Below, piece by piece: positions 1 to 64,000 of a stretch of 64,000 bases of DNA. The notes below the pieces were generated by a model. It saw only the letters and a list, made by a program, of their open reading frames with translations. It had not been told where the DNA came from and did not search any database. Every line of letters starts with the position of its first letter. Position 1 is the stretch's first letter. The stretch comes from Bacillaceae bacterium OF18-1A (GTDB lineage Bacteria; Bacillota; Bacilli; Bacillales; Bacillaceae_G). The DNA lies in NCBI GenBank assembly GCA_027694045.1, contig JAQEWB010000001.1, positions 744,001-808,000 of the forward strand, written 5' to 3'. The translations under genes and the position numbers were made by a program.

Positions 1-33
1 GATTCGTACTAACAATCATTGAAACAACGTGAA

Positions 34-1071
34 TTATTTACAGTCACAATTGTGTTGTTTAAAATCGATTACCATACGTCCTTGAATTTTACCTTGTTCC
101 ATTTCTTCAAATACATTTTGCACTTTATCTAGAGAACAAGTTTGAACAACCGGTACAACTTTTCCTTCTGCACCGAACATGAATGCCTCCTCTAAGTCCT
201 TACGAGTACCGACTAGAGAACCAACTACTTCAATTCCATCTAGTACAAGTCGCGGAATGTTTAAATCCATAGTTTCTACTGGTAAACCTACCGCAACGAC
301 TTTACCACAAGCGCGTACTGCATCAACTGCTGAGTTGAATGCTACTTTTGAAACAGCTGTTACTACAGCAGCATAAGCACCGCCAAACTCATCTTGAACA
401 ATCTTATCAGCAGGACCTTGAGAAATTGGATTGATAGTCATATCAGCGCCAACCTCTTTTGCTAAGGCTAATTTATCGTCATTAATATCTACTGCAATTA
501 CTTTTGCACCAAATACATTTTTAGCATATTGAATAGCTAAATTACCTAATCCACCACAACCATAGATAACGATAGGTTGACCAGGTTTAATTTCTGATAC
601 TTTTATTGCTTTATATGTAGTTACACCTGCACATGTGATTGATGATGCTTGAGCAGGATCTAATCCTTCTGGTACTTTCACCGCATAATCAGCTGTAACG
701 ATACATTGTTCCGCCATACCACCATCTACTGAATAACCAGCATTCTTAACTTCACGACAAAATGTTTCTCTACCAGTTACGCAATATTCACAGCGTCCAC
801 AGGATTGGAACATCCATGCAATACTTACACGGTCACCAACCTTAAGTGAAGTAACGTCATCAGCGATTTTAGTAATAATACCTACCCCCTCATGACCAAG
901 GATACGGCCATCTGTGTTACCAAAATCATGATTTGCAACGTGTAAATCAGTGTGGCAAACTCCACAATACTCTACATCTACTAATGCTTCGCCTGAACGT
1001 AACGGGCGTAATTCTTTTTCAATAACTTCGATGTTTGCTTTGCTGTTTTTATTAACCACTACTGCTTTCAT
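34..1071 (-). CDS. adhA: Zinc-dependent alcohol dehydrogenase (AdhP-like)
   Basis: A 345-residue medium-chain, NAD-dependent alcohol dehydrogenase that would interconvert primary alcohols and aldehydes in the cytoplasm. Catalytic zinc ligands are visible as C39 (GVCHTD), H60 (GHEG) and C148; the structural zinc lobe has C91, C94, C97 and C105; the Rossmann motif GCGGLG is at 172-177. The open frame runs 13 codons further upstream, but the ATG at 1071 is preceded by AGGGGAG and begins the usual MKAVVV N-terminus, so I place the start there. It is monocistronic. A Rex-like inverted repeat lies about 145 bp upstream, which would fit redox control of fermentation. The family call is secure; the substrate is not shown. 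Confidence 0.93.
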
Positions 1072-1215
1072 ATGTGATCTCCCCTTTAGTGTTTTAAAGT
1101 TTTCATACATTCATCTCAAAACTTCTATCCTTACTGTTTTGACTAATTAACTTGCCAAATTTAAGTGTTCAATCATCAATACATGTCCATCATAACATGG
1201 ACTTTCATAAGCATA

Positions 1216-1233
1216 TTGTTAAATTTTGAACAA
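1216..1233. promoter_or_regulatory. Candidate Rex operator upstream of adhA
   Basis: TTGTTAAATTTTGAACAA is an 18-bp near-palindrome close to the Rex (redox repressor) consensus TTGTGAAWWWWTTCACAA, with mismatches at the inner positions. It lies about 145 bp upstream of the adhA start. A weak promoter (TTGAAC, 17-bp spacer, TAATTA) could sit just downstream. Rex control of alcohol dehydrogenases is known in other Firmicutes; here it is inference from one site. Confidence 0.4.
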
Positions 1234-1395
1234 TATTTGAATTATTAACCAATTTTTAAAATATATTTGAGGAAAAATCACGTTAAGAGTATACAAGATT
1301 TTATACAGTTTTTTCGGCTAATCCAGTAACAAACTAAAAACCTAAAACCCACGCAGGATAGAAATATATAAAAAAATACATAGAATCATAAAACA

Positions 1396-1434
1396 AAAAG
1401 AAGGATCTCTTGTGAGAGTATGGATCCTCCTTTT
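1396..1434 (-). terminator. Terminator of the P-loop protein gene
   Basis: An imperfect stem (AAGGAGGATC with GATCCTTCTTT on the minus strand) followed by a T run, about 90 bp past the stop codon of the gene at 1525-2085. Confidence 0.6.
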
Positions 1435-1524
1435 CCTCGCTGCCGATAATGAGACGTTATGTTAACTGAAAATGTATGCGATATTCATAAAATCTGGACT
1501 GTTCAATTTGTTATGATTAAAAAA

Positions 1525-2085
1525 CTATAGTTGAAATTCTTTCTTTATAATTTGAGCTACTTCTGTAGCGTTTAGATTCGTATTATTAATTCTTATATAA
1601 TTTTTCTCTGTAATTTCTCCTTCTCTTGAATTCAATCTAAAACTTTCAAATGTGCTTAATAAATTCTGTTCGGATTGTTCAATATTTCTTTTCGTTGGCT
1701 TATGTTCAAGTCGATTAGGTGTTTTATTTCGTTGAAGTCTCTCTTCTACATCAGCTTCTAGTTCAACAAAATAAATATCAACTCCTTGGGAACGAAAAAT
1801 ATTACATATGCTTTCAACATCATCCCAATCTTTCTTTTCATTAAACGCCCATACGTATGTAAAAACCATTCCATAATGGTCACTTTTTGAAAAGGATTGA
1901 AATATTTCTTTTCGAAAAAGATGTGTTAATCGCCACATTTCCGGAGAGAATCCATACAGTGGCTCCAATAAATCAATTGTCATATGGTTATGAAATAATT
2001 TTAAATCAGTCATCTTCGCTAGTTCCTGTCCAACTGTCATTTTTCCAACTGCTTGTGGCCCAAATATCAAAACAAACTTTTCCAT
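1525..2085 (-). CDS. P-loop nucleotide-binding protein, shikimate-kinase-like
   Basis: A 186-residue cytoplasmic protein that opens with a beta strand and Walker A motif GPQAVGKMT (residues 9-17), the layout of small kinases of the adenylate/shikimate kinase type. Met replaces the usual Ser/Thr after the Lys, with Thr next to it. A basic stretch around residues 130-150 could be a lid. The start at 2085 is chosen over the longer frame (2118) because GGGGGAG stands just before this ATG. No operon partner is evident. The substrate cannot be told from sequence; annotation beyond P-loop kinase-like would be guesswork. Confidence 0.75.
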   Translation of the reverse strand: MEKFVLIFGPQAVGKMTVGQELAKMTDLKLFHNHMTIDLLEPLYGFSPEMWRLTHLFRKEIFQSFSKSDHYGMVFTYVWAFNEKKDWDDVESICNIFRSQGVDIYFVELEADVEERLQRNKTPNRLEHKPTKRNIEQSEQNLLSTFESFRLNSREGEITEKNYIRINNTNLNATEVAQIIKKEFQL

Positions 2086-2187
2086 CGAATCTCCCCCAAA
2101 AAATACTAAGATATCCATTACAAAACAAGAGTATCACTGTAAACTTTAATTGTTCTAATGTGTATTTTCTCATAACATGTGAAACAA

Positions 2188-2838
2188 TTATTCATACTTA
2201 TTATTAGTTCCCCCATTTTTCACAGCATATAATGCAGCTTGTGTGCGATCATCTACTTCTAATTTAGCTAAGACGTTTGACACATGCGTTTTTACAGTTT
2301 GTTCTGTAATATGAAGCTCTGCTGCAATTTCCTTATTACTTCGCCCTTTCGCAATTTCATGAAGTACTTCTCGTTCCCTTTTTGTTAGCATTGAAAAAGG
2401 ATTTTCTTTTTTCTTCTTAACCACCGAGCGATTGAATAAGGCAGGAGTTACCTTCGGATGAAAATTTGCATTTCCTTGATGTACCGCAATGATAGATGCT
2501 ACAAGCTGTTCCGGCTGCACTTCTTTTAATTGATAGCCATCTGCCCCAGCTTCGAGTGCTGGTAACACATAATCTTGTTCTGAAAAACTACTTAACATAA
2601 GTATTTTTATCGTCTCATCATATTGTTTTATACGTTTCGTTGCCTCAATTCCATTTATTTTCGGCATCGATACATCCATTAGTACGACATCTGGTTTTTC
2701 TTTTTGAACAAAACATATTGCTTCTTCACCATTTGCCGCTTCCCCGATAATTTCAAATTCTTCTCTCGTTTTCAAAAAGAATACAAGCCCTCTGCGAACG
2801 ATATGATGATCCTCGACTAGTAATAATTTAACCTTCAC
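2188..2838 (-). CDS. NarL/LuxR-family response regulator (YhcZ-like)
   Basis: A 216-residue two-component response regulator. The receiver domain fills residues 1-120, with acidic residues E9/D10, phospho-acceptor D55 (VLMDVSMP) and a conserved Lys near 105. A LuxR-type helix-turn-helix occupies about 150-206 (LTKREREVLHEIAKGRSNKE). The start is a GTG preceded by AAAGGGGAG. It lies 14 bp downstream of its kinase gene on the same strand, so the two are surely co-transcribed. The pairing of a GAF kinase with this regulator matches B. subtilis YhcY/YhcZ. The regulon is unknown. Confidence 0.92.
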   Translation of the reverse strand: MKVKLLLVEDHHIVRRGLVFFLKTREEFEIIGEAANGEEAICFVQKEKPDVVLMDVSMPKINGIEATKRIKQYDETIKILMLSSFSEQDYVLPALEAGADGYQLKEVQPEQLVASIIAVHQGNANFHPKVTPALFNRSVVKKKKENPFSMLTKREREVLHEIAKGRSNKEIAAELHITEQTVKTHVSNVLAKLEVDDRTQAALYAVKNGGTNNKYE

Positions 2839-2852
2839 CGAATTGCTCCCCT

Positions 2853-3971
2853 TTAAACCGGCAATTGAATTTCTATTTTCGTTCCTTTTTCCGGTTCTGT
2901 TTTTATTTGAAATGACCCCTTCATTAATTGAATACGTTCTTTCATACTTTTTAAACCAAGTGCTGACTCTCTTACTTGCTCTTGTATAAAACCTATTCCG
3001 TTATCCTCTATGTAAAAATACAATTGATTATTTTCTATTTTTAAAAGAACATGTACTTTTTCACATGAAGCATGCTTTTTACAATTATGTAATGCTTCTT
3101 GACTAATACGCCATAAAACTTCTTCTATTTCGTCTGCAAATGAAACCATCCCATCAATTCGAACTTCTACTTGAATTCCTAATAGCTTTCCGTAATTTTG
3201 AATCGCTTCTGCTAAACCTTTTTCTAATCCTTCTGGCCTTAATTGCCAAATCAAAAGCGTCATCTCTTGCAATGCTTCCTGTGATAGTTCCCCAATATAA
3301 CCTAACATCTCTTGTAACTCTCTATCTTTCGTCATATTTAGAGTACCTTTCGCCGTTAACATAATAGAAAATAACAGTTGCTTGACAGAATCATGTAAAT
3401 CACGAGCCAATCGATTTCTTTCAGCTACAACTACATATTTACGTTCTTTCTCAACTAACTGAATACGTTGTATTGTCGTTCCAATTTGAAATGCAATCGC
3501 TTCTAATAATGCTAACTCTTCCTCAGAGAAATGCATTTTATGAGGAGATGCCACATTTAATAGACCAAATTTCTCTAATCCAGACCTAAGTGGAATTGTC
3601 GCATGATGTGTTACACCTTCTGTCTCACCCCAGTTACAATCAATCGCATCTTCAATACGTTTACATTCAATGATATTTGTCGCTTTTTCTAATCTCCCGT
3701 TCACAAAACGTTCTACGCACCAACAATCCCCTTCACACATCGGCTTCTTTTCTTGTCTCGTAAGAGCTGGAGGTAAATTTTGATCTACTAACATACGATG
3801 CTTTCCTCTCTCATCAATAAAGAAAATCCATCCTGTTTGTAAATTCATCACCTGTAACAACGTATGTAATACGTTCTCTAACATTTCTTGTAAATTTGTT
3901 GCTTCATTTAATAGCTCAGCAATTTCTTTTAAAGCTTTTAAACGATGCATTCCTTTTTCATCAAAGTTCAT
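2853..3971 (-). CDS. GAF-domain sensor histidine kinase (YhcY-like)
   Basis: A soluble HisKA_3-type kinase of about 372 residues. An N-terminal GAF domain (about 20-165) would bind a small ligand or cofactor. It is followed by the dimerisation helix with the phospho-acceptor His in ARDLHDSVKQ (near residue 195) and an HATPase_c domain with N-box (EALHNCKKHA) and G-box (DNGIGF). No membrane segments, so it senses an internal signal. It phosphorylates the regulator encoded 14 bp downstream. The track-length frame begins with TTG at 3983, but GGTGAT stands just before the ATG at 3971; ATG 3977 is also possible. A TATAAT lies close upstream. Confidence 0.9.
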   Translation of the reverse strand: MNFDEKGMHRLKALKEIAELLNEATNLQEMLENVLHTLLQVMNLQTGWIFFIDERGKHRMLVDQNLPPALTRQEKKPMCEGDCWCVERFVNGRLEKATNIIECKRIEDAIDCNWGETEGVTHHATIPLRSGLEKFGLLNVASPHKMHFSEEELALLEAIAFQIGTTIQRIQLVEKERKYVVVAERNRLARDLHDSVKQLLFSIMLTAKGTLNMTKDRELQEMLGYIGELSQEALQEMTLLIWQLRPEGLEKGLAEAIQNYGKLLGIQVEVRIDGMVSFADEIEEVLWRISQEALHNCKKHASCEKVHVLLKIENNQLYFYIEDNGIGFIQEQVRESALGLKSMKERIQLMKGSFQIKTEPEKGTKIEIQLPV

Positions 3972-4021
3972 TTTCATCACCAATTACCATTATAACATTA
4001 GAAATTTTCTAAATTCTACAA

Positions 4022-4057
4022 ACAAAAAAGAGTTGAACTCCTTCAACTCTTTTTTGT
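4022..4057. terminator. Bidirectional-looking hairpin upstream of yhcYZ-like operon
   Basis: A 16-bp perfect stem (ACAAAAAAGAGTTGAA with its complement) with a 4-nt loop. It lies between the kinase start and the MscS-type gene stop. On the minus strand it terminates the MscS-type gene, with T runs on both strands. Confidence 0.8.
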
Positions 4058-4118
4058 TTCACTTTTCAACTGAATAGCTGCTATTAAACTGTACCAACTC
4101 AACTGCTCATTTACTTCT

Positions 4119-5012
4119 TTAACTGTCTAATAAAGATTGTCTCTCATGCATATCCTGTAAACTTTCATTGTTAATAAGCATATTCGTTGCTGGCATTTGC
4201 ACTTGATTTTTATGGAACATAGACATTAATTCAAATCTGACTTGCCTAGAAGTTTCAAAATAATCTTCTGGCTTAATCAAACCTGTAATACAAAATTCAT
4301 ATCCAACATATTTGAGATTAGGATTTAAGTCTGTAACACCAACATATTTAAATGGCTCAACAGTTTCATCCTCTACTCTATAAAGAGTTTGGTCCAAGTT
4401 TTCATTACAAATCACACAGACTTCTTCTAACAATCCCTTAACCCTTGTAGGATCTTCCTGATAACTTACCGTAATCCGTTCAATAACTCGCATCCATCCT
4501 TTATTAAAATTTTGTATCGTTCTAATCTCTCCATGAGGTATGGTAAGAAGTTTTCCTGACCATTCACGAATTTGCATAAAACGAATACTAATTTCCTCAA
4601 CAGTTCCTGAATTTGTTCCATTAAAAGTAACAAAATCGCCAACACGAAACTCTTTATCAGCTAACCTTGCAAAGCCTAATATAACATCTTTCAACATCTG
4701 CTGTGCTGCAAAACCAATGACAACTCCCGCTATCCCTGCACCTGCAATAATACTTTTTATATCTACAAATTGGCTAATTAAATATATGATAAGACTAATG
4801 ATAATGATATATCTAAAAATAGATCGAATTACACTTTGAATTGTCTGCTCTACCTCTTCATCAAAAAAGCTAGATTTTCTAAAAAACCAATCGATAATGC
4901 GATTTATAACAAACGAAATAATGATAAGAACCAAAGCAAATAACAAAAACCTTAAAAGTAAAAACTCTCTTACATAATTAAAGAATTCTTCGGTATACGT
5001 TAATAAACTCAT
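4119..5012 (-). CDS. Small-conductance mechanosensitive channel, MscS family
   Basis: A 297-residue membrane channel expected to open under membrane tension and release solutes on osmotic downshock. Hydrophobic segments cover about 18-42 and 62-84, followed by the pore-lining helix rich in Gly/Ala (IIAGAGIAGVVIGFAAQQML, about 90-109). The MscS beta domain follows with FRVGDFVTFNG and the conserved RTIQNFN end of the fold. Length resembles B. subtilis YkuT. The start has AAGGAAGTGG upstream. It stands alone, with its terminator at 4022-4057. Confidence 0.9.
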   Translation of the reverse strand: MSLLTYTEEFFNYVREFLLLRFLLFALVLIIISFVINRIIDWFFRKSSFFDEEVEQTIQSVIRSIFRYIIIISLIIYLISQFVDIKSIIAGAGIAGVVIGFAAQQMLKDVILGFARLADKEFRVGDFVTFNGTNSGTVEEISIRFMQIREWSGKLLTIPHGEIRTIQNFNKGWMRVIERITVSYQEDPTRVKGLLEEVCVICNENLDQTLYRVEDETVEPFKYVGVTDLNPNLKYVGYEFCITGLIKPEDYFETSRQVRFELMSMFHKNQVQMPATNMLINNESLQDMHERQSLLDS

Positions 5013-5255
5013 CTATCCACTTCCTTATTAATAAAAATTTCATGCAGCGCTAATTTATTATTAACCCTTTTTCATCTTCTCAATTTTTTCTAAAAACACC
5101 TGTCATTCTAATTTTACATATCGCTTTCTCAACCTATGTATTTTGCTTTCCACTACAAATATATCCTTTTTAATCGTTAAAAGAAATAAATTCACATGAC
5201 ATCAAGTATTTCATTTTGCACTTACAAATCTTATTATTCGTGGAGGACACAAGCA

Positions 5256-5306
5256 TTGAAGAATGAAAAAGAGTGGTTGGATCAAGCCCGCTCAAATTTA
5301 ACGTAA
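5256..5306 (+). CDS. Possible 16-residue peptide
   Basis: A TTG-started ORF reading LKNEKEWLDQARSNLT. It has a good ribosome site (GTGGAGGA, 9 nt before the TTG) and a hairpin with T run directly after the stop (5306-5336). No homology can be judged at this length and it may be chance, or the end of a lost gene. It is the only coding candidate in the 5013-5333 gap. Confidence 0.3.
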   Translation: MKNEKEWLDQARSNLT

Positions 5307-5336
5307 AAAAGAGACCTTTTGAAAGGTCCCCTTTTA
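5306..5336. terminator. Terminator of pncA (and possibly of the 16-residue ORF)
   Basis: GACCTTT/AAAGGTC stem with four-base loop. T run on the minus strand follows pncA; on the plus strand the same hairpin follows the small ORF. Confidence 0.75.
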
Positions 5337-5882
5337 TTTCACTTCTGCATGTAAACAAGACTTAAAATGTCCGAGTGCATATTCATGTCCTTGCGCATTA
5401 AAAGAAGCAACTGCCTTTTCATACACAACAATTTTAAATCCTTTATTATAAGCATCTACTGCTGTGTGCAGAACGCAAATATCAGTACATACACCTACAA
5501 GATGAACTTCTTCTATTCCTCTTTCTCTAAGCTTCATCTCTAAATCCGTTCCAGCAAAAGCACTGTACCGTGTTTTATCCATGTAATATACATTCTCTGC
5601 ATTTTTATATTTTTCATATACACCTTGTAGTTCACCGAATAAGTCTCTTCCATTCGTACCTGCTATATTATGAGATGGAAACAACTTCGATTCTGGGTGA
5701 TACATATCATTTTTTTCATGTTTATCAATTGCAAATACTACGTAATCTCCATTTTCAATATGTTGCTTCGTTATATGTACAATTTCCTTCTCAATCTCTT
5801 GGCCTGGCTTCCCACAAGTTAAAGCTCCTTTTTCAGCTACAAAATCATATGTATAATCAATATTGATTAGAACTCGCTTCAT
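5334..5882 (-). CDS. pncA: Nicotinamidase / isochorismatase-family hydrolase
   Basis: A 182-residue cysteine hydrolase that would deamidate nicotinamide to nicotinate in NAD salvage. The Asp-Lys-Cys triad is visible: D9 in NIDYTYDF, Lys in MDKTRYSAF (near 103), and Cys in TDICVLHT (near 131). The FAIDKHEKND segment supplies the metal-binding Asp and His typical of PncA. Length matches Bacillus PncA/YueJ. AAGGAGAGG precedes the ATG. It is flanked by terminators and looks monocistronic. Other isochorismatase-fold amidases share the triad, so substrate is inferred from the metal motif. Confidence 0.88.
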   Translation of the reverse strand: MKRVLINIDYTYDFVAEKGALTCGKPGQEIEKEIVHITKQHIENGDYVVFAIDKHEKNDMYHPESKLFPSHNIAGTNGRDLFGELQGVYEKYKNAENVYYMDKTRYSAFAGTDLEMKLRERGIEEVHLVGVCTDICVLHTAVDAYNKGFKIVVYEKAVASFNAQGHEYALGHFKSCLHAEVK

Positions 5883-5996
5883 AACTACTACCTCTCCTTC
5901 TTCTGTTTCACAGTAAACAATAGAAAATTTGTTATTACGACATCGTATGTACTATTCGACACTTCAAATGAAATACCTACATTTTTCTTATGAAAT

Positions 5997-6167
5997 TTAC
6001 TTTAATCCGAGTTTATCATAGAATAGGTACACACTGACAAAACATATAGTTCCCATTAGCATGTCATGTATTTGATTATTCAACGTAATTCGAATAACCT
6101 CTTGTATAGCGAACCAAATTATTGACATCATTATACTAATCAAGACTATACGAACAAACCTATTCAT
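5997..6167 (-). CDS. Small two-helix membrane protein
   Basis: A 56-residue protein with two hydrophobic segments (about 4-24 and 33-50) and a basic start MNRFVR. The longer frame from 6191 has no ribosome site, whereas GAGGATAGAG precedes the ATG at 6167. I do not recognise it. It sits between pncA and a lipoprotein gene on the same strand without clear co-transcription. Confidence 0.6.
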   Translation of the reverse strand: MNRFVRIVLISIMMSIIWFAIQEVIRITLNNQIHDMLMGTICFVSVYLFYDKLGLK

Positions 6168-6271
6168 ATCTCTATCCTCTCCCTCTTTCATAGTAGTAAA
6201 AAATGATTGCTTACTACTTATTCGTACTTAAAAGCGGGACAGATTATTCTCTTTTACGCCATTCAACCTAA

Positions 6272-6309
6272 ACAAAAAAGCACACTACTTTTTGAGTAAT
6301 GTACTTTTC
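6272..6309 (-). terminator. Terminator of the lipoprotein gene
   Basis: Imperfect AAGTACATTACT/AGTAGTGTGCTT stem followed by a T run on the minus strand, immediately after the stop at 6317. Confidence 0.65.
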
Positions 6310-6316
6310 ATCTGTA

Positions 6317-6805
6317 TTAAGACGCAGGCTTCGTTTCAAACGTCGCTTGATTAAAACTAATAACCTTTCCTTTCGGGTCATTATTTTCATACTGAACTGC
6401 GGTAACCGTATGACTACCTGTTTCAAGAGTCTTTTCTTTTAATTGTACTGTTGTCTGTGTTGTACTAGTTACTTGATGTTTATCTGCATACACTTGATCT
6501 ACAAATATGAATGTGTCTTTATCATTTTGAAATTTAGAAAGTTCTAGCTCAACTTGCTGAATTAAAGTGTCTTTTTTGATAAATACAGTCGGGATATTTC
6601 CATTTTCAGAAGTGCCATCTGGTGTAATGACTTTTACTTTCCCTTCTCCAATTGGCATTGCTCCTTCTGGAAATACGACCATATTCTCATCACTTGCATT
6701 TACAACTTGTTCTTCTTGACTTGGTTGTGCATCTTCTTTTTCCTTCGGCGTACTACAACCTACTAATAACAATACAGACAGTCCAGCGATTATGAATTTC
6801 TTCAA
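6317..6805 (-). CDS. Uncharacterised lipoprotein
   Basis: A 162-residue secreted protein with a lipobox LLLVGC (Cys near 17), so it should be lipidated and held at the outer face of the membrane. After an acidic, Gln-rich linker it is a compact, beta-rich domain with no motif I recognise. The start is TTG with GGGGGGATG upstream. Similar small lipoproteins are common in the B. cereus group. No neighbour suggests a role. Confidence 0.75.
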   Translation of the reverse strand: MKKFIIAGLSVLLLVGCSTPKEKEDAQPSQEEQVVNASDENMVVFPEGAMPIGEGKVKVITPDGTSENGNIPTVFIKKDTLIQQVELELSKFQNDKDTFIFVDQVYADKHQVTSTTQTTVQLKEKTLETGSHTVTAVQYENNDPKGKVISFNQATFETKPAS

Positions 6806-7023
6806 AATTCATCCCCCCTGTGATTTCATTATAATTTATTATACAAAAATAATTTTTTAATTTTAAAGCTACTTTTAACACTTTCATGAACAAATAGAAT
6901 CTCGCTCACGATTAATGTATCATACTTTCCTTAATAGAACATTAATTTTTTGTAAGCAATAAATAGAAATTCTTTCTTATTCATCATTTTAGCCCAAAAT
7001 CACCACAAAATATCCGTAAAACT

Positions 7024-7054
7024 AAAAAGGCATTGTTATTTCCAATGCCTTTTT
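7024..7054 (-). terminator. Terminator of the nitroreductase gene
   Basis: AAAAAGGCATTG/CAATGCCTTTTT stem, 7-nt loop, 10 bp past the stop codon. Confidence 0.85.
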
Positions 7055-7063
7055 ATCTATTAT

Positions 7064-7711
7064 TTAATAAATAAATGTTGTAATCTCTTCTACTTCTTTT
7101 CGAGAAAGTTTCTTCGGCTTATCTTTCGGGAATCCAAGTGAAATTACCATATTTATTTGTTTTTCAGGCTCAATTTGTAAATATTGTCGCAGTTCATCTT
7201 GAGCTAACAATACCGGTCCTGTCATTGGGCAAGTACCAAGCCCCTTCGCATGTGCAGCTAACATTAAGTTTTGTGCTGCTAAACAGCTACTCTTAATTCC
7301 TTCTTCCTCCCAAACTGAATCTGGAACAAAAGCAATTGGATCAAATATCTTCTCGCGAAATTTTGATTCATATGGTGTTGCCAAACATACAATTAATACT
7401 GGAGCCTCAGAAAAAGCCGTCGCATATGGTCCGAAAGAACGTGTAAGTAATTTCCCTGCTTTTTCCTCTCCATTTTCAGCCGCTTTTGCCGCAAGTTTAT
7501 GTAATGCATCCCATGTCATTTCTTCAATCTCTTTAATCTTCTCTCGGTTCATAATAACTAAGAATTCCCACGTCTGCGAGTTCGTATCGCTAGGTGCGTA
7601 ACGAGCACAATCAATAATTTCTTTTATATCACTAGTAGATACTTCTTGTCCTGTAAACTTTCTAACACTTCGTCTTCCGTGAATTACTTCTTTAAAAGCT
7701 TCATAATTCAT
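7064..7711 (-). CDS. Nitroreductase-family flavoprotein
   Basis: A 215-residue FMN-dependent oxidoreductase. The family signature is present: the N-terminal HGRRSVRKF FMN-phosphate-binding motif (about 11-19), the APSDTNSQTWEF loop (about 39-50), and GLGTCPMTGP in the C-terminal half. Such enzymes use NAD(P)H to reduce nitro compounds, quinones or flavins. AAGGGGAT precedes the ATG. Single gene with its own terminator. The physiological substrate is not deducible. Confidence 0.9.
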   Translation of the reverse strand: MNYEAFKEVIHGRRSVRKFTGQEVSTSDIKEIIDCARYAPSDTNSQTWEFLVIMNREKIKEIEEMTWDALHKLAAKAAENGEEKAGKLLTRSFGPYATAFSEAPVLIVCLATPYESKFREKIFDPIAFVPDSVWEEEGIKSSCLAAQNLMLAAHAKGLGTCPMTGPVLLAQDELRQYLQIEPEKQINMVISLGFPKDKPKKLSRKEVEEITTFIY

Positions 7712-7765
7712 ATATTAAATCCCCTTTTTACAGCGTTTTCAAAACTTGTCCTATGGTTGCATTAT

Positions 7766-7808
7766 ATCATGAAAAAAAGCTGGGAGGACACCAGCTTTTT
7801 TTCATGAT
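7766..7808. terminator. Long hairpin terminator after dat
   Basis: ATCATGAAAAAAAGCTGG pairs with its complement across a short loop; the right arm overlaps the stop codon of the aminotransferase gene. It also lies upstream of the nitroreductase gene. Confidence 0.8.
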
Positions 7809-8683
7809 TAATTTATCACTTTAAACAAACTAATACTTTCTTCATATGCAGCTTGTAGTTTTTTTGTAATAGGTCCTCTTTCACCATTCCCAAACTGTTC
7901 ATCACCGATTTGAACAACCGGGAATATTTCTAGTGGCGTTGCTGTAAAGAAACACTCGTCAGCTTCATACACTTCTTGTAAGGGAAATTCTCTTTCTTCT
8001 ACTTCAATATGTAACTCTTTCGCTAATGTAATAACAAAATGTCGAGTAATACCATGCAAAATGAAATGATCAGCTGGATGTGTAATTAGTTTCTCATTTT
8101 TCACCATAAAGAAGTTCGAATGACAGCCTTCCGTAACAATGCCATCCCGTACTAATATCGCCTCTTGGTATCCTTGTTCATTTATTTTATTTTTAATCAT
8201 AATATTAGGAAGTAGATTTAAAGATTTTATATGACAAAACTTCCATCTTATATCCTCTTCTACTGTTACCTTGATTCCTGCTTCCATTGAACCAATTGGT
8301 CTCGGGAACGAAACAATATTTGCAAAATATGTCGGTTGTAAATTTTGTTCATATACATGATTACGTGGTTGTGCACCTCTTGATATTTGTAAATATACAT
8401 TTCCATCCTCTTGAAATTGATTTTTTTCAATCATTTGAAGTAACTCTTCCACTAACTCTGCCTTAGTAAACGGTGGAATTAGTTTTATTTCTTCCATCGA
8501 ATTAAAGAATCGCTCCAAATGTAAATCTAGTAAATGAGGCTTACCATCGTACAGTCTAAATACCTCATAAATACCATCACCAAATTGAAATCCTCGCTCT
8601 TCCAATGCGATCATCGGCTGTTCTTCCTTCGTATTTACAATTTCCCCATTGAACAAAATCCAATCTTTATGAGTAGTTTTCAT
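7808..8683 (-). CDS. dat: D-amino-acid aminotransferase (class IV PLP enzyme)
   Basis: A 291-residue PLP enzyme that would interconvert D-alanine and D-glutamate, feeding peptidoglycan synthesis. The fold-type IV N-terminus (ALEERGFQFGDGIYEVFR), PLP-Lys in HIKSLNLLPN (near 145), and the C-terminal HGITR and TATPLE motifs are typical of bacterial D-alanine transaminase. The longer frame starts with GTG at 8692, but AAAGGGGTGG precedes the ATG at 8683. Single gene between two strong hairpins. Branched-chain aminotransferases share the fold, but the IKSLNLLPN motif favours DAAT. Confidence 0.92.
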   Translation of the reverse strand: MKTTHKDWILFNGEIVNTKEEQPMIALEERGFQFGDGIYEVFRLYDGKPHLLDLHLERFFNSMEEIKLIPPFTKAELVEELLQMIEKNQFQEDGNVYLQISRGAQPRNHVYEQNLQPTYFANIVSFPRPIGSMEAGIKVTVEEDIRWKFCHIKSLNLLPNIMIKNKINEQGYQEAILVRDGIVTEGCHSNFFMVKNEKLITHPADHFILHGITRHFVITLAKELHIEVEEREFPLQEVYEADECFFTATPLEIFPVVQIGDEQFGNGERGPITKKLQAAYEESISLFKVIN

Positions 8684-8762
8684 TCTTTCCACCCCTTTAA
8701 TTCATGATTGATTTTATTGTACAACTTATAACACTCCGAAAGAAGGAATTTTCTGTATTTTA

Positions 8763-8813
8763 ACAAATAAAAGAGTACATCACTTTTACGAAGTGATGTA
8801 CTCTTTTATTTGT
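8763..8813. terminator. 23-bp perfect hairpin, bidirectional terminator
   Basis: ACAAATAAAAGAGTACATCA begins the left arm; both 23-nt arms pair perfectly around a 5-nt loop. It lies just after the stop of the siderophore-binding protein gene on the minus strand and before dat. Confidence 0.88.
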
Positions 8814-8864
8814 GGGAGTCTTACTGCCCGTTAATGCCCAACTGGTGAGGATTAACGTTTCATT

Positions 8865-9827
8865 TTATTTAAGAAAATATTTCTCAATATCGTCTAACAT
8901 AAGGTTTGCAGCTTTAATACCGCCTGCTGTATTCCAGATTACTTCATCTACTTGGAATACTTTATTATTTTTAGAAGCCTGTAGTTGCTTAAAGAGTGGA
9001 TCTTCTGTCCATTCCTTCGCTAACGTGTTTCCTTCATTATTCTTATTTGCATCTTTATCAGATGTGAAATAGAATAAGTAATCCCCGTCCATATTTGGGA
9101 TTTGTTCTTTTGTAATTCCTTTTATTGCGAATTCATCTTTATCTTGTAGTGGCGGTCGTTTAAATCCAATATCATTTAATACCACGCCTGAGAATGAATT
9201 CTTTTGATAAATACGAACATCACCTGGTACGAAACGAATAATTGAAATTTTAGAATCAATTTTATCTCCTAATTTTTCTTTTATTCCCTCAATACGTTTT
9301 CTATAATCATTAAGGGCCTCTTCACCCTCTTTTTCTTTATGTACAGCTTTTGTATAAAGAGTAAAGTTTTCTTTCCAGTCACCGCGCAATGTTTCAGCAT
9401 AAACAGTTGGCGCTATTTCTTTTAACTGATCGTATATTTTTTCATGACGCATCTTATTTCCGATAATTAAATCTGGTTTAAGCTTCATTACCGCTTCCAA
9501 ATTAATATCACGCTCAGTTCCTACAACTTCCGTATCTTTTAACTCTTTCGCTAAATGAGGATACCATTCATCACCTGCACGTGGCTTTGTAGTTCCCACA
9601 GGTGTTACTCCAACAGCTAAAAGAGCCTCTGCACCTTCATTTGTCAAAACAACAACCTTTTTAGGTGTACCATTTACTGTCGTTTCACCCATCGCATGCT
9701 TTATCATATATGAATCTTTCGATTTTGCTGATGTATCGTTTTCTTTTTTCTCTTCTTTACTACATCCTGCAATTATGACCATTAGTAGCATAATGCAAAA
9801 TATAAGCATGTTTTTAGCACGTCTCAT
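8865..9827 (-). CDS. Siderophore/ferric-citrate-binding lipoprotein (YfmC/FctC-like)
   Basis: A 320-residue ABC-transporter substrate-binding lipoprotein. Signal peptide and lipobox VIIAGC place the lipidated Cys at residue 22. The mature protein has the two-lobe periplasmic-binding fold of iron-siderophore receptors (MKLKPDLIIGNKMRHEKIYD). The ATG at 9827 has AGGAGGG upstream, whereas the longer frame has none. A Fur box 15 bp further up shows iron control. No permease or ATPase genes adjoin, so it must share a transporter encoded elsewhere. Resemblance to YfmC (ferric citrate) is from motif memory; the ligand is uncertain. Confidence 0.87.
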   Translation of the reverse strand: MRRAKNMLIFCIMLLMVIIAGCSKEEKKENDTSAKSKDSYMIKHAMGETTVNGTPKKVVVLTNEGAEALLAVGVTPVGTTKPRAGDEWYPHLAKELKDTEVVGTERDINLEAVMKLKPDLIIGNKMRHEKIYDQLKEIAPTVYAETLRGDWKENFTLYTKAVHKEKEGEEALNDYRKRIEGIKEKLGDKIDSKISIIRFVPGDVRIYQKNSFSGVVLNDIGFKRPPLQDKDEFAIKGITKEQIPNMDGDYLFYFTSDKDANKNNEGNTLAKEWTEDPLFKQLQASKNNKVFQVDEVIWNTAGGIKAANLMLDDIEKYFLK

Positions 9828-9841
9828 ATGCCCTCCTAGTT

Positions 9842-9856
9842 GAAAGTGATTATCAA
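9842..9856. promoter_or_regulatory. Fur box
   Basis: TGAAAGTGATTATCA matches the 7-1-7 Fur consensus TGATAATNATTATCA at 13 of 15 positions, directly upstream of the siderophore-binding lipoprotein gene. Confidence 0.75.
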
Positions 9857-9930
9857 TAACATTTAAAAGGTTACTGTATATTCCTTGCATTGTCAATGTA
9901 TATCAGAAAAATTTTTCAATTTATAAATTA

Positions 9931-9988
9931 GACCTTTTATTTAAAAGGTCGTGGTTCATATGTTTCACTTTCTTAATCGAAACATATG
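9931..9988. terminator. Two successive inverted repeats after the PAP2 gene
   Basis: GACCTTTTATTTAAAAGGTC (9931-9950) is a perfect 20-bp palindrome. CATATGTTTC/GAAACATATG (9957-9988) is a second hairpin that covers the last codons of the PAP2 gene. Together they probably terminate that gene; neither has a good T run, so the role is inferred. Confidence 0.45.
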
Positions 9989-10807
9989 AAAAATAAATGG
10001 ACATAGGAAAGTAATCGTAATTCCAGTAAATAAATAACGTAAATAATACATATCAGGTATCCCTTTTTTTAATATGAGCTGTATCATTAACATACAGCTG
10101 AGACCTAACACCGTTTTTATAACTTGCGTTTTAAAATCGTTATTTTCATTCATTTTAATAAAATGATTTTCTAACATTATACCAACTGTAGAACCTGTCA
10201 AAATCCCCAACAGTTTAAAATTATCTATTTGGTCTGTCATAAAATATGTAATGATTGAAACGATCAATATAAATTGTTGTAATAATATAAATTTCTTATC
10301 ACTTAATTTCATTGTAAATTTCGTATACAAATAGACAATCATAATACTCAATATAGCGGCACCCATTACATCACTAAGCCAATGTACACGTAAATATAGA
10401 CGAGAAATAGCAATCAATACAATGAAAACAATTCCAATGATCCAAATTATTCTCTTTTTAAATAAAGTCATGAATGAGCCCCAAAACGTTGTCGCTAATT
10501 GAACATGAGTACTTGGAAATGAATAACCGGAGGCTGATTTTTCATATAAAACTTGAACTCCATCATATGTATACGGTCGTGGGATTTTCATAAATTCTTT
10601 TACCACTATCCCTATATATCCCGAGAAACAAAGCATAACAATCATATGAAACGCTTTTCTTTTAGACACGCACCAATATAAAATCGAAATAATAACTAAA
10701 TACAACGTTTCATTTGCAATACTGGATACAAGTTTAAAAAATAATGTAAGGACACTTCCTTCCAAACGTGTCATCCATTCAAGAAATAAAATATCAATAT
10801 TAAACAT
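9965..10807 (-). CDS. PAP2-family membrane phosphatase
   Basis: A 280-residue integral membrane protein with about seven hydrophobic segments. The three PAP2 motifs are present: KIPRPYTY, PSTHVQ, and SRLYLRVHWLSD with the catalytic His and Asp. The family dephosphorylates lipid phosphates such as undecaprenyl diphosphate or phosphatidic acid. The first ATG with an upstream SD (GAGGAGG) is at 10807, with a rather long 12-nt gap; the open frame to 10828 would begin inside that SD. Single gene. Substrate is unknown; length exceeds BcrC-type enzymes (about 190-200 residues). Confidence 0.85.
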   Translation of the reverse strand: MFNIDILFLEWMTRLEGSVLTLFFKLVSSIANETLYLVIISILYWCVSKRKAFHMIVMLCFSGYIGIVVKEFMKIPRPYTYDGVQVLYEKSASGYSFPSTHVQLATTFWGSFMTLFKKRIIWIIGIVFIVLIAISRLYLRVHWLSDVMGAAILSIMIVYLYTKFTMKLSDKKFILLQQFILIVSIITYFMTDQIDNFKLLGILTGSTVGIMLENHFIKMNENNDFKTQVIKTVLGLSCMLMIQLILKKGIPDMYYLRYLFTGITITFLCPFIFHMFRLRK

Positions 10808-10990
10808 ACAAAAACGATTCCTCCTCAAAATTTTATCCTTCTAATATGCTAGCTGATTAACATTTCAAATTCATACACCAACTTCCTTTACCGATTAAGA
10901 ATTTATAGTACCACATACCAATAACAGATAACATATTTAATTATCTAATCATATTTATAAATTCCAATGAAAATTTTAGCTATATATACA

Positions 10991-11038
10991 AAAACGTACG
11001 TCTTTCTTATAATTCCAACAGTAAAAAAACGTACGTTT
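10991..11038 (-). terminator. Hairpin built from two ACGTACGT palindromes
   Basis: AAACGTACGT and ACGTACGTTT pair across a loop of about 27 nt just after the amidase stop codon, with a T run on the minus strand. Each arm is itself a palindrome, so the structure could also form cruciform halves. Likely terminator. Confidence 0.55.
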
Positions 11039-11048
11039 CATTACACCT

Positions 11049-12035
11049 TTAATATTGATTATATTTAATATATGATGGATCATTATATACCCACTGATTT
11101 CCACCAAGGTTCAACCAACCATTTTGATTTATATACACTAAATACGATTCCGGTTTATTTAACTTACGAATAACTGTAGAAGATGTTGACGGACCACTTC
11201 TTAAATTCACATTTGTTCCTTGTATATATGCGACACCAATTGGACTTCCATCACTATTGCTCGTCTTTACAAAATTAATATATGAAGGATCATTATACAC
11301 CCATTGTCCATTCCCTAAATCTAACCATCCGTTACTTTCCTGATATACGACATAAGATTCTGGAGAATTTAATTGGCGAATAACTGAAGAAGATGTTGAT
11401 GGACCACTTCTCAAATTTACGTTTTTTCCAAGGATATAAGCAATTCCCTTCGTTTGTGGTGTTGGTTGAGGGTTAGGAGGTTGTGGATTTGGAGCTATAC
11501 CAAAAATATTAGCTATTCCATTTGCATATGCTTGACACATATCTTCTATAAATTGTGGCGTTTTCAATAAATTTGCATCAAACGTTGTATCTATAAAAGC
11601 AGTCTCAGTCAAGATTGCATCCATTGTAGTCTCTCTTAGTACCGCATAATTCGCTTTTTTTGCCCCTCGATCACGAAGACTATATTGTGTTAAGACTGGG
11701 TTCACTGCCATGTGTATTTGTTGTTGCTTTTTGTATGCAGAACTATTATCAGATAGGCCATTATAAATATAACTTTCAAAACCAGTACCACCGCCACTGT
11801 TTATATGAAATGAGATAAAATAATCTGCCCCAAAAGAATTAGCAATATTAGCACGTTCTGACAGAGAAATAAACACATCGCTATCACGTGTCATTTTAAT
11901 AGTGATTGGATAGTTTGCAGATAAAATATCTCGAACACGTCTAGCAATTTGAAGTGTTACATTCTTTTCTACTAAACCATTACCAACCGCACCAGAATCA
12001 TATCCACCGTGCCCTGCGTCTATTACAAGTTTCAT
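11049..12035 (-). CDS. N-acetylmuramoyl-L-alanine amidase with two SH3 repeats
   Basis: A 328-residue peptidoglycan hydrolase. Residues 1-175 are an Amidase_3 (zinc) domain with ligands H9 (DAGHGG), E23, His in SFHINSG (near 77), and catalytic Glu in LTETAF (near 142). After a Pro-rich linker (NPQPPNPQPTPQ) come two near-identical SH3-type wall-binding repeats of about 65 residues, each containing NVNLRSGPSTSS. There is no signal peptide, as in CwlC-type enzymes released by mother-cell lysis and in phage endolysins; no phage genes adjoin, so a sporulation autolysin is my preference. AAGGAAGG precedes the ATG. Confidence 0.9.
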   Translation of the reverse strand: MKLVIDAGHGGYDSGAVGNGLVEKNVTLQIARRVRDILSANYPITIKMTRDSDVFISLSERANIANSFGADYFISFHINSGGGTGFESYIYNGLSDNSSAYKKQQQIHMAVNPVLTQYSLRDRGAKKANYAVLRETTMDAILTETAFIDTTFDANLLKTPQFIEDMCQAYANGIANIFGIAPNPQPPNPQPTPQTKGIAYILGKNVNLRSGPSTSSSVIRQLNSPESYVVYQESNGWLDLGNGQWVYNDPSYINFVKTSNSDGSPIGVAYIQGTNVNLRSGPSTSSTVIRKLNKPESYLVYINQNGWLNLGGNQWVYNDPSYIKYNQY

Positions 12036-12120
12036 TCACTCTTTCTTTCCTTCCTTTTGTATAATATTACTACTCGTCCTATTTTATGTGAAATGTACAA
12101 GTTCCGTTACAATTGCAAAT

Positions 12121-12149
12121 AAAAAACCGCCTTATGTAAGGCGGTTTTT
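12121..12149. terminator. Terminator after the 111-residue membrane protein gene
   Basis: AAAAACCGCC/GGCGGTTTTT stem with a short loop, overlapping the stop region of the gene that starts at 12467. Confidence 0.85.
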
Positions 12150-12467
12150 ATCATTTTGCTTTAACCAATTTAAAATAAATATATACGATTGATAGTGAAT
12201 ATAACGTATGCAAAATAAAATAAATAAGAGAGCCATTCCAGCACCACTATATAGAAGACCAAACTTCAAAAAAATGTTCAATAACGGTGGAAAATTCATT
12301 ATGTTTTGTAATGTAACAAGCAGACAAAACAAAAGGCAAAACACAGGTATATATTGTAATTCATATGGCTTTCTTTTCTTATTCATTCTTTTTCTAATGA
12401 AAGTATGACCTAGCTCTGCTACTATAAAACACCCTCCAATTAATACAAGACCAGAAGTCATCGTCAT
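12132..12467 (-). CDS. Small integral membrane protein
   Basis: A 111-residue protein with three hydrophobic segments (about 4-22, 39-60 and 66-92) separated by a basic KRMNKKRKP loop. AGGTGGC precedes the ATG. I do not recognise a family. It is flanked by a GNAT gene upstream (46 bp) on the same strand, which could be co-transcribed. Confidence 0.65.
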   Translation of the reverse strand: MTMTSGLVLIGGCFIVAELGHTFIRKRMNKKRKPYELQYIPVFCLLFCLLVTLQNIMNFPPLLNIFLKFGLLYSGAGMALLFILFCIRYIHYQSYIFILNWLKQNDKNRLT

Positions 12468-12512
12468 ACAGCCACCTGCCTTATATTTATTTTACCGCAC
12501 AACTAATTACCG

Positions 12513-12872
12513 TTATAGTTTCTTCACATATATTCCATCTTCTAGTATAAAACCAAAGCTCTCTACGAAAGATTTAGCTTGGTCTGTTAATTCCTTTTGC
12601 AACACCTTTATCTCTTTCACATTTCTTTGTTTCATCATCTCTTCAAATGTAAAATACGTATTCGTTCCATAACCGTAACTTTGATAATCAAAATGAATAA
12701 TTAATTGAGATAAAACCGCGCTCTCTTCTTGAACACTATAATCTATTACACCAATATATGTATCATCTACTTTTACACAATACCGCACCTGATTCTCACT
12801 TAAACTATGTGAGTGGAACATTTCTTTTACAACACTTTCATTTTCTACAGTTACTTTCTCAAACGTAATCAT
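12513..12872 (-). CDS. GNAT-type acetyltransferase, short
   Basis: A 119-residue protein whose centre (SQLIIHFDYQSYGYGTNTYF) looks like strand beta4 plus the acetyl-CoA pyrophosphate loop of GNAT enzymes, and whose end (SFVESFGFILEDGIYVKKL) matches the family's C-terminal strand. It is shorter than the usual 140-170 residues because the N-terminal helices are compressed. AAAGGATGG precedes the ATG. Substrate unknown. Confidence 0.7.
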   Translation of the reverse strand: MITFEKVTVENESVVKEMFHSHSLSENQVRYCVKVDDTYIGVIDYSVQEESAVLSQLIIHFDYQSYGYGTNTYFTFEEMMKQRNVKEIKVLQKELTDQAKSFVESFGFILEDGIYVKKL

Positions 12873-12923
12873 ATGTTGTCCATCCTTTTACTATTATTGT
12901 ATCAATAATACGTTCTATTTATG

Positions 12924-12963
12924 AAAAAAACCTTAAGACCATATGTGATCTTAAGGTTTTTCT
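12924..12963. terminator. Terminator of asnB
   Basis: AAAAAAACCTTAAGA/TCTTAAGGTTTTT stem with a 10-nt loop directly after the stop of the asparagine synthase gene. Confidence 0.88.
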
Positions 12964-12965
12964 TA

Positions 12966-14867
12966 TTAAACTAAGCTATATGCACGTTTTGTTTCTTCAT
13001 GAAACTTATTCGTATCATATTTATGCTCAACATAAATTTGGTGCCATACCATAAACGCAAGTACAGTCCAGATTTTACGGCTATAATCGCCTTTATCTGC
13101 ACAATGTGCTTCCAGTAAGTTTAATACGTACTGTTTGTCGATTAAATGGTCTGTTTTACTTTCGTTTATAATATTTACAACCCAGTCATGCATTTCATCT
13201 TTTAACCAGTGACGAATTGGTACTGGGAATCCAAGTTTTTTACGATCTAACACATGATCTGGAACAATACCACGTGCTGCTTCACGTAAAATAGCTTTCG
13301 TAGTTCCGTTAGCAATTTTAAATTCAGTCGGAATTTTAGATGCAACATCAAATACTTCTTTATCTAAGAACGGTACACGAAGTTCTAATGAGTTTGCCAT
13401 TGTCATTTTATCAGCTTTTAATAAAATATCACCGCGTAACCATGTGAACATGTCAATGTACTGCATTTTGCTTACATCATCATAATCTTTAATTTCGTTA
13501 TACAATGGTTTCGTGATATCCATATAGTTAACACTTTCATTGTAATACTTCATTAATTCAGCTTTCTCTTCTTCACGGAAAATCTTCGCGTTTCCATAGT
13601 AACGCTCTTCAATTGGCGTACATCCACGCTCTAAGAAGCTCTTTCCTTTAAATCCTTCTTTAAGAGCACCACTTAATGCTTTTAGTACGCTCTTTCCTGG
13701 ACTAGGAATGTAAGAGAACATTTTTAATGAATTTGGCTCACGGTAAATATTATAACCACCAAATAGCTCGTCTGCCCCTTCACCTGAAAGAACAACTGTT
13801 ACATGTTTACGTGCTTCTTTTGCAACGAAGTACAATGGTACAGCTGCTGGATCTGCTAAAGGATCATCCATATGCCAGATGATTTTTGGGAATTCATCCA
13901 TAAATTCTTTCGCTGAAATGAATACGTTATGGTTTTTAACGCCTAATTTCTCAGCAGTTTCTTTCGCAACATCAACTTCACTGAAACCACGTTGCTCAAA
14001 ACCAACAGAGAATGTTAATAGATTTGGATTCATTTCTCTTGCGATAGAAGCGATAATAGATGAATCGATACCACCAGATAAGAATGAACCTACTGGTACA
14101 TCACTGCGCATATGCACTTTTACTGAATCGTATAACACATCACGAATTGCTTGGATATGTTCCTCTTTCGTTGCGCTTGAAGCATTGAAATAAGGTTTCC
14201 AGTAGCGATGAATTTCCATTTCTTTACCGATTTCTTTTACGAAGTAATGACCAGGCTCAATTTTGTTAACATCAATTGTTAATGTTTCTGGCTCTGGACC
14301 ATATTGGTACGTAAAGTAATGTTGTAGTGACGTTGGATTAACGCCTTTATCTTCCATCACATGCATGATACTTTTCTTCTCAGATGCGAAGAATGTCGTA
14401 TCACCTTGTTGTGCAATATATAATGGTTTAATACCGAAATGGTCACGTGCACCGAAAAGTTTCTTTTCTTCACGGTCCCAAATCATAAACGCAAACATAC
14501 CACGAAGGTAGTCTACACATTTTTCTTTCATATGTGCATACAATGCAATGATAACTTCTGTATCAGATTGCGTTGCAAACGTTGCACCTTTTTCAAGTAA
14601 CATTTCACGTAATTCTACATAATTGTAAATTTCACCATTAAAAATAATTACATATCGATCATTTTCATAAGTTAGCGGCTGATGTCCTGCCTCTAAGTCA
14701 ATGATGCTTAAACGGCGGAAGCCAAATTGTACATGTTCATCACGAAAATATCCTTCGTCATCTGGACCTCGGTGGAAAATCATCGTGTTCATATTTTCAA
14801 ATTGATGTTTTTCTGTTTCTGAAAACTCTCTAGGGTTTTCACATAAACATCCTACAAAACCACACAT
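12966..14867 (-). CDS. asnB: Asparagine synthase (glutamine-hydrolysing)
   Basis: A 633-residue enzyme that makes asparagine from aspartate, ATP and glutamine. The N-terminal class II glutaminase domain starts with the catalytic Cys2 (MCGFVG) and has FHRGPDDEG, NGEIYNY and the SDTEV loop. The synthetase domain follows from about residue 240 with the PP-loop SGGIDSS and SGEGADELFGGY. Length (633) and sequence are closest to B. subtilis AsnB (632). Single gene with terminator, no metK beside it, unlike B. subtilis. B. subtilis AsnB also amidates diaminopimelate in peptidoglycan, which may apply here. Confidence 0.95.
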   Translation of the reverse strand: MCGFVGCLCENPREFSETEKHQFENMNTMIFHRGPDDEGYFRDEHVQFGFRRLSIIDLEAGHQPLTYENDRYVIIFNGEIYNYVELREMLLEKGATFATQSDTEVIIALYAHMKEKCVDYLRGMFAFMIWDREEKKLFGARDHFGIKPLYIAQQGDTTFFASEKKSIMHVMEDKGVNPTSLQHYFTYQYGPEPETLTIDVNKIEPGHYFVKEIGKEMEIHRYWKPYFNASSATKEEHIQAIRDVLYDSVKVHMRSDVPVGSFLSGGIDSSIIASIAREMNPNLLTFSVGFEQRGFSEVDVAKETAEKLGVKNHNVFISAKEFMDEFPKIIWHMDDPLADPAAVPLYFVAKEARKHVTVVLSGEGADELFGGYNIYREPNSLKMFSYIPSPGKSVLKALSGALKEGFKGKSFLERGCTPIEERYYGNAKIFREEEKAELMKYYNESVNYMDITKPLYNEIKDYDDVSKMQYIDMFTWLRGDILLKADKMTMANSLELRVPFLDKEVFDVASKIPTEFKIANGTTKAILREAARGIVPDHVLDRKKLGFPVPIRHWLKDEMHDWVVNIINESKTDHLIDKQYVLNLLEAHCADKGDYSRKIWTVLAFMVWHQIYVEHKYDTNKFHEETKRAYSLV

Positions 14868-15084
14868 ACTTCTTACCCTCTTTCAGTTTTCATTCTGTCT
14901 CTATACTACTATATCAACCCTATTTATACTAGCATAATCGACTAAATATGGCGACTATAAACTATAAAAAAATCACTCCATTTCACATTTTTAACAATTT
15001 TTTATGAAAACATGAAAACTAGGCACTCACCTTTCTCCGCTTTTGTCATATGATATTGCAAATTGATTTCTAGGAGGGAATACT

Positions 15085-15549
15085 ATGAGTGAAGAAAAAA
15101 AAGACTCTTCTCGTCCACCAGTTCGTAATTATTTAAAGCAAATTGATGATTTTTTTGAACATACACCTCTTCGTAGTGTAATTGCTGATTTAAATCATTT
15201 TTTCCAAAAAGGAAACCGTTTATTAACATTCCCTGTAGATTTATATGAGGTTGATAACGAGCTCGTTGTTACAGCTGAACTACCCGGTATACAAAAAGAA
15301 CAAATTCAAATTGAAATACAAAGCGAATACTTAAAAGTCTCTGTAAAAGAAGAGATACTTGAAGAGGCAGAAGAACAAACATCTCATAACTATTATCGCC
15401 GAGAACGTTCTATTTCAGAAGCATCAAGATTGATTAAGTTACCGTATTCAATTAATAAAAAAGCAGCGAAAGCTTCTTATCAAAATGGCGTATTAGAAAT
15501 CCGTGCACCTAAGCTTCCACAACAACACAATATATTATCCATAGATTAA
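15085..15549 (+). CDS. Small heat shock protein, Hsp20/alpha-crystallin family
   Basis: A 154-residue chaperone that would hold unfolding proteins. The alpha-crystallin domain spans about 48-145, with VTAELPGIQKEQIQIEIQ at its start and the A-x-x-x-N-G-V-L-E-I motif (ASYQNGVLEIRAP) at its end; a short C-terminal tail follows. AGGAGGG precedes the ATG. No CIRCE or clear sigma-B promoter was seen. It resembles the CotM/YocM group in size. Divergent from asnB. Confidence 0.9.
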   Translation: MSEEKKDSSRPPVRNYLKQIDDFFEHTPLRSVIADLNHFFQKGNRLLTFPVDLYEVDNELVVTAELPGIQKEQIQIEIQSEYLKVSVKEEILEEAEEQTSHNYYRRERSISEASRLIKLPYSINKKAAKASYQNGVLEIRAPKLPQQHNILSID

Positions 15550-15554
15550 AAGGC

Positions 15555-15588
15555 AAAAAAAGAAGGGTGCTTAGCACCCTTCTTTTTT
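15555..15588. terminator. Bidirectional terminator between hsp20 and the SCO gene
   Basis: AAAAAAAGAAGGGTGC/GCACCCTTCTTTTTT with a 3-nt loop. The genes converge on it and both use it. Confidence 0.9.
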
Positions 15589-16174
15589 AATCCACTAATC
15601 GCTTCATATCACGTAAAATATCTTCGTATGGTGTATTACTAATACCACTATATTTTTTCATTACTTTACCGTTTTGGTCAATTAAATAAAAAGATGTACC
15701 ATGAATTACTTGTCCATTTTCAGGCTTATCTACGAGTGATTGGAAGTTGTCTTTTGAAAACTTTGTAATATCCTCCAATGAATAACCTGTTAACAAGTTC
15801 CAGTTACTTGTATCCGCTGTGAATTTTTGAATGAAAGCCTTCAAAGTTTCTGGTTTATCAAGATCAGGATCCACACTAAACGATACAAACTGAACGTCTA
15901 ATTTCTCTTCCTTCGCCATCTTTTGTAACTTTGCCATATTAGCAGTCATTGGTGGACATACTGTTTGACAGTTTGTAAACACGAAATCTGCAACCCATAC
16001 TTTCCCTTTTAAATCTTTTGTACCAAATGGTTTTCCTTCTTGGTTGGTAAATTGGAAAGTTTCTAAGTCCCAGTTTAATGGTTTACGGAGTTTCGATCCT
16101 GAACTACTGCATCCAGCTAGTACAAATAAACAAAAAACAATCATAAGACCCATTAGCTTCTGATAACGCTTCAT
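15587..16174 (-). CDS. ypmQ: SCO1/SenC copper chaperone lipoprotein (YpmQ/BsSco)
   Basis: A 195-residue thioredoxin-fold lipoprotein that helps assemble the CuA centre of cytochrome c oxidase outside the membrane. Lipobox LAGC puts the lipidated Cys at 22. The copper ligands are visible: CXXXC (NCQTVCPPM) and the distal His (IHGTSFYLID). The ATG at 16174 has GAGG upstream; the long 5' extension of the frame has no start signal. Convergent with hsp20. Its place near hemolysin III, PlsC, DfrA and ThyA parallels ypmQ in B. subtilis. Confidence 0.92.
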   Translation of the reverse strand: MKRYQKLMGLMIVFCLFVLAGCSSSGSKLRKPLNWDLETFQFTNQEGKPFGTKDLKGKVWVADFVFTNCQTVCPPMTANMAKLQKMAKEEKLDVQFVSFSVDPDLDKPETLKAFIQKFTADTSNWNLLTGYSLEDITKFSKDNFQSLVDKPENGQVIHGTSFYLIDQNGKVMKKYSGISNTPYEDILRDMKRLVD

Positions 16175-16508
16175 TATTAAACCTCTTTTCTCTTTCCTTA
16201 ATTTATGTAAGTTACGTACATCATAACAAAAGAAAACACTATGAGAAAATTGTTTACCCAATTTGTTCACGAAATCGTACGAATTTACGTATGTTACTTC
16301 TTATTTTCAAGCGAATTACTAGACAAACTATATTTTATTACTATTATTTCGCCAAATAATATTTACAAACCAGTTTCATTGTTAATTTTGTAAATAACTC
16401 CACCTATTTTTTTACAATTAATTAAACATTAATCCATGTTACACACTGTATTCCTTAACAACATTTCGGTACAATACAACTACAACGATTTTAAATGAGG
16501 TGATGTTC
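16175..16508. other. Divergent intergenic region
   Basis: About 330 bp between the divergent SCO and metallo-beta-lactamase-fold genes. AT-rich with no gene, repeat or RNA that I can support; promoters for both genes must lie here. Confidence 0.5.
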
Positions 16509-17483
16509 ATGGCAAAGCGCTATGAAAATATGGATAATGTTAGTACGAAAAAATCAATTCGCTCTTTTTTACGATGGCGTAAAGAACGAAAGCAAAGCAA
16601 AAAAGACTTTTCTTTCCTAATAGAACAATCACCTGTTAAACAAAGTTCATTTTTGCAAAGTAATGGTGAAAAAACAACTGTCACATGGATTGGACATTCC
16701 ACTTTTCTTATCCAAACGAACGGACTTAATATATTAACCGATCCAGTATGGGCTAATAAATTAAAATTAGTTCCACGACTTACCGAACCTGGTTTTACTA
16801 TACAGGAACTACCTAAAATTGATGTAGTCCTTATTTCACATGGTCATTATGATCATTTAGATTTTTCAACGCTTCGCCAACTAAATGACGATGTTCTATA
16901 TCTTGTACCTATTGGATTAAAAAAATTATTTACTCGTAAAAAATTCAATCACGTAGAAGAATATAATTGGTGGGAAAATACAACAATTGATGATGTTTCT
17001 TTTCACTTTGTACCTGCTCAACACTGGACGAGAAGGTCGTTATTTGATATGAATACGTCTCATTGGGGTGGTTGGATTATTACTAACGACAAAATAGATG
17101 AAACCATTTATTTTTGCGGGGACAGCGGTTATTTTAACGGTTTCAAAGAAATTGGTAAACGCTTTTCAATTGATATTGCTCTTATGCCAATTGGCGCGTA
17201 TGAACCCGAATGGTTTATGAAAGTATCTCACGTTTCACCTGAAGAGGCAGTGCAAGCTTATTTAGATTTAAACGCTACACATTTTATTCCCATGCATTAC
17301 GGTGCCTTTGCACTCGCCGACGAAACACCTCGCGAGGCAATAACGAGACTTCGAAATAATTGGAATTTACGGATGTTACCATGGGAACAACTACATGTAC
17401 TCTTTTTAGGTCAAACCTTTACTTATAATGGTGCAGCAAATGATAAGCAAGCAATTGAAAAAAATGAAACTTTGCGTGTATAA
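16509..17483 (+). CDS. Metallo-beta-lactamase-fold hydrolase (UlaG/NAPE-PLD-like)
   Basis: A 324-residue cytoplasmic metal-dependent hydrolase. The fold's signature HGHYDHLD (near 112-119) supplies metal ligands, with further His in AQHWTRRS, Asp in CGDSGYF and His near the C-terminus (MHYGAF). The pattern WIGHSTFLIQ...ILTDPVW is typical of the UlaG/NAPE-hydrolysing phospholipase D branch. The frame is open from a GTG at 16500, but that GTG is part of the SD (GAGGTGAT) for the ATG at 16509. Substrate not deducible. Confidence 0.87.
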   Translation: MAKRYENMDNVSTKKSIRSFLRWRKERKQSKKDFSFLIEQSPVKQSSFLQSNGEKTTVTWIGHSTFLIQTNGLNILTDPVWANKLKLVPRLTEPGFTIQELPKIDVVLISHGHYDHLDFSTLRQLNDDVLYLVPIGLKKLFTRKKFNHVEEYNWWENTTIDDVSFHFVPAQHWTRRSLFDMNTSHWGGWIITNDKIDETIYFCGDSGYFNGFKEIGKRFSIDIALMPIGAYEPEWFMKVSHVSPEEAVQAYLDLNATHFIPMHYGAFALADETPREAITRLRNNWNLRMLPWEQLHVLFLGQTFTYNGAANDKQAIEKNETLRV

Positions 17484-17579
17484 CACAACTACTTATTTTC
17501 TATAACCCTCATATAATATAGAAAATCATAAAGTGAAACTTTAATCAGCCCGCAAATAGCGAGATAAAGGGTGTTTTCT

Positions 17580-17663
17580 ATGAATAAATATTTACAGACA
17601 CGCTATATTATTAGTGGCAGTGCCTGTATAACCCTTCTTATTTCTTACTTTCTGTTCACATAA
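17580..17663 (+). CDS. 27-residue membrane peptide
   Basis: MNKYLQTRYIISGSACITLL followed by ISYFLFT: a basic N-terminus and one hydrophobic span (about 9-27), the shape of a single-pass small membrane protein. AAAGGGTG stands 6 nt before the ATG, an ATATAATATAG-like -10 is about 70 bp upstream, and a perfect terminator begins at the stop codon. Those three signals together make it a credible gene. No family recognised. Confidence 0.5.
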   Translation: MNKYLQTRYIISGSACITLLISYFLFT

Positions 17664-17700
17664 AAAAGCTACTTGAAATAAATTTTCAAGTAGCTTTTTT
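17663..17700. terminator. Bidirectional terminator between small peptide and degV
   Basis: AAAAAAGCTACTTGAA/TTCAAGTAGCTTTTTT, 16 bp perfect with a 6-nt loop. Confidence 0.9.
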
Positions 17701-17701
17701 A

Positions 17702-18544
17702 TTACTCTGCCAAATACATAAATCCAATTGCACCTGGTCCTGTATGAGTACTAATAACAGGCGTTGTATAGAAAATTTCAGATTGAGTAAACCCACTCAC
17801 TTTTTCTACAGCCGCTTTTACACTTTCAGCCAAAGGAATTGCTTTCGCATGAGGAATCCCAACAGCTTTTATAGTCTTCCCTGCAGTATCCTGTTCGAAT
17901 ATTTTAGTTAGTGTCTTTACAACTTGTCCCTGACTACGAACTTTCGTCACTGGGTTGTATGATCCACCTTCAAGATTGGCTATTGGTTTAATATTTAGTA
18001 AAGAACCGATAAACGCTTTTCCTTTACCAATACGTCCACCTTTCACTAAGTTTTCTAATGTATCTACAACTACATATAAATGAGTATTCTTTCTCACTTC
18101 ATCTACACGTTTTAAAATTTCTTCTAGTGAGCGTCCTTCATTTGCCATTTTTGCAGCTTCTATTACTTGGTATGCTAACGCGTGTGTAATAAATTGAGAA
18201 TCAACAACTGTTACTTTTGTATCAGTCATCCCTGCAGCACTATTTGCGGTTGCCACAGTACCACTCATTCCACTTGTCATATGGATGGAAAGTACTTCAC
18301 TTCCATCTTCTCCTAGCTTGTCATACATTTCTACAAATGTACCCATAGCTGGTTGTGATGTTTTTGGTAGTTCCTTTGATTTAATCATTTCTTCAATAAA
18401 TTCATCAGGTTGTAAATCAACGCGATCTAAGTATGTTTGTCCATTTACAGAAATTGATAGCGGTAGCACATGAATGCCATACTTCTCAATTACCTCTTGT
18501 GATAAATCTGCCGTTGAATCTGTTACAATTTTAATTTTTTGCAT
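17702..18544 (-). CDS. DegV-family fatty-acid-binding protein
   Basis: A 280-residue protein of the DegV (FakB) family, which binds a fatty acid and presents it to the kinase FakA. Family marks are IVTDSTADL (about 5-13), TSQPAMGTF (the SQPS-type loop), SIHMTSGMSGT, VDSQFITHA and KGGRIGKGKAF. The ATG at 18544 starts the standard MQKIKIVTDST N-terminus and has AAGGGAAG upstream; the frame extends seven codons further. Single gene with terminator. Which fatty acid it binds is unknown. Confidence 0.92.
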   Translation of the reverse strand: MQKIKIVTDSTADLSQEVIEKYGIHVLPLSISVNGQTYLDRVDLQPDEFIEEMIKSKELPKTSQPAMGTFVEMYDKLGEDGSEVLSIHMTSGMSGTVATANSAAGMTDTKVTVVDSQFITHALAYQVIEAAKMANEGRSLEEILKRVDEVRKNTHLYVVVDTLENLVKGGRIGKGKAFIGSLLNIKPIANLEGGSYNPVTKVRSQGQVVKTLTKIFEQDTAGKTIKAVGIPHAKAIPLAESVKAAVEKVSGFTQSEIFYTTPVISTHTGPGAIGFMYLAE

Positions 18545-18655
18545 ATTATATTCTTCCCTTTCCAATACGCTCTCCTTGTTATTATACTAGCATTCCTAAT
18601 GCTTTCAACAATTTCAGACAAAATTTCATCAAATTAATTATATTTTTATACCTAA

Positions 18656-18686
18656 AATAAAAAAGACAGAGCCTTCTAACTCTGTC
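18656..18686 (-). terminator. Terminator of the following hypothetical gene
   Basis: GGACAGAG/CTCTGTC stem with T run on the minus strand, 10 bp past the stop at 18697. Confidence 0.7.
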
Positions 18687-18696
18687 CTACTCTAAG

Positions 18697-18948
18697 TTAT
18701 GCATTCTTTTCAAGAGTATTTGTTTTATATACATTCGAATAATCATTCCACTTCAAACAGCTTTGTAAATATTCTCGGAAAGAATACGAGAATCTCGGGT
18801 TCTTTTGTTTTTGAATTTTCGCAATAAATAATTGAAGGCGAGACTGAATTAGAAACGATAATGGATGCTGCGTTTGTAGGACAGGGATTTCAAATATTTT
18901 AATACAATTCCCTGTTGCATGAGTGAAATAAAAACTTTTCGTAATCAC
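18697..18948 (-). CDS. Hypothetical basic protein
   Basis: The open frame reaches 19056, but none of its ATGs has a ribosome site; AAGAGG stands 9 nt before a GTG at 18948, giving an 83-residue protein beginning MITKSFYFTHATGN. It is rich in Lys, Arg, Phe and Tyr with no membrane segment or motif I recognise. It has its own terminator. The start is uncertain and the whole gene is only moderately supported. Confidence 0.5.
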   Translation of the reverse strand: MITKSFYFTHATGNCIKIFEIPVLQTQHPLSFLIQSRLQLFIAKIQKQKNPRFSYSFREYLQSCLKWNDYSNVYKTNTLEKNA

Positions 18949-19223
18949 AATATCAATCCTCTTTTTCATTGGATTTTTGAACTGCCTCCACTTAACGTTT
19001 TGACACATTGTGTAAAATACAGGTTTTCTCCTACAGTTAGTATTGGCAGGATTCATCTCGATCTAATCATTTCTATGAGGCTGTAGTTTTATTGCTAATA
19101 TACAGCTTATTACCTTAAGTATAAACTTATAAAAGCGCAAAGTTTGTCTAAATTTTGGAGATTCTATAATTTTTTTCTTCTTTATATTGTATACAATAAA
19201 AGCATTTGTATAACAAATAAATT

Positions 19224-19253
19224 AAAAAGTGCCCTTATTACGAGGCACTTTTC
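19224..19253 (-). terminator. Terminator of tatAC
   Basis: AAAAGTGCC/GGCACTTTT stem overlapping the last codons of tatC, T run on the minus strand. Confidence 0.75.
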
Positions 19254-19975
19254 GAATTATTTTCTTCCTTTCTTTGTTTCCGTTTACTAACAATTTTAGA
19301 TATAGCAATACTAACTTCATAAATGCAAATAAGCGGTACCGCAACTAAACTATGAGATAAAAAATCAGGCGGTGATATACATGATGCAATGATAATCAAT
19401 GCTACATATGCATACCTTCTTATTTTTATTAGAAATTCTGCCGTAAGTATTCCTATACTCGTTAAAAACATTACAACGACAGGTAATTCAAAAATCACAG
19501 CAAATGGTACTGTTAAATTAAGCACGAAATGAAAATATTTTTCTGTTGTAAACATCGTATTAAACATCTCATTACCTATCGTAGTTAAAAAATGAAATAG
19601 AAACGGCATTACGATAAAATATCCAAAACATAAACCTGCAATAAATAATATGGACAATACCGGTATATACATTAATGTCGCCTTTTGTTCATTTGGATGT
19701 AAACCTGGTTTTACAAAGAGCCAAGTTTGTATAGCAGCAAAAGGAATTGTACAAACGATAGCAAATACTGTAGCAATCAAGAAAAATATCCACAATACAT
19801 CACTCGGACCGAGAACAGTTAATTTCATTGGTAAATCTTTTACTAGCCAAAAGTAAATATCCTTCGTAAAAGTAAAACCAATAATCAAAAATAATACAAA
19901 GGATAACACTGTATATATTACTCGTTTGCGAAGCTCAACAATATGTTCTACTACACTCATTTCCCGATCTTCCAT
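19238..19975 (-). CDS. tatC: Sec-independent (Tat) translocase subunit TatC
   Basis: A 245-residue six-helix membrane protein that recognises twin-arginine signal peptides. Near the N-terminus it has the conserved HIVELRKRVI segment, and later the FELPVVV and RYAYVALIIIASCISPPD motifs with the conserved Pro-Asp. GGTGA precedes the ATG at 19975; the frame is open from a GTG at 19987. It lies 42 bp downstream of tatA on the same strand, forming a minimal TatA-TatC pair as in other Bacilli. The C-terminal tail is basic and cytoplasmic. Confidence 0.94.
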   Translation of the reverse strand: MEDREMSVVEHIVELRKRVIYTVLSFVLFLIIGFTFTKDIYFWLVKDLPMKLTVLGPSDVLWIFFLIATVFAIVCTIPFAAIQTWLFVKPGLHPNEQKATLMYIPVLSILFIAGLCFGYFIVMPFLFHFLTTIGNEMFNTMFTTEKYFHFVLNLTVPFAVIFELPVVVMFLTSIGILTAEFLIKIRRYAYVALIIIASCISPPDFLSHSLVAVPLICIYEVSIAISKIVSKRKQRKEENNSKSAS

Positions 19976-20017
19976 CTCGTTCACCACACTTTATTTATCC
20001 ATTACGAGGAAAATCCA

Positions 20018-20203
20018 TTACATTTTTTCTTTCTTGTCCTTCTCTTGAAATGCCTCGTCAGTCAATTCTTTCGTTGATTTTTTGAATTCTTTTAACGTTT
20101 CCCCTAAAGCCTTTCCGATTTCCGGCAATTTTTTTGGCCCGAATAAAATCAATACAGCTACTAAAATTAAAATCAACCCTGGAAAGCCAATATTTGAAAA
20201 CAT
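20018..20203 (-). CDS. tatA: Tat translocase pore subunit TatA
   Basis: A 61-residue protein with one membrane helix (about 4-20), the FGPKKLPE hinge, an amphipathic helix (about 26-45) and an acidic-basic tail. It builds the channel for folded proteins with TatC, encoded just downstream. AAAGGGGATGGAG precedes the ATG. Divergent from hemolysin III. Confidence 0.95.
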
Positions 20204-20416
20204 TTCTCCATCCCCTTTATTAGTAGATTCTTTGTCCTACTATTACATAATTTTATTTTGTCAAAAAAGTTTGAAAACGTCAACAAGTCCATTGCTTTTT
20301 GTCAAAAAAATTCAAAAATATAATCAATTATACAAATTTCATTTTCTATTGTCTTTGTGTATGATATGGTAAGGGAAACGACATATTATCTCATGATAGT
20401 AGAAAGGACCTTCATT

Positions 20417-21073
20417 ATGACTGAAAAAATGACACGAATGACTCATTTTGTGAAAGAAGAAATTGCAAATGCAATTACACATGGTATCGGTGCCATTTTA
20501 AGCATCCCTGCCTTAATTATATTAATTATTCATGCCTCTAAACATGGTACTGCATCCGCTGTAGTTGCATTTACCGTTTATGGCGTAAGCATGTTCTTAC
20601 TGTACTTGTTTCCAACGTTGCTACATAGCATTCATCATCCAAAAGTAGAAAAACTATTTACAATTTTAGATCACTCAGCCATTTATTTATTAATCGCTGG
20701 CACATATACTCCTTTTCTACTCATTACACTTCGTGGACCATTAGGCTGGACGTTACTTGCTATTATATGGACACTTGCAATTGGTGGTATTGTCTTCAAA
20801 ATTTTCTTTGTACGCCGGTTTATTAAAGCATCAACTTTATGTTACATCATTATGGGCTGGCTCATCATCGTTGCTATTAAACCCCTTTATGAAAATCTAA
20901 CTGGTCATGGTTTCTCACTACTGTTAGCAGGCGGCATTTTATATTCGGTCGGTGCCATCTTCTTTCTATGGGAGAAACTACCTTTCAACCATGCCATTTG
21001 GCATCTCTTCGTTTTAGGTGGTAGTACAATGATGTTCCTCTGCGTACTCTTCTATGTCTTACCTGTAGCATAA
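20417..21073 (+). CDS. hlyIII: Hemolysin III family membrane protein
   Basis: A 218-residue seven-helix membrane protein of the HlyIII/YqfA/PAQR family, closely matching the cloned B. cereus hemolysin III. The family metal-site residues are visible in FPTLLHSIHHPK, LDHSAIYLLIAGTYTP and the C-terminal HAIWHLFVLGG. AAAGGA is about 10 nt before ATG 20417; ATG 20438 is an alternative. The frame upstream is just open. Cytolytic activity was reported for the B. cereus protein in E. coli extracts; its normal role is probably membrane homeostasis. Confidence 0.92.
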   Translation: MTEKMTRMTHFVKEEIANAITHGIGAILSIPALIILIIHASKHGTASAVVAFTVYGVSMFLLYLFPTLLHSIHHPKVEKLFTILDHSAIYLLIAGTYTPFLLITLRGPLGWTLLAIIWTLAIGGIVFKIFFVRRFIKASTLCYIIMGWLIIVAIKPLYENLTGHGFSLLLAGGILYSVGAIFFLWEKLPFNHAIWHLFVLGGSTMMFLCVLFYVLPVA

Positions 21074-21074
21074 T

Positions 21075-21113
21075 AAAAAAGGTTTCAGCTTGATGTAAGC
21101 TGAAACCTTTTTT
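21075..21113. terminator. Bidirectional terminator between hlyIII and plsC
   Basis: AAAAAAGGTTTCAGCTT and its complement form a 15-bp or longer stem around a short loop, serving both convergent genes. Confidence 0.9.
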
Positions 21114-21114
21114 A

Positions 21115-21834
21115 TTACTTATGTAATTGTGATGCGATAACATCCTGTGTATGTTTTGTTAATTCTTTAATATCCATATTTGCATATTCTTCAGGTGTAA
21201 TCGGCTTAGAAATTGTTACTATTGCATGTGCTGATTTCATTTGATTTCCATTCGCTTCAAACATTTTATATGTACCATCTAACGTTACAGGTAAGATTGC
21301 TACACCAGATTTTACTGCAAGATGAAAACTTCCAGCTTTAAATTCTCCAATCTCGCCGCCCTTACTTCTCGTTCCTTCTGGGAAAATAACGATAGAATGT
21401 CCACTCTTTAATAGTTCAATTCCATCTTTAATTGCTTGAAGAGATTGACGACGATCGTTACGATCCATAAATACACAATTCATAAGTTCCATCCAAGTTG
21501 GTACAACTGGGAACTTTTTGATCTCTGCCTTCGAAACAAATCCAATTGGTTTATTTAAGTAACCTAGTAAAACAGGAATATCCATGTTACTTTGATGATT
21601 ACTTACTACTAGTACCGGCTTGTCTTTCGGGACATTTTCAAGTCCTTTTACTTCTACTTCTCCACCAGCTACACGTACCATTTTCTTACCAAACCAATTT
21701 GTCGTTTTATACACTGCATTATCTTTTTCTTGTGGCGACATCGTAGTTACTTGTCTTTTAAGACGCCACATTCTTGGTGTAATCGCAATTACGATTAAAA
21801 TTAAATAAAAGATTTTAAAAAACGTTTGAATCAT
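21115..21834 (-). CDS. plsC: 1-acyl-sn-glycerol-3-phosphate acyltransferase
   Basis: A 239-residue membrane-associated enzyme that acylates lysophosphatidic acid to phosphatidic acid. It has an N-terminal hydrophobic anchor (about 4-20), the catalytic NHQSNMD (HX4D) motif near residue 80, the FPEGTRSKGG substrate-binding motif and VAILPVTLDGT. In B. subtilis the homologue YkpP/YpkP sits beside dfrA-thyB, and the same neighbourhood is kept here. Single gene ending at the shared terminator. Confidence 0.93.
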   Translation of the reverse strand: MIQTFFKIFYLILIVIAITPRMWRLKRQVTTMSPQEKDNAVYKTTNWFGKKMVRVAGGEVEVKGLENVPKDKPVLVVSNHQSNMDIPVLLGYLNKPIGFVSKAEIKKFPVVPTWMELMNCVFMDRNDRRQSLQAIKDGIELLKSGHSIVIFPEGTRSKGGEIGEFKAGSFHLAVKSGVAILPVTLDGTYKMFEANGNQMKSAHAIVTISKPITPEEYANMDIKELTKHTQDVIASQLHK

Positions 21835-21898
21835 ACAGAACCCCCACCTATTATCATTCCGACCTTCATTATACTAGACAAACGAAGGAAAAAGAAGA

Positions 21899-21934
21899 AA
21901 AAATGTCCAAACAGCAAGTGTTTGGACATTTTTA
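21899..21934 (-). terminator. Terminator of azoR
   Basis: AAAAATGTCCAAACA/TGTTTGGACATTTTT stem with a short loop, 12 bp after the stop. Confidence 0.88.
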
Positions 21935-21945
21935 AGCATTCTATA

Positions 21946-22581
21946 TTAGAAACGTTTTGCTAATTCACGTGCGTTAGCAATTGCTGCTTCTTTAATTTCT
22001 TGTGCTTTTTCAGGGTTTGCATTCATACCTTCAACTGCAATATATTCAGTATCATCTACACCAACAAATCCTAATACTGTTTTCAGGTGATTGCGACCGA
22101 AGTCTACAGCTGCATACGCTCCTTCAGAATAAACGCCACCTGTAGCTTGAATGTGAAGTGCTTTTTTGCCTTCTAATAAGCCAACTGGACCATTTTCAGT
22201 ATATTTGAATGTTTTACCTGCGATTGCTACGTTATCTAAGTACGCTTTTACTACTGGTGGGTAGCTAAAGTTCCACATTGGAGTTACGAATACATAACGA
22301 TCTGCATGCATAAATGTTTCTAAATTTGTATTCATCGCTGCAACTTTTTGTTGTTGAGCTTCAGTTAAAGTTTCGAATCCTTCGCCTGCTGCAAACTTAC
22401 CCCAAGCAGCAAATACATCTGCATCGATTGCTGGTACAGTAGTATTGAATAAATCAATAGTTACAACTTCGTCTTGTGGATGTTCGTTTTTATAAGCTTC
22501 GATGAAAGCTTCACCTACTGCCATACCGAAAGAACCTTCTGCTGAATTTGGATTTGCTGTAATAAATAGTACTTTTGTCAT
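21946..22581 (-). CDS. azoR: FMN-dependent NADH-azoreductase
   Basis: A 211-residue flavodoxin-like FMN enzyme that reduces azo compounds and quinones with NADH, protecting against electrophiles. Typical marks are ITANPNSAEGSFGMAVGEAF at the N-terminus, the FMN loop VFVTPMWNFSYPPVVKAYLD and the QATGGVYSEG loop. AAAGGGAG precedes the ATG. The promoter is near-perfect and carries a 17-bp palindrome at the transcription start, so it is very likely under a quinone- or diamide-sensing repressor of the YodB/HxlR or MarR type. Single gene. Confidence 0.93.
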   Translation of the reverse strand: MTKVLFITANPNSAEGSFGMAVGEAFIEAYKNEHPQDEVVTIDLFNTTVPAIDADVFAAWGKFAAGEGFETLTEAQQQKVAAMNTNLETFMHADRYVFVTPMWNFSYPPVVKAYLDNVAIAGKTFKYTENGPVGLLEGKKALHIQATGGVYSEGAYAAVDFGRNHLKTVLGFVGVDDTEYIAVEGMNANPEKAQEIKEAAIANARELAKRF

Positions 22582-22641
22582 TGTATTGTCTCCCTTTTCT
22601 ATTTCATCTCTAATTCAAGATTTATGTTTTATAAGTAAATA

Positions 22642-22658
22642 ACTTACATTATGTAAGT
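22642..22658. promoter_or_regulatory. Palindromic operator at the azoR transcription start
   Basis: ACTTACATTATGTAAGT is a perfect 8+1+8 palindrome directly abutting the -10 box, so a bound repressor would block initiation. Half-site-like TTACTTAT lies just downstream and AACTTACG upstream of the -35. The repressor is not in this window. Confidence 0.7.
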
Positions 22659-22687
22659 ATAATACAAAAAGTTGCACACTATGTCAA
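22659..22687 (-). promoter_or_regulatory. Sigma-A promoter of azoR
   Basis: On the minus strand TTGACA (22687-22682), a 17-bp spacer, then TATTAT (22664-22659). Very close to consensus, implying strong expression unless repressed. Confidence 0.85.
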
Positions 22688-22763
22688 TAAAAAATAGCTA
22701 CTTTTTTTTCGTAAGTTAATAGAATTATATCATTTCCGCTATATACATTAAGATTTTAACCAC

Positions 22764-22803
22764 AAAAAAACTACCTCCATTTTACGTTGGAGGTAGTTTT
22801 TTT
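22764..22803 (-). terminator. Terminator of the PBP gene
   Basis: AAAAAAACTACCTCCA/TGGAGGTAGTTTTTTT perfect stem just after the transpeptidase stop codon. Confidence 0.9.
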
Positions 22804-22808
22804 AAGTA

Positions 22809-24794
22809 TTACTTTTGAAAAACATGTTTCACTTTTTCAGCTGGAATATTACTTCCGCCTCTTCCTTTTACATCTTCTATCATCATAGTAACAACCATAT
22901 CCGGTGAATTTAAATCAAACGCAGCAAACCAACCTAGTTCTTTTCCTTCTGCCTCTTTTGATACTTTTAATTCTGCTGTACCTGTTTTACCAGCTAGCGT
23001 CATACCATCAATTTTAGCGATTTTTCCTGTTCCATCTGGATCATTAATTACTTTAGTCAAAGCAGTTTTTAATATATCCTGATTGTCTTTTGAAATTACA
23101 TTCTCTTTCCAAACTTTTGGTTGCTTATCTGTTTTAATAATATACGGAGAAGGTATGTTTCCATCATTAACAATTGGTGCGTACGTTAATGCTAGGTGGA
23201 GTGGCGTCATTAATACTTGTCCTTGTCCATAACCTGTGTCTGCCATTTGAATATCATTTTTAATCCCATCATTTGCGATTTTAGAAGCTGGGAATCCATA
23301 TTCAATTGGTAATTTCTCATCGAACCCGAATTTTTTCGCTTCACTCATAAATTTATCTTTTCCGATTTTCAAAGCTTCCTGTGCGAAATAAATATTATCC
23401 GAGTATTTCATCGCCTTATCAAAATCAATCGGATTTGCATCTTTTACACGCGTTACATAATAATTACCCCAAGAAGAATCTTTCGTCCATTTCAATCCTT
23501 CAATTTTCAATTCTTCCTTCGGGTCAATCGTTTTTGTTTCTAGGCCGATTGCACCTGTAATTGGCTTAAATACAGAACCTGGAACTGATAATTGTGTAAA
23601 TCGATTCGTCATTGGTTTTTTCGGGTCATTATTCCACGCTTCACGTTGTGCTTTTGATGTTCCTCTTGCAATTAGATTAGGATCATAAGCTGGGCTACTT
23701 ACAAGAGCAATTGTTTCTCCACTCTTTGGATTAATTGCTGCGCTTGATCCAGCTTCCCCTTTCATTTCATTGTAAATTTTCTCTTGAACAGCACTATCAA
23801 TTGTTAAAGTTACATTTTCTCCATCAACAGCATCTGTTTTCGCTAAATTTTTAATTTCTTTACCTTGTGCATCTTCCATGAAGACACGGCCACCTTTTTT
23901 ACCACGTAGCTTTCCTTCAAACACTTGCTCTAATCCAGCCTTACCAACTGGATCATCAGCTTGATAGCCTTTCTTTTCAAGTGTCTTCAAGTCTTCAGCA
24001 TTTATCTTTCCAATATAACCAGTCAGATGGGCTGCCGCTTCCCCTAATGGATATGTACGAACATTTACAGGTTTTGTTGAAACACCTTGCAAATCAATGT
24101 ACGTATTTTGAGTTGCTCCTTCAGGTAATATTCCAATTGGTACAAGATAATTTGGTTTTACCCATTTCGCAGCTAGTTTTTGATCAATTTCTTCTACAGA
24201 CATATTTAATAACTTCGCTACTGTTTCTTTCGTTTGCGGAGCGGTATCGTCTAATTTTTCTGGAACGATTCCAATTTCAGAAGCTTTTCCATTTGTTGCA
24301 AGACCTTTTCCATTACGATCGTAAATTTCACCACGTTTTGGTTGTGTTGTTTGCATACGCACTTTACTATCTTTTGTCATGCCTGGGAATATAAAATCAG
24401 GAGTCCAATCTACTTTCCAAGATTCTTTATCTCCATCTTTTTCTTTCACCATTTTCGCTTCTTGTCCAAAAGCGATTTTGCCACCAACTGTATCCATGCT
24501 TACTTTAAAAGGAACAGGACCTTGCTCTTTTTTATCTTCTTTTACTTCTCCCGTTTCTACTTTTAAGTTCTTCACTTCAATGCCAGAATAAATTTTTTCA
24601 TATTTCTCAGTGAACTCTTTCTTTGAAATATCTTTTTTTGCATTTTCTGATAATTGGTCATACATATCTGCAAACTTTTGTTTATTCCACGCTTTTGCAT
24701 ATGTATCAAACGCTTCTTGTGGTTTTTCTTCTTTACCACATCCGACTAACATGAATGTTAAGCAAAGAAAAAGAATTCCCCATATCTTTTTCAA
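22809..24794 (-). CDS. Penicillin-binding transpeptidase with MecA-type N-terminal domain (PBP3-like)
   Basis: A 661-residue class B PBP anchored as a lipoprotein (lipobox MLVGC, Cys near 19). An NTF2-like MecA_N domain (about 25-140) is followed by the PBP dimer domain (TTQPKRGEIYDRNG) and a transpeptidase domain with SVFK (in SVPGSVFKPIT), the SxN motif (YSDN) and KTG (LAGKTGTAEL). The architecture matches B. subtilis PbpC (PBP3) and staphylococcal PBP2a, enzymes that often have low beta-lactam affinity. The start is TTG with GAGGAG upstream. It cross-links peptidoglycan outside the membrane. Single gene. Confidence 0.92.
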   Translation of the reverse strand: MKKIWGILFLCLTFMLVGCGKEEKPQEAFDTYAKAWNKQKFADMYDQLSENAKKDISKKEFTEKYEKIYSGIEVKNLKVETGEVKEDKKEQGPVPFKVSMDTVGGKIAFGQEAKMVKEKDGDKESWKVDWTPDFIFPGMTKDSKVRMQTTQPKRGEIYDRNGKGLATNGKASEIGIVPEKLDDTAPQTKETVAKLLNMSVEEIDQKLAAKWVKPNYLVPIGILPEGATQNTYIDLQGVSTKPVNVRTYPLGEAAAHLTGYIGKINAEDLKTLEKKGYQADDPVGKAGLEQVFEGKLRGKKGGRVFMEDAQGKEIKNLAKTDAVDGENVTLTIDSAVQEKIYNEMKGEAGSSAAINPKSGETIALVSSPAYDPNLIARGTSKAQREAWNNDPKKPMTNRFTQLSVPGSVFKPITGAIGLETKTIDPKEELKIEGLKWTKDSSWGNYYVTRVKDANPIDFDKAMKYSDNIYFAQEALKIGKDKFMSEAKKFGFDEKLPIEYGFPASKIANDGIKNDIQMADTGYGQGQVLMTPLHLALTYAPIVNDGNIPSPYIIKTDKQPKVWKENVISKDNQDILKTALTKVINDPDGTGKIAKIDGMTLAGKTGTAELKVSKEAEGKELGWFAAFDLNSPDMVVTMMIEDVKGRGGSNIPAEKVKHVFQK

Positions 24795-24912
24795 TCGATT
24801 CTCCTCCTCTTTCTATATGAATACTTTTGAAAATTTTAGCATTTTTCACATGCTATGTTTCATTATAGCACTATCCAATCTCATCTATAAACTTACATTT
24901 ATGAATGTAAAC

Positions 24913-24950
24913 AAAAAAGATTGATGCGCATGTTCACATCAATCTTTTTT
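24913..24950 (-). terminator. Terminator of the thyA-dfrA operon
   Basis: AAAAAAGATTGATG/CATCAATCTTTTTT with a 10-nt loop immediately after dfrA. Confidence 0.9.
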
Positions 24951-24951
24951 A

Positions 24952-25440
24952 TTATTGTTGCTTCTCATATACATGATAATAATACGTATACGGATTTTTT
25001 TCATCCGTTAAACCTTTTTCTACAAAGATCTCTTTCCAATTTGTCATATCTATTTCTGGGAAGAATGTATCCCCTTCAAATGCATAATGAATTTTTGTTA
25101 TATATAACTTGTCTACATAAGGTAAAAAGAGATCGTAAATTTGCGCCCCACCAAAAATAAAGATTTCTTCTTCATCTTTACACAGCTCAAACACTTCTTC
25201 CACAGTATGAGCAACTTCACAACCTTCTACATGATAGTCACCATTACGTGTTACGATAATATTACGTCTTCCAGGAAGAGGTCTACCAATTGCTTCGTAG
25301 TTTTTTCTTCCCATAATAAGCGGGTGACCCATCGTCGTTTTTTTTACATACTGTAATTCACTTGGTAAACGCCAAGGTAAGTTATTATCTTTACCAATTA
25401 CTCTATTTTCATCCATTGCAACCATAAATGAAACAATCAT
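24952..25440 (-). CDS. dfrA: Dihydrofolate reductase
   Basis: A 162-residue enzyme reducing dihydrofolate to tetrahydrofolate with NADPH. The sequence MIVSFMVAMDENRVIGKDNN and the PWRLP, MGRKNYEAIGRPLPGR and IFIFGGAQIYD motifs match the B. anthracis/B. cereus DHFR, a naturally trimethoprim-tolerant enzyme. The frame is open from 25449, but that ATG touches the SD (GAGGAG); ATG 25440 has correct 9-nt spacing and the known N-terminus. It lies 20 bp after thyA and is co-transcribed with it. Confidence 0.95.
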   Translation of the reverse strand: MIVSFMVAMDENRVIGKDNNLPWRLPSELQYVKKTTMGHPLIMGRKNYEAIGRPLPGRRNIIVTRNGDYHVEGCEVAHTVEEVFELCKDEEEIFIFGGAQIYDLFLPYVDKLYITKIHYAFEGDTFFPEIDMTNWKEIFVEKGLTDEKNPYTYYYHVYEKQQ

Positions 25441-25460
25441 CTTTTTCATCTCCTCTACAA

Positions 25461-26417
25461 TTACACTGCAACCGGTGCTTTAATTGCTGGGTGTGGATCG
25501 TATCCTTCAATCGTTAAATCTTCCATTTCAAAATCAAACACAGATTTCACATCTGGATTTAATGTAAGTTTCGGGAATGGACGTGGCTCACGCGCTAATT
25601 GCTTTTCTACTTGTTCAAAATGATTTGTATAAATATGTGCATCACCAATTGTATGAACAAATTCTCCTACTTCAAGACCACATTCGTGTGCAATTAAATG
25701 TGTTAGCAATGAGTAACTCGCAATGTTAAATGGAATTCCAAGGAATATATCTCCACTTCTTTGATATAGCTGACAAGAAAGTTTTCCGTCCGCTACGTAA
25801 AATTGGAATAGCGTATGACAAGGTGGTAATGCCATACTTGGTACGTCTTCAGGATTCCAAGCAGAAACAATTAAGCGACGCGAATCTGGCGTTTTTTTAA
25901 TCATTTCAATTACATCCTTTAACTGGTCAAGCGTCTCACCAGCTGTCGTTTTCCAAGCGCGCCACTGCTTCCCGTATACGTCTCCTAAATAGCCGTATTT
26001 CTTTGAGAATTCATCGTCTTCTAACACATTCTTTTTAAACAACTCCATTTGCTCATCGTATTGCACTTTAAATTCCTCATCTTGTTGTGAGCGAAGGCCG
26101 AAATCTGTCATATCAGGACCAGTATATTCATCACTTTCTACCCAGCTCTTAAACGCCCATTCATTCCAAATGTTATTATTATGCTGCAATAAATAACGAA
26201 TATTTGTATCACCTTTCACAAACCAAAGTAATTCACTTGCTACAAGGCGAAATGGCACTCTCTTTGTCGTTAATAAAGGAAATCCTTTACTAAGATCAAA
26301 ACGCATTTGATATCCAAATACAGATACAGTTCCTGTCCCTGTACGATCTTCTTTCTTCGTACCGTGCTCCATTACATGGCGGCATAAATTTAAATATTCA
26401 TTTTCAGCATGTTTCAT
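25461..26417 (-). CDS. thyA: Thymidylate synthase ThyA
   Basis: A 318-residue enzyme that methylates dUMP to dTMP using methylene-tetrahydrofolate; the dihydrofolate produced is recycled by the DHFR encoded just downstream. Marks: EDRTGTGT and [20 protein letters not shown] at the N-terminus, the catalytic Cys in [25 protein letters not shown] and the HIYTNH dUMP-binding motif. At 318 residues it is the long ThyA type that carries an insertion (about residues 90-140) absent from the E. coli form (264). Confidence 0.96.
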
Positions 26418-26532
26418 ATGTAGGAAAACCTTCTTTCAAATCTCTAGTCTATATGGATTTTATCATAAATTTAATGTTAACAGATTGAACAAACTAAATT
26501 TATAAAAAAACATTTCTATACTTAACAAAATT

Positions 26533-26847
26533 CTACTTCTGTATGTTCTTACAAAATCTAAATTCATATGCGCCTGAACCTAATTTCATTTCAGGCATAT
26601 CACTTGACCTCCAATCATCTTCCACTATTCGTAATGTAGCAGATGTATTTGTTGGCACATCAACGTTTAATACTGCTTGTCCATGTTCTACACGCCAATC
26701 AATTTTAATTTCCCCATATGCTGTTTCACGCTTAATACAAACCCAATCTAGATTAGAATTAAAATGAGGCTGAATATAAAAATGTTTATATGCTGGTTTT
26801 GTTTCATCCACTTCTAATCCAATAATATATCGGTACCTTTCTAAGAC
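26533..26847 (-). pseudogene. C-terminal fragment of an alpha-L-rhamnosidase
   Basis: An open frame of 104 codons with no ATG and no ribosome site; the only near-start is a GTG at 26811. It reads YIIGLEVDETKPAYKHFYIQ and later AYGEIKIDWRVEHGQAVLNV with VDVPTNTSATLRI, the small beta-sandwich that ends bacterial alpha-L-rhamnosidases (GH78). The (alpha/alpha)6 catalytic domain is missing: a TGA lies just upstream and then AT-rich DNA. It is best read as the remnant left by a deletion. Confidence 0.7.
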
Positions 26848-27006
26848 TCAATTTATATTAATTATAATAAAAATAAAATTCTAAATAAATAATAACTTTA
26901 TTCATCCTTACAAAATTATTAACTTTCCATATTTAAAAAGGTTTTCATTTTCTATTACCGAAAGTATAGTGCGGTAGAACAAAATTTATATTTGGAGGTT
27001 AGAAGT

Positions 27007-28464
27007 ATGTCTAAAATTGAAACGCCTGTTATGACTTCTTTACAAACAACGGTTGAAAAAATGATGAAGGATTTAAATGTTCCTGGTGCTGCTGTAGCTG
27101 TTATAAAAGACGGTAAAGTTATTATTTCAGAAGGTTTCGGCTATCGAAATATAGAGTCAAAGGAGACTGTTACACCGCACACACGCTTCGCAATCGGTTC
27201 TGCAACAAAAGCTTTTGGTACACTTTCATTAAGCTTATTAGCACAACAAAAAAAGTTTGATTGGGATGTCCCTGTCCAATCTTACATATCTAATTTTTCT
27301 TTATCTGACAACCTCGCTAACCTACAAGTTACGGGAAGAGATTTAGCTTCTCATCGTACCGGTGTAAGTCGTCATGATGCTCTTTGGTACAGTTCTTCTT
27401 TAACTCGAGAAGATATAGTAGAAAAAATAAAACATTTATCACTCGATGCTCCGTTCCGCACAGCATTTCTATATAACAACTTAATGTATGCAACTATTAG
27501 CTATATTGTGGAAAACATTACAAACAAAACGTGGGAACAATACGTTACAGAACATATTTTAGAGCCCTTAAATATGGATCAAACAAACTTCTCTGTTACA
27601 GACTCACAACATACAAACGATCACGCCTTACCTTACGTTGAAACTAGCGGTGAAATAAAAGAAGTTCCATTCCATAATATTGATACGGTTGGAGCCGCTG
27701 GTTGTATTAATTCTACTATTGAAGATATGGCAAATTGGGTTCTTCTTCACTTAAACCAAGGGAAGTTTGGAGATCACGAATTAATCTCCTCTGAATTATT
27801 ACAACAAATGTATACACCACACAATCCAATTCCAGATCAACCACTTCTATCGCTTCCTGAATCTCCATTAAATAGTTATGGCCTTGGTTGGTTTATTAGC
27901 GCTTATCGTGGTTACAAAATGATTCATCATGGCGGTAATATCGATGGATTTTCAGCCTTTGTTTCGTTTATGCCAAATGAAAATATAGGTCTTGTTATAT
28001 TAACAAATGCTGGAGGTACGATACTCCCTATTTATCTAGCTAATCACATTTACGATGAACTTCTTGGATTAGACTCACTTGACTGGCCTAAACGTGCTGT
28101 TGAAGATAATGAAAAAATAAAAGAGATGATGAAAGAAACAAGCGAATCCCTTCCCGAACAAATAAAAGAAACTACTCCTTCTCATAAGTTAGAAGGCTAT
28201 ACTGGTACTTTTGAACATCCTGCTTACGGAACATTACAAGTATATAAACGTGATGCGTCACTATATGTACAATTTATGGAGATGGAAATTCAATTACAGC
28301 ACTATCACTACGACATTTTCTCCGCACAAGTTGATTTATTCCAAACAAAAACGAGTCTCTTATTTGCTTATGAAATGAATATAAATGGTGAATTCCCGTC
28401 ACTTCAATTACATGTGCCGGCAACGTTAAGTACTCAGCCACTTATATTTAAGAAAATTAAATAA
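27007..28464 (+). CDS. Serine beta-lactamase-fold hydrolase (class C/PBP4*-like)
   Basis: A 485-residue protein of the beta-lactamase/penicillin-binding/esterase superfamily. The catalytic tetrad SATK (IGSATKAFG, near residue 65), the Tyr motif YNN (near 158) and HGG (HHGGNIDGF, near 311) replacing KTG are visible. A C-terminal lipocalin-like domain (DUF3471 type, about 395-485) follows. There is no signal peptide, so it acts in the cytoplasm unless exported otherwise; substrates of this group include D-amino peptides and esters. GGAGG precedes ATG 27007. Single gene. Confidence 0.88.
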   Translation: MSKIETPVMTSLQTTVEKMMKDLNVPGAAVAVIKDGKVIISEGFGYRNIESKETVTPHTRFAIGSATKAFGTLSLSLLAQQKKFDWDVPVQSYISNFSLSDNLANLQVTGRDLASHRTGVSRHDALWYSSSLTREDIVEKIKHLSLDAPFRTAFLYNNLMYATISYIVENITNKTWEQYVTEHILEPLNMDQTNFSVTDSQHTNDHALPYVETSGEIKEVPFHNIDTVGAAGCINSTIEDMANWVLLHLNQGKFGDHELISSELLQQMYTPHNPIPDQPLLSLPESPLNSYGLGWFISAYRGYKMIHHGGNIDGFSAFVSFMPNENIGLVILTNAGGTILPIYLANHIYDELLGLDSLDWPKRAVEDNEKIKEMMKETSESLPEQIKETTPSHKLEGYTGTFEHPAYGTLQVYKRDASLYVQFMEMEIQLQHYHYDIFSAQVDLFQTKTSLLFAYEMNINGEFPSLQLHVPATLSTQPLIFKKIK

Positions 28465-28533
28465 CAAATTTTGCAGAGAAGTTTTCCAAATTAAACACGT
28501 ATATTTCACATAAAAAAAGTCGAATTTACAAAA

Positions 28534-28611
28534 ATGGCGGAGGCTAAGGAATATCGTGAAACACTGCAGCAAAATAAAATGTTAGAAAAAGTTGTAGTAA
28601 CAAGTGCATAA
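28534..28611 (+). pseudogene. Possible 3' gene fragment
   Basis: A 25-codon tail reading MAEAKEYRETLQQNKMLEKV then VVTSA, open further upstream as VEFTK. It has helical, coding-like composition and is followed at once by a terminator (28615-28650), but has no ribosome site. It looks like the end of a lost gene. I cannot assign the family. Confidence 0.35.
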
Positions 28612-28614
28612 AAT

Positions 28615-28650
28615 ATAAAAGAGGCTAACTATTTTGTTAGCCTCTTTTAT
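28615..28650. terminator. Bidirectional hairpin
   Basis: ATAAAAGAGGCTAAC and its complement with a 6-nt loop. It terminates the small 3' fragment on the plus strand and overlaps the stop of the phosphotransferase remnant on the minus strand. Confidence 0.85.
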
Positions 28651-28736
28651 ATACCTGGCCGTAATAAATATTTCTCATCATCAGTAGTCGTAATGATATA
28701 TTTTTTATCAGGAGAGAAACCTTTCGTGATTTCTTC
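28647..28736 (-). pseudogene. N-terminal remnant of an aminoglycoside-phosphotransferase-like gene
   Basis: On the minus strand the frame reads FVEEITKGFSPDKKYIITTT then DDEKYLLRPGI before a TAA. This is the start of the nucleotide-binding lobe of APH/choline-kinase-like proteins (KGFSxDKKY ... KYLLR). The remaining 200-plus residues are absent; the frame runs straight into the hairpin at 28615. No ribosome site. Confidence 0.5.
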
Positions 28737-28744
28737 AACAAACA

Positions 28745-28775
28745 AAAAAGAACAAGATTTCTCTTGTTCTTTTTA
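28745..28775 (-). terminator. Terminator of ypjP
   Basis: AAAAAGAACAAGA/TCTTGTTCTTTTT stem with a 4-nt loop overlapping the ypjP stop. Confidence 0.88.
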
Positions 28776-29360
28776 AGACAGCCATTTCGGCGGTACATTC
28801 GTATTCCAATAAATATTTCCTAGCTCATGATGTCCAGAGTAACCATCATCAAATCGATGATAATGGAAATTAAAGTAATAACCATCTTGCGGTGGATGAT
28901 CTCTTCTTACATGAAATCGTAGTAAATCATTCCCCGATTTCGTATCATAAACGTGAAAAATCTTTTCATTATTTCCACCAGCTGGCCTTTGAGAAATCGC
29001 TAACGATTGTAACGATTCTTCTGGCACATCATTTGCCAGTTCAGCGATTGCTTCTTCAATTTTCGGTAATATGACATCTTTAAACTCATCTTCAATTACT
29101 GGACCAATTTTAGTACCAAACTTTTGCATCGACTGCTTCTCTGCTTCTTGCATTGCGTAAGTTATAAACGTATCGATGGTTAAGTTATCATTCGTTTCTT
29201 CATATGTATAGGACGTACTCTCCAAATTTTGTTGCCCAGCTGTGCTCGTAGGCTTGTCCGCAGCTTTAGCATTATCAAGCAATATGGAAGGAGGCGTCAC
29301 TAAACCAAATGTAAATACGGTAATTAATGCGACTAAGGTTTTTCTAAACCAATTTGGCAT
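28773..29360 (-). CDS. ypjP: YpjP-like secreted or membrane-anchored protein
   Basis: A 195-residue protein with an N-terminal hydrophobic segment (about 7-25) ending near a DNAKAAD cleavage-like site. The rest is soluble and ends in a His/Tyr-rich domain (FHVRRDHPPQDGYYFNFHYH). It matches YpjP, whose gene lies next to dfrA-thyB in B. subtilis; function unknown. ATG 29360 has AAAGGGGAGGG upstream. A -10 box TATAAT lies about 55 bp upstream. A TnpB element has inserted about 145 bp upstream but leaves this promoter intact. Confidence 0.8.
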   Translation of the reverse strand: MPNWFRKTLVALITVFTFGLVTPPSILLDNAKAADKPTSTAGQQNLESTSYTYEETNDNLTIDTFITYAMQEAEKQSMQKFGTKIGPVIEDEFKDVILPKIEEAIAELANDVPEESLQSLAISQRPAGGNNEKIFHVYDTKSGNDLLRFHVRRDHPPQDGYYFNFHYHRFDDGYSGHHELGNIYWNTNVPPKWLS

Positions 29361-29509
29361 GTATGTTCCCTCCCCTTTCACTCATTATATTTTATATAAC
29401 GGTTGTTTCTTCTATTATACAAAATGATTGTAATTTTTGCACTTTACAAATTTGTTAACGTTCACACATTCTTCACTTGAATATGAATTTGTAAGATTTC
29501 ATACAGTCA

Positions 29510-29790
29510 ACTACCCCCACTGAGATAAAACGTTTCAGTGGGGGCTTGAGTTAGAACACTAGGTCTTTTCGTCTATCGCTAGACAGTTTGACGCTCTAGC
29601 ATTCATGCCACCCTATGGTAACACCCCAAGTAAGTTTTTGGTTGGTACTGGCAACGAACGATTGTTTTCCCACTTGCACCACCCTTTCGAACAAGAGCAA
29701 TTCTTCCTCGCGAAAGAAGCCACCACTCAGATGAATCCGGCGTGTGCCACAAGCCCCGACAAGTCGCGTACACATGGTTGGTTGACGCAC
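29510..29790 (-). ncRNA. Candidate omega-RNA (reRNA) at the element's right end
   Basis: About 280 nt after the tnpB stop that are GC-richer than the surroundings, contain several hairpins (for example CTAGCGATAG-type and the final CCCCCACTGA stem), and hold no plausible gene. In TnpB systems this is where the guide RNA scaffold lies, overlapping the tnpB 3' end and the right end; the guide is then the flanking DNA, here reading outward from 29505. Identification is by position and structure only. Confidence 0.6.
29514..29544. repeat. Right-end subterminal hairpin of the TnpB element
   Basis: CCCCCACTGA/TCAGTGGGGG, a 10-bp perfect stem with an 11-nt loop, three bases from the proposed right cleavage site. 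Confidence 0.8.
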
Positions 29791-29793
29791 CCA

Positions 29794-31149
29794 CTAAGCT
29801 ATGCGCGAAGCAACAGCCTTACGTTTTTGCACTTCTAATAGAATCGGCGTTTTCACTTTAAGATTCTCTTCCCATTCTACAACTTTTGATTTCCCCAATG
29901 TATTCAATGCACCATTCATATCAGCGTGGATACATGTTCCTGCTTTACTTTGGTACAGACCACGAGTAATTCGTTTTCCACTAAAGCGATACTGCGTCTT
30001 ATCATCCTTAGACCAAACTGGAACCGGGTCTTTATCCAGAAAACTAGCTTTTGAAGTATAGCTTTCTTCTTGTTTTAAAAAGCGGATGCCTTCTTTTATA
30101 CATTTATTCTCAATTGCTGCAATCAGTTTATGGAACGGGATTTGCACAAATGTTTGATTATTCTTTTTCCCCATATGAGATTTTTGTTTCCAACCAGCGT
30201 TATACCCTACAACAATCGTATCTATATCGAACTCTTGCACTTTTTTGAACAGCAAGCCTACCGTTTGTGCAATGTAACCGTTTATTTGTCGTTCCCGTTT
30301 ATGCCAAAGTGCGGCCATTTTATTCGTTACAACTCGTTTTGAAAGTCCATTCTCCACATTTTCCCGTTGTAGATTACATATCATTTTGTTGAAGTACTGG
30401 TTAATAGATTTTAGTTTTTTTCCATCAATTAAGAAGGCATCACCTATATTGGTCACGCAACTTACTAATCTGTCTACACCTAAATCGCAACCTAAAGCGC
30501 TACTCGTAGTCGTGGATGGTTTCTTCATTTGAGAAACGTGCATTTCATATGTGTAATGCACCTCAAAGAACCGCCCTTTTTGCTTTGGTACAATCTCAAT
30601 GTAGGAGATTTTTTTATTTCTCAAGTTTTTAGGCATACGTATTCGAATGAAACCAAATTTTTTTCTAAATGCAACATTCATTGGAATGATCCAATACCCG
30701 TTCTCATCCACTTTTGGCACTTGATAGATTTCAATGATTCGTTTGTCAGTGGAACGAGAATAATTCGGAAACTTCGGACGACCTGTGAACTTCTCAGGAT
30801 GTTTCTTCCACTGTTCCAGCGCTTTAAAAAAGCTCTTCACTTCTGTAAATAAGGCTCTACGAATCGCTTGAACAGAGTTTGATTGAACGCCCAAGTAGTT
30901 CATATCAGCCTGCATGGCATTGTCCACTTCTTTTACAGTAGCCACCCTGTTATCGTTCAAATAACTTTGTTTTATCGTGTACAACCCAACATTTCGCAGT
31001 GCTTTTGAACTATGCGCCATGCGCTGAAGTAAACGAAATTCTTTTGCAGTAAGGCAAGCTCGTCCGATATTCTGTTTCTGCGTGAATCGTTGCATCGTTT
31101 CTCTTTTCTTTTGTTTTCGTAATACTTTCACTGCTTTCTTTCTAGCCAT
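29794..31149 (-). CDS. tnpB: RNA-guided nuclease TnpB, variant lacking the zinc ribbon
   Basis: A 451-residue TnpB/OrfB. The basic, helical N-terminal half is followed by a RuvC-like domain with acidic residues in GCDLGVDRL (D near 229), KQEESYTSKAS (E near 372) and HADMNGALN (D near 417). The usual CxxC...CxxC zinc ribbon between the second and third motifs is replaced by FLDKDPVPVWSKDD...FSGKRITRGLY, with only one Cys. This subgroup exists in Bacilli. AGGTGGTG precedes ATG 31149; the frame is open to 31278. No tnpA beside it. It probably acts with the adjacent RNA as a guided nuclease; activity is not shown. Confidence 0.88.
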   Translation of the reverse strand: MARKKAVKVLRKQKKRETMQRFTQKQNIGRACLTAKEFRLLQRMAHSSKALRNVGLYTIKQSYLNDNRVATVKEVDNAMQADMNYLGVQSNSVQAIRRALFTEVKSFFKALEQWKKHPEKFTGRPKFPNYSRSTDKRIIEIYQVPKVDENGYWIIPMNVAFRKKFGFIRIRMPKNLRNKKISYIEIVPKQKGRFFEVHYTYEMHVSQMKKPSTTTSSALGCDLGVDRLVSCVTNIGDAFLIDGKKLKSINQYFNKMICNLQRENVENGLSKRVVTNKMAALWHKRERQINGYIAQTVGLLFKKVQEFDIDTIVVGYNAGWKQKSHMGKKNNQTFVQIPFHKLIAAIENKCIKEGIRFLKQEESYTSKASFLDKDPVPVWSKDDKTQYRFSGKRITRGLYQSKAGTCIHADMNGALNTLGKSKVVEWEENLKVKTPILLEVQKRKAVASRIA

Positions 31150-31268
31150 CGTTTTCACCACCTTTCTTAGAGGAATTATTAATATTATTTTTGACAAATT
31201 AATATTTAGAAAGAAATGGAACAAGAATATCTTCTTCATTGTGATTCCTTTTGGATCAAGTAGCAGAA

Positions 31269-31283
31269 TGAGAATCATTATCT
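31269..31283. promoter_or_regulatory. Fur-box-like sequence just outside the TnpB element
   Basis: TGAGAATCATTATCT matches the 7-1-7 Fur consensus at 13 of 15 positions. It lies 10 bp from the proposed left end. No iron-related gene follows in either direction, so it may be the leftover promoter of a lost gene. Confidence 0.5.
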
Positions 31284-31339
31284 AATTTCGTTGTCTTACA
31301 ATCTATTTCCTCTTTATCTACATGATATCGTAAGAAAAA

Positions 31340-31480
31340 AAGAAACAAACATTCGCCCTCAAAAATTATTATGAGCGAAACAAAAGCGTCCAGCCTACCT
31401 GCTGACGGCAATTCCTCTCCACCTGAATTGTTGGGTTTCACCCGTAACACAAATCAGATGGAGTCTTCTTGCCGGAAAGG
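31340..31480 (-). repeat. Highly structured intergenic element (bcr-like repeat candidate)
   Basis: On the minus strand, 31474-31406 folds into a long hairpin: CGGCAA/TTGCCG, an internal loop, CTCCATCTGA/TCAGGTGGAG with one U.G pair, and an apical GGGTGAAACCC. It is followed by CAGC/GCTG and TTCGCTCA/TGAGGGCGAA hairpins. G.U pairs favour the minus strand as the folded strand. The element is GC-richer than its setting and has no gene. B. cereus group genomes carry dispersed bcr repeats of about this size with stable folds; I cannot confirm identity from memory. The 64-codon frame across it is not credible. Confidence 0.5.
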
Positions 31481-31513
31481 ATAAAAATACAACAATAATG
31501 AGGAGGAGATCAG

Positions 31514-31591
31514 ATGACGTTAGATGTCATGTATTCCGCCGCAAGCATACTCGTTTTAGTATATTTTCTTTATCAATGTGTAACAGATTAA
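31514..31591 (+). CDS. 25-residue membrane peptide
   Basis: MTLDVMYSAASILVLVYFLY followed by QCVTD: one membrane span with an acidic N-terminus. A very strong ribosome site (GAGGAGGAG) precedes the ATG and a terminator follows the stop at once. Length and shape recall KdpF-type small subunits, but no kdpA follows. No family assigned. Confidence 0.6.
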   Translation: MTLDVMYSAASILVLVYFLYQCVTD

Positions 31592-31619
31592 AAAAAGAGC
31601 CGTTTTTCAGCTCTTTTTC
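31590..31619. terminator. Hairpin shared by the 25-residue peptide and the permease remnant
   Basis: AAAAAGAGC/GCTCTTTTT with a 9-nt loop between two convergent units. Confidence 0.75.
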
Positions 31620-32840
31620 TACGGTAAAAATACGATCCAACCAATCCATATTATAAAAATAATCCCAGTAATTACAGCTGATAATAAATAAAAATGAGAA
31701 AATATAACTATTCCATACAAAAGTATTACTGGAAACAATAAATAACGATCTGCCTTCCATCTTAACAATAGTAATTTGCCTTCATCACAATATAAATGAA
31801 GAAACATTTTTCTCGTAAATTCAGTCCAATAATCGCGCGCATAGCGGGAAATTGCAACTAAGGCAAATAGGAGAATAATAGCCGCAATCCACCTCGGACT
31901 CATAATAATACTTACTGTGCTTATACATACAATCTGAATATAAAATATTCGTGCACTACTTGTACGGAAAAATTCTTTCAAAAAGGATTCAACAATACGA
32001 GAATTCGCTGTCCTCCCTAAAAACTTTTTAGATTGTGGAAACATCCATGGTTTTTTATTTGAACTGCTAGGCTTAGCTGCATGCCCCCCAATTTGCATAA
32101 TCCCACTTGTCCAGCGCATACTTTCTTCTTTTTCTTTCTCAACTTCTTTGAAAAAGGAATTTTTATAATTCAGTTTTTCTTTTATCAATGCGATAATTAG
32201 AAAAACTGCTAGACCGATACTTAGTAGAGAATAAAATGGATTTTTATAAATAAGAAACAAACTCAATCCGAAAAAGATAGACTTATAGAAAATATTACAT
32301 TTTTTATCATCCATAGTAACCATCGTTTCCCCACATGTACATGAATACATCTCGTTAATAACGACAACATAAATCGAAATACAGTAAAGAATGCCCAAAA
32401 TAATACGATTTGTATCTTTGTTACTCCGACACTTTTCATCAACATAGGTAACATAACAGCAACTACTATTACATTCGTTATCGCAATTCGAATAAACGTA
32501 TATATCATGCCATACTGCATTAATTTTCGCATATGATTTGAATGTGAAATTAAAAATAAACTATCCGCTTGCTCAAAAAATGAACGAACGCCTCTTGAAA
32601 ATGTAAAAACATAAAATGCGAATAGCCCTAATCCGAAATAGACCGTTTCTATTATTGATAATTCATTTGTCCATAGGGAACGATAATAGATTCCCATAAA
32701 TATAAGTGCCGGAATAATAATATATATCGCAACTGTCCAATCAGAGCAACTAATTCACCTTTTTTAATAGAAAAGGCAATATCATGAATTGTCTTTTCAC
32801 CTATTTCATATCCGGCAGAGCGGATATTCACTTCTAACAT
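31619..32840 (-). pseudogene. Collapsed ABC transporter (EcsA-like start fused to frameshifted EcsB-like permease)
   Basis: The minus-strand frame opens with an intact ribosome site and about 34 codons of an ABC ATPase (MLEVNIRSAGYEIGEKTIHD ... KKGELVALIG), then stops being ATPase just before the Walker A loop. It joins out of frame to a permease reading WTVAIYIIIPALIFMGIYYR. The permease continues to about 32270, where a run of five A (32271-32275, plus strand) causes a frameshift; restoring one base joins it to the rest, which runs to 31619. The permease resembles EcsB. A deletion has removed most of the ATPase and the permease start. Confidence 0.75.
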
Positions 32841-33053
32841 ATATTCCCCTTCTTTCACTTTATGCTACTTAAGGAAATTCATAACACTTCCTCTCTATAT
32901 AATATTATATCATTCTATTTTTTTTGTTTGGTAGCAGGAAAAAACACGTTTATACAGAATATTAAATGTTTGATTACTTTTAATGGATTTGACTACATAT
33001 CATTTCAGTTTCGTGAACAGACGGTAGATAATAGAATTGAAAGGACTATAACT

Positions 33054-33581
33054 ATGAAGAATATTGAAGCAATTTTCATTGATCGTGATGGTACAATTGG
33101 CGGTGACACTACAATACATTATCCAGGTTCTTTTATATTATTCCCCTTTACAAAAGCAGCTTTACAAAAACTCAAAGCTCAAAATATAAAACTTTTCTCT
33201 TTCACAAATCAGCCAGGGATCGCAGATGGAATAGTAACTGTAAGTGACTTTGCACAAGAGTTAGAAGGTTTCGGTTTTGATGATATTTACGTATGCCCCC
33301 ACAAACACGGTAGTGGTTGCGAATGCCGTAAACCAAGTACAGGTATGCTTCTTAAAGCTGCAGAAAAACATGGGCTTGATTTAACAAAATGCGTTGTAAT
33401 TGGTGATCGCTGGACTGATATGGTTGCAGGAGCAAAAGTGGATGCCACAACGATATTAGTACGAACAGGTGCTGGATATGATGCTTTACATACGTACCGA
33501 GACAGGTGGGCACATATTGAACCAAACTACATTGCGGAAAATTTTGAAGATGCAACAAATTGGATTTTAAATCACCTTTGA
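33054..33581 (+). CDS. HAD-IIIA phosphatase (GmhB/HisB-N-like)
   Basis: A 175-residue HAD hydrolase. Motif I is FIDRDGTIGG with nucleophile D11 region, motif II is FSFTNQPGI, and motif IV is VVIGDRWTDMVAG. A zinc-site-like cluster CPHKHGSGCECRKP (about 82-95) is the mark of the histidinol-/heptose-bisphosphate phosphatase branch. AAAGGA precedes ATG 33054; the frame is open to 32862 without other signals. Single gene with terminator. Substrate unknown; B. cereus lacks a heptose pathway, so another sugar phosphate is more likely. Confidence 0.87.
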   Translation: MKNIEAIFIDRDGTIGGDTTIHYPGSFILFPFTKAALQKLKAQNIKLFSFTNQPGIADGIVTVSDFAQELEGFGFDDIYVCPHKHGSGCECRKPSTGMLLKAAEKHGLDLTKCVVIGDRWTDMVAGAKVDATTILVRTGAGYDALHTYRDRWAHIEPNYIAENFEDATNWILNHL

Positions 33582-33586
33582 TATAA

Positions 33587-33627
33587 ATTAAAAGAGACAT
33601 TTTCATTTTGAAAACGTCTCTTTTAAT
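33587..33627. terminator. Bidirectional terminator
   Basis: ATTAAAAGAGAC/GTCTCTTTTAAT with additional pairing inside the loop, between the convergent HAD and GNAT genes. Confidence 0.85.
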
Positions 33628-33637
33628 CTAATATTTT

Positions 33638-34078
33638 TTAAAATGTTAATTCATAATGGAAATAACGATTATCTCTCAAATAACCATTTTCAGCATATAA
33701 TCGCTGTGCTGATAAATTATCAATCTCTGTTTGTAATTTTAAACCTTTTGCTCCATTTTCTAATGCGAATTCTTTTGCAGCTTCTAGTAATTTTTTACCT
33801 GTTCCTGTTCCGCGCTTCGCCTCTTGCACGAACAAATCATTTAAAATCCACAATTCTTTCATTGAAATGGAAGAAAATGAAGGGTATAGTTGCGTAAAGC
33901 CAATATATTCACTATCTTCAACTGCCACGAAAATAACTGATTCTTTTTTCTCGATTCGATGTCGTAAAAATACTTTTGCTCCTTCTAAATCGCAATCTTG
34001 TCTATAAAACATACGATAGTTATTAAAAACTGATGCTAGTCCATCTAAATCTGCAATTGTTGCCTCATATATTCTCAT
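33638..34078 (-). CDS. GNAT-family acetyltransferase
   Basis: A 146-residue N-acetyltransferase. The acetyl-CoA site RGTGTGKKLLEAAKEFA (about 89-105) fits the Q/RxxGxG/A motif, with LNDLFVQ before it and NLSAQRLYAENGY after it. I start at ATG 34078, which has GGAG just upstream and begins the typical MRIYEATIAD; the frame is open to 34126. Its ATG overlaps the TGA of a short upstream frame (ATGA), suggesting translational coupling in an ancestral operon. Substrate unknown. Confidence 0.87.
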   Translation of the reverse strand: MRIYEATIADLDGLASVFNNYRMFYRQDCDLEGAKVFLRHRIEKKESVIFVAVEDSEYIGFTQLYPSFSSISMKELWILNDLFVQEAKRGTGTGKKLLEAAKEFALENGAKGLKLQTEIDNLSAQRLYAENGYLRDNRYFHYELTF

Positions 34079-34167
34079 TTTACTCCATTCCCCTTCCAAT
34101 ACTGTCTCATTATATCCGTTGCCCATTCAGGCTGTAATATTTTTTCTTTCGGCATAAACTCTTTCAT
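34075..34167 (-). pseudogene. Short frame coupled to the GNAT gene, probably a gene tail
   Basis: A 30-codon frame, MKEFMPKEKILQPEWATDIM then RQYWKGNGVK, whose TGA overlaps the GNAT ATG. Coding-like composition continues upstream in the same frame (CFQFNQSHLYI) without a start. It could be a real small peptide or the C-terminus of a lost partner. Confidence 0.35.
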
Positions 34168-34201
34168 TATGTACAAATGCGATTGGTTGAACTGAAAACA
34201 T
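34127..34201 (-). pseudogene. Truncated TrmO/TsaA-like start
   Basis: ATG at 34201 has AAGGGGG 7 nt upstream and a TATAAT about 30 bp before it. It encodes 24 residues, MFSVQPIAFVHNERVYAERK plus NITA, which resemble the N-terminus of tRNA-methyltransferase TrmO (MxxIxPIGxVxNxR). The rest of that protein (over 100 residues) is missing. Expression signals look intact, so it may be translated as a stub upstream of the GNAT gene. Confidence 0.4.
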
Positions 34202-34315
34202 ACGCATTCCCCCTTGAATGTAACCACTTACATTATAAAATATTTTCTGAATGTTTTCCAGACTCGCGATTTAAGTTTACATAATATAATTATAGTTTGT
34301 TTCTTAAAGCAAAAT

Positions 34316-34563
34316 TTACGGCTCTAATCGCAATGTATATAGGTTGTAACAAATATTGGAACTGATACGTCTTCCTGCTCGATTCCAATCTCCGTTAGAC
34401 CGGAATCGTTCAATCTCTTCAAAATCAACGCTATTAATCATACATTTTGTTGAATGTAACATCCTCCTAACCTCGTTTTTATTTCTTCATTAATGATTCG
34501 ATAATATTCAGATGTTGATTCCCAACTCATACCACCTATAAGACTATTGACTATTGTTTTCAT
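34316..34563 (-). pseudogene. Frameshifted N-terminal fragment of an aspartate/glutamate racemase
   Basis: From ATG 34563 the frame reads MKTIVNSLIGGMSWESTSEY YRIINEEIKTRLGG and stops; a second frame continues SVDFEEIERFRSNGDWNRAG to a TAA at 34316. Together they match the first third of the aspartate racemase family (LIGGMSWEST ... VDFEEIE). The catalytic Cys loops are lost. A clear decayed gene. Confidence 0.75.
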
Positions 34564-34617
34564 ATTCCATTTCTATAAAACTAATAACAACATTTTATTG
34601 TGTATATTATACATAAT

Positions 34618-34656
34618 AAAACAAGACTTTAAGTTTATACGATAAAGTCTTGTTTT
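34618..34656 (-). terminator. Terminator of the Fe-ADH/GntP operon
   Basis: AAAACAAGACTTTA/TAAAGTCTTGTTTT, 14 bp perfect, 11-nt loop. Confidence 0.88.
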
Positions 34657-34702
34657 AACTATTTCCAAGGAAATTTTATGTGAATATTCTGAAATTAATA
34701 AC

Positions 34703-35896
34703 CTAATGTTTTATTGTATCTTCATACTGATAATGAAAACACTCTCGATACAACTGTTTGATTTCATCATAAGATGGAACTCGTGGATTATTTCCTGGGC
34801 TACCACTTTCAATTGCATCTTTTGCCATTTTAGAAATAGCATTTTCGAATTCAATTTCATCGATGCCGTATTCTTTTAGATTTGGGATATGAAGATCAAA
34901 ACAAAGTTTCTTTATTTCAACAAGTGTTTCATTCGCTACTTCTTCATCAGAATATGAATACAGCTCCTTGTTTACACTACGTCCAATCTCTGCTAATCTC
35001 TTTACTGCACTTGATTTTGTAAATTCTAGCACTGTAGGCAATAATATTGCATTTGATATACCATGTGGCACATGAAATAATGCACCTACTGGGCGAGACA
35101 TACCATGAATTAATGTAACGGATGCGTTTGAAAATGCAATACCCGCTTGTAATGAAGCAATCATCATCGCTTCTCTCGCTTCCATATTACCTCCATCTTC
35201 ATAGACAATACGTAAATATTTCATAATACTTTCAATAGCTGAAAGAGCCAGTACATCTGTAAGTGGTTGTGAAACTTTAGAAATGTACGCTTCGATTGCA
35301 TGACATAATGCATCTATTCCTGTCGCTGCTGTAATATGTGGTGGTACCGAACGTGTTAAAACCGGGTCTATAATTGCTACTTGCGGAGTAAAGTTCGGAT
35401 GTTTCATCATCATTTTTACATCTGTTTTTTTATTCGTAATTACTGCTACACTTGTTACTTCCGATCCAGTACCAGAAGTTGTTGGAATTGCAATGAGTGG
35501 TAGCGGATCAGATTCTATTTCGATATCTTTTTGAACGTAATCTTCAACTTCTCCACCATTTGTACATAATACCGCTACCGCTTTCGCAGCATCAATACAG
35601 CTTCCACCACCAATACCAATAATAAAGTCACACTTTCCTTCTTTACAAATAGTTAACGCTTCTAATACGTGTATATTTGTAGGCTCCGCATTCACTTTAT
35701 TATATGTAATAACCGTAATACCTTTCTTATTTAAATATTTCATACACCTTTCAATATAACCTAATTTCTCCATAATTGTATCAGTAACTATAAAAGCTCT
35801 TTTCCCCAATTTCTTAGATTGCTCCCCCAGTTTTTCAAGCGAATTTCTTCCATATAACACAGACTTCGGCATACGAAATTCAGCGACTTCTGACAA
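34703..35896 (-). CDS. Iron-containing alcohol dehydrogenase
   Basis: A 397-residue type III dehydrogenase. The NAD-binding GGGSCIDAAKA (about 95-105), the PTTSGTGSEVT loop and the iron-binding His-rich segments (ATGIDALCHAIEAY, HGMSRPVGALFHVPHG) are all present. The GTG at 35905 touches its SD; a TTG at 35896 has GGGGTGG five bases upstream and gives MSEVAEFRMPKSVLYG, the typical start. It lies 30-40 bp after the GntP permease gene in one operon, so it probably oxidises or reduces the imported hydroxy acid or its product. Substrate not determined. Confidence 0.9.
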   Translation of the reverse strand: MSEVAEFRMPKSVLYGRNSLEKLGEQSKKLGKRAFIVTDTIMEKLGYIERCMKYLNKKGITVITYNKVNAEPTNIHVLEALTICKEGKCDFIIGIGGGSCIDAAKAVAVLCTNGGEVEDYVQKDIEIESDPLPLIAIPTTSGTGSEVTSVAVITNKKTDVKMMMKHPNFTPQVAIIDPVLTRSVPPHITAATGIDALCHAIEAYISKVSQPLTDVLALSAIESIMKYLRIVYEDGGNMEAREAMMIASLQAGIAFSNASVTLIHGMSRPVGALFHVPHGISNAILLPTVLEFTKSSAVKRLAEIGRSVNKELYSYSDEEVANETLVEIKKLCFDLHIPNLKEYGIDEIEFENAISKMAKDAIESGSPGNNPRVPSYDEIKQLYRECFHYQYEDTIKH

Positions 35897-35935
35897 GTAC
35901 TCCACCCCTTCTCATCATTCATCTATTATCTATTT

Positions 35936-37375
35936 TTAATAAATCCCTGTTACAGTATAGAACGCAATCACTACAAATACAGCAACCGTTTTCAAAACTG
36001 TAATTGCAAATATATCTTTATATGATTGTTTATGTGTTAATCCTGTTACTGTAAGAATCGTAATAATAGCACCGTTATGTGGTAATGTATCCATGCCTCC
36101 TGATGCCATTGATACAATGCGGTGCATTACTTCTAATGGAATATCATACTGATTAGCCGCTGCGATAAATTTATCTCCCATCGCACTTAATACAATCCCC
36201 ATTCCACCTGATGCGGATCCTGTAATACCAGCTAAAATATTCGTTGTTACTGCTCCATTTACTAAAGGGTTCGTGAATGTTGCTGAGATACTATCTCTCA
36301 TTATTGCAAATCCGGGAAGTGCCGCAATGACACCACCGAATCCAAATTCAGCCCCAGTGTTCATTGTCGCAAGTAGCGCTCCGCCGATGCTCGTATTCAA
36401 TCCAGCTTGAAATCCTGTTACTACTCGTTTCCAATATAATAATAGCGTGGATAAAATCCCAATAATAAGTGCTAACTCTACAGACCAAATTCCAACTACC
36501 GCACTTAATTCCACTTTTCCAAAGGCTTTCATGCCGATAGCTGAAAAATCAAAGCCATTTGGATACCACTTCGGTATCATAATTGTAAAAACTTTATTCA
36601 TTACACCTACTAAAATAAGTGGCACAAACGCAATGACTTGCTGTACCTTTGTAATCTCAATACCGCTTAATACGGGCATATCTTTTTGTTCTAATTGTAA
36701 AGATGCTGCCATTTCAGCGTTTCCATTATTAAAACCGAAATATCCTTCTCCTGCTGCTTTTGCTTTCTTACGTCTACTCTCTAAATATAGTAAGCCTAAC
36801 GCTAAAACAAAGATTGCCCCTAAAATTCCTAATATCGGTGCTGCGTAAATATCTGTTTTAAAAAAAGTTGTAGGTATGACATTTTGAATTTGCGGTGATC
36901 CGGGAAGTGCATCCATTGTAAATGTCGCTGCTCCAAGAACGATGGTCCCTGGAATTAAACGCTTTGGAATATCCGCTTGTCGAAACAGCTTAGCCGCAAA
37001 CGGGAATATAGCGAATACCACTACATACACACTCACACCGCTATATGTTAAAATAGCCCCCATTAAAACGATTGCTAAAATTGTACGTTTTTCTCCAACT
37101 AACTCTACAATCGTCTTCGCAATGGAATCAGCAATTCCAGACATTTCTACTACTTTCCCAAATATTGCTCCCAGTAAAAACACTGGAAAATATAGTTTAA
37201 TAAACCCTACCATTTTCTCCATAAAAATATTAGAAAAGAAAGGTAACACAAAACTAGGTTCTGTCAAAAATACCGCAAACAATGCAAAAATCGGTGCAAA
37301 TAAAATAACAGAAAACCCTCTATAGGCTACAAACATAAGTAAGCTAAGTGCTAATAAAATAATAACTAGCTCCAA
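35936..37375 (-). CDS. GntP-family permease
   Basis: A 479-residue inner-membrane transporter with about 12-14 hydrophobic segments. Family features include the TYSGVSVYVVVFAIFPFA region, the DALPGSPQIQNVIPT loop and a C-terminal SMASGGMDTLPHNGAIITIL motif. GntP proteins import gluconate or related hydroxy acids with protons. The start is TTG with AAAGGAGGGG upstream. The following gene encodes a Fe-alcohol dehydrogenase, which suggests uptake of a hydroxy acid for oxidation. A promoter with a cre-like site lies about 130 bp upstream. Confidence 0.9.
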   Translation of the reverse strand: MELVIILLALSLLMFVAYRGFSVILFAPIFALFAVFLTEPSFVLPFFSNIFMEKMVGFIKLYFPVFLLGAIFGKVVEMSGIADSIAKTIVELVGEKRTILAIVLMGAILTYSGVSVYVVVFAIFPFAAKLFRQADIPKRLIPGTIVLGAATFTMDALPGSPQIQNVIPTTFFKTDIYAAPILGILGAIFVLALGLLYLESRRKKAKAAGEGYFGFNNGNAEMAASLQLEQKDMPVLSGIEITKVQQVIAFVPLILVGVMNKVFTIMIPKWYPNGFDFSAIGMKAFGKVELSAVVGIWSVELALIIGILSTLLLYWKRVVTGFQAGLNTSIGGALLATMNTGAEFGFGGVIAALPGFAIMRDSISATFTNPLVNGAVTTNILAGITGSASGGMGIVLSAMGDKFIAAANQYDIPLEVMHRIVSMASGGMDTLPHNGAIITILTVTGLTHKQSYKDIFAITVLKTVAVFVVIAFYTVTGIY

Positions 37376-37441
37376 TTATACCCCTCCTTTAAACTGAAAA
37401 TTCAATCTTTTTTTGATAAATTTCTACAATGTTGCCATACT

Positions 37442-37453
37442 CTATTCTTTCAT
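37442..37453 (-). other. Three-codon ORF with strong SD in the gntP leader
   Basis: TTAGAGGAGGTTTGTC is followed by ATG AAA GAA TAG. The ribosome site is better than that of the permease itself, 66 bp downstream. It may be a minimal upstream ORF or debris of an older gene. Confidence 0.35.
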
Positions 37454-37501
37454 GACAAACCTCCTCTAATTATTACAAATTTTTCATGCTAAAAATGTCT
37501 A

Positions 37502-37522
37502 ATTATACATATTCGATTACAT
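37502..37522 (-). promoter_or_regulatory. Candidate promoter -10 with CcpA (cre) site
   Basis: On the minus strand ATGTAATCGAATATG matches the cre consensus WTGNAANCGNWNNCW except for the C, and ends at TATAAT (37507-37502). Catabolite repression of a hydroxy-acid permease is plausible. A weak -35 only. Confidence 0.4.
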
Positions 37523-37525
37523 ACG

Positions 37526-37579
37526 AAAAATCCCTTTAAACAAAAACGATTTCATCGTCGTACGTTTTAAAGGGATTTT
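37526..37579. terminator. Hairpin after the HAD phosphatase gene
   Basis: AAAATCCCTTTAAA pairs with TTTAAAGGGATTTT; internal GACGATGAAATCGTT adds a smaller stem. It terminates the gene at 37591-38256 on the minus strand. Confidence 0.7.
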
Positions 37580-37590
37580 CAATTACTATA

Positions 37591-38256
37591 TTATTGTTTT
37601 ATGAAACTATTTTCTATACAAAAGTGACGTAGTGCTTCTACATCATTCGCTATATGAGTCGCACCGACTTCAGTTAATTCTTTTTCACTACCATATCCAT
37701 ACAATACACCTATAGACGCAATTTTATTATGAGTCGCACCTATTATATCGTGCTTTCTATCTCCAATCATGATAACTTCTTCTTTTTTAAGTTCTTCATT
37801 TGTTTGTAAAATATGAGCAATGATTTCTTCTTTTTTTATTCTCGTTCCATCTAAATTACTTCCAATGATACCTTCGAAATAATTCGTTAGTTGAAAATGC
37901 TCTATAACTTGTTCAGCAAATATAGTAGGTTTTGAAGTTGCTATAAATAAACGATGGTCTGTATCTTTTAATTGTTTTAAAAGATTTGGAATACCCTCGT
38001 AAACATTATTCTCCAACAATCCACGTTGCTTTAAATACTCTCTGAAATAAAAAACAGCTCGTTCAACTTCTCCTTCATTCATATTATATCTTTCTACAAA
38101 TGATTGCTGGATGGGTGGACCAATAAATGAATTTAACTCGTTTATATGTAATTCTTCAATTCCAAGCTGTTGTAATGCATACAAAACTGAATTTACAATT
38201 CCTTCTTTCGGATCTGTTAATGTTCCATCTAAATCAAAGAGAAATGTTGTATACAT
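37591..38256 (-). CDS. HAD-family phosphatase (phosphoglycolate-phosphatase-like)
   Basis: A 221-residue HAD hydrolase with nucleophile motif FLFDLDGTLTD (D8, D10), a helical cap domain (about 15-85), motif II FIATSKP and motif IV MIGDRKHDIIGA. The cap type and size fit the Gph/PpaX group, which hydrolyses small phosphate esters or pyrophosphate. Single gene, divergent from amj. Confidence 0.88.
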   Translation of the reverse strand: MYTTFLFDLDGTLTDPKEGIVNSVLYALQQLGIEELHINELNSFIGPPIQQSFVERYNMNEGEVERAVFYFREYLKQRGLLENNVYEGIPNLLKQLKDTDHRLFIATSKPTIFAEQVIEHFQLTNYFEGIIGSNLDGTRIKKEEIIAHILQTNEELKKEEVIMIGDRKHDIIGATHNKIASIGVLYGYGSEKELTEVGATHIANDVEALRHFCIENSFIKQ

Positions 38257-38352
38257 GTTTAATCCTCCACCTACTTTATATGTACATTACTTAAGGATTT
38301 CTCCTACTCTCTCTATTATACTATCATTATCTATTTTTTCGAAAAAATTATT

Positions 38353-38399
38353 TATCATATCTATCGTGCTTTCAGTTGCAAAGTACGATAGATATGATA
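38353..38399. promoter_or_regulatory. 15-bp perfect inverted repeat upstream of amj
   Basis: TATCATATCTATCGT (38353-38367) and ACGATAGATATGATA (38385-38399) pair perfectly; the 17-nt loop can add CTTT/AAAG. It lies 46 bp before the amj ATG. No T run follows in the amj direction, so it is not a simple terminator; a leader structure or operator is more likely. Confidence 0.55.
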
Positions 38400-38444
38400 A
38401 AGTAAAAAAAGTTATATTTAATTCAATAGAAACTGGTGGAACAT

Positions 38445-39242
38445 ATGTCAATTACATTAATCTTCATTATGGCTTTCACAATTATTATTCATGCAGTCGA
38501 AACGAGTTCTTATAGTATTCGATTAGCTGGTGTTCGTTTAAAAAAGATTGCTGTTGCTTTATCTGTTGTAGGAATGGTATTACTCATTTCAAGAACATCT
38601 AACTTACTACAAGCCTTTTTAATCGGAGGTATTGTCGATGAAGCAAAACTAAACTCTTCTATTAATTTGGAACATATTATACGACTTGTACTATTATCAG
38701 CTTCTATCGGTACATTACTTGCGATTATTCTTTACCCAACGTTAACTAAACTCTTTGGATATGTCATTCAAAATTTCGAAACAGACGGTTCATTCATTCG
38801 AATGATGAAAACGAATAACATCCAAAAATTAAAGTACACAAAAAAATATGTCCGCTTTCCAAAGTTAGAAATGATTCATAGACTGCGTATTGGTGGTATT
38901 CCAAAACGTATAATGCTTATTAACATGTTTGCTACTGCAATTTATACAGCAGGGGTCCTTTCAGCACTTTACGCGTCCTTCTTAAATCCAGATTACGCAA
39001 CAAATGCAAGTACCGCTTCCGGTCTTGTGAATGGCTTTGCTACTATTTTATTAACAGTATTACTCGATCCGCGCATTGCTCTATTAACAGAACGAGCTTT
39101 ACAATCAGAACAGGGTGCTGAATCTATGAGTAAAATGTATGGTTGGTTAATGATTTCTAGACTTTTCGGTACATTACTCGCACAACTTTTATTCGTACCA
39201 GGTGCTTACTGGATTTTATGGATTATTGAGCTTATGCATTAA
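38445..39242 (+). CDS. amj: Alternate lipid II flippase Amj
   Basis: A 265-residue membrane protein with about six to eight hydrophobic segments, matching the Amj (YdaH, DUF2837) family: HAVETSSYSIRLAGVR near the N-terminus and GGIPKRIMLINMFATAIYTA, LLTVLLDPRIALLTE later. In B. subtilis Amj flips lipid-linked peptidoglycan precursor when MurJ is absent and is induced by sigma-M under envelope stress. ATG 38445 has GGTGG upstream; the frame is open from a GTG at 38436. No clear sigma-M promoter was found. An inverted repeat precedes it. Confidence 0.92.
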   Translation: MSITLIFIMAFTIIIHAVETSSYSIRLAGVRLKKIAVALSVVGMVLLISRTSNLLQAFLIGGIVDEAKLNSSINLEHIIRLVLLSASIGTLLAIILYPTLTKLFGYVIQNFETDGSFIRMMKTNNIQKLKYTKKYVRFPKLEMIHRLRIGGIPKRIMLINMFATAIYTAGVLSALYASFLNPDYATNASTASGLVNGFATILLTVLLDPRIALLTERALQSEQGAESMSKMYGWLMISRLFGTLLAQLLFVPGAYWILWIIELMH

Positions 39243-39274
39243 TTCACTCTCTACAAAAGTAGGTGTATTATCAA

Positions 39275-39850
39275 ATGACTATTAAAACCGAACAAGATAT
39301 CATCCAATTGATACAAAATGACCCTTGGATGATGAATGTATTACAAATGGCAAAATCACTAGAGTTACCTGATTGGTGGGTTTGTACCGGCTTTGTTCGT
39401 TCTAAAATTTGGGATACTTTACATGACTATGAAGCTAAAACGGCTATGCCTGATGTTGATGTGATTTATTATGATAGTCTACATCAAGATGAGATATACG
39501 AACAATCATTAGAAACGAAACTGACAAATTTGGATGCTTCTATACCTTGGTCAGTTAAGAATCAAGCTCGTATGCATGTAGTGAATAGCATGCCGCCGTA
39601 CTCTTCATCTATTGATGCTATTTCTAAGTTTCCTGAAACAGCAACTGCTTTAGGTTTTACACTTGACGAGCAAAACAATGTCATATTAACAGCTCCATGT
39701 GGCATTGAAGATGTACTTTCGTTACAAGTGAAACCTACACCTCATTTTCTTAAAACGAAAGAAAGAATACATATGTACAAAAATAGAGTTAGTAAAAAGA
39801 ATTGGGAAAATAAATGGCCTAACATCACAATCACATATCCAGAAATATAG
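39275..39850 (+). CDS. Nucleotidyltransferase-family protein (DUF925-type)
   Basis: A 191-residue soluble protein. WWVCTGFVRSKIWD (about 31-44) and the acidic motif MPDVDVIYYD (about 57-66) fit the nucleotidyltransferase-like family that includes E. coli YgbJ-region and Bacillus DUF925 proteins, where the Asp pair binds metal. AGGTG precedes ATG 39275. It follows amj by 32 bp on the same strand and probably shares its transcript. The reaction is unknown. Confidence 0.8.
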   Translation: MTIKTEQDIIQLIQNDPWMMNVLQMAKSLELPDWWVCTGFVRSKIWDTLHDYEAKTAMPDVDVIYYDSLHQDEIYEQSLETKLTNLDASIPWSVKNQARMHVVNSMPPYSSSIDAISKFPETATALGFTLDEQNNVILTAPCGIEDVLSLQVKPTPHFLKTKERIHMYKNRVSKKNWENKWPNITITYPEI

Positions 39851-39885
39851 AAAGGGTGCCTCTCATTTATAGAAGCACCCTTTTC
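39850..39885. terminator. Terminator between convergent genes
   Basis: GAAAGGGTGC/GCACCCTTTTC with a 15-nt loop. Confidence 0.85.
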
Positions 39886-39886
39886 T

Positions 39887-40792
39887 TCATTTCAAAAAAT
39901 GCATGACTGTTTCTGCAAATCTATCTGCTTCCTCATAATGAGGTGAATGACCGCTCTCTTCAAATACGATATACTTGCCGTTTCGGGCATCTTTATTAAA
40001 TGTTTTAATTTGTTCTTCACACGTTACTACATCATGTTTTCCTACAATTAATAACATTGGATTTTGTACTTCTTTTATTTTATATAATAATGATTTATGA
40101 CATGCACCCTCTAATTTTAATCTATCAAAATGAATTTGAGAGCGATTTGAAAATACTTCCCACTCTTCATCGCTATATAAACTATAGTCTGTTTCATCTT
40201 CCTTAAAATTGTAAATCTCCATTCTTTTTTCTTCTAATTCAGCGCTTAATCTTATATAAGCTTCTAACAACTCTTCTGAACTAGCATAGCTAGATGAATA
40301 AGCAAAGCACTCTTTTGCTACTTCTTCTTTTCCATGCTTTTTTAATAAATGCCCTGTCTTTTGCAACAAAGCTCTACTTGTTAATGCAAAGTCGAAAGTT
40401 GGCCCTTCAAATATTATTTTCTCTATTGAACTTGGATATATCGACGCATATAACAATGCTACATATCCACCGAAAGAATGTCCAATTATAGACCACTTCT
40501 CAATTTGTAATACTTTTTTTAATTCCTCACAGTCTTCAATCAAATCATTTAATCCAAAAGCTTCGTCTTCAGTAATTTTTTCTGAACGACAAACACCTCT
40601 TTGATCTATCATAATTACATATAAAGAATCTTTTAAACGTTCCGCTTGGTGAAATGAAAAATCATAACAACTCTCTCCTGGACCACCATGCAAGTATAAG
40701 ACTGGCTTATTTTTAGGATTTCCATGTGTTTCAACGTATAGCTTTTTCCCTCTAATATTCATATACTCCCCTGTTTCTATCAAATTCGCCAT
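39887..40792 (-). CDS. Alpha/beta hydrolase, proline-iminopeptidase-like
   Basis: A 301-residue hydrolase. Oxyanion motif YLHGGPGESC (about 33-42), nucleophile GHSFGG (Ser near 103), acid D in GKHDVVT (near 250) and His in ESGHSPHYE (near 279) give the full triad. The HGGPG motif is that of proline iminopeptidases and related arylesterases. ATG 40792 has AAGGTGGTGAT upstream; the frame continues to 40915 over the end of the next gene without a start signal. Cytoplasmic. Confidence 0.88.
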   Translation of the reverse strand: MANLIETGEYMNIRGKKLYVETHGNPKNKPVLYLHGGPGESCYDFSFHQAERLKDSLYVIMIDQRGVCRSEKITEDEAFGLNDLIEDCEELKKVLQIEKWSIIGHSFGGYVALLYASIYPSSIEKIIFEGPTFDFALTSRALLQKTGHLLKKHGKEEVAKECFAYSSSYASSEELLEAYIRLSAELEEKRMEIYNFKEDETDYSLYSDEEWEVFSNRSQIHFDRLKLEGACHKSLLYKIKEVQNPMLLIVGKHDVVTCEEQIKTFNKDARNGKYIVFEESGHSPHYEEADRFAETVMHFLK

Positions 40793-40836
40793 AAACATCA
40801 CCACCTTCTTTTTACTGAATATTATAACATTTATTA

Positions 40837-42177
40837 TTAAATAATCCCTATTACATTTAAAAAGACGATGATGATCGCAAGTGGTGCTACAAATCGAAGT
40901 AAAAATGCCCAACAAGTAAACACTTTCTTTCCATAATTTCCACCTACAAAAAACTCCGCTTCTAGTACCTTCTTCTCCATTTTGAATGAAACGAAAATAC
41001 TAATAAATAGTGCACCAAGCGGCATTAATATATTACTAGATAAGAAGTCTACTGCATCAAAAATATTCTTTCCAAAAATCGTAATATTACTCCAAACTCC
41101 AAAGGATAACGCAGATGGTATACCAACTAAGAAAATGCAGAAACCGATCATCCATGATAGTTGAGTTCTTCTTTTTTGATCACCATTAGCTAATGCTGAC
41201 ACAACCGTTTCTAGTAGAGAGAACGCAGATGTTAATGTCGCAAATGTAAATAGTGCAAGAAATACTGTTAAAAAAAAGCCCCCAAATGGAATTTGACTAA
41301 ATACTGATGGTAGTACGATAAATAATAAGCCTGGCCCTTCTGTCGGCTCCATACCTAATGAAAATACTGCTGGGAAAATAGCAAGACCTGCGAATAAAGA
41401 GACGAACAAATTCAATCCGACAATTGTTATTGCTGATTTTGGTAAGCTCTCTTTTTTATTTAGATAAGAACTATACGTAACCATAATTGAAATACCTATA
41501 CTAATCGCAAAGAATGATTGCCCCATTGCGAACAAAATGCTTTCCGAAGTAATTTTAGAAAAATCGGGTTGCAGGAAGAACTTCACACCTTCTATTGCGT
41601 TATCAAGTGTTAACGAACGAATAATAAGAGCGACAAATAAAACGAACAATGCTGGTAACATATATTTACTTGCTTTTTCAATTCCATTTTGTACACCTTT
41701 TGATACAACCCAAATCGTAATGAACATAAAAGCGAAATGCCCCATAATAGCCCAAGCAGGATTTCCAATTGTTTCAGTAAATAAAGCTCCGTAATTTTGT
41801 CCTGGAGTAATCAGTTGTCCAGTTATTCCTCTGAATAAATAAATTAATACCCATCCACCTACAACGCTGTAAAACGAAAGTAATATAAAACACGTTCCAA
41901 CACCAAGGCGTCCAATCCAATGCCATCCTGTATTTGGTGCAATGTTTTTAAATGCTCCGACTGCCTGTTTCTGTGTACTACGCCCAATCATAAATTCAGC
42001 TATTAATAGCGGTAGTCCAATTAATACGGTAAATAATATAAAAATTAAGAAGAATGCTCCTCCCCCGCTCTTTCCAGCGATATAAGGAAACTTCCATATT
42101 GCGCCTAGTCCAATTGCTGATCCTGCTGCTGCCATTATAAAACCTAGTTTCGAAGTCCATTGCTCCGTCTGTTTCAT
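40837..42177 (-). CDS. Sodium-dependent amino acid transporter, NSS family
   Basis: A 446-residue transporter with about 11-12 membrane helices. The N-terminus [20 protein letters not shown] contains the unwound TM1 sodium/substrate site, and [11 protein letters not shown] lies in TM8. It resembles B. subtilis YocR/YhdH and LeuT-type amino-acid symporters. AGGAGG precedes the ATG. A T-box leader with probable Leu specifier lies just upstream, so expression should rise when the cognate tRNA is uncharged, pointing to uptake of that amino acid. The hydrolase gene follows on the same strand, 44 bp downstream. Confidence 0.92.
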
Positions 42178-42265
42178 CTTATTTTCCTCCTAATTAAATC
42201 AATTTATACAAATAATTTAATTTTGTAAACCAATCCGAATAAACCCTCCATTTCTATTTCTATAA

Positions 42266-42510
42266 AATAAAAAATGGCCCAGCATCTCTTTATATAAAGA
42301 GACGCTAAGCCATTTACTTAACGCGGTACCACTCTTATTGATTCTATTATGAATCCACCTTAGTAGTAATCGTTTGATTACAAACCTAATATCGAAGGTT
42401 AACCGTTAAGATTTACTAAGAATGTGATTCCTTTCCACCTTACTGCTCCTAGGCGAGTTCAGGATGTCATTTGACTATGTCACACCAACCCATAGCTCTC
42501 TGTACAAATA
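42266..42510 (-). promoter_or_regulatory. T-box riboswitch of the NSS transporter, probable Leu (CUC) specifier
   Basis: On the minus strand: GTACAGAGAGC at the base of stem I, the T-box AGAGTGGTACCGCG (42335-42322), and a terminator stem (AAATGGCTTAGCGTCTCTTT with its partner) ending in T residues near 42270. The specifier triplet, aligned with the other two T-boxes here (GAA then codon then purine), is CTC at 42457-42455, a Leu codon. The T-box is certain; the specifier is inferred by alignment. Confidence 0.9.
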
Positions 42511-42780
42511 CATGACCTTACTACTCCTATTCAACACGTTTTAATATTTAGAATATATTTTCTTTTGAAATTAATATGAAGTATATCGGTTATACTTATA
42601 ACTGTCAAGGGATATATTATTTTTGTCGAAAAGGATTTTAACACACATTTATAGAAAATATTTACAATGAAGTGCAACTTTATTCAGTGTGGATGTCCGT
42701 ACCTACCGATTACTAGCTTACACCCATCAGGTATTTATCTACTAAATAACAAGATAAAAATATAAGGAGATTCAAACGTT
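42511..42780. other. Divergent intergenic region between the T-box and permease genes
   Basis: AT-rich DNA with promoters for both directions expected. I see no gene, repeat or further RNA in it. Confidence 0.4.
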
Positions 42781-43707
42781 ATGTCATTATTAAAAAATGG
42801 TTGTTTTTTTATTATCCGCTCATTCTTTATCATTTTTGGAATTATTGCGATTTGTTCCTTACCACAATTGTTTTTTGGTACAACTCCTAGCGCATCCATT
42901 GCGGTACCCATGCCACCAAAAACAACTTTACAATTAAATTTTAGTAACTATTTAGATTCGATATCAAATGTTATTTCATCTTTGTTTCATCCTACAAGTA
43001 TTACTTATAAAATTGACCTTGCCGGCACACAATCGCCAGATCGTGACCTTTTTCCATATTTACTAGAATCCTATATACATACATTAACTATTATGATTTG
43101 TGCTTTCCTTATCGCCGTACTCCTATCTACTACTTTTACCATACTTACATTTTACTTTCCTAAACGCATTCAATCTCTTATTCTTAAAACTTTACATGTA
43201 CTAGAATCATTGCCGGACTTATTTTTTGTCGTCTGTGTACAATTATTTGTCATTTGGATTTATAAAAATACAAATTTACTCGTTACAGTACCTTTTTCTA
43301 CTATGCAAGAAAAAACATATTTGTTACCGATATTAACACTTAGTATTTTACCGATTATATACTTATACAAAATTTGTCTGTTAAATTATAATGACGAACT
43401 ACAAAAAGATTATATAAACGTTGCGGTCGCAAAAGGATTAAAACCATTTTATATTTTATATAAACACGTACTCATCAATGCCCTACTGTCTATCTTTTAT
43501 AATGCAAAATCTATTTTTTTATTTATGATTTCCAATATGATCGTACTGGAATATTTATTTAACTCATACGGCCTATTTAAATTTCTACTTACGCATCAAA
43601 CACCGGAAATTATTACGGTAAGTATATTAATTTTAACAATTCCATTCTATCTCTCCTTTGAATTATTAAAACGGATTTTACCAGGAAGAAGGGATTTCCA
43701 TGCTTAA
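42781..43707 (+). CDS. Peptide-type ABC transporter permease 1
   Basis: A 308-residue membrane protein of the DppB/OppB permease family, with an N-terminal anchor (about 8-28), a large extracellular loop (about 30-95) and a five-helix core (about 98-300). The EAA-type loop is near NVAVAKGLKPFYILYKHVL. AAGGAG precedes the ATG. It overlaps the next permease gene by 8 bp. No ATPase or binding-protein gene is attached on either side, which is unusual. Confidence 0.82.
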   Translation: MSLLKNGCFFIIRSFFIIFGIIAICSLPQLFFGTTPSASIAVPMPPKTTLQLNFSNYLDSISNVISSLFHPTSITYKIDLAGTQSPDRDLFPYLLESYIHTLTIMICAFLIAVLLSTTFTILTFYFPKRIQSLILKTLHVLESLPDLFFVVCVQLFVIWIYKNTNLLVTVPFSTMQEKTYLLPILTLSILPIIYLYKICLLNYNDELQKDYINVAVAKGLKPFYILYKHVLINALLSIFYNAKSIFLFMISNMIVLEYLFNSYGLFKFLLTHQTPEIITVSILILTIPFYLSFELLKRILPGRRDFHA

Positions 43708-44665
43708 AAAGGTCTTTTTTAATACCCGGTTTTTAATTGGTCTTTTGATTATAATAACTATTATTATTTCAAGTTATATTACGAAAGAAAGAGTAGATGC
43801 TGGTAAAATCAAACCTGTTCCCGCTTATCAATATGTCGAAGGTAAAATAACGAGTACGGCTCCAGCACCACCATCTTTTTCTCACCCCCTTGGTGTAGAT
43901 AAAGAAGGGGATGATGTGTTAATTCGGACTCTTTATGATGCAAAAAAACCAATTTTTTATGCAGTAATTATTAGTTTTTTCCGCATAGTCTTTTCACTTA
44001 TATTCGGTTTTCTTCATGCATACTTTTATCGATACGTACGCTTTTTAGATGTTCTATTTGAAACATTCCAATACGTCCCTACTACCTTATTAGCAATTTT
44101 TTTATTATCACCAGTATTGTTTACCTCTCCAGGGGAGGAACACCTTCAGCTTCCTTATATGCTTTCAGTTTTAATTTTTATTAGCGTACCTAATTTAGTG
44201 CAACTTTTCAGTAATGAAATTCGTTTATTACTACAAAATGAATTTGTAACAAGTTCTAAAACATTAGGAGGTAGTTTTTTTCACATTTGCAAAATTCATT
44301 TAAAACCATTTCTTACGCCCAAAATTTTCATTTGGATAAACCAACAAATGTTGCAAACTCTAGTTTTATTACTACATTTAGCACTATTTCGAAACATTTC
44401 ATTTGAAATTGCAGGTACACTTGTTTTACTTGGCCACAATTATCAGTTTTTAAATGTTTTACCTTGGGTAGCATTCGGCCCCGTTTTATTTTTCACCATC
44501 GTTATTTTAGCTGTATACATGATGTTATCCGGAATGCAAAACGCATTAAAAAGTGATATGGACCAAATTGATAATTCACTTTTATTAAGTGTATTGGCAA
44601 AAGAAAAAAATGAAAAAAGAAAATTTCTTTTTTCGTTCAAACAAAGGTTTTTGACGAAAAATTAA
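43700..44665 (+). CDS. Peptide-type ABC transporter permease 2
   Basis: A 321-residue permease of the DppC/OppC type: N-terminal helix (about 9-28), SHPLGVDKEGDDVLIRTLYDA (the conserved HPLGTDxxGRDxxSR region of DppC), five core helices, and the EAA-type loop at SSKTLGGSFFHICKIHLKPF. It is translated from within the end of the first permease gene (8-bp overlap), so the two surely pair. The usual ATPases DppD/DppF are missing. Confidence 0.82.
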   Translation: MLKKVFFNTRFLIGLLIIITIIISSYITKERVDAGKIKPVPAYQYVEGKITSTAPAPPSFSHPLGVDKEGDDVLIRTLYDAKKPIFYAVIISFFRIVFSLIFGFLHAYFYRYVRFLDVLFETFQYVPTTLLAIFLLSPVLFTSPGEEHLQLPYMLSVLIFISVPNLVQLFSNEIRLLLQNEFVTSSKTLGGSFFHICKIHLKPFLTPKIFIWINQQMLQTLVLLLHLALFRNISFEIAGTLVLLGHNYQFLNVLPWVAFGPVLFFTIVILAVYMMLSGMQNALKSDMDQIDNSLLLSVLAKEKNEKRKFLFSFKQRFLTKN

Positions 44666-44710
44666 CAACAAGGCCCCATTGTATCTACCGTACAATGGGG
44701 CCTTGTTGTT
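44664..44710. terminator. 20-bp perfect bidirectional hairpin
   Basis: AACAACAAGGCCCCATTGTA and its exact complement around a 7-nt loop, ending both the permease pair and the PepSY operon. The right arm overlaps the stop of the PepSY gene. Confidence 0.9.
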
Positions 44711-45692
44711 AATCATCTAGATCGTTATACTCACCTTTATCATCATCTTTTTCTTGGTCATCATTACCTGCTTCTTGATCATCGTCATCTTGTTGTTTTG
44801 CTGGCATTTCTGGCGGAATAACGTTATTTACCGATGTAGTTGACATGATTTCACCTGTTATGGTGTGTACTCTTACATCAACCGTTTCTTTTTGTTTTTT
44901 TATAATAACTTGATAGGCAGCCGTACCATTCATATCAACTACATTTACTTTCTCTATAAATCCATCTTGTACTTTTTGTAACGCAACTTCTTTTGCCTGC
45001 TCTTCTTTTATAACTTTTGGTATTTGTACAGTGCCGATAAAAGCACCTGTTGTCTCTTCAATTTCTGCTAGTATATTCTCATTTGCATTCTTCTCTATCT
45101 CTATTACATATACATTTTTTTCATTTTTTTGCTCAAGTCTAATTCCTTTCACATTCCCTGGCACTTGTTTCACTGCAATGTCTTTTGCCTGCTCTTCTGT
45201 AATTTTTGTCGCTTGTTTCTCTAACAATTGAATTTTACCAGTTGTTTTTTCGATCTCAACTATCGTACTTTGAATAGCATTTATTTCTACCATTATAACA
45301 AACACTTCTACCTCATTTCTTTTTTCTAATGTAGTTTGTTTAATTATCCCTTGTACTTTTTGAAGTGCCATTTCTTCTGCTTTCTCTTTCGTTATTGCAT
45401 TACTATTTATCGAGAGTTCTTTTGCATGTTTTATATCTCCATTTCGGGCATCTACTACTATTTCATATGATCCTTGTTTATTTGATATGTTTACCTTATA
45501 AACATCTTTTTCTCCTTTATTTATTAACTTCATATTTTTTATTTTCCCAGGATACTGATCAGAAACAATATTCTGAATTTCTTTTTCAGTTAATATTTTC
45601 TCCCCTTGCTTAGAAACAATACGCTGTGATACAAACGCTACACTTACAACTGCAAAACAAATTATTAAAGCGATTCTCCATTTTCTTTTCAT
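44709..45692 (-). CDS. Membrane-anchored protein with four PepSY domains
   Basis: A 327-residue protein with one N-terminal membrane helix (about 6-23) and four consecutive PepSY repeats of about 55-65 residues outside the cell. The repeats start near ILTEKEIQN, ITKEKAEEM, ITEEQAKDI and IKEEQAKEV, each ending in TTGxI-like strands. An acidic tail rich in Asp/Glu closes it. GGGAG precedes ATG 45692. It lies 18 bp after a sensor kinase gene, an arrangement like B. subtilis ykoG-ykoH-ykoI. PepSY proteins often restrain proteases or modulate sensors; here it may tune the kinase. Confidence 0.85.
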   Translation of the reverse strand: MKRKWRIALIICFAVVSVAFVSQRIVSKQGEKILTEKEIQNIVSDQYPGKIKNMKLINKGEKDVYKVNISNKQGSYEIVVDARNGDIKHAKELSINSNAITKEKAEEMALQKVQGIIKQTTLEKRNEVEVFVIMVEINAIQSTIVEIEKTTGKIQLLEKQATKITEEQAKDIAVKQVPGNVKGIRLEQKNEKNVYVIEIEKNANENILAEIEETTGAFIGTVQIPKVIKEEQAKEVALQKVQDGFIEKVNVVDMNGTAAYQVIIKKQKETVDVRVHTITGEIMSTTSVNNVIPPEMPAKQQDDDDQEAGNDDQEKDDDKGEYNDLDD

Positions 45693-45710
45693 TTCAAAAC
45701 TCCCATCCAC

Positions 45711-47069
45711 TTATGAAAATACGGGTAAATATACAGTAACTTTCGTCCATTTTCCCTCTTCACTTTCAAGTTGTATGCTCCCTTCATGAGCATCAATAAT
45801 TTGTTTAGCGATAGATAAACCGAGACCAGTTCCTCCTGTTTCTCTACTACGCGCTTTATCCACTCGAAAGAAACGATCAAATACTTTTTGTATATCTTCC
45901 TTAGGGATTCCCATACCATAATCTTGAATAGAAAAGAAGATTTTATCTTTTTTTGTTCCTACTATAATATCTATAGAATCTTTACTGTATTTCATTGCAT
46001 TATCTAATAAAACTACTAATACTTGTTTTATTTTTTGTTCATCAATATTTACAACTATCTTTTCTTCCTCTGTTATAACTCGAAAATTCCGGTCATATGT
46101 TTTTTCTAGTTGTTCAGCAGTCACCTGACACAATCGGATCAAATCTGATTGCTTATTTTCCAAATTCCACTCAGCACTACTGTTAGCAAGAAGTAACATT
46201 TGATTCGTCATACCTTTCATTCTTACTGCTTCAGAGTAAATCGCTTCTACAGATTCTTCTAAAACATCTTGTTTTTTCATTCCCCATCTTTTTAATAACT
46301 TTGCATAACTTTCAATAACAGTTAACGGGGTTCTCAACTCATGTGAAGCATCTGAAACGAATTGCTGTTGTTTTTCAAAATTTTGCTGTAATAAATCTAT
46401 CATTTTATTAAATGTCGTCCCCATTTTATATAGTTCATCTTTTGATTTTTTCTCAAGAGGTATCTTTTTAAAGATTCCTCTATCCTGTATATGCTCCATC
46501 GTTTGTATTAAAGAATTTACAGGTTTTAATATGAGTTTGCTTAACATTCTTCCAGCAAAAAAAGACGGAATTAACACGAAGAGCGATGCAATAATCAATA
46601 CATTTTTTAACATACTTAAATTCTCTTGCAAACTATCTAAACGTTCCGTCATTTCCAGTGATACTATTTTCCCATCATTCCAAATGATTGGTATTTTTAT
46701 ATAGGCAAATTTTTCATCACTCTTCTCATAAACCCCCGCGGATTCTTTTCTTTCAAACTTCGTATGTAATGCCGGAATCGGTTTTGTGCTGTCCACTTCT
46801 TGCCGAATGATAACCTTTGAATTTTCATTAATAATGCGAATCATACCATTTGAAGGTAAATATGGTTGTAATAGATTTACTGCGTCTATTTCTTTTGCTG
46901 CTTCCGCATTCATTCCATCTATAATATGTAATGCCTCGCGATTTAAACGTTCTAATTCTCCGTTCGTTGTAACTTTATAAAACAAAAAATATATAGAACT
47001 ATTAATAATTAATAAAATAAATAGTAGCCATACTGTAGAAAATAAATATATCTTGTTTTTAATTTTCAT
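45711..47069 (-). CDS. Sensor histidine kinase (YkoH-like)
   Basis: A 452-residue membrane kinase: TM1 about 8-28, an extracellular sensor region about 30-150, TM2 about 152-172, HAMP about 175-228, HisKA with phospho-acceptor His in SDASHELRTPLTVIESY (near 244), and HATPase_c with N-box (LLDNAMKYS), DYGMGI and GTGLGL. It pairs with the OmpR-type regulator whose gene ends 3 bp before it. AAAGGTG precedes the ATG. The signal is unknown. Confidence 0.93.
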   Translation of the reverse strand: MKIKNKIYLFSTVWLLFILLIINSSIYFLFYKVTTNGELERLNREALHIIDGMNAEAAKEIDAVNLLQPYLPSNGMIRIINENSKVIIRQEVDSTKPIPALHTKFERKESAGVYEKSDEKFAYIKIPIIWNDGKIVSLEMTERLDSLQENLSMLKNVLIIASLFVLIPSFFAGRMLSKLILKPVNSLIQTMEHIQDRGIFKKIPLEKKSKDELYKMGTTFNKMIDLLQQNFEKQQQFVSDASHELRTPLTVIESYAKLLKRWGMKKQDVLEESVEAIYSEAVRMKGMTNQMLLLANSSAEWNLENKQSDLIRLCQVTAEQLEKTYDRNFRVITEEEKIVVNIDEQKIKQVLVVLLDNAMKYSKDSIDIIVGTKKDKIFFSIQDYGMGIPKEDIQKVFDRFFRVDKARSRETGGTGLGLSIAKQIIDAHEGSIQLESEEGKWTKVTVYLPVFS

Positions 47070-47072
47070 ATA

Positions 47073-47756
47073 TTACACCTTTAAAACATATCCAACACCT
47101 CTAACAGTATGGATGAGTGGTACGTCCACATTACAATCTACTTTTTTGCGCAAATATCGAATATATACATCAACAACATTTGTATCACCATAATAATCAA
47201 ATCCCCAAACATTCGTTACAATTTGCTCTCGATTTAACACTTGATTTTCATGTTTCATTAAAAAGAGTAATAAATCAAACTCACGTGGTGTTAAGTCAAC
47301 TAGATTATTCCCTCTTTTCACTTCTCTTGTTTTCTCATCTAAATATAAATCGGCAATTTGATAACTACTATTTTCCTCTTCTTTTATTACGTGTGAAATT
47401 CTTAAACAAGCACGAATTCTCGCTAATAATTCTTCTATTTGAAATGGCTTTGTAATATAGTCACTTGCCCCTTGATCTAAACCACTAACTTTATCAACAA
47501 CTGAGTCACGAGCAGTTAATAAAATAATAGGTATTACAGCATTCTTCAAGCGTATTCTTCGAAGTACTTCCAATCCGCTTATATTCGGAAGCATCACATC
47601 TAGTAATATTAAATCCCATTTATCCGAATAAAACTTTTCCATTGCATCTGTCCCTGTTTTAGCAATTTCACTTTCATACCCTTCAAATTCCAACTCTAAC
47701 TGAACAACACGTGCAATTTTCTCTTCATCCTCAACAATTAAAATCTTTGCTCCCAT
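47073..47756 (-). CDS. OmpR-family response regulator (YkoG-like)
   Basis: A 227-residue regulator: receiver domain (1-118) with EDEE acidic pocket and phospho-acceptor Asp in LILLDVMLP (near 53), then a winged-helix DNA-binding domain (about 130-227) ending in the usual HTVRGVGYVLKV. ATG 47756 has GGGAGG 5 nt upstream; the frame is open to 47771. First gene of a regulator-kinase-PepSY operon. Confidence 0.94.
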   Translation of the reverse strand: MGAKILIVEDEEKIARVVQLELEFEGYESEIAKTGTDAMEKFYSDKWDLILLDVMLPNISGLEVLRRIRLKNAVIPIILLTARDSVVDKVSGLDQGASDYITKPFQIEELLARIRACLRISHVIKEEENSSYQIADLYLDEKTREVKRGNNLVDLTPREFDLLLFLMKHENQVLNREQIVTNVWGFDYYGDTNVVDVYIRYLRKKVDCNVDVPLIHTVRGVGYVLKV

Positions 47757-47852
47757 AAAAGCCTCCCACAATATAAAATCTTTTCATACCATTTCAGTAT
47801 AACAAGTAATACTTTCCTCAAAAAGAAAAAATACCCAAAATTTTTCCTTAAT

Positions 47853-47886
47853 AAAAAAATCAGGAAATATATATTCCTGATTTTTA
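47853..47886. terminator. Terminator after the DASS transporter gene
   Basis: AAAAATCAGGA/TCCTGATTTTT with a short AT loop, overlapping the stop of the gene at 47884. Confidence 0.85.
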
Positions 47887-49314
47887 AAGAGACAATCCAA
47901 CCCATTGCCAATACATATAGTAAAACAAAATCATTGTAACTATATAAATTACACTTAAATAACTACTTAACTTTAATAAATCTTGCGGCTGAAACGTTTC
48001 TCTCCCACTTTCTTGAAATAAAAGTAATGCTTTAGAACTGACTGGAAAGGTTAAACAATAATTCATACCCACTATCCCTAAAAATAGTACAGCTATTTCA
48101 TTTAATTGTATACTACTTGCAAAGTATAATAACGGCGGAATAAATATTACCGCTCTCGTTGTATGAGAAGTAATATATAAATGTGATGTTACGGAAAGAA
48201 TAACAATTACTAGTAGCACAATAAAAATTGATTGCTTATCAATTAATTCTGTTACAGAAAATAATCTCTGCATAATCCATTTCGCTGCACCGCTATCCAT
48301 CAATGATTTTCCTAACGCAATTGCTGCACCAACAAATAAAATTAAGTTCCATGACACACCTTTCAAACTGTCTTTCCATTGCATAACACCAAGTTTTGGT
48401 AGTGTTAATAAAAACACTCCCATTATAGTTACAGTTGCAATTTCCAAACCGTGCAGCCACTCTGTTAACCAAAATATGACCATTGCTGTTAAAATACTTA
48501 TTGTATATTTTTCATCTCTCGATAAGTTGAACTTAACTTCTTTCTGTTGCAACTTTGTCTTTACTTCTTCTTTGTCTAAAAATAAAAATAGTACTACCCG
48601 ACAACATATAAAGCTCATTACGATTCCAAATGGTAATCCCCATATTAACCACTCTATAAATGTGATGTTCTTGTTATTGAATTCCTTTAACATATCTAGG
48701 GCAATTAAATGTGAGCCTGCACCAATAATTGTAGAACTTGTTGAAACTAAAATAACAGTAGGCATTAAAATTGCTAATGCTTTCGTAATTCTCCTACTTC
48801 CAATTTCTTTTGATATAACTTGAAATACAGGTAATACTACTGCCGCACGCCCAGATGTTGATGGAATAAAAAAGGCGAGTATTTGGATGATCATTGTTAA
48901 AACCCAGCACAAACTTGATATATTTCTAGCACGATTCACCACAAAACACGTCATTTTTTCTGCTAAGCCCGTCACTTGAAGTGCTCGCCCTAAAATAAAC
49001 GAACCAATCATTAACCAAATGACATCTGAAGCTAACGAATCGAATAAAAGCTCTTGCTTCGCTGTACCTGAAATGATTAAAAATAATACAGACCCCAGAG
49101 CGATATAGGCTGAATTTATCGTTGTTGTTATCCATAAAATAATTGCACAACAAAATCCAAATAAACTCCATTTTGCTTCCATCGTTAACGAAGATGGAAG
49201 CAAAAGAACTATTTCTACAATTAATATAAGAGTTATTGGAAGAATCCAAGATTTCGTGTTCTTCGGATTCCCGGTACTTTTTATAGATAATTCCACTATA
49301 TTTTTTCCAATCAT
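47884..49314 (-). CDS. DASS/SLC13-family anion transporter
   Basis: A 476-residue transporter with about 12 helices, of the divalent anion:sodium symporter superfamily. PSTSGRAAVVLPVF (near 150) and SSTIIGAGSHLIA fit the SNT/SGT-type substrate hairpins. Its ATG overlaps the stop of the glycerate kinase gene (ATGA), so the two are translationally coupled, which points to glycerate or a related hydroxy acid as cargo rather than the usual dicarboxylates. Inference from context. Confidence 0.85.
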   Translation of the reverse strand: MIGKNIVELSIKSTGNPKNTKSWILPITLILIVEIVLLLPSSLTMEAKWSLFGFCCAIILWITTTINSAYIALGSVLFLIISGTAKQELLFDSLASDVIWLMIGSFILGRALQVTGLAEKMTCFVVNRARNISSLCWVLTMIIQILAFFIPSTSGRAAVVLPVFQVISKEIGSRRITKALAILMPTVILVSTSSTIIGAGSHLIALDMLKEFNNKNITFIEWLIWGLPFGIVMSFICCRVVLFLFLDKEEVKTKLQQKEVKFNLSRDEKYTISILTAMVIFWLTEWLHGLEIATVTIMGVFLLTLPKLGVMQWKDSLKGVSWNLILFVGAAIALGKSLMDSGAAKWIMQRLFSVTELIDKQSIFIVLLVIVILSVTSHLYITSHTTRAVIFIPPLLYFASSIQLNEIAVLFLGIVGMNYCLTFPVSSKALLLFQESGRETFQPQDLLKLSSYLSVIYIVTMILFYYMYWQWVGLSL

Positions 49315-50495
49315 GATACATACCCACTTTTATTTAACCTAGAAGCTATTTGATAACCAACTAAAACGGTACGCATCGTACTTTCTGTGCAATCACATAG
49401 CCATTTCTCTGCATTTGAAAAAGCATTTTCTAAAGAAGATGGCATTGGTAATATACTTGTATATGCATCAATTCCGTAATCGTAATTAATACGTGCACCT
49501 TTACCAACTGTTCCTACTAACGCAATAACAGGTAATCCATATTTTTTCGCGCATTTAGCCACCTCAGCAGGAATCTTTCCACGTGGTGTTTGAAAATCTA
49601 TACTTCCTTCTGCAGTAAATACAAGATCACATTGTAGCAATAATTTATTTAAATCCATATATTTCATAATAATATCGTATCTCGGATGAAGTGTTGCACC
49701 AATTAAGGCTTGCAGTCCCGCACCAAGCCCACCAGATGCACCACTTCCAGGTGTATGATGTACATCTATTCCAATATCTTGCTTTATAATAGACGCATAT
49801 CGCTCCAATGCTCTTTCTAATTCTATTACTTGCTCTTCGTTGGCACCTTTTTGTGGCCCAAACACTCGTGCCACCCCTTGTTCGCCACATAATTGATTAA
49901 ACCAATTACAAGCAACATCAATTTGAACATGCCTTAGCCTTGGATCTATTTCTGATGTATCAATGTTTGATACTTGCAATAAAGATATACCACCTTGAAC
50001 TTGTATTTCATTTCCTTCTTCGTTTAGAAGTTTTACACCTAGTGCTTGAGCCATACCAGCCCCTCCATCACATGTACCTGAATCACCACATCCGATTAAT
50101 ATGCGATCTACGCCTTTATCTAACGCCAATTTGATTAACTGTCCTACACCGTGAGTTGTCGTTTTTCTAGGATCACGTAAATTTCTTGGAACAAGACGTA
50201 AGCCTGCAGCAGCAGCCATTTCAATGACAGCAGTTCTCTCCTTATTTTTCGTTTCAAAAATACCAAAATGAGATTGTATTTCTTCCCCAACAGGCCCAGT
50301 TACATGTACTGTATACATTTCTCCATCTGTTATAGCAATGATTGCCTCTGTAAAACCCTCTCCACCGTCAACCATCGGCAAAGTCTCTACAGTAGCTAAT
50401 GGCATTACTTTTAAAATACCTTCTTTCATTACATCAGCGGCTTCTTTTGCCCCTAAGCTTTCTTTAAATCCTGATGGTACAACTAAAATACGCAT
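49311..50495 (-). CDS. Glycerate kinase
   Basis: A 394-residue enzyme of the GlxK/GarK family that phosphorylates glycerate for entry into glycolysis. Family motifs: PSGFKESLGAKEAADVM at the start, MVDGGEGFTEAI, IGCGDSGTCDGGAGMAQALG and PGSGASGGLGAGLQAL. AAGGGAGAAG precedes the ATG. It is the first gene of a two-gene operon with a DASS transporter. Confidence 0.93.
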   Translation of the reverse strand: MRILVVPSGFKESLGAKEAADVMKEGILKVMPLATVETLPMVDGGEGFTEAIIAITDGEMYTVHVTGPVGEEIQSHFGIFETKNKERTAVIEMAAAAGLRLVPRNLRDPRKTTTHGVGQLIKLALDKGVDRILIGCGDSGTCDGGAGMAQALGVKLLNEEGNEIQVQGGISLLQVSNIDTSEIDPRLRHVQIDVACNWFNQLCGEQGVARVFGPQKGANEEQVIELERALERYASIIKQDIGIDVHHTPGSGASGGLGAGLQALIGATLHPRYDIIMKYMDLNKLLLQCDLVFTAEGSIDFQTPRGKIPAEVAKCAKKYGLPVIALVGTVGKGARINYDYGIDAYTSILPMPSSLENAFSNAEKWLCDCTESTMRTVLVGYQIASRLNKSGYVS

Positions 50496-50609
50496 GTAAT
50501 ACTTCTCCCTTCACCTTGTTTATCTCTTTACTTTCTAAGGCTTATACTAAAGGTGAAAAAAGAGAGCACAATTAAGCTTACATTAAAAAATGGTGAGAAA
50601 TTGCTGAAA

Positions 50610-50646
50610 TAAAAAATCCGTTGCACTATTAAATAGCACAACGGAT
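50610..50646 (-). terminator. Terminator of aspS2
   Basis: ATCCGTTGTGCTATT pairs with AATAGTGCAACGGAT, followed by TTTTTT on the minus strand, shortly after the stop at 50666. Confidence 0.85.
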
Positions 50647-50665
50647 GCATCCCCTATTCTTGTTA

Positions 50666-51964
50666 TTAAGGGACAAGTCTTGTACAATCTCTCGGAAAAG
50701 CACTCGCTTCTCGTACATTTGTTAATTCTAAAAGTTTATATACAACTCTCTCTAATCCAATTCCAAAGCCACCATGCGGCGGACATCCGTATCGGAATGT
50801 ATCTACATACGATTGGAATTTCTCTGGATGTAGTCCTTTTTCTTTAAAAGATGCGAGTAACATATCATAATTATGAATTCGCTGTGCCCCTGATGTTATT
50901 TCTAATCCTTTATATAATAAATCGAATGAATCAGTAATAGATGGATTTTCTTTATTCGGCATCGTATACATCGGTCTTGCTTCTTTCGGATAGTGTGTAA
51001 TGAAAACAAATTCACTATTATATGTTTCCTTTACATATTTCCCTAGTAACTTTTCCCCTTCTGTATCTAAATCTCCAATCGGTGATTCCTTACGATACTT
51101 ACTTTTCAAAATTTCTTGGGCTTCTAGCAATGTGATTTTCGGTATTTCAGTAATGACAGGTACTTCTATTTGTAATAGTTGTAGTTCTTGCTCACATGTT
51201 TCTCTTACTTGTTGGAACATATATCGTAAAACATCTGTTTCTAATTGCATCACTTCATGAAAATCATGAATGAATCCTAATTCTACGTCTAACGATATAT
51301 ATTCATTTAAATGGCGTGAAGAGTTATGATGTTCCGCTCTGTAAACAGGAGCAATTTCAAAAACACGTTCTAAGCCTCCCGCTACCATCATTTGTTTATA
51401 AAACTGTGGTGATTGTGCTAAATAAGCTTCTTTTTTGAAGTATGGAAGCTTAAAAACATTCGCTCCTCCTTCTGCCCCTTGCGAAACAATTTTCGGCGTA
51501 AATATACGATTGAAATCGTTCTCTATTAGAAATTCACTAAAGCTTTGAGCGAGTGTAGATTTCACTTTAAAAATCGCCGCAGTCTGCTCATGTCTTAATG
51601 ATAATACTCTTTCATTTAATAACTGGTCTAAGCCAACTTGTAACTTCTTTTTATTTATTTCAAATGGAAGTGGCTCTGCAACATTTAATATTTTTACTTC
51701 TTGCGTAAGTACCTCAACCCCTAATACTGTTTTCGAAGTCTCTACAATTTCACCAACTACCTGCACGACACTTTCGACATCTACTTTATATCCAGCTAAC
51801 TCATTTTCTAATACACATTGTATAACTCCCGTTCGATCCTTTAATAGTAAAAAACTAACATTACCTAAATGGCGAATCTTTTTTACCCATCCTTGTAGTA
51901 ACACAGTCTTTCCGATATGCTTCGTACATTCTCGCGTGAGTGAACGCTTCATTATTTGATCCAT
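50666..51964 (-). CDS. aspS2: Archaeal-type aspartyl-tRNA synthetase (second AspRS)
   Basis: A 432-residue class IIb synthetase. An OB-fold anticodon-binding domain (about 15-105) is followed by the catalytic core with motif 2 in FEIAPVYRAEHHNSSRHLNE and motif 3 in GGFGIGLERVVYKLLEL. ITHYPKEARPMYTMP, GAQRIHNYD and FRYGCPPHGG are archaeal/eukaryotic AspRS features, and the GAD insert of bacterial AspRS (about 590 residues) is absent. AsnRS is similar, but the T-box specifier GAC argues for Asp. GGAGGG precedes ATG 51964; an in-frame ATG at 51994 is coupled to a leader ORF. Probably non-discriminating. Confidence 0.85.
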   Translation of the reverse strand: MDQIMKRSLTRECTKHIGKTVLLQGWVKKIRHLGNVSFLLLKDRTGVIQCVLENELAGYKVDVESVVQVVGEIVETSKTVLGVEVLTQEVKILNVAEPLPFEINKKKLQVGLDQLLNERVLSLRHEQTAAIFKVKSTLAQSFSEFLIENDFNRIFTPKIVSQGAEGGANVFKLPYFKKEAYLAQSPQFYKQMMVAGGLERVFEIAPVYRAEHHNSSRHLNEYISLDVELGFIHDFHEVMQLETDVLRYMFQQVRETCEQELQLLQIEVPVITEIPKITLLEAQEILKSKYRKESPIGDLDTEGEKLLGKYVKETYNSEFVFITHYPKEARPMYTMPNKENPSITDSFDLLYKGLEITSGAQRIHNYDMLLASFKEKGLHPEKFQSYVDTFRYGCPPHGGFGIGLERVVYKLLELTNVREASAFPRDCTRLVP

Positions 51965-52025
51965 TACATTTCCCTCCAATAATTTTAATTTCATTTACAT
52001 TATTGTTGTCATCGTCATCATCCAC
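51861..52025 (-). CDS. Candidate Asp/Asn leader peptide upstream of aspS2
   Basis: A GTG-started frame with a near-perfect SD (AAAGGAGGTGA, 9 nt before the GTG), placed between the T-box terminator and aspS2. It begins V-DDDDD-NNN-VNE, five Asp then three Asn codons in a row, and overlaps the start of aspS2 in another frame, ending at 51861 (54 codons). The same SD could instead serve an ATG 13 nt away (51995-52021) encoding MMTMTTIM, whose TAA abuts an in-frame aspS2 ATG. Either way a ribosome is loaded just upstream. Function is inference. Confidence 0.45.
   Translation of the reverse strand: MDDDDDNNNVNEIKIIGGKCNGSNNEAFTHARMYEAYRKDCVTTRMGKKDSPFR
51995..52021 (-). CDS. Alternative short leader frame MMTMTTIM
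   Basis: Eight codons from ATG 52021, with SD AAAGGAGGTGA at a long 13-nt spacing. Its TAA is directly followed by ATG 51994, which is in frame with aspS2, so reinitiation could start an AspRS with a 10-residue extension. It shares DNA with the GTG-started Asp/Asn frame and only one is likely to matter. Confidence 0.3.
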   Translation of the reverse strand: MMTMTTIM

Positions 52026-52052
52026 GGTCACTCACCTCCTTTCAAAGAATAC

Positions 52053-52262
52053 AAAAATCCGCCCCTATAAATATAGGGACGGATTTTTCCGCGGTACCAC
52101 CCAAATTGTCATAATGACCATCTTAGCCCTGATAACGGTAGGTACCGTTTGCTTTTACTAATAATCACGTTCAAAGCAACACTCACAGGTGTCTTTCCAT
52201 CATGCGGTATCGCAATCTTCTCAGCAACCAATTGCTCTCTGTAGACCTTTGCATCATGTACT
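52053..52262 (-). promoter_or_regulatory. T-box riboswitch of aspS2, probable Asp (GAC) specifier
   Basis: On the minus strand: CTACAGAGAGC at the base of stem I, the T-box GGGTGGTACCGCGG (52102-52089), and a terminator AAATCCGTCCCTAT/ATAGGGGCGGATTTTT at 52088-52055. The specifier aligned as GAAA then GAC then ACC is at 52193-52191. Uncharged tRNA-Asp should favour read-through into aspS2. Confidence 0.9.
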
Positions 52263-52457
52263 TTTCCTGATCATCACTTTTTATATTTACAGAGTATTCT
52301 ATCTCTTTATTTTATAAAACGCAAGCCTTTTTTATTTAATCTTTTCCCATTTAGATTTACACTAATCTTTTTAATACCCTTTATTTTTTCCATTTTATTA
52401 CATACTTTTCGTATCTCCCACGCATATTAATATCAAAATTGTAACGGAGGTATACAT
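52263..52457. other. Intergenic region between the Asp T-box and the secreted protein gene
   Basis: AT-rich; promoters expected for both directions. Nothing else seen. Confidence 0.4.
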
Positions 52458-52940
52458 ATGAAAAAAGCAATTAGTTTCTTTTTCCTTTTGTTATGCTTAG
52501 TTGTAGTAAATGAAACATACGCATATTCCCCAAAATCTTTACCGATTTCTCAAAACTCTGATCAATGGCAAGTTAATATTGACAAAGTAAAAATAACGGA
52601 TAAAAATATGGTACAACCTAAAAAAGATATGTTTCAAACATATCATTTCTCGGTAAAAAACCTTGGAAAAAATGAAGTGTATAACGTACAAGTTGAAGTA
52701 TTTCGTAACGAGCCAAATACAAAAACAAAATATGAACTCTTTTCTCGAAAAGAAGGTCGTCTAGCAAGTGGAAAAACTGGATTTGAACACGCTAACCTCC
52801 CTGTTGCTACAAAAGCAGATGAGGTTGACGTAATTATTACATGGCAAGAACACCCTTTCCGCTCCATGAGAAATGGTCAAAAAGTGGAGTCTAGAAAATT
52901 TAAAGAGCATTTTGTTTTTAAAGACACAAAAAGTAAATGA
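52458..52940 (+). CDS. Secreted protein of unknown function
   Basis: A 160-residue protein with a signal peptide (about 1-22, cleavage near TYA-YS). The mature part is beta-rich (TYHFSVKNLGKNEVYNVQVE) and looks like an immunoglobulin-like or FxLYD-type extracellular domain. I do not recognise a named family. AACGGAGG precedes the ATG. It converges on an extracellular metalloprotease gene and shares its terminator, with no proven link. Confidence 0.75.
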   Translation: MKKAISFFFLLLCLVVVNETYAYSPKSLPISQNSDQWQVNIDKVKITDKNMVQPKKDMFQTYHFSVKNLGKNEVYNVQVEVFRNEPNTKTKYELFSRKEGRLASGKTGFEHANLPVATKADEVDVIITWQEHPFRSMRNGQKVESRKFKEHFVFKDTKSK

Positions 52941-52974
52941 AAAAGTCGTGGCTTATAACGCCACGACTTTTTCA
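52939..52974. terminator. Bidirectional terminator
   Basis: GAAAAAGTCGTGGC/GCCACGACTTTTTC with a 7-nt loop between convergent genes. Confidence 0.9.
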
Positions 52975-52976
52975 TA

Positions 52977-54485
52977 TTAATTCGTACTAATTCCTCTCGC
53001 TGCCCAAATGCGATCAATATCAGCAGCATGTTGTCCGCCATATAAAAGAGCATCTGCTTGCTTAATCGCTTTTGCTCCATCATTGAACTTAGCATTCGGG
53101 GTTAATGACCAATGTGATTGTAAAATAATTTTTGTTGCTACATCACGGCCAAAAGCTTGTGCCATTTCGTATTGACCTTGAGCCCAAATTTCCCCATCAT
53201 CATGTACTTCATTCGTTATATCTTTCGGATATACTTTATTCGTATCTAATCGGCGTAAGCATGTTGGATCTGAACTAGAATAAGCAGTTGCATCCCATTC
53301 TCCAACACATGCTTTTCCATACCCTGTTGTCGATACTGCATCTTCATAAGTAGCACCTAAAAAGTCTCCAAATCCTTCTCCCATCGCTCCGCCTTCTGGG
53401 GAACTACCGAAACCAGGAACTTGGTTATCTTGAATAGAATGACCGTATTCATGCGCAATAATACCAGCATCTTCTGCATCATCTACTCCACCAGTACCAA
53501 ATGTTAAAGCTTTCGTTGTCGGAGAATAAAATGAGTTATCCGCCGTCGTTCCATTTACATTCACTTTAATGGAGCGATTATTAATATTTTTAAAACCTAA
53601 CCCTTGAATGTAACGCTGCAATGTATCAATGTGATAGTACGACATAACGTCTTCAAAACTATCATTTGCACGTGTATAGTTGAATTGCAAATTTGTAGAT
53701 TTTGTCTTCGCTTTTGAAGAAATCGTTACATACTCTCCAATTAAAAAACCTGTACCATCTAATCCTTTTAGCGTAACAGTCTTTAATTGGTTCGTTAACG
53801 CTGTTGAATCTGCATCATTATTATCTTTTAAACCTACTTTACTACCGCTAGATACGACTGGGTTAGGTAAAAATACTTTTCCTGATCCTTCTGCTTTACG
53901 GTTTATATCCACCTTTTTAATTAACTTTCCATTTTCTGCATCAACAAATGTTTCCCATGCACCAAACGGATTATTAGAATGGACTACCACTTTATATACT
54001 GGGCGAGCAATTCCCTCTTCAACAATATATCCAAATTCTTTCTCTGTAGGAGCCCATAAGTTTTGTTCACTTGCTTCTCCAACATACGCCATTGATTTTT
54101 GTATTGCATCTTTTTCACTAATTTTTGTCGTTACTTCCTTCACACCTTTAACTGGCTGATAATCAGAAACGGCAAGCATTCCTTTTCCCTCTCCGTTAAG
54201 AGTAACGGTAATTTGTTTTGAAAATACAGGCGAACCATTAACTACTTGCTGGAACCTAACATATGAAGCTACTGACGTTTCTGTTGTAGAAATATATTGT
54301 AAATCTGAAAGGTCTGCTTTTAATCCATACTGCGCAGCATTTTCTTTTAAATATTCAGTTGCTTTTTTCTGCGGCGAATAGGCTTCTAGCTTTACTTGCT
54401 GTTTTTCTAATGCGGAAGCTGTTGAAATTGTCCCCATTACTAATGGTACAGTCATTGCCATTGCCACCATTTTTTTATTAAACAT
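52977..54485 (-). CDS. Secreted thermolysin-like metalloprotease (M4/M36 type)
   Basis: A 502-residue secreted zinc peptidase. Signal peptide about 1-25 (cleavage near ASA-LE); an FTP/PepSY propeptide about 30-195, which would inhibit and help fold the enzyme; then the catalytic domain. The zinc motif is HEYGHSIQ, with downstream Glu in SPEGGAMGEGFGDFLG. HEYGH and EGGAMGEGxxDF are nearer to fungalysin (M36) than to thermolysin's HELTH/NEAISD. AGGGGGAG precedes the ATG. The other B. cereus neutral proteases are M4, so this is a distinct branch. Single gene. Confidence 0.85.
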   Translation of the reverse strand: MFNKKMVAMAMTVPLVMGTISTASALEKQQVKLEAYSPQKKATEYLKENAAQYGLKADLSDLQYISTTETSVASYVRFQQVVNGSPVFSKQITVTLNGEGKGMLAVSDYQPVKGVKEVTTKISEKDAIQKSMAYVGEASEQNLWAPTEKEFGYIVEEGIARPVYKVVVHSNNPFGAWETFVDAENGKLIKKVDINRKAEGSGKVFLPNPVVSSGSKVGLKDNNDADSTALTNQLKTVTLKGLDGTGFLIGEYVTISSKAKTKSTNLQFNYTRANDSFEDVMSYYHIDTLQRYIQGLGFKNINNRSIKVNVNGTTADNSFYSPTTKALTFGTGGVDDAEDAGIIAHEYGHSIQDNQVPGFGSSPEGGAMGEGFGDFLGATYEDAVSTTGYGKACVGEWDATAYSSSDPTCLRRLDTNKVYPKDITNEVHDDGEIWAQGQYEMAQAFGRDVATKIILQSHWSLTPNAKFNDGAKAIKQADALLYGGQHAADIDRIWAARGISTN

Positions 54486-54690
54486 AGAACCACTCCCCCT
54501 AATAAATTGAAACCTTTACCCCATTCCTATAAAGCTGATACAGTCCATAAGTAACGAAATAAAGTGAATCTACGAGTAATTCTATAAAAACAATTCTATT
54601 ACCTTTCGATTTAGAGTGAGTGAAATTTTCTCAATATTTATGTATAAAACGAGAACAATACTTTAGAAACATATTTATTTCCTACCATAC

Positions 54691-54727
54691 AAAAAGGAAG
54701 TTGGAATGATTCCAACTTCCTTTTTTC
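54691..54727 (-). terminator. Terminator of ileS2
   Basis: AAAAAGGAAGTTGGAA/TTCCAACTTCCTTTTT with a 3-nt loop next to the ileS2 stop. Confidence 0.9.
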
Positions 54728-54728
54728 T

Positions 54729-57700
54729 TTACTGAGCTGCACTTAATTTAATACGGACTTTTGTCTCACCCACAGATAGTTCATCGTATTTAGTCGTTAA
54801 GTTACCAAATGAAAATTGCTTAACGAGTAAATTTTCTTCCAACAAATCTTTATGATTCGTTAATGTTTGCTTCAACTCTTCCTCTGTATCAAGAATAACA
54901 TCTACCCTTAAATTAACTGGTAAATTCAACTGTTTACGATATTCTTGAACTGCACGAATGAATTCACGTGCTACTCCTTCTTGTAACAATTCTTCCGTTA
55001 CATTCGTATCTAACATTACTGTATATTGTCCGTTAGTCGTATTGGAGAATCCTGATTTTGCAACTTTCTCTACCAATACATCTTCCGCTGTTACAACTAC
55101 TTCTTCTCCTGACGCTGCTTCGTAAACTGCTCTTTCTATAGATACAAAGTTTTGTACTTCTTCTTGTGACAATTGTTTTAACCAGCCGTTTACTGCATTT
55201 ACATTCTTACCGAATTTCGGTCCCGCATTTTTAAAGTTCAGCTTTAATTGATATGATGTGTATTTCGTTTCATCGAGTTCAACATGGAACGCCTTCACAT
55301 TCAACTCATCCATAACGATATCACGATAAGATTCCCAATCCATATCATTTTCATTATGCTCAAGTAATACAAGTTCCGCTAACGGCTGTTTTACTTTTAG
55401 AGAATGTTGATTACGGTTACTTCTTCCAAGTTCAACAACTTGTAAAACAGCATCCATTTCCGCTTCTAAATTCGGCTGAAGTTGTGATTCATCTACAACT
55501 GGATAATCCTCTAAATGAACGCTACTTTCTTCTAAATTCAGATGAATATCTTCAGCGACAAATGGTGTAAACGGTGCGATTAATTTACTAACTGTTACAA
55601 GCACTTTATGAAGCGTCTCATACGCAGCTGCTTTTTCAGCATTCATACCAGATTCCCAGAATCGATTGCGTGAACGTCTTACATACCAGTTACTTACCTC
55701 ACCTACAAGCACTGCGATTTCACGGGCTGCATTCGTGAACTGATAATCATCAAGTGCTGTTCTTACTTTTTTCGTTGTACTATGCAATCTTGATAATACC
55801 CATTCATCTAATTTCGTACGCTTTACATCATACGTTTCTCTCGGATTATACTCGTCTAAATTTGCATATAAAACATAGAAGCTATACACATTGACTAACG
55901 TATCTACAAATTTAGATTTTGCTTCTAGTACTGTTCTTTCAGAAAAACGTTTCGCATTCCACGGAGCACTGTCAACGAGTAGCGCCCATCTTAAAGCATC
56001 TGCACCAAACTTCTCTACTAAATCAACTGGATCTAGTGCATTGCCTTTACTTTTAGACATTTTCTGTCCTTCCTCGTCTAGAACATGCCCTAGTGATAAC
56101 ACTCGTTTATACGGTACTTTTCCCGTATATAGTGCTGATACTGCTAATAAACTATAAAACCAGCCGCGTGTTTGATCAATTCCTTCTGCAATAACATCTG
56201 CTGGAAACTGTTCTTCAAATAACTCTTTATTTTCAAACGGATAATGATACTGCGCAACTGGCATCGAACCACTATCAAACCAAACATCAATTACTTCTGG
56301 TGTACGATTCATTGTCCCTCCGCATTTTTCGCAACAAACTTGCACTTCATCTACATAAGGCTTATGCAATTCTAAATCTTCAGGTGTTTCTTTCGTACTA
56401 TGTTTTCTTAAATCAGCAATACTTTTCGGTGCGAATTGATGATCACAACTCTCACATTCCCATACGTTTAATGGCGTTCCCCAGTATCTATTTCGGCTAA
56501 TATTCCAGTCCACCATGTTTTCTAAAAACTTACCAAAGCGCCCGTGTTTCATATGGTCTGGATACCAAGTAACAGAATCATTATTTTGTAAAAATGTATC
56601 TTTAATTGCAGTTGTTCGGATTAACCAACTTTCTCCTGCATAATAAAGTAGTGGTGAATCACAGCGCCAACAATGCGGATAGCTATGTTCATACTTTTCC
56701 TTATGATATAATAAGCCTTCCTTCGCTAAATAACGAACGATATCCACATCACAATCTTTTACAAATTTACCTTTCAAAAATGGTACTGCTTCTGTATACT
56801 CACCTTTTTCATCTACAACATGAAGAAACGATAAACCTGCACTTTGAACGACTTTATAATCATCCTCCCCATATGCTGGAGCAATATGAACAAGTCCTGT
56901 ACCACTATCTGCCGTTACGAAATCCGCTGCGATAACGTGGTAGCCATTTGTAACTTCTTTCATTGGAAATGGTGCTGCATAAGATGTGTTTACTAATTCT
57001 TCACCTTTATGAACAGATAGTACTTCATAGTTCTCTTTTAATACATCTTGTACACGTTCTTTTGCAACAATGTATACATGATCTTCTTGTTTTGCTTTAA
57101 CATATTCCATATTTGGATGTACAGCGAGCGCAACATTTGCCGGAAGTGTCCAAGGTGTTGTCGTCCAACCTAGGAAATACTCATTTTCACTATCTTTCAC
57201 TTTAAACTTAACTGTCGCACTTAAATCTTTTACCGTTTTATATCCTTGTGCAACTTCATGTGAACTAAGAGATGTTTGACAACTTGGGCAATATGGTGAA
57301 ACTCTATGCCCTTTATACAATAATCCTTTTTCATGAATCGTCCCTAAAATATGCCATACACTTTCGATATATGGATTCTCTAACGTAACATACGGATCAT
57401 CCATATCTACCCAATAACCGATACTTTCAGTGAATTCACGCCACTGCTTCTCATATGTGAATACACTCTCTTTACACTTTTGAATAAACGGTTCAATTCC
57501 GTACTCTTCAATTTCATGTTTACCAGAAATACCGAGTTGTTTCTCCACACCTAGTTCTACAGGTAATCCATGTGTATCCCATCCAGCTTTTCTTAATACT
57601 TTATACCCTGCCATTGTTTTATATCTTGCTACTAAATCTTTAATTGTCCGTCCAAGCGCATGACCTACATGCGGTAATCCGTTCGCCGTTGGTGGCCCTT

Positions 57701-57830
57701 CATAGAAAACGAAAGATTGTGCGCCTTCTCGATTCTGAATTGATTGTTCAAAAATACCTTGCTCGTTCCACTGCTTACGAATACGTGTTTCTCTTCCTAC
57801 AGCTGACTCTTTTACATCTACTTTCTTCAT
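54729..57830 (-). CDS. ileS2: Isoleucyl-tRNA synthetase, type 2
   Basis: A 1033-residue class I synthetase. The HIGH motif appears as [15 protein letters not shown] (near 53-67), the editing domain follows ([19 protein letters not shown]), and KMSKSKGN is near 598. Length and the GLPHxGH signature mark the eukaryote-like type 2 IleRS, which is generally mupirocin-resistant; type 1 is about 920 residues with GNIHIGH. The B. cereus group is known to carry both. GGAGTGA precedes the ATG. A T-box with Ile specifier controls it. No type 1 gene is in the window. Confidence 0.93.
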
Positions 57831-57863
57831 CTACAATCACTCCTTTTGAATGTTTTAAAGCAC

Positions 57864-58110
57864 ACAAAAAACCCGTCCCTATAAAGTAGGGACGGGTTTA
57901 CCCGCGATACCACCCTAATTCTATTAGCTCTTCACTAATAGCACTTAGCAACGTACGATCATACGTGTTCTTTGTAACGGTAGACATCCGTCCGGGCTTA
58001 CTAACTTTCAGCCTCGGCTCCTCGGAGATGATTTTCGAATAACGTCTGAACACCGGCTTTCAGCAACATACCGGCTCTCTGGGGAATAGCTCATTATTCT
58101 ACTCTTTCTC
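57864..58110 (-). promoter_or_regulatory. T-box riboswitch of ileS2, Ile (AUC) specifier
   Basis: On the minus strand: CCAGAGAGCCGG at the base of stem I, the T-box GGGTGGTATCGCG (57915-57903), and a terminator AAACCCGTCCCTA/TAGGGACGGGTTTTTT at 57900-57866. The specifier aligned as GAAA then ATC then A lies at 58032-58030. It agrees with the downstream gene, which validates the alignment used for the other two T-boxes. Confidence 0.93.
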
Positions 58111-58223
58111 GTCTTCAGATTTGTATACTTTGTTAAAAGCTATTTTATGCCATCGGGCAATGAATTGTCAACTAATTCGAAATATATATTTAATTATATC
58201 CTTTTTTAACTATTTCTATACAG

Positions 58224-61200
58224 TTACTTCTCAAATTCTCGTATTCCTGCTAAATCTTCATCTTCCTCGATATGTTCAGCAAAGAATCCCGATTCATCCT
58301 CACGAAGGACAATCGAAAGCTCTTCTTTCGCCTCTTCCTTTCTGTTTAACTGTGCTAAATAACAAGCACGATTATATCTTGCTAACAAATCACTTGCATC
58401 TATTGTTAATACTGCACTCGTTATGTTTTCTGCCTTTATCGTTTGTCCAGCACCATGATAAGAAGATGCTAAAGAAAGGAGAATTGCTGTTTCATTCGGA
58501 TGATGTATAGAAGCACCTTCTAATACTTGAATTGCTTCTTCATATCTTTCTTGACTTTGGTACAGTTCACCTAAAGCAAGAAACCCTCTACTTACAAACG
58601 GTGTTTTCTCCGTTAATTGTAAATAAATCTTTTCTGCTTTTCTTTCTTCCCCGGATTTCAATAATACTTGTGCTTGCAAAAGAAGCGTATCATAATCTTC
58701 TGGTAGTTCCCGAACTAATTGCTTCGTTAACTCAAGAGCATCTCGTAACATATCTTCATCCTCACACTCAATGAAAAGATTTACAAGTTGCTTCGCCACC
58801 TCATAATCCCATTTATTTTCTAGTGATATTTGCAGCACATGTATCGCTTCTTTATTCATCGATACATTTTCATAGAATAGTGCAAATCGCTGCGCTGCTA
58901 TACTATTTTTCGGGTTTAATTTTAACGAAATTTCATATAAATCAATGATTGCAGTAACCAGTGAAATCTCTTTCGCACGATTTTTCATACGATAAAACGT
59001 TCTTGTAAGAATAGATCGTTTCGGTTGTTCATTTTGCTGACGTTCAATCCAAATATCTGTAACGACAGCTGCTGCATACATGAATGCCATACTTCTTTTC
59101 TCTTTTTTCTCCTTTAATATATGAAGAGAATCTCGTATGTGAGACAATTTTTTATGTTGTTCTACTGCTTTCACATATACATCAAATACACGTTCATTGT
59201 CTACATCTTGCTGTATCAACTTCATTGCCACTTCAATTGCTTTTGCATCTCTTTTTTTCATTAATACTTTCGCATAATGATATAGAACTTCTGTATGCCC
59301 TTCATCTAATTGTAAGGCTTCTTCAACTCGTTCCCGCTCTTTATCTATTTCACCCATCGCCCCATACACATATGCAATCGCATCTAATCGCCATATTTCA
59401 GGGGCTTCGTCGGCTAATTGTTCTAGTTCACTCAGCAACTCTTTCTGCAGATTCATTTCTACTGAAAGCTGTGCCAAATATTCCATATTAATATGCAATG
59501 GTTCTTCTTTCATCGCCTGAACCATGTGACTTTGTTCCTTTGAACGATTTTCTTCTTTTTCGTATATTTCTGCAAGTTGTAAATGTACACCTTTGAAATT
59601 TTCATCAAGCGCTAAACATGTTTCATACGCTTGTTTTGCTTCTGTCAATTGTCCTAATGCCATTAGCGTTTCACCAATGCGATAATATGGAAATGCTGTT
59701 TTCTTTTGTTCTATCGCCTTATTATACCTTTTCATTGCTTGAGCATACTGGCCAATAGATTCATATAAGACACCTATATAACAACCATATTCACTTACTT
59801 CATTTCTTTCTTTTTGTAACGTTCTTAAAAACGCGATACCTCGTTGTACAAATGCAGTTCCTTTAATTCGATTTACATATTCATCTAAAGCACTTGCTAC
59901 ACTATAATCTCCCTGCTTTATACCACTCTCTAACTTAGATAACGCTAATTTTAGCCCTTCTTCACTTCCACCAAGCTCAACTTCTGCATCCCATAAAACC
60001 ATGCCGGCATTCATAAGAAAATCTTGGCTCTTTTCAATTTGTTTTTCGATACCAAGAATATATTGTTTCGCTTCCTTATATTGTTCTTTTGCCATATAAA
60101 CTTGAGTAAGTCCGAAATGAGAATAAACATCTTCATCATTTTCTTCTAAAGCACGCTTATATAGTACTTCTGCTTCTTCCAAACTATCATTCTGAAAATG
60201 ATAATCACCTAACCTTACATATAAAGGGGCTTTATCATCACAATTCTCAATGCCTTCTAGTAATATTTCTTTCGTACTTTCTTCATCCTTCAAATCTGAT
60301 TCGTATATTTCCGATAGTTTCGTATAAATGTATGGTGCATTACTATCCAAATGAATCGCTACTTTAAGCCCTTTTATCGCTAAATATATTTTCCCTAACT
60401 GATGCGCACATCTCGCTCGCTCATACCATACATGCGCCTCATATTTATACTCTCGTAACAAATCATTAAAGATTGCGTATGCTTCTTCATATCTTTCCAA
60501 ATCTATTAAAATTAAGCCGTGATTCGTTAAAGTAAATCTTTCAGGACTACGCTCTAAAGCTATTTGAGAAAACTGCAACGCATTTTCAGATTGATCGATA
60601 TACATATATGATAAAGCAAGAAAACTCCAAGCAATCGGCTGATCTGCATCTAATTGTAATGATGAACGAAAACTTGAAATCGCTTCTAAATAACTTTCCT
60701 GTTCAAAAGCGTATCTTCCATTTATTAAATGATATAAAGCACGATTATTTTTCTTCTCAACACTTGCCAGCATTTGCCCGGCTTTTTCTAATTCTTGAAG
60801 ACGAATAAAACATTGTGCACCATGCAACTTAACAAAGTCTGAGTTCGGAAACTCTTCCATTAATTTTTCTATACAATATAAAATAAACTCTTTATCTACT
60901 TCAACATCTAAGTGTTTAATTGTATATAACCACGTATTCGGGTTTTCACTCGTCTCTTTTAAAAATCGGACTAATGTATGAATCCCCTCTTTATCCTGCT
61001 CATCTAAATGATCCGTAAGAGAGAAAATGGATTTAAAATAACGATTTTCCTCTTCACTTAAAAATGATAACTGCTCCTTCTTTTCTTTCGGAACAAACGT
61101 AATCGCTAAACAACCCGTATAACGATATCTCTCTTGCAGCTTACTATATTCCACAATAACAGGTTCTATAAAGTTCGGATCTTGAACATAGAAAGCTTGT

Positions 61201-62426
61201 AACGTATCGTCATATCCAGATAGCACTTGCACATGTGAAGCATGCTCAATATCTATACTCAATAAAACGGGAATTCCTTCTTCTAACAATCTCTTATAAT
61301 TGTCCACAGTTCCTTTAAAATAACGATATTCATAATCTAATTCTTCTAAATACGAAACAGTATCCGAAAACTTCGAACCTGTCATATCAAAAATAACCTC
61401 TGCTATTTCATCTTGTGTACGTTTTTCTCCCCAAATTTGCAACATCATTTCTAAACTTGTGGGAACACAATAATTATCCTTTTGTACAATAGGTACTATC
61501 GGCAGGTGAACCTTTTTTCCATCTGGATTTTTTTCTAAATTATGATATAAAGAACCTTTTAAACTTTTCTCTTCTTTTAATAACTGTTGTAAATCTACAA
61601 GTTTTTTCATTTTGTACAGCGCTTCTGCACGCAAATGCACAAAGTAAGTTTCATAAGCATGATGAGGAAGCTGATTATTAATATTGTCTATTACCGTTAA
61701 CATCTCTTCATATTGCCCTAAATCTAATAAATATTTCACCTTTTCAAAATGAAAATATGGTACTTGCGGGAACTTTTCAATTGCATCATCAATTAGCTGT
61801 AATGCTCGTTTCTGCTCCCCTTGATTCGCATACAACTGTGATAATAAATAGGTAGATAGCTCTTCACAATCTGTATGCTGCTTACCCGCTATAAATTGTT
61901 CTTCTGCTTTCTCCCACTCACCTGTATGCATATAAACGTAGCCCCATTTATCAAAGACTGCGCGCGTACTGTACTCCTCCGCCTTTTTCATATAGAAAAA
62001 AGCTTCTTCATTTCGCTTCATTTCTAAAAGACATCGTACTAAAGTAAAATATGCTTTCGCTAAAATGTCAGCATCTACATCTGTTTGACTTACCTCTTCT
62101 AAGGAATCTTTTAATAACTGTTCTGCTTCAAGGATTTTACGCTCATCTATTAACTCATCACAATATAAAGAGAGCGTTCTCATATTTGGGAATTTTTTAT
62201 ACGCGTAGCGAATGAGGAATGAACTGTATTGGTGCATAAGCCCTTCGTCAGTAAGACGAATGAATATATCAAACTCCTCATGTGATGGAATATTAGCAAG
62301 CCAATTCTTCACATAAGATAAAGTATTCGTTTCTTTTATATATGAAATTTCATTATTTATTTCCTGTAATCCATCTACAAACCTCTTGTCTTTTAAACAA
62401 GCATCTAACTGCTTAAAATCTAGCAT
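58224..62426 (-). CDS. Giant TPR protein with an embedded C39-like peptidase domain
   Basis: A 1400-residue soluble protein without signal peptide or membrane segment. TPR repeats fill about 90-300 and 480-1385 (for example YLEAISSFRSSLQLDADQPI, SLEEAEVLYKRALEENDEDV), enough for 20 or more. Between them, about 308-455, is a papain-fold C39-type domain: Cys in QKDNYCVPTSLEMML, His in IEHASHVQVLSGYD and Asp in VQDPN, spaced as in bacteriocin-processing peptidases. AGGTG precedes the ATG. Single gene after the ileS2 T-box. It may be a scaffold-bound protease; substrate and role unknown. Confidence 0.85.
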   Translation of the reverse strand: MLDFKQLDACLKDKRFVDGLQEINNEISYIKETNTLSYVKNWLANIPSHEEFDIFIRLTDEGLMHQYSSFLIRYAYKKFPNMRTLSLYCDELIDERKILEAEQLLKDSLEEVSQTDVDADILAKAYFTLVRCLLEMKRNEEAFFYMKKAEEYSTRAVFDKWGYVYMHTGEWEKAEEQFIAGKQHTDCEELSTYLLSQLYANQGEQKRALQLIDDAIEKFPQVPYFHFEKVKYLLDLGQYEEMLTVIDNINNQLPHHAYETYFVHLRAEALYKMKKLVDLQQLLKEEKSLKGSLYHNLEKNPDGKKVHLPIVPIVQKDNYCVPTSLEMMLQIWGEKRTQDEIAEVIFDMTGSKFSDTVSYLEELDYEYRYFKGTVDNYKRLLEEGIPVLLSIDIEHASHVQVLSGYDDTLQAFYVQDPNFIEPVIVEYSKLQERYRYTGCLAITFVPKEKKEQLSFLSEEENRYFKSIFSLTDHLDEQDKEGIHTLVRFLKETSENPNTWLYTIKHLDVEVDKEFILYCIEKLMEEFPNSDFVKLHGAQCFIRLQELEKAGQMLASVEKKNNRALYHLINGRYAFEQESYLEAISSFRSSLQLDADQPIAWSFLALSYMYIDQSENALQFSQIALERSPERFTLTNHGLILIDLERYEEAYAIFNDLLREYKYEAHVWYERARCAHQLGKIYLAIKGLKVAIHLDSNAPYIYTKLSEIYESDLKDEESTKEILLEGIENCDDKAPLYVRLGDYHFQNDSLEEAEVLYKRALEENDEDVYSHFGLTQVYMAKEQYKEAKQYILGIEKQIEKSQDFLMNAGMVLWDAEVELGGSEEGLKLALSKLESGIKQGDYSVASALDEYVNRIKGTAFVQRGIAFLRTLQKERNEVSEYGCYIGVLYESIGQYAQAMKRYNKAIEQKKTAFPYYRIGETLMALGQLTEAKQAYETCLALDENFKGVHLQLAEIYEKEENRSKEQSHMVQAMKEEPLHINMEYLAQLSVEMNLQKELLSELEQLADEAPEIWRLDAIAYVYGAMGEIDKERERVEEALQLDEGHTEVLYHYAKVLMKKRDAKAIEVAMKLIQQDVDNERVFDVYVKAVEQHKKLSHIRDSLHILKEKKEKRSMAFMYAAAVVTDIWIERQQNEQPKRSILTRTFYRMKNRAKEISLVTAIIDLYEISLKLNPKNSIAAQRFALFYENVSMNKEAIHVLQISLENKWDYEVAKQLVNLFIECEDEDMLRDALELTKQLVRELPEDYDTLLLQAQVLLKSGEERKAEKIYLQLTEKTPFVSRGFLALGELYQSQERYEEAIQVLEGASIHHPNETAILLSLASSYHGAGQTIKAENITSAVLTIDASDLLARYNRACYLAQLNRKEEAKEELSIVLREDESGFFAEHIEEDEDLAGIREFEK

Positions 62427-62724
62427 GTATTCACCTCGAATTTATATTTATACTGCTACTTGCTTAGATTTTACACATCATATTGTAGGTATTCAACTAT
62501 AATCTCTTATAATGAACGGTATTATTTAATATTATTCTAATTCATGACAGAATATAGTAAAAATGTTTGTTTTTCTCTTTATTTTGTTTCATTATATGGA
62601 GTAACGTAACATGAGGATTTTTTTGATAACTGAAATCAGTACATGAAATTATATTAGCGATTCTTAAAATATATTGACGATTATACGGTGAATATCGATT
62701 TACCGACAAAAAATGACATTTTTC
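62427..62724. other. Intergenic region upstream of the TPR gene
   Basis: About 300 bp, very AT-rich, containing the TPR promoter. I see no gene, repeat or RNA here. Confidence 0.5.
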
Positions 62725-63498
62725 TCATTCATTAAATTCCAAATCTACAAAAACACCGTAATGATCACTAGGAAACACACCAGTTGAAGTTAGTGCCGAA
62801 TCCCCAAATATAGATACGTTTTCAATCGTAGGAAATTCAAATGCGGCATTTTCTTGTATCATAATCCAATCATATCTTTTTTCTTGCTTTACATCGTCTT
62901 TTAAATTCGGATTCTTTTTATAATCTAAAGTTGGCTGAGCTATCATGTTCTCTTCGATTTCTTTAAACTGAGCTACATCTATCCAATGCTTCCGAATTAA
63001 GTATTGATGCACCATTGAATATGGATCATCATTAAAATCACCACATAATAATTCGTAATCACTTACTCTATTTGTAATCCAATTATTCACGGCATTCATT
63101 TGTTCTTGTCTTTTTCTATTAGATTTCCAATTTAAATGAACATTCGTAACTCCTAACTTGCAACCTTTATATGTAAACGTGATTCGAATAGCACAATAAT
63201 TTGATTCATCTATATCAGTTTCCCAAATTGCTTCTTCAACTAATATAGGTACCTTACTTAAAAATGCTAGTCCTTCATCTGGAGAATCCGGGTACTCTTT
63301 AAATATACAAAACGGATATCCAGTTTGATCCGCTATATACTGTGCAACATTTCTCTTTGATTCATAAGTAACACCGCTTCTAACTTCCTGTAAAGCAAGA
63401 ATATGTGGAGAAATATTTCGAACCTCCTCACATATAGCTTCTAATCTCTCAAACCATAGACTTTCATGATTCCATATATTAAACGTAGCAATCCTCAA
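62725..63498 (-). CDS. Endonuclease/exonuclease/phosphatase-family protein
   Basis: A 257-residue metal-dependent hydrolase of the EEP fold. Motifs: LRIATFNIWN at the start, ILALQEVRSG (metal-binding Glu), NVHLNWK, LLCGDFNDDP (Asp/Asn) and the catalytic pair in SDHYGVFVD. Substrates of this fold range from DNA to phospholipids and inositol phosphates. I start at TTG 63498 (AGGG five bases upstream, giving MRIATFNIW); ATG 63519, which overlaps the upstream stop, is possible. It follows the methyltransferase gene and is probably co-transcribed. Confidence 0.85.
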   Translation of the reverse strand: MRIATFNIWNHESLWFERLEAICEEVRNISPHILALQEVRSGVTYESKRNVAQYIADQTGYPFCIFKEYPDSPDEGLAFLSKVPILVEEAIWETDIDESNYCAIRITFTYKGCKLGVTNVHLNWKSNRKRQEQMNAVNNWITNRVSDYELLCGDFNDDPYSMVHQYLIRKHWIDVAQFKEIEENMIAQPTLDYKKNPNLKDDVKQEKRYDWIMIQENAAFEFPTIENVSIFGDSALTSTGVFPSDHYGVFVDLEFNE

Positions 63499-63512
63499 TA
63501 TATCCCTACCCT

Positions 63513-64000
63513 TTAACATACTATGTCACCAAATGTAATTTTCATATTCGGAGCATATACTAAAGAAGAATGCATTTGAAATGCTTTAAAAAATCGGAGT
63601 TCAGCTTCATATTGATCTAACGCATCATCATATGTTAATCCCCTGTCTATTAAACGTCCTATAAATCGCTGTTTATCACCTGGATTTCCTGCAATTCCCT
63701 CTTCTTTTAATGAGTGATACAACTTTTCTTTATCATCATGATGCATATTAGAATCTAAAAAGTTCACTTTATCACTTACTCTACATTGAATATTTTTTAC
63801 GCCTAGTTCACTTAAATACATCGGTATTTTCATACCAATACTTCCATCTCTTCCGCTTCTCTGCGTGTCACTTTCAAATAACTTCTGCAAAACACCTAGC
63901 CTGATAATTTCCGATTGCCCCTCCCCATCTAACACGTATGAAGACATATTTGATATCCAATGTGGTTCAAAACAGATTATTTTTCCGCCCTTTTTAACTG
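63513..64000 (-). CDS. SAM-dependent methyltransferase, 5' end outside the window
   Basis: The frame stays open to the window edge; the ATG at 63947 is internal. The sequence entering the window is VKKGGKIICFEPHWISNMSS, the motif after the SAM-binding fold in class I methyltransferases (KPGG-type loop then strand 5), followed by about 150 residues of C-terminal cap with DIVC at the end. So only the last 160-odd residues are visible. The stop overlaps the region of the next gene. Substrate unknown. Confidence 0.75.
   Translation of the reverse strand, partial: VKKGGKIICFEPHWISNMSSYVLDGEGQSEIIRLGVLQKLFESDTQRSGRDGSIGMKIPMYLSELGVKNIQCRVSDKVNFLDSNMHHDDKEKLYHSLKEEGIAGNPGDKQRFIGRLIDRGLTYDDALDQYEAELRFFKAFQMHSSLVYAPNMKITFGDIVC

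Follow-up and report, generated by a model that had tools for sequence, protein, structure and literature searches.

Why should an aspartyl-tRNA synthetase gene that already lies behind a T-box riboswitch also be preceded by a short reading frame that opens with consecutive codons for aspartate and asparagine? The question is raised by the aspS2 locus of the window (the whole stretch of 64,000 nucleotides that was analysed), in which all of the features described here lie on the minus strand. The T-box (52072..52283) matches Rfam RF00230 over its full length with 144.2 bits (cut-off 93); as had been claimed, its specifier codon, read from the sequence, is GAC (52191-52193) and it stands ahead of the leader. 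Its intrinsic terminator, recognised by a terminator scan as a hairpin of 16 pairs with a T run, occupies 52053..52088, and the Shine-Dalgarno (SD) sequence of the leader, AAAGGAGGTGA (52032..52042), begins ten nucleotides past it; the GGTGA within this SD is invariant in the 30 aligned loci described below. The leader reading frame (51861..52025) starts with GTG (52025-52023), encodes 54 amino acids and overlaps the start of aspS2 in another frame, ending at a TAA (51863-51861) that lies 101 nt inside the gene. The near-perfect SD, the GTG frame and the run of five Asp and three Asn residues at codons 2-9 (51999..52022; GAT, GAT, GAC, GAT, GAC, AAC, AAT and AAT) were thus correctly described in the original prediction. 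There is a second in-frame GTG at 52031, but this is only 3 nt past the GGAGG, and the GTG at 52025 is the likelier start because its spacing is 9 nt.

The gene that follows, aspS2 (50666..51964), has its own SD (51971..51978) and begins with an ATG at 51964. Its product scores 624.5 bits against NF003483 (cut-off 353) and 458.9 bits against TIGR00458 (cut-off 368.4), and three of three other AspRS2 proteins tested also exceed both cut-offs. The expectation of an archaeal-type, possibly non-discriminating AspRS therefore holds at the level of the family: by these models the gene encodes an archaeal-type non-discriminating aspartate--tRNA(Asp/Asn) ligase, which is predicted to charge tRNA-Asn as well. 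Two more AspRS/AsnRS-like matches, at 31-33% and 33-36% identity, occur in each of the 8 genomes searched, which agrees with the view of aspS2 as a spare enzyme. To our knowledge Bacillus subtilis 168 is without an AspRS2 enzyme. Two other T-boxes are found in the window, at 57885-58124 (minus strand) before an IleRS-like reading frame and at 42295-42543 (minus strand) before a sodium-dependent-transporter-like one, both genes being named by eye from their first residues; no homopolymeric leader reading frame was seen by eye behind either of them.

Distribution and codon content of the leader

Scanning of named genomes supplied related loci (the best 80 of 592 relatives were kept), and others came from whole-genome searches of 8, 19, 394 and 193 genomes, in which some genomes recur and a match at the strict cut-off was obtained in 2 of 19, 10 of 394 and 12 of 193. 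After omission of repeat genomes (L081-L088, L090, L092, L093, L105 and L106), 32 distinct AspRS2 loci of Bacillaceae/Paenibacillaceae type were tabulated, including that of the window; further loci exist beyond the best 80 of 592. A leader consisting of a strong SD, an ATG or GTG start and an Asp run, usually followed by Asn, precedes aspS2 in 30 of the 32. The two loci outside this set of 30 are L089, whose contig breaks off 33 nt before aspS, and L097, in which neither a leader nor a T-box above threshold was found. Lederbergia, Ectobacillus, Cytobacillus, Peribacillus and Paenibacillus are represented among the leader loci, together with Bacillus sp. 165. All 30 possess a T-box, the 29 besides the window each scoring above 93 bits with RF00230, and all have GAC at the specifier position, as located by motif in 22 and by eye in 8 rather than by a structural alignment of each locus. 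The proposal that the leader forms a second layer after the T-box is supported by this recurrence of a conserved Asp/Asn leader, which extends beyond the B. cereus group.

Phylogenetic analysis of AspRS2 from the 30 leader loci, 11 clostridial rows and L097 (midpoint-rooted for drawing only) places the 30 in one clade with support of 98/95, which splits into two subclades of 14 (Bacillus-type) and 16 (Paenibacillus-type) loci. Since they form one clade by shared descent, the 30 loci are not independent. A single origin of the leader is compatible with the tree, the leader having been retained as identity between the enzymes fell to little more than 50%. No record titled as a B. cereus-group species occurs among the best 80 relatives, so that conservation within this group rests on 12 B. 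cereus-group-like database proteins, seven of which carry a species name (B. cereus, B. mycoides, B. pacificus, B. paranthracis or B. thuringiensis). Eleven of these read DDDDDNNNVN and one DDEDDNNNVN, and their tails are variable. Constancy of the run had been proposed as a check on the leader; the run is kept in this group, whereas its length and make-up, including the placement of Asn, differ between genera. Five of the entries (P0004, P0007, P0008, P0010 and P0012) continue into AspRS2-like sequence (KIRHLGN or VVLLQGW), as though small indels in certain strains had brought the leader into frame with aspS2, or as though the reads were faulty.

Outside this clade the element was not encountered. 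In 64 further aspS2 loci, mostly clostridial, from among the best 80 of 592, there is no run of at least four Asp/Asn codons between the T-box core and aspS2; two such runs lie upstream of that interval. All ten of the 64 that were scanned do have a T-box, and one of the 64, L041 (Lactobacillales by its title, hence Bacilli), shows no T-box core either. A strict pattern of SD plus Asp run matched in 4 of 398 genomes from across the class, compared with 1 for the backward control pattern. One of the four matches is the aspS2 leader itself; no T-box core was present within 600 nt of the remaining three, two of which lie inside longer open frames. The aspS2 leader is thus the only credible match among the 398 genomes, with no other genes served, and its recurrence in 30 of 32 related loci, together with the rarity of the strict pattern, confirms that it is not a product of chance.

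Upstream regions of the 64 mostly clostridial loci show a different feature. In 28 of them (L014, L016, L019-L022 and others) two T-box core motifs occur within 500 nt upstream, with one core in 32 and none in 4, and Rfam reports one full T-box before aspS2 in all ten such loci tested; the double-core loci resemble T-boxes in partial tandem. A single core motif is present in all 30 leader loci, and it may be that each of the two groups acquired a second lock in its own way. A Guanidine-I riboswitch was also detected near aspS2 in Paenibacillus solanacearum (L012:5176-5280).

The codon content of the leader bears on what is being conserved. Over codons 2-10 of the 30 leaders there are 189 GAY codons and a single GAR, with 44 AAY and 5 AAR, compared with 463 GAY, 1235 GAR, 480 AAY and 688 AAR in the same aspS2 genes; among 17 hand-picked representative loci the count over codons 2-10 is 106 GAY and no GAR. 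Asp occupies codon 5 in 29 of 30 leaders and codon 6 in all 30, encoded by GAT as well as by GAC, and over codons 2-14 Asp accounts for 49.7% and Asn for 20.8% of residues, at least one Asn being present in every leader. The conservation of a GAY/AAY run through synonymous changes that had been anticipated is therefore evident, and from this pattern the run is coding, its Asp and Asn residues being kept as amino acids by silent changes. An element acting solely as RNA was set aside, since the third positions are pyrimidines as Asp/Asn coding demands. Gly (GGC or GGT) replaces Asp at codon 4 in 14 of 30 leaders, 13 of them Paenibacillus-type and one from Ectobacillus.

It is possible in principle that the charge of the Asp run, rather than its decoding, is what matters, in that an acidic nascent peptide in the exit tunnel would slow or abort translation and report Mg2+ or the state of the ribosome instead of tRNA charging. 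Passages of PMC8092293 and PMC11282234 describe early acidic residues that pause or destabilise the ribosomes of E. coli and Salmonella, and Asp2 and Glu5 of mgtQ that control release of a downstream ribosome-binding site (RBS), and the Asp run of the leader occupies those same early codons. A requirement for charge would, however, permit Glu, and the 189 Asp codons at positions 2-10 are accompanied by one Glu codon; moreover neutral Asn codons follow, and the element is always found behind an Asp T-box and before an Asp/Asn synthetase. We regard this explanation as unlikely, but a charge effect and tRNA sensing could act together.

A long-range helix between the leader RBS and aspS2

A stretch of aspS2 between +5 and +56 is complementary to the leader RBS, the latter extending from the SD as far as the start codon or codon 2. 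In the window the 5' arm (52024..52035) runs from the end of the SD to the leader start codon and the 3' arm (51936..51947) lies within codons 6-10 of aspS2, with 52035-52028 pairing to 51943-51936 (8 bp) and 52026-52024 to 51947-51945. Mean duplex energy over the 30 loci is -22.65 kcal/mol for cognate arms and -17.26 kcal/mol for arms swapped between species, and the cognate arms outperform the mean of their own swaps in 29 of 30. The exception is the window itself, whose helix is the weakest of the 30 by energy (-16.7 kcal/mol) and worse than its swapped-partner mean of -17.9.

Codon choice within aspS2 points to the same pairing. When codons 2-22 were recoded at random with the codon use of the gene itself, all 30 loci gave a negative z (mean -3.1), and in 28 of them a fraction below 0.05 of the recoded sequences did as well, the exceptions being L096 and L101; in the window 3.1% of the synonymous shuffles do as well. 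As a control, the same 5' arm was paired with six other stretches of each aspS gene, giving a mean z of 0.03 and a lowest value of -3.24 (n=180).

Covariation was assessed without gaps, by anchoring the 5' arms on GGTGA or the leader start codon and the 3' arms on AspRS2 protein motifs. In the 14 Bacillus-type loci (anchored on GGTGA and the Leu codon of R-x-L) 137 of 154 cells are paired, compared with 91 in the best slid register, and none of 5000 species shuffles is as good. Three variable positions in these loci are paired in 41 of 42 cells while the encoded residue is Ser, Ala, Thr or Val, a result equalled by 1 of 5000 shuffles. The 16 Paenibacillus-type loci have 143 of 160 cells paired and at most 84 in slid registers; here the shuffle test is less sharp (132 of 5000 as good) because there is little sequence variation. 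RNAalifold predicted no pair on a gapped MAFFT alignment of all 30 loci, which in our judgement reflects the variable length of the spacer between SD and start, the gaps introduced by MAFFT putting the arms out of register. On the evidence of the anchored comparisons and the recoding test, covariation supports the predicted helix, and synonymous codon choice in aspS2 maintains it.

With the helix present, the mean cost of opening is 12.3 kcal/mol for the leader RBS and 9.2 kcal/mol for the aspS2 RBS. The aspS2 SD sits in the loop of the helix, outside the stem, so the strength with which the helix shuts off aspS2 is unsure. When the P site of a parked ribosome holds codon 2, 4, 6 or 8, the mean aspS2 RBS cost becomes 7.3, 6.5, 5.9 and 5.3 kcal/mol respectively, values that stand without a control for a ribosome parked elsewhere. 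Of two mutually exclusive folds that the position of a ribosome might set, one is seen, and parking lowers the mean opening cost by 2-4 kcal/mol. This is not so in every locus, as parking raises the cost at one or more positions in 5 of 30 (L003, L008, L096, L103 and L107) and leaves it unchanged at one position in L017.

The leader frame across the aspS2 start and a proposed mechanism

The relation of the leader to the gene was compared across the 30 loci. The leader overlaps aspS2 out of frame in 25, is in frame with it in 4 and ends 17 nt before it in one (L096), where the leader stop overlaps the aspS2 SD. The in-frame loci occupy three places in the tree (L005 with L098; L006; L101). From codon 9 to the aspS2 start there is no stop in the leader frame in 29 of 30 loci, as against 9.2 expected from shuffles, and in the other two frames stops are present over the same stretch in 24 and 13 of 30 loci; for the 17 representatives the figures are 16 without a stop and 5.4 expected. 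An SD-like motif begins 9-14 nt before the aspS start in all 30 loci, and the Asp/Asn run ends 13-40 nt upstream of the aspS SD. Frameshift fusion of the leader into AspRS2 was set aside, since a start and an SD-like motif belonging to aspS2 itself are retained in all 30 loci.

Passage of the leader through the aspS2 start could indicate a plain inhibitory overlapping upstream frame, whose strong SD draws ribosomes across the start of the gene and so cuts leak without any sensing of charging. The 29 leaders that pass the start without a stop and the invariant GGTGA of the SD are what such a frame would show, but the strict Asp/Asn identity, the helix and the four in-frame loci would then be left unexplained, and we consider it distinctly unlikely. 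In the in-frame loci read-through would give an enzyme extended at its N-terminus, so that occlusion by out-of-frame ribosomes cannot be the essential step, and these loci point to the helix rather than to occlusion.

The helix could also be read in the opposite sense, as a device for translational coupling in which translation of the leader opens the helix and switches aspS2 on, stalling being incidental. The 3' arm does lie in the path of the leader ribosomes, but coupling would lead one to expect a leader stop at the aspS start or close by, which 29 of 30 lack, 25 of them continuing out of frame; coupling appears quite improbable. That the Asp/Asn stretch is simply an N-terminal extension of AspRS2 made from an alternative start, with no separate leader, fits the frame in 4 of 30 loci (L005, L006, L098 and L101) and is very improbable given the 26 loci in which it is not in frame and the separate SD-like motif and start of aspS2 in all 30.

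A second terminator would offer another output for the leader, but none was found by the terminator scan on the minus strand of the window between the leader and aspS2, and the same scan detected no terminator-like hairpin from the leader to aspS +60 in 30 of 30 loci. Ahead of the leader, by comparison, it detected one in 28 of 30 loci. Attenuation of transcription by a second terminator was set aside because none of the 30 loci (0 of 30) has such a hairpin past the leader, and the output is likely to be translation, via the long-range helix.

We consider it probable that the leader is a translational attenuator placed behind the T-box, by which the same shortage would be put to two successive tests. 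By the known chemistry of T-boxes, uncharged tRNA-Asp would allow transcription to pass the terminator. The strong leader SD would then load a ribosome at once, which would meet Asp codons from codon 2 and afterwards Asn codons. In a shortage of charged tRNA-Asp or tRNA-Asn, the ribosome would halt on or near the leader start region, which is the 5' arm, leaving the 3' arm free, and aspS2 would be translated from its own SD. With adequate charging it would run through the aspS2 start and leave, whereupon the helix would close both the leader RBS and the aspS2 start region. Asp codons placed from codon 2 onwards would be best positioned for a halted ribosome to cover the 5' arm. With the usual ribosome footprint a stall on the run would leave the aspS2 SD free in most loci, since the run ends 13-40 nt before it; a hold at the later Asn codons would leave much of the 5' arm uncovered, which counts against the model. 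The stalling, the direction of control and the role of the Asn codons as reporters of the second tRNA charged by the enzyme are parts of the model that we infer.

Because read-through of the T-box already needs uncharged tRNA-Asp, the leader would serve as a second, codon-level check against leak, and its Asn codons would check the second tRNA of a non-discriminating enzyme, for which the sensing of both Asp and Asn charges makes sense. A more elaborate form of the attenuator, which we advance more tentatively, is a two-stage, two-amino-acid gate in which the T-box would test uncharged tRNA-Asp at transcription, the overlapping leader would test Asp/Asn decoding at translation, and the leader RBS would be the lock strand that pairs with the aspS2 coding start.

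Comparison with known systems

Were the attenuator model true, aspS2 would be the first tRNA synthetase gene under a T-box and a leader peptide in series, and its leader the first Asp/Asn leader, within a limited literature search; in addition, the coding sequence of the regulated gene would be complementary to the leader RBS. It would show how an enzyme charging two tRNAs could be tuned to both despite a specifier for a single tRNA, and would serve as a warning that T-box annotation alone can miss a second layer of control. Among the titles and abstract beginnings of the literature matches listed, there is no tRNA synthetase with both a T-box and a cognate leader peptide. In passages of the T-box survey PMC2494555, aspS is named once, in a figure legend, and "leader peptide" nowhere.

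Several known systems share part of this arrangement. In Clostridium acetobutylicum one T-box reads two tRNAs. This is the two-codon T-box for tRNA-dependent amidation that is named in reference titles of PMC4206432. Both cases concern control of a synthetase that serves two tRNAs, but the aspS2 T-box has a specifier for Asp alone, the other amino acid being represented in the translated leader. Another example of a second tRNA being felt is the B. cereus LysRS1 T-box, which is described in part of PMC2916919 as responding partly to low Asn-tRNA. As with MgtL and mgtQ, early acidic codons of a small reading frame would steer folding of the mRNA around the downstream gene; according to passages of PMC8092293 and PMC11282234 those leaders use Asp and Glu (MgtL also Pro), whereas the aspS2 leader uses Asp and practically no Glu (1 versus 189), together with Asn. 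The His leader peptides of Firmicutes (B. cereus group his operon; hisS*/hisZ), as portrayed in sections of PMC9413887 and PMC2965389, likewise place cognate codons in a row within a leader peptide, also in Bacilli, but these leaders replace T-boxes. In the portions of PMC9413887 concerned they use terminator/antiterminator hairpins, whereas the aspS2 leader is added to a T-box and has no second terminator.

The closest parallel is B. subtilis anti-TRAP (rtpA). Its leader peptide rtpLP carries three Trp codons, and the rtpLP stop lies just before the downstream SD; in contrast, the aspS2 leader overlaps the gene in 29 of 30 loci and ends just before the SD in one (L096). As set out in part of PMC11255114, a T-box acts on transcription of rtpA, and tRNA-dependent ribosome stalling in rtpLP acts on its translation. 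The original prediction that control of one synthetase by a T-box plus a leader peptide is not an established arrangement stands, no such synthetase being found among the literature matches listed, but anti-TRAP is a precedent for a T-box with a cognate-codon leader peptide behind it. In both systems a T-box is followed by a leader peptide with cognate codons, the stalling at aspS2 being our deduction, but the amino acids are Asp and Asn instead of Trp, and the gene encodes a synthetase instead of a regulator. At aspS2, moreover, the leader RBS is linked by the helix to coding sequence of the downstream gene.
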